Under the pieces are notes generated by a model, which saw only the letters and a list, made by a program, of their open reading frames with translations, did no database searches and was not told the DNA's origin. Made by a program: the position numbers and the translations under genes. Shown piece by piece: positions 1 to 7,736 of a DNA stretch of 7,736 nucleotides. Positions within the stretch are counted from its first letter, which is position 1. The number at the start of each line of letters is the position of its first letter. This stretch comes from Candidatus Hydrogenedentota bacterium (lineage in GTDB: Bacteria > Hydrogenedentota > Hydrogenedentia > Hydrogenedentiales > GCA-2746185), in NCBI GenBank assembly GCA_012965445.1, contig DTSJ01000405.1:1-7736 (forward strand). Direction: 5' to 3'.

Positions 1-159
1 TTCGTTGCGAAACGAGTCTCCGTGCGGCATTTTGTCGAGGGTATCCTGACGCTGCTTGCGACCACGGGTCATCGCGATGTTCAGAAAGTCCCCCTTGGTC
101 GGCTCTTCAATGGCTTCGGTGATTTTCTCGTACAAATGCGGGTAGCGGTTGCTGCTCAC
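1..159 (-). CDS. lutB: LutB-like iron-sulfur lactate-utilisation protein, N-terminal fragment
   Basis: Only the first 53 residues are in the window; the gene continues off the left edge. I chose the GTG at 159-157, two bases after the lutC TGA, because a GGGAG Shine-Dalgarno lies 8 nt upstream and the frame is open from there. The fragment shows a helical opening (YPHLYEKITEAIEEP), then FLNIAMTRGRKQRQDTLDKM and PHGDSF. This fits the N-terminus of LutB-type LUD proteins, where an Arg-rich helix is followed by an 'LPHGD.LR'-like turn. LutB-family proteins normally carry a LUD domain and a C-terminal ferredoxin-like [4Fe-4S] region, and act with LutA and LutC in oxidation of L-lactate to pyruvate in the cytoplasm; none of those diagnostic parts is visible. 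The assignment rests on this short match plus adjacency to lutC, and another LUD/Fe-S protein remains possible. Confidence 0.65.
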   Translation of the reverse strand, partial: MSSNRYPHLYEKITEAIEEPTKGDFLNIAMTRGRKQRQDTLDKMPHGDSFRNE

Positions 160-161
160 GT

Positions 162-773
162 TCAATTCTCCCGCGGAATTACGATAGTGTGAACGATTTC
201 CGGGCCGTGAACACCGAGGGTCAGCCGCAGCTCGATGTCGCCGGTGCGGCTGGGGCCGGAAATAAAGCTTGCTACGCAGTTTTTGTCGTGCAGCGCGAAA
301 GCTTTACGCAGAACTGGCGACGCATGCTCTAGTGAATCCACGAAATCGTCTTCGTATACGATACCGATATGGGTTCGCGGTAGAGATGACACTAGGCGGC
401 AGTCGTCGTTCGTGGTGATTTCGACGAGCGTGGAGGTCTGGGCGATAGCGAAATCTGCACCGGATATGCCGACCTGAGCGCGGTCAATGGTGTTCTGGAG
501 TCCGCCTTCGTAGGAGTAAGGTTCCGCGAGCAATTCTATCCCATATTCCGCGCACTGCCCGGCGATGAGAGTTTGAAGCGACTCAGGCAGATGAGCCGTA
601 GCAACGCAGTCTGCGTTTGTTTCACGCACGATGGAAAGGATGATATCCGTCGCACGTTCCATGCTCGAGGCGCGATGAAAGTGTCCGCGAAGCGACTCCA
701 GATGCTCTTTGTATGTATCTAACAAGGGGTTATTGTTCCCGGTGGTTGACGAGGCGGATGGCGGGTACTGCAA
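162..773 (-). CDS. lutC: LutC/YkgG-type LUD-domain lactate utilisation protein
   Basis: A cytoplasmic LUD-domain protein of the LutABC lactate-oxidation system. Numbered from the TTG at 773, it is 203 aa, about the usual length for LutC. Family motifs are clear: GISGADFAIAQTSTLV (103-117), LPRTHIGIVY (131-140), then ISGPSRTGDIELRLTLGVHG (171-190) and PEIVHTIVIP (191-200). The N-terminal 15 residues (Ser/Thr/Asn-rich) do not look like family sequence. The start is uncertain: TTG773 has no Shine-Dalgarno, an in-frame TAA lies at 818-816 upstream, and the predicted promoter places the transcript start only about 2 nt before TTG773. A TTG at 725-723 (residue 17), with GGGA about 11 nt upstream, is an alternative that removes the atypical residues. 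It is the first gene of an operon with lutB, 2 nt apart. LutC lacks Fe-S cysteines in this family, and none is arranged as a cluster here. Confidence 0.88.
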   Translation of the reverse strand: MQYPPSASSTTGNNNPLLDTYKEHLESLRGHFHRASSMERATDIILSIVRETNADCVATAHLPESLQTLIAGQCAEYGIELLAEPYSYEGGLQNTIDRAQVGISGADFAIAQTSTLVEITTNDDCRLVSSLPRTHIGIVYEDDFVDSLEHASPVLRKAFALHDKNCVASFISGPSRTGDIELRLTLGVHGPEIVHTIVIPREN

Positions 774-781
774 GGAGCGGT

Positions 782-811
782 ATTGTAACGTATTGCCGTC
801 ATCGGTGACAA
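782..811 (-). promoter_or_regulatory. Predicted sigma70-type promoter for lutC-lutB
   Basis: On the minus strand, TTGTCA (811-806) and TACAAT (787-782) each match the -35 and -10 consensus at 5 of 6 positions and are separated by 18 bp. The expected transcription start is near 775, almost on the TTG start assigned to lutC. Matches of this quality can occur by chance in AT-rich intergenic DNA. The position, directly ahead of the operon and abutting a palindrome, supports it. Confidence 0.5.
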
Positions 812-818
812 TTAATTA

Positions 819-834
819 TGTGCAAAAATGCACA
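819..834. promoter_or_regulatory. CRP/FNR-like palindromic operator candidate
   Basis: TGTGCAAAAATGCACA is a perfect 6-bp inverted repeat around AAAA. It has the TGTG-N8-CACA geometry of CRP/FNR-superfamily sites, differing from the E. coli CRP consensus (TGTGA-N6-TCACA) by C and G at the inner positions. Its centre (826.5) is about 51 bp upstream of the predicted lutC start and directly behind the -35 box. A regulator there could act on lutCB and possibly on the divergent fliW. The regulator is unknown; a GntR- or LacI-type site is also possible. Confidence 0.4.
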
Positions 835-882
835 AAGTGATATTTTTTCTCGAGTGTGGAGAGTAATTTGGGCATACTTGTC

Positions 883-896
883 GTACATGGAAGTAT
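883..896 (+). promoter_or_regulatory. Predicted CsrA-binding hairpin in the fliW leader
   Basis: GTACATGGAAGT (883-894) matches the CsrA SELEX consensus RUACARGGAUGU at 10 of 12 positions. It can fold with bases 883-886 paired to 893-896 (one G-U pair), leaving the hexaloop AUGGAA with GGA in the loop, the arrangement CsrA prefers. It lies 23 nt upstream of the fliW ATG. A second GGA (907-909) is inside the Shine-Dalgarno GGGGAG. Two sites, one over the ribosome-binding site, is the usual geometry for CsrA repression. Binding is inferred from the pattern. Confidence 0.5.
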
Positions 897-913
897 TTTA
901 GGCAGGGGAGAGT

Positions 914-935
914 GCAGTATGCAGCTGGATACTGC
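914..935 (+). promoter_or_regulatory. Inverted repeat enclosing the fliW start codon
   Basis: GCAGTAT (914-920) and ATACTGC (929-935) are perfect complements around an 8-nt loop, GCAGCTGG. In mRNA this puts the first two bases of the fliW ATG (919-921) in a 7-bp stem, with GGA at 927-929 on the 3' edge of the loop. The stem could limit initiation or assist CsrA control. It may also be a coincidence of coding sequence. Confidence 0.35.
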
Positions 936-1398
936 TCGATTCGGAAAGGTCGAGGTGGATGATCAATCCATCATTACGTTTACTCAACCGATCATCGGGT
1001 TTCAGGAATTTCGTCGTTTCGTCATATTGGACGGACCAGACGACGGCGGTCTGAAGTGGCTCCAGTCTACCGATGCCGAGGACTTGGCCTTTATCCTGAT
1101 GGACCCCCGACAGGTCGTGCCGGACTATGAAGTCAAGCTGGGGGGGCATGAGTTGTCGGAGCTGGCGGTTGGTCAGGCCGACGAGCTGGATGTGTATACC
1201 CTTGTGGTGGTGCCCGGTGATCCCGCCCAGGTGCGGACAAATTTGAAAGCCCCTATCCTAATTAACCCAAACCAGCGACTCGGAAAGCAAACGATTCTAG
1301 ATAAGAGTAGTTATCCGGTTCAGTTTTTGTTGTCACAAGCCCCGCCTGGCGGCGCGGAACCTCTGGAGGAGGTGGACCATGCTCGTTCTAACGCGTAG
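919..1398 (+). CDS. fliW: FliW, flagellar assembly factor and CsrA antagonist
   Basis: FliW binds the translational repressor CsrA and is displaced by free flagellin, so flagellin synthesis follows hook completion; it acts in the cytoplasm. The product from ATG919 is 159 aa, close to family size. Conserved features are the opening [15 protein letters not shown], the F-x-x-P-I-I-G-F turn (21-28), the LQS segment at 48-50, an acidic mid-region, and the signature [18 protein letters not shown] (107-124) followed by SYPVQF (131-136). I chose ATG919, not an in-frame GTG at 856, because GGGGAG lies 8 nt upstream and homology begins here. The Pro/Glu-rich tail (about 140-159) extends into the next gene: the last 20 nt overlap csrA. 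The leader carries a predicted CsrA site and a hairpin over the start codon, suggesting CsrA feedback on its own antagonist. It ends in TAG, so UAG serves as a stop here. Confidence 0.95.
1359..1373 (+). promoter_or_regulatory. Hairpin over the csrA ribosome-binding site with GGA in the loop
   Basis: ACCTC (1359-1363) pairs perfectly with GAGGT (1369-1373), leaving the loop TGGAG. The 3' arm is part of the csrA Shine-Dalgarno (GGAGGAGG, 1365-1372, 6 nt before ATG1379), and the loop presents GGA. A third GGA follows at 1374-1376. This is the architecture of CsrA autoregulatory sites; the function here is inferred. Confidence 0.5.
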
Positions 1399-1600
1399 AG
1401 AAAACGAGAGTATCATGATCGGCGACGATATCGAGGTTAAGCTGCTCGATATCAAAGACAGCTAGGTCAAAGTAGGTATCATTGCGCCCTGCGAGGTAGC
1501 GGTGCATCGGCGCGAGGTCTATCTGGCAATCCAGGCGGAAAACCAGGAGGCGGCGGCTCCAACTGATTTGTCCGACATTTCGAATATCCTTCCGGGTTAG
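1379..1600 (+). pseudogene. csrA: csrA, carbon storage/flagellin translation regulator, interrupted by in-frame TAG at codon 29
   Basis: CsrA is a small dimeric RNA-binding protein that blocks translation of target mRNAs such as flagellin and is held inactive by FliW. The frame from ATG1379 reads [20 protein letters not shown], then KLLDIKDS, a TAG stop (1463-1465), VKVGIIAPCEVAVHRREVYL and AIQAENQEAAA, to a terminal TAG. The family has Gln at position 29 (G-[DN]-Q-V-[KR]), so one C-to-T change (CAG to TAG) explains the break. All key residues survive on both sides: L4, R6, V42 and R44 for RNA binding, and N55, which B. subtilis CsrA needs for FliW binding. Total length with Gln29 would be 73 aa, close to FliW-dependent CsrAs. 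As read, translation gives a 28-residue peptide lacking half of each RNA-binding surface. The start overlaps the fliW end by 20 nt and has a strong Shine-Dalgarno. A base-call error, a recent mutation or amber suppression could each account for it. Confidence 0.9.
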
Positions 1601-1605
1601 ATTCT

Positions 1606-2217
1606 ATGCAGATCACTGTCGATGATGAGAGCGGTTTCGTACTCAAGTCCAATCTGGCAACAGTCGGCGACGTTCTTCTCGAAGTGACTGATCATATTCA
1701 ATCGAAAAACCGCGCAATCCAGGCGATCATTGTGGACGGGAAAAATATTCCGCCGGAGGAGTTGACCCAGAATTTCGGAAAGACGCCCATCAGCGAAATC
1801 GACACCGTCGAGGTACGTTCGGCGGGACTTGCTGAACTCGTCGTCAGTACATTGGAGGAAATCGCCGAAGTAATTCCTGAGCTGCCGACTGATCGCTATG
1901 ACTTGGCGCAGATTCTAGCGGGTGACGATCCGGCATCCTGCTTTGCGCAATTCAACCAGTTTCTCGATATATGGGAAGTATTGAAGGATCGTCAGGCACA
2001 AGTGATCGGTTTGCTGAATGTCGAAATCGAGACTGCATCAGTCGGTGGGGCCTCCATTGCCAGACATAACGCCATGCTGAACGACTGCATACGGAACGCC
2101 CGGAAAAGCATGGAGTCGTCGGATTTCCCGGGCTTGTCTGATCTTCTTTCGCACGAACTCGCCGAAATGGCTGAGGTTGAAGAACAGATTATTGAGATGC
2201 TGAGGACGAAGATATAG
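1606..2217 (+). CDS. Uncharacterised protein, third gene of the fliW-csrA cluster
   Basis: I do not recognise a named family. The 203-aa, acidic product has no signal peptide, membrane segment or cysteine metal motif. Residues 1-75 (MQITVDDESG..., VGDVLLEVTDHI at 20-31, AIIVDGKNIPPEEL at 40-53, IDTVEVRSA at 65-73) alternate short strands with one helix, as in a ubiquitin-like beta-grasp fold. Residues 76-95 are a helix, and 110-203 look wholly helical, ending in a pattern (SMESSDFPGLSDLLSHELAEM, about 168-188) that resembles helical tails of flagellar-cluster hypothetical proteins. ATG1606 lies 5 nt after the csrA frame ends, with no strong Shine-Dalgarno, so translation is probably coupled to csrA; the csrA amber could therefore reduce its expression. 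The cluster suggests a flagellar or CsrA/FliW-related role, but that is inference only. It ends in TAG, 9 bp from the convergent recN stop. Confidence 0.8.
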   Translation: MQITVDDESGFVLKSNLATVGDVLLEVTDHIQSKNRAIQAIIVDGKNIPPEELTQNFGKTPISEIDTVEVRSAGLAELVVSTLEEIAEVIPELPTDRYDLAQILAGDDPASCFAQFNQFLDIWEVLKDRQAQVIGLLNVEIETASVGGASIARHNAMLNDCIRNARKSMESSDFPGLSDLLSHELAEMAEVEEQIIEMLRTKI

Positions 2218-2230
2218 TCTTCCGACTCAG
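2200..2230. terminator. Possible bidirectional hairpin between the convergent stops
   Basis: CTGAG (2200-2204) pairs with CTCAG (2226-2230), and GAAGA (2208-2212) with TCTTC (2218-2222). The two stems are separated by a 3x3 internal loop and capped by TATAG. The hairpin spans the stop codons of both the 203-aa gene and recN. No strong T-run follows on either strand, so intrinsic termination is doubtful. It is the only structure I see that could separate the two converging transcripts. Confidence 0.3.
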
Positions 2231-3894
2231 GCCAGTTTCTTGAGCAGCGCCTCAGCATGATCTTTACTGAGCGGTGTGATGGCACCGTCCAACAGGCGCG
2301 CGACTTCCTCCACACGTTTTGTATTTTCGATTACGGTGACCTGCGTTGTCGCCTTGTTTCTGGAGGTCGACTTGGAAACGTGGTAATGCGAATCTGCCGC
2401 AGCTGCGATTTGGGGCAGGTGGGTAATGCAAATCGTCTGATGGTTTTTGGCAAGACTCTTGAGGCGCAGGCCAATCTGATTCGCCACGGCACCTCCGACT
2501 CCGGTGTCAATTTCATCAAATATCAATGTAGGGATCGCGTCGGTTTCGGCAAAAACGGACTTGATGGCAAGCATGATACGCGAGATTTCTCCGCCTGACG
2601 CGACCTGCCGGAGCGCTTTAGCAGGCTCGCCCGGATTGGCCATGAGCCGAAACTCGATTTCGTCAATCCCTGAGAGGCCCAGCGACGTCTCCTTGAACTC
2701 GATGTCAAAAGAAGCGCCGTCCATGCCCAGATCCTGCAAAAGTGTCGTGATTCGGGGTGCCAGTTTCTGCGCGTTCTTCCGTCGTTCGGCGGAAAGTTTC
2801 CGTGCGATCTTCTGGGCTTTTTCGTGTTGGAGCGTTTCCTGCTCCTTGAGACTACTCAAGTTTGAGTCGCGGTCTTCGTAGGCCGCAATTTTTCCGCGTG
2901 CTTCATCAGCATAGGCGAGTACGGTTTCCAGCGTATCGCCATATTTACGTTTCAGGTCGCGGATAAGATTCAGCCGCACGTTGATCGCGTCGAGTTCCTG
3001 TGGATCGTATTCGATTGAGTCGAACAATTGCTGAATTTCAGCCATCTGTGCGTTCAACTGCTCACGAATGTCCTCCATCGCTTCGAGAATGGGTGTGTAG
3101 GCGGGATCGAGTGTGCTCAGGTTTTCGAGTTCACGGCTCGCAGTGCCGATCTGATCCGTTGCTGCCGGTGTGGACTCTGAATCTGACAGGCTTTCTCCGA
3201 TACGCGCGGTCGCCTGACAAACTGCCTCCGTATTCGTTATGCGATTTCGCATGGACTCCAGCGTCAAGTCTTCACCCGGCTCCGGCGCAGCTTTCTCGAT
3301 TTCTTCGAGTTCGAATTTGAGGAATTCCATGTGCCGGGTATGTTCGCGATCCGTGGATTCAAGTTCTGCGATCTGCTTTTGCGTGTCGGTCAAGGAGCGT
3401 GCCGCGTTGTGAAGTTTATCCAGGAGTGGGAGGGATGCCGAATAGCTGTCGAGTACATCGCGCTGTCTGTCGGGTCGGAGGAGCGACTGGTGTTCGTGTT
3501 GACCATGGAGATCGATCAACTCGTCGCCGATTGCCGCGAGAACGCTGACGGGCAGGAGTGAACCGCAGACATAGGCCCGGCTCCGCCCTTCCGCAGAGAC
3601 CATACGCGTGATGTGCAGCTCGTCCTCCTCGAGTTCGATAGCGTTTTCCGAGAGGAGGCTCTGTAGAATTGCTGACGGATGCGTGACCTGAAAGATCGCG
3701 TCGATTTTCGCTTGTTTCGTTCCTGAGCGGACAGCATCGCTTGAGGCGCGCGCGCCGAGGACGAGATTCAGCGCGTGAATGACGATGGATTTTCCCGCGC
3801 CCGTTTCGCCCGTCAGTACGTTGAACCCTTTGGTAAACTGCATCTCGACATCGTCGATCAACGCGTAATTCTGAATGCGCAATGTGTGCAGCAT
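2227..3894 (-). CDS. recN: RecN, DNA double-strand-break repair SMC-like ATPase
   Basis: RecN is a cytoplasmic SMC-like ATPase recruited early to double-strand breaks, acting with RecA in recombinational repair. At 555 aa it matches E. coli RecN (553 aa). Visible elements in order are the N-terminal 'LHTLRIQNYALIDDVEMQF' strand region, Walker A GETGAGKS (29-36), the RecN-type IDLHGQHEHQSLL (127-139), a coiled-coil arm about 155-370 broken near the middle, the ABC signature VASGGEISR (431-439), Walker B with catalytic Glu TLIFDEIDTGVGG (456-468), and the His-switch ITHLPQIAAAAD (490-501). All ATPase residues are intact. ATG3894 has GAGGGA just upstream and begins 7 nt after the tlyA stop, so it is the distal gene of the yacL-ispD-ispF-tlyA-recN run. 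I see no SOS-type operator directly ahead of it; expression is probably from upstream. The 3' end converges on the flagellar cluster. Confidence 0.97.
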   Translation of the reverse strand: MLHTLRIQNYALIDDVEMQFTKGFNVLTGETGAGKSIVIHALNLVLGARASSDAVRSGTKQAKIDAIFQVTHPSAILQSLLSENAIELEEDELHITRMVSAEGRSRAYVCGSLLPVSVLAAIGDELIDLHGQHEHQSLLRPDRQRDVLDSYSASLPLLDKLHNAARSLTDTQKQIAELESTDREHTRHMEFLKFELEEIEKAAPEPGEDLTLESMRNRITNTEAVCQATARIGESLSDSESTPAATDQIGTASRELENLSTLDPAYTPILEAMEDIREQLNAQMAEIQQLFDSIEYDPQELDAINVRLNLIRDLKRKYGDTLETVLAYADEARGKIAAYEDRDSNLSSLKEQETLQHEKAQKIARKLSAERRKNAQKLAPRITTLLQDLGMDGASFDIEFKETSLGLSGIDEIEFRLMANPGEPAKALRQVASGGEISRIMLAIKSVFAETDAIPTLIFDEIDTGVGGAVANQIGLRLKSLAKNHQTICITHLPQIAAAADSHYHVSKSTSRNKATTQVTVIENTKRVEEVARLLDGAITPLSKDHAEALLKKLA

Positions 3895-3901
3895 AGATCC
3901 C

Positions 3902-4636
3902 TCATCCCCCGCGTTTCAGGCAGGCCAGAAACTCCTTGTTGCCCGCCGGACCTTCTATCGGGGAGGGTATCACATCGACAATACTGAAACCCAACGTGAC
4001 TGCCTCGTTGGATACATTCTCGATGACTTCTCGGTGAATTTCAGGATCGCGGATGACCCCGCCTTCGCCGACCTGGTTTTTGCGCGCTTCGAACTGGGGT
4101 TTTATGAGTACGATGCCTTCGGCCTGTTCTGCGAGGAGAGGGACAAGCGCGCGCACGACGAGTTTGAGGGAAATAAACGAGCAGTCTGCCACGAAGACGG
4201 CGGGGATCTCGTCGAGATCGTCGGGAGTCACGTTTCGAATATTCGTGCGCTCCATTACCACGACCCGCGGGTCCTGCCGGAGTTTCCAGTCTAGCTGGCC
4301 ATAGCCGACATCGACGGCGTATACCTTGCGTGCGCCGTTTTGCAGAAGGCAGTCGGTGAATCCGCCTGTCGAAGCGCCGACATCGATTGCGACCTGCCCT
4401 TTGACAGAGAAAGGAAACTTCTCGATTCCGGCCTCAAGTTTTTGGCCCCCCCGGCTGACGTATTTCGATCCTTCATCGATGCTCAGTTCGATTTCGTCGT
4501 CCACTGATTCGCCTGCGGTGCGGAGCGGAGTGCCGTCGGGCGTGCGCACTTTACCAGTCTGAATCAGCCCTTGCGCCTTCGACAACGAACACTCAATGCG
4601 CTGCTGCACGAGTGTATCGAGTCTTACTTTAGGCAT
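3902..4636 (-). CDS. tlyA: TlyA-family rRNA 2'-O-ribose methyltransferase
   Basis: TlyA-family enzymes use S-adenosylmethionine to methylate the 2'-OH of rRNA cytidines; the mycobacterial enzyme modifies 16S C1409 and 23S C1920 and determines capreomycin sensitivity. The 244-aa product has an N-terminal S4 RNA-binding domain (RLDTLVQQRIECSLSKAQGL, residues 5-24) and an FtsJ/RrmJ-type domain with linker YVSRGGQKL (59-67), SAM loop AIDVGASTGGFTDCLL (83-98), AVDVGYGQLDWKL (107-119), ADCSFISLKLV (150-160), LIKPQFEA (177-184) and GPAGNKEFL (229-237). The K-D-K-E tetrad of 2'-O methyltransferases is present as K66, D151, K179 and E235. ATG4636 lies inside the end of ispF (8-nt overlap) and has no clear Shine-Dalgarno, which points to translational coupling. 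The old 'hemolysin' name for this family is probably misleading. The exact rRNA target cannot be read from sequence. Confidence 0.93.
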   Translation of the reverse strand: MPKVRLDTLVQQRIECSLSKAQGLIQTGKVRTPDGTPLRTAGESVDDEIELSIDEGSKYVSRGGQKLEAGIEKFPFSVKGQVAIDVGASTGGFTDCLLQNGARKVYAVDVGYGQLDWKLRQDPRVVVMERTNIRNVTPDDLDEIPAVFVADCSFISLKLVVRALVPLLAEQAEGIVLIKPQFEARKNQVGEGGVIRDPEIHREVIENVSNEAVTLGFSIVDVIPSPIEGPAGNKEFLACLKRGG

Positions 4637-5108
4637 TGGATTGGATCAGAACGATGGCTTGTGTGCTGATTGCTTCTTCGCGGCCTTCCGGGCCAACGCT
4701 TTCGTTCGTCTTCGCTTTTACGGAGATGCGATCGACATCCATCTCTAGAGTTCCAGCAAGACTCGCTCGAATGGCATCGATATGCAGATTGAGCTTGGGC
4801 TGCTGTGCGATAATGTTGGAGTCAATATTCATGATCGAATAGCCCGCTTCCTGAAGCATCGCATGAGACTCGCGCAGTAGATCCAGACTGTTCGAATCCT
4901 GATACTTCGGATCGGTGTCAGGGAAATGCTGCCCAATGTTCCCCAGTGCCGCCGCGCCGAGAATAGCATCGGTAATCGTATGGCTCAGGGCATCGCCGTC
5001 GGAGTGCGCGACGCAGCCTTTCGAATGCGGGATACTTACGCCGCCGAGAATCAAGGGGAGACCTTCTTCGAGTCGATGTATGTCGTATCCGAGCCCAACG
5101 CGAATCAT
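4629..5108 (-). CDS. ispF: IspF, 2-C-methyl-D-erythritol 2,4-cyclodiphosphate synthase
   Basis: IspF is the MEP-pathway lyase that cyclises CDP-methylerythritol 2-phosphate to ME-2,4-cPP and releases CMP; it is a cytoplasmic homotrimer with active-site zinc. The 159-aa protein is of normal length. The metal ligands are present as D9 and H11 in GLGYDIHR (5-12) and H43 in AHSDGDALSHTITDAI (34-49). The LGNIGQHFPDTDP loop (55-67) and KAKTNESVGPEGREEAI (131-147) cover the substrate and CMP-binding region; the latter replaces the common 'GxGRGEGI' with PEGREEAI. ATG5108 overlaps the ispD stop as ATGA, with AAAGGA upstream, the usual tight ispD-ispF arrangement. Unlike alpha- and epsilonproteobacteria, the two enzymes are not fused. 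Confidence 0.97.
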   Translation of the reverse strand: MIRVGLGYDIHRLEEGLPLILGGVSIPHSKGCVAHSDGDALSHTITDAILGAAALGNIGQHFPDTDPKYQDSNSLDLLRESHAMLQEAGYSIMNIDSNIIAQQPKLNLHIDAIRASLAGTLEMDVDRISVKAKTNESVGPEGREEAISTQAIVLIQSNA

Positions 5109-5794
5109 ACCAGTCCTTTCGTGATTAGAAACTCGGCGTATTGTAAATCATTCGGGGTCGTTATTTTCAGATTCGTGTGGGAACTCTCGACGATGTGCAC
5201 TGGAACCCCTGATTGACGAACGAGGGTAGCGTCGTCGGTAATGGTCGTCGGTTTCGGCGAGGCATAGGCCTTCTCTATAATCTCGCGTCGAAACACTTGC
5301 GGTGTCTGACACGCCCACAGCCTGCTTCGATCTGGAGTGTCTTCCAGAAAACCATCCGCGTTCGCCTGCAGGATGGTATCTTTGCATCGCATCGCAATGG
5401 TGGCCGCACCGAACTGGATTGCCGCATCTAAAACGTCCCGAACCGTTTGTTCCTGTACGAATGGGCGTGCGGCATCGTGGATCAACACTATTTCAGTGTC
5501 AGGGGAGAGTTTTTTTAAGCCCAGCGCGACGGAATCGTACCGCTCTTTGCCACCGGCCACGAGAGTCAGATTCCCGTCTGGGAAATCCGTATTCAACACC
5601 CCTGCAAATGCGGACTCGTGACCTCCAGGATATACGATAATCGCGTCTTTTGTCAGGTCGAGATTCTGAAAAGCGTTCAATGTATGAATGAGCAATGGCG
5701 AGTCAACAAGCGGAACAAGCGCTTTGGGCTCAGAGTGTTTCAAACGCGTCCCCAGACCGCCAGCTACGATAATGAGTTGTGTCTTTGCCTTCAT
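5105..5794 (-). CDS. ispD: IspD, 2-C-methyl-D-erythritol 4-phosphate cytidylyltransferase
   Basis: IspD transfers CMP from CTP to methylerythritol 4-phosphate, the step two before IspF. The 229-aa product is a GT-A-like nucleotidyltransferase with the CTP loop AGGLGTRLKHSEPKALVPL (11-29), AGGKERYDSVALGL (80-93), VLIHDAARPFV (103-113), DRSRLWACQTPQVF (155-168), TDDATLV (186-192) and NLKITTPNDL (208-217). Residues equivalent to E. coli K27, R157 and K213 appear to be K24, R156 and K210. The N-terminal loop is unusual: it reads like sugar-nucleotide transferases (AGGxGTRL, KALVPL) where many IspDs have AAGxGxRM and KQ[FY]L. The later motifs and the adjacent ispF make IspD the firm call. ATG5794 has CGGGA 4 nt upstream and lies 19 nt after the PIN-TRAM gene. 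Confidence 0.95.
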   Translation of the reverse strand: MKAKTQLIIVAGGLGTRLKHSEPKALVPLVDSPLLIHTLNAFQNLDLTKDAIIVYPGGHESAFAGVLNTDFPDGNLTLVAGGKERYDSVALGLKKLSPDTEIVLIHDAARPFVQEQTVRDVLDAAIQFGAATIAMRCKDTILQANADGFLEDTPDRSRLWACQTPQVFRREIIEKAYASPKPTTITDDATLVRQSGVPVHIVESSHTNLKITTPNDLQYAEFLITKGLV

Positions 5795-5813
5795 GCAATC
5801 CCGATTACAAGGC

Positions 5814-6875
5814 TTACCGTGAATCGTCCGAGATGACTTTGTCCATTTTGGTAAAAATCATGCGACCTGCGGCGGTCTGCAATACGCTTGTTACCAGAAC
5901 TGAAACCGTGCGGCCTACGAAGTCCCGCCCGCCGTCGACGACGATCATGGTGCCATCGTCTAGATATCCGACACCTTGGGTGGCCTCTTTACCCTCCTTG
6001 ACGATTCGTACGTCCATTCCTTCGTCGGGCAATGCAGTCGGTTTCATTGCGCTGGCCAATTCGTTGAGATTTAGTACCTCGATACCCTCGATCTGCGCGA
6101 CCTTGTTTAAATTGAAATCCGTAGTGATTATTTTGGAACCGAACTGTTTCGCCAATATCATCAGCTTTGTGTCTACTTCAGTAGACTCTTCGGGATCGTC
6201 GTCCAGTATCTCTATCTGAATTCCGGTCGGATCTTCCTGCATTTCTTTGAGAATGTCCAAGCCGTGGCGTCCTTTCGTTCGGCGCAGCAGATCAGATGAA
6301 TCGGCTATGTGCTGCAGTTCGTGAAGCACGAAACGAGGCACAACCAGAGTGCCCTCGATAAAACCGGCTTTGGCCACTTCAAAAATACGTCCGTCAATTA
6401 GCGCGCTGGTATCCACGATTTTTGATCCGCTGTGCAGCATACCCCTCTGTTTTACCACGCTAAGGAGTGATTCCCAGTTTGAGGCACGGGTAAGACCCAG
6501 CGAAATACCAATAAATCCAAAAACGAGTACCAGTGAAGACGTTACGTAAATATCCAGGCTTTCCTGCTGGGAAACCATATCTTCCGGCATCAGGTACATC
6601 ACATACTTGGCGACTCCGTAACCCATGCCCATCGCGAGTACGATAGCAATAATTGCTGGAAACAGGCGCTCGAAAATTTCCTGTGTCACGTAGCGTAGAG
6701 AGAACAGGACGATGGTACCGGCAAAAGCTCCCCCTGTGGCACCAGTAAGGCGCCAGAGATTGTTCATATTGGTGGTCAGTGCCTCAGCACGTATTCCAAG
6801 CAGATACTCCACCCACACGAGTCCCATGGTAATACATGCCAAAATGAACATTACGCGCGTAATTTTTAGTGTCAC
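5814..6875 (-). CDS. yacL: YacL-type membrane-anchored PIN-TRAM domain protein
   Basis: This family joins an N-terminal membrane module to a PIN-fold nuclease-like domain and a TRAM RNA-binding domain; its cellular substrate is not well defined. The 353-aa product has hydrophobic segments near 7-27, 45-60, 72-95 and 110-128, so probably four membrane helices, with the rest cytoplasmic. The PIN domain starts at KIVDTSALIDGRIF (152-165) and carries the acidic set D155, E186 (FVLHELQHIAD), D235 (EVDTKLMILAK) and D253 (IITTDFNLNKVA), so the metal site looks intact. TRAM covers about 290-341. The start is GTG6875, supported by AGGTGG 4 nt upstream; there is no nearby in-frame ATG. It heads the ispD-ispF run, as in many Gram-positive genomes (yacL-ispD-ispF), and shares no obvious pathway with them. 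It is separated by 85 bp from pnp. Confidence 0.93.
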   Translation of the reverse strand: MTLKITRVMFILACITMGLVWVEYLLGIRAEALTTNMNNLWRLTGATGGAFAGTIVLFSLRYVTQEIFERLFPAIIAIVLAMGMGYGVAKYVMYLMPEDMVSQQESLDIYVTSSLVLVFGFIGISLGLTRASNWESLLSVVKQRGMLHSGSKIVDTSALIDGRIFEVAKAGFIEGTLVVPRFVLHELQHIADSSDLLRRTKGRHGLDILKEMQEDPTGIQIEILDDDPEESTEVDTKLMILAKQFGSKIITTDFNLNKVAQIEGIEVLNLNELASAMKPTALPDEGMDVRIVKEGKEATQGVGYLDDGTMIVVDGGRDFVGRTVSVLVTSVLQTAAGRMIFTKMDKVISDDSR

Positions 6876-6935
6876 AATGCCACCTTAGCCACAGTTAACG
6901 ACCATGGCCCCTTGCGTTTTCATTCCGGCTCTGGA

Positions 6936-6956
6936 CTAGTGCCCGCCAGCAACTAG
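6936..6956. other. Small inverted repeat in the pnp-yacL gap
   Basis: The 85-bp gap (6876-6960) is the longest non-coding stretch within the minus-strand run. It holds CTAGT/ACTAG arms (6936-6940 and 6952-6956) that fold, with an inner G-C pair of dinucleotides and one bulged base, around a 6-nt loop. There is no T-run after it on the minus strand, so it is a poor intrinsic terminator. I see no convincing -35/-10 pair for yacL in the gap. Confidence 0.2.
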
Positions 6957-6960
6957 CAGT

Positions 6961-7736
6961 TTACTTCATTTTCGCAATACAGTCACGTACTATTTTGGCC
7001 AATTTCGGTTCCGCACTATTCGCAATCGCGATAATTTTGTCGATGTCTACAGGCTCCAGTGCGTCCGGCATGCATTTATCTGTAATTACTGACAGTCCAA
7101 GGACTTGCAGATCACAATGGACGGCTACGATCACCTCCGGTACCGTACTCATACCAACCACATCCGCGCCCATAATCCGCATCATACGGTATTCCGCACG
7201 CGTTTCAAGCGCGGGTCCCGGACAGCCCAAGTATACACCTTTTTGTAGATTTATGCCCAAATCAAGGGCAACGGTTTCAGCTAATTCGACTAGTTTCTTT
7301 GTATACGGTTCACACATGTCTGGAAATCGCGGACCCAGAGTATCGTCGTTGGGGCCTATCAAAGGACTGTCACCCATGAAATTGATGTGATCTTCGATGA
7401 CCATGATGTCCCCGGCGTCGAATTGGGGATTTAGCCCTCCACAGGCATTCGAGACGATCAGCGTCTTCGCGCCGAGGGCTTTAAGTACACGCACAGGGAA
7501 GGTAACCTCCTGCATGGAGTAGCCCTCATAACAATGAAAGCGGCCCGACAACGCGACGATTGGTTTATCGGCAATCGTTCCAATAATTAATTCGCTTGCA
7601 TGGGCATCCACCGTCGAAATCGGAAAGTGGGGGATGTCTGCATAGTTGATGGTTGCCTGCACCTTTATTTTCTGAGTCAGGCCGCCAAGACCAGTACCGA
7701 GGATCACCCCGACCTTCGGCTTGGTCTTGTCGATCT
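6961..7736 (-). CDS. punA: Purine nucleoside phosphorylase, trimeric PNP/MTAP family (5' end outside window)
   Basis: PNP cleaves purine nucleosides with phosphate to free base and ribose 1-phosphate in salvage. The frame is open to the right edge and reads IDKTKPKVGVILGTGLGGL there, so the GTG at 7707 is internal and the N-terminus is missing. Counting from that GTG codon, motifs are GTGLGGL (4-10, phosphate loop), ALSGRFHCYEGY (52-63) with the catalytic-region His at 58, VSNACGGLNP (85-94), HINFMGDSPLIG (107-118), GCPGPALETRAEY (161-173) with the base-contacting Glu at 168, VGMSTVPEVIVAVH (184-197) and SVITDKCMPDALEPVD (206-221). D210 sits where human PNP has Asn243, a purine-recognition residue. 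Asp at this site occurs in methylthioadenosine phosphorylases, so 6-aminopurine use is possible. The rest of the pocket looks PNP-like. It is the first gene seen in the minus-strand run and may have its own transcript. Confidence 0.93.
   Translation of the reverse strand, partial: IDKTKPKVGVILGTGLGGLTQKIKVQATINYADIPHFPISTVDAHASELIIGTIADKPIVALSGRFHCYEGYSMQEVTFPVRVLKALGAKTLIVSNACGGLNPQFDAGDIMVIEDHINFMGDSPLIGPNDDTLGPRFPDMCEPYTKKLVELAETVALDLGINLQKGVYLGCPGPALETRAEYRMMRIMGADVVGMSTVPEVIVAVHCDLQVLGLSVITDKCMPDALEPVDIDKIIAIANSAEPKLAKIVRDCIAKMK

Follow-up and report, generated by a model that had tools for sequence, protein, structure and literature searches.

An in-frame amber codon at the conserved glutamine 29 of csrA, beside an intact fliW, in a Hydrogenedentota contig

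In published work on CsrA, residue R44 is described as critical for RNA binding (PMC7652899; PMC6692469) and the dimer as being formed of interlocking strands (PMC7652899). Residues V51 and N55 are reported to be critical for the binding of CsrA to FliW in C. jejuni (PMC7829508), and in B. subtilis, where fliW and csrA adjoin and their frames overlap, the pair is reported to be translationally coupled (PMC6529632). Lesions of csrA are also on record: Acinetobacter baylyi repeatedly acquired csrA mutations when evolved in the laboratory, among them an IS insertion by which the protein is truncated (PMC11426457), and deletion of csrA is reported to be feasible in L. biflexa (PMC8668096). The window, by which we mean the whole 7,736-base stretch of Hydrogenedentota DNA analysed here, likewise carries adjoining fliW and csrA genes, with an overlap of 20 bases, and has an amber codon within csrA. 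It resembles the A. baylyi and L. biflexa mutants in that the cell seems to survive with a damaged csrA, and differs from them in that the lesion is an early point nonsense codon in a member of an uncultured phylum, that fliW is kept, and that the case is known from sequence alone.

When the stop was read as X, the window CsrA matched PF02599 with 80.3 bits (cut-off 27) and TIGR00202 with 87.1 (cut-off 70.1), so that by profile it belongs to the CsrA/RsmA family. The RNA-binding residues R6, V42 and R44 and the FliW-contact residue N55 are all encoded, the last three of these 3′ of the stop, and together with the adjoining intact fliW they liken the gene to the FliW-controlled type. It departs from the family in the TAG at codon 29 and in a cysteine at the usually basic position 38. 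Because the amber codon deprives it of an uninterrupted full-length frame, the window csrA is to be regarded as an allele or a pseudogene and not as a working family member.

Glutamine occupies position 29 in 120 of 120 CsrA homologues listed (from 6038 matches, obtained with a query that itself carried Gln at 29). The initial annotation had reported that an amber codon one transition away from a Gln codon replaces this residue while R6, V42, R44 and N55 are kept, and our analysis bears it out on each of these points. Its description of csrA as otherwise intact holds for the frame, which is well kept: across the 30 columns that are at least 95% conserved among 119 homologues, the window departs at one, the stop itself. 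The description is slightly too strong with respect to position 38, which falls below the 95% threshold and hence outside the tested columns; in the 120 listed homologues this position is Arg in 90, Lys in 28, Gln in one and Cys in one (P0016). The features of the locus and of its surroundings are collected in the table.

Table. Features of the window, with positions counted from its first base
Feature	Position	Strand	Remarks
LUD-domain gene	162-773	minus	
fliW, 159 aa, ATG 919, intact	919..1398	+	Pfam FliW 121.4 bits
Ribosome-site-like GGAGGAGG 5′ of csrA start	1365..1372	+	read in the sequence; motif also 5′ of L001 csrA
csrA frame	1379..1600	+	73 codons + TAG; interrupted at codon 29
In-frame TAG (codon 29), family residue Gln29	1463..1465	+	window read as CsrA
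csrA codon 38, TGC = Cys; Arg/Lys usual	1490..1492	+	118/120 listed homologues Arg/Lys; P0016 also Cys
csrA codon 65, TCC = Ser; variable site	1571..1573	+	P0016, P0001 = Pro
203-aa gene with TAG stop, third in the fliW-csrA cassette	1606..2217	+	
recN, tlyA, ispF, ispD, PIN-TRAM protein	3′ of 203-aa gene	minus	
Purine nucleoside phosphorylase, cut by window end	last gene	minus	

The neighbouring genes show little departure from their relatives. At columns at least 95% conserved, the window departs at 0 of 45 in fliW (119 homologues) and at 1 of 143 in recN (118 homologues), and csrA is the only interrupted gene in the window, so that errors are not widespread in the contig. In its public version (P0241, 180 aa), the window FliW begins at GTG 856 (856-1398, plus strand). 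The 119 other listed FliW relatives have 148-170 aa, which fits the ATG start given in the table, and judged from these lengths the GTG start is likely a wrong start call.

No family was found in Pfam or NCBIfam for the 203-aa protein, the confidently predicted structure of which (mean pLDDT 90.8) combines an alpha-beta part at the N-terminus with a bundle of helices at the C-terminus. Relatives of its gene are present in 44 of 68 genomes of the phylum and in 42 of the 45 that carry csrA (missing from G002, G063 and G008; fragments in G031 and G054). The gene begins 5 bases past csrA with no obvious ribosome site there in the window; many relatives have a purine-rich ribosome site ahead of it. 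Given the close spacing and the lack of an obvious site, we speculate that the stop in csrA might also lower translation of the 203-aa gene.

The age of the stop can be judged from close relatives. P0016, a CsrA encoded on a 10,634-base contig, has Gln29 and shares Cys38 with the window; apart from position 29, residue 65 is the sole difference in the 61 residues predicted for it. The RecN P0121, from a contig of equal length and origin and hence, we infer, from the same one, is identical to the window RecN at 548 of 555 residues (7 differ; 99%). Glutamine 29 is also present in P0001, a 73-residue CsrA 97% identical to that of the window. The best RecN match among genomes, L001 (genome G001), is only 67% identical; between the csrA genes of the window and L001, 23 of the 30 differences in codons 30-58 and 12 of the 18 in codons 59-73 fall at third codon positions. 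Since the differences beyond the stop are mostly at third positions and the sister strain has Gln29, the stop must be of very recent origin or else an error, two of the possibilities raised at the outset. The initial annotation had named close relatives with glutamine in otherwise identical sequence as evidence that would refute it. P0016 is nearly such a relative, falling short at residue 65; it argues against a conserved readthrough element or recoding signal, and leaves a private, recent nonsense change and an error as the readings between which to choose.

The distribution of csrA across Hydrogenedentota bears on the same question. The gene was matched in 45 of 68 genomes, once in each, which makes a second csrA in the host unlikely, and in 0 of these 45 is there a stop inside the matched CsrA domain. 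Codon 29 was read in 44 of the 45 copies (that of G002 was missed by the pattern) and is CAG in 31, CAA in 11, AAG in one and AAA in one; compared with these copies, TAG is peculiar to the window. Relatives of CsrA are encoded also on five viral contigs (L199-L203), at 42-61% identity to the window CsrA.

All four of csrA, fliW, flagellin and FlhA occur in 43 of the 68 genomes, and none of the four in 18. The four genes thus agree in their presence or absence in 61 of the 68 genomes, and a strain that had lost csrA only would be out of the ordinary. Of the seven remaining genomes, G014 and G044 carry flagellin but neither csrA nor fliW; flagellin is absent from G008, and FlhA from G056. In G058 (L120, C533) fliW is present and the contig stops directly after it; in G031 (C91) and G054 (C597) the 203-aa gene is represented by its tail alone, as would be expected if contigs broke at the cassette. 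Because contigs end, or appear to end, within the cassette in these three genomes, the absence of csrA there is probably an assembly gap, and we found no other clear case of fliW without csrA among the 68 genomes.

One can envision several explanations for the amber codon. The reading that we favor is that it is a recent, private loss-of-function allele of csrA in one Hydrogenedentota strain, and we hold this to be probable, though by no means assured. It is consistent with Gln29 in P0016 and with Gln or Lys in the 44 phylum copies, and the csrA mutants of A. baylyi provide a precedent. The unusual Cys38 is present in P0016 as well as in the window, so that csrA may by now be under weaker constraint in this species. 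Against this reading stand the reliance on a single base of a single contig and the absence of any stop from the CsrA domain in the 45 genomes that carry the gene; Cys38, moreover, is a single position, and position 38 (K38) is not mentioned in the accessible portions of PMC7652899 and PMC6692469. The main rival, to which we assign a lesser yet substantial probability, is that csrA is whole in the organism and that the T at 1463 stems from a mistake in sequencing or assembly, or from a minor read variant that entered the consensus. An error would account for everything with one transition, and it agrees with Gln29 in the nearest relatives, with the lack of decay after the stop and with the rarity of interrupted csrA in the phylum. 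It is less easily reconciled with the uninterrupted state of the other genes in the window and the almost untouched conserved columns of fliW and recN. Furthermore, 121 codons of the window are one C-to-T or G-to-A step from a stop, of which csrA holds 2 (3 with codon 29), which makes csrA an infrequent target for a random error of this kind, even if the case was selected for its oddness. Relative to the sister strain, the amber and Ser65 would both be C-to-T changes on the plus strand if the prior codons were CAG and, for residue 65, CCC or a similar one, the comparison being at the protein level; the RecN differences are mixed and include one T-to-C on that strand. The differences are too few to claim C-to-T hypermutation or DNA damage. 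In classical lacI work, the inner C of CCAGG reportedly is a hotspot of mutation at methylated cytosine, and the site at codon 29 would be CCAGG if the ancestral codon was CAG. This is not telling, given that 17 of the 31 CAG copies in relatives also lie in CCAGG. Counts of CCWGG against a first-order model were 9 versus 10.8 in the window, 2 versus 8.8 in L001, 15 versus 15.3 in L002, 81 versus 37.1 in L003 and 30 versus 28.6 in L012.

Pyrrolysine use and amber suppression share with this locus an in-frame UAG and a frame that is kept downstream, and two further scenarios build on this likeness. In one, the stop is real but tolerated, UAG being read in part by a suppressor tRNA or owing to its context, so that some full-length CsrA is made. 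The kept frame agrees with this, as does one of several flagellin copies of G010, which also has an in-frame TAG (motif ELAV*AANGT). In that gene (minus strand, C52:16894-17310, within L121 = C52:14500-19500) the frame is kept on both sides; a neighboring G010 flagellin copy is whole, and this TAG is the only stop among the flagellin matches listed. Several observations nevertheless render readthrough improbable. The stop is not conserved in the sister strain, and the RNA after and around it folds no better than shuffled sequences (z 0.33). No CUA anticodon was seen in 86 tRNA predictions, some of them repeated, from 64 loci of genomes G001 and G010; these loci cover all 66 tRNA matches, 23 in G001 and 43 in G010, and with only 23 matches G001 is probably incomplete. 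The window itself yielded no tRNA in a tRNA search and no Rfam match at gathering scores. Finally, fliW, the 203-aa gene and csrA at its own end all terminate with TAG. The use of TAG as a terminator also stands against the other scenario, namely that UAG is recoded in the lineage and read there as pyrrolysine or, after a general reassignment, as Gln; for this, only the open frame on both sides of the stop speaks. In L001, fliW and csrA are closed by TAG codons whose locations correspond to those in the window, so UAG is in use as a terminator; reading the TAG of the 203-aa gene would add 126 sense codons, in keeping with the extension of more than 100 codons that had been put forward when general reassignment was called unlikely. 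The PylS C-terminal model found no match in the 68 phylum genomes (E 1e-10 or better), whereas the Methanosarcina acetivorans control was found. We consider pyrrolysine use or general reassignment very improbable, and already close to refuted.

Considering these results, we regard the window csrA as a private amber allele due to a single base, most likely a genuine and recent loss of function. Under this reading, which presupposes that the T at 1463 is real and that the window strain is flagellated, the Gln29 codon would have become a stop by a single transition in a lineage with flagellated relatives. Only the first 28 residues would be translated, and V42, R44 and the FliW-binding helix would be missing from the product, which would not be expected to form the interlocked dimer. 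Because R44, V51 and N55 are encoded 3′ of codon 28 and the dimer is built of interlocking strands, the 28-residue product should be inactive. In a strain without CsrA, flagellin and other targets would no longer be repressed by it, and FliW would be left without this partner.

A broader hypothesis is that csrA is being lost repeatedly in one Hydrogenedentota clade in which fliW and the third cassette gene are kept. We regard it as unlikely. Its components are the stop in the window, Cys38 in the species, and P0111, which has R44W and a probable N-terminal lesion. Position 44 is Arg in 119 of the 120 listed homologues and Trp in P0111, whose 90% cluster comprises two contigs and two member sequences, R44W being read from one sequence. 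P0016 and P0111 are the only listed homologues that begin at Met13, the other 118 of 120 having the full N-terminus; a contig end (P0016) or the choice of start call (either) could explain this. The FliW P0245, from a JGI contig of 4,217 bases like that of P0111, ends in HARPNA, so that csrA codons 1-6 would be readable there if, as we infer, P0245 and P0111 share a contig; the lesion in P0111, if any, would then affect the ATG or some part of codons 7-12. Against erosion, each odd form is a single sequence, and the other close relatives, P0001-P0015, look whole. Single departures from conserved columns occur in 10 more homologues (27 columns and position 38 tested). Erosion of csrA in this clade beside an intact fliW is, as read from these sequences, suggestive though unproven.

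What the finding means depends on which reading holds. Should the T at 1463 be an error, the lesson would be no more than that a single wrong base can give a gene the look of recoding. If csrA is being lost repeatedly in the clade, FliW and the 203-aa protein would have work that is independent of CsrA, and flagellin would be controlled without CsrA. If the base is real, this would be a natural CsrA-null strain that retains fliW, and it would offer a system in which to ask what role FliW has without CsrA.
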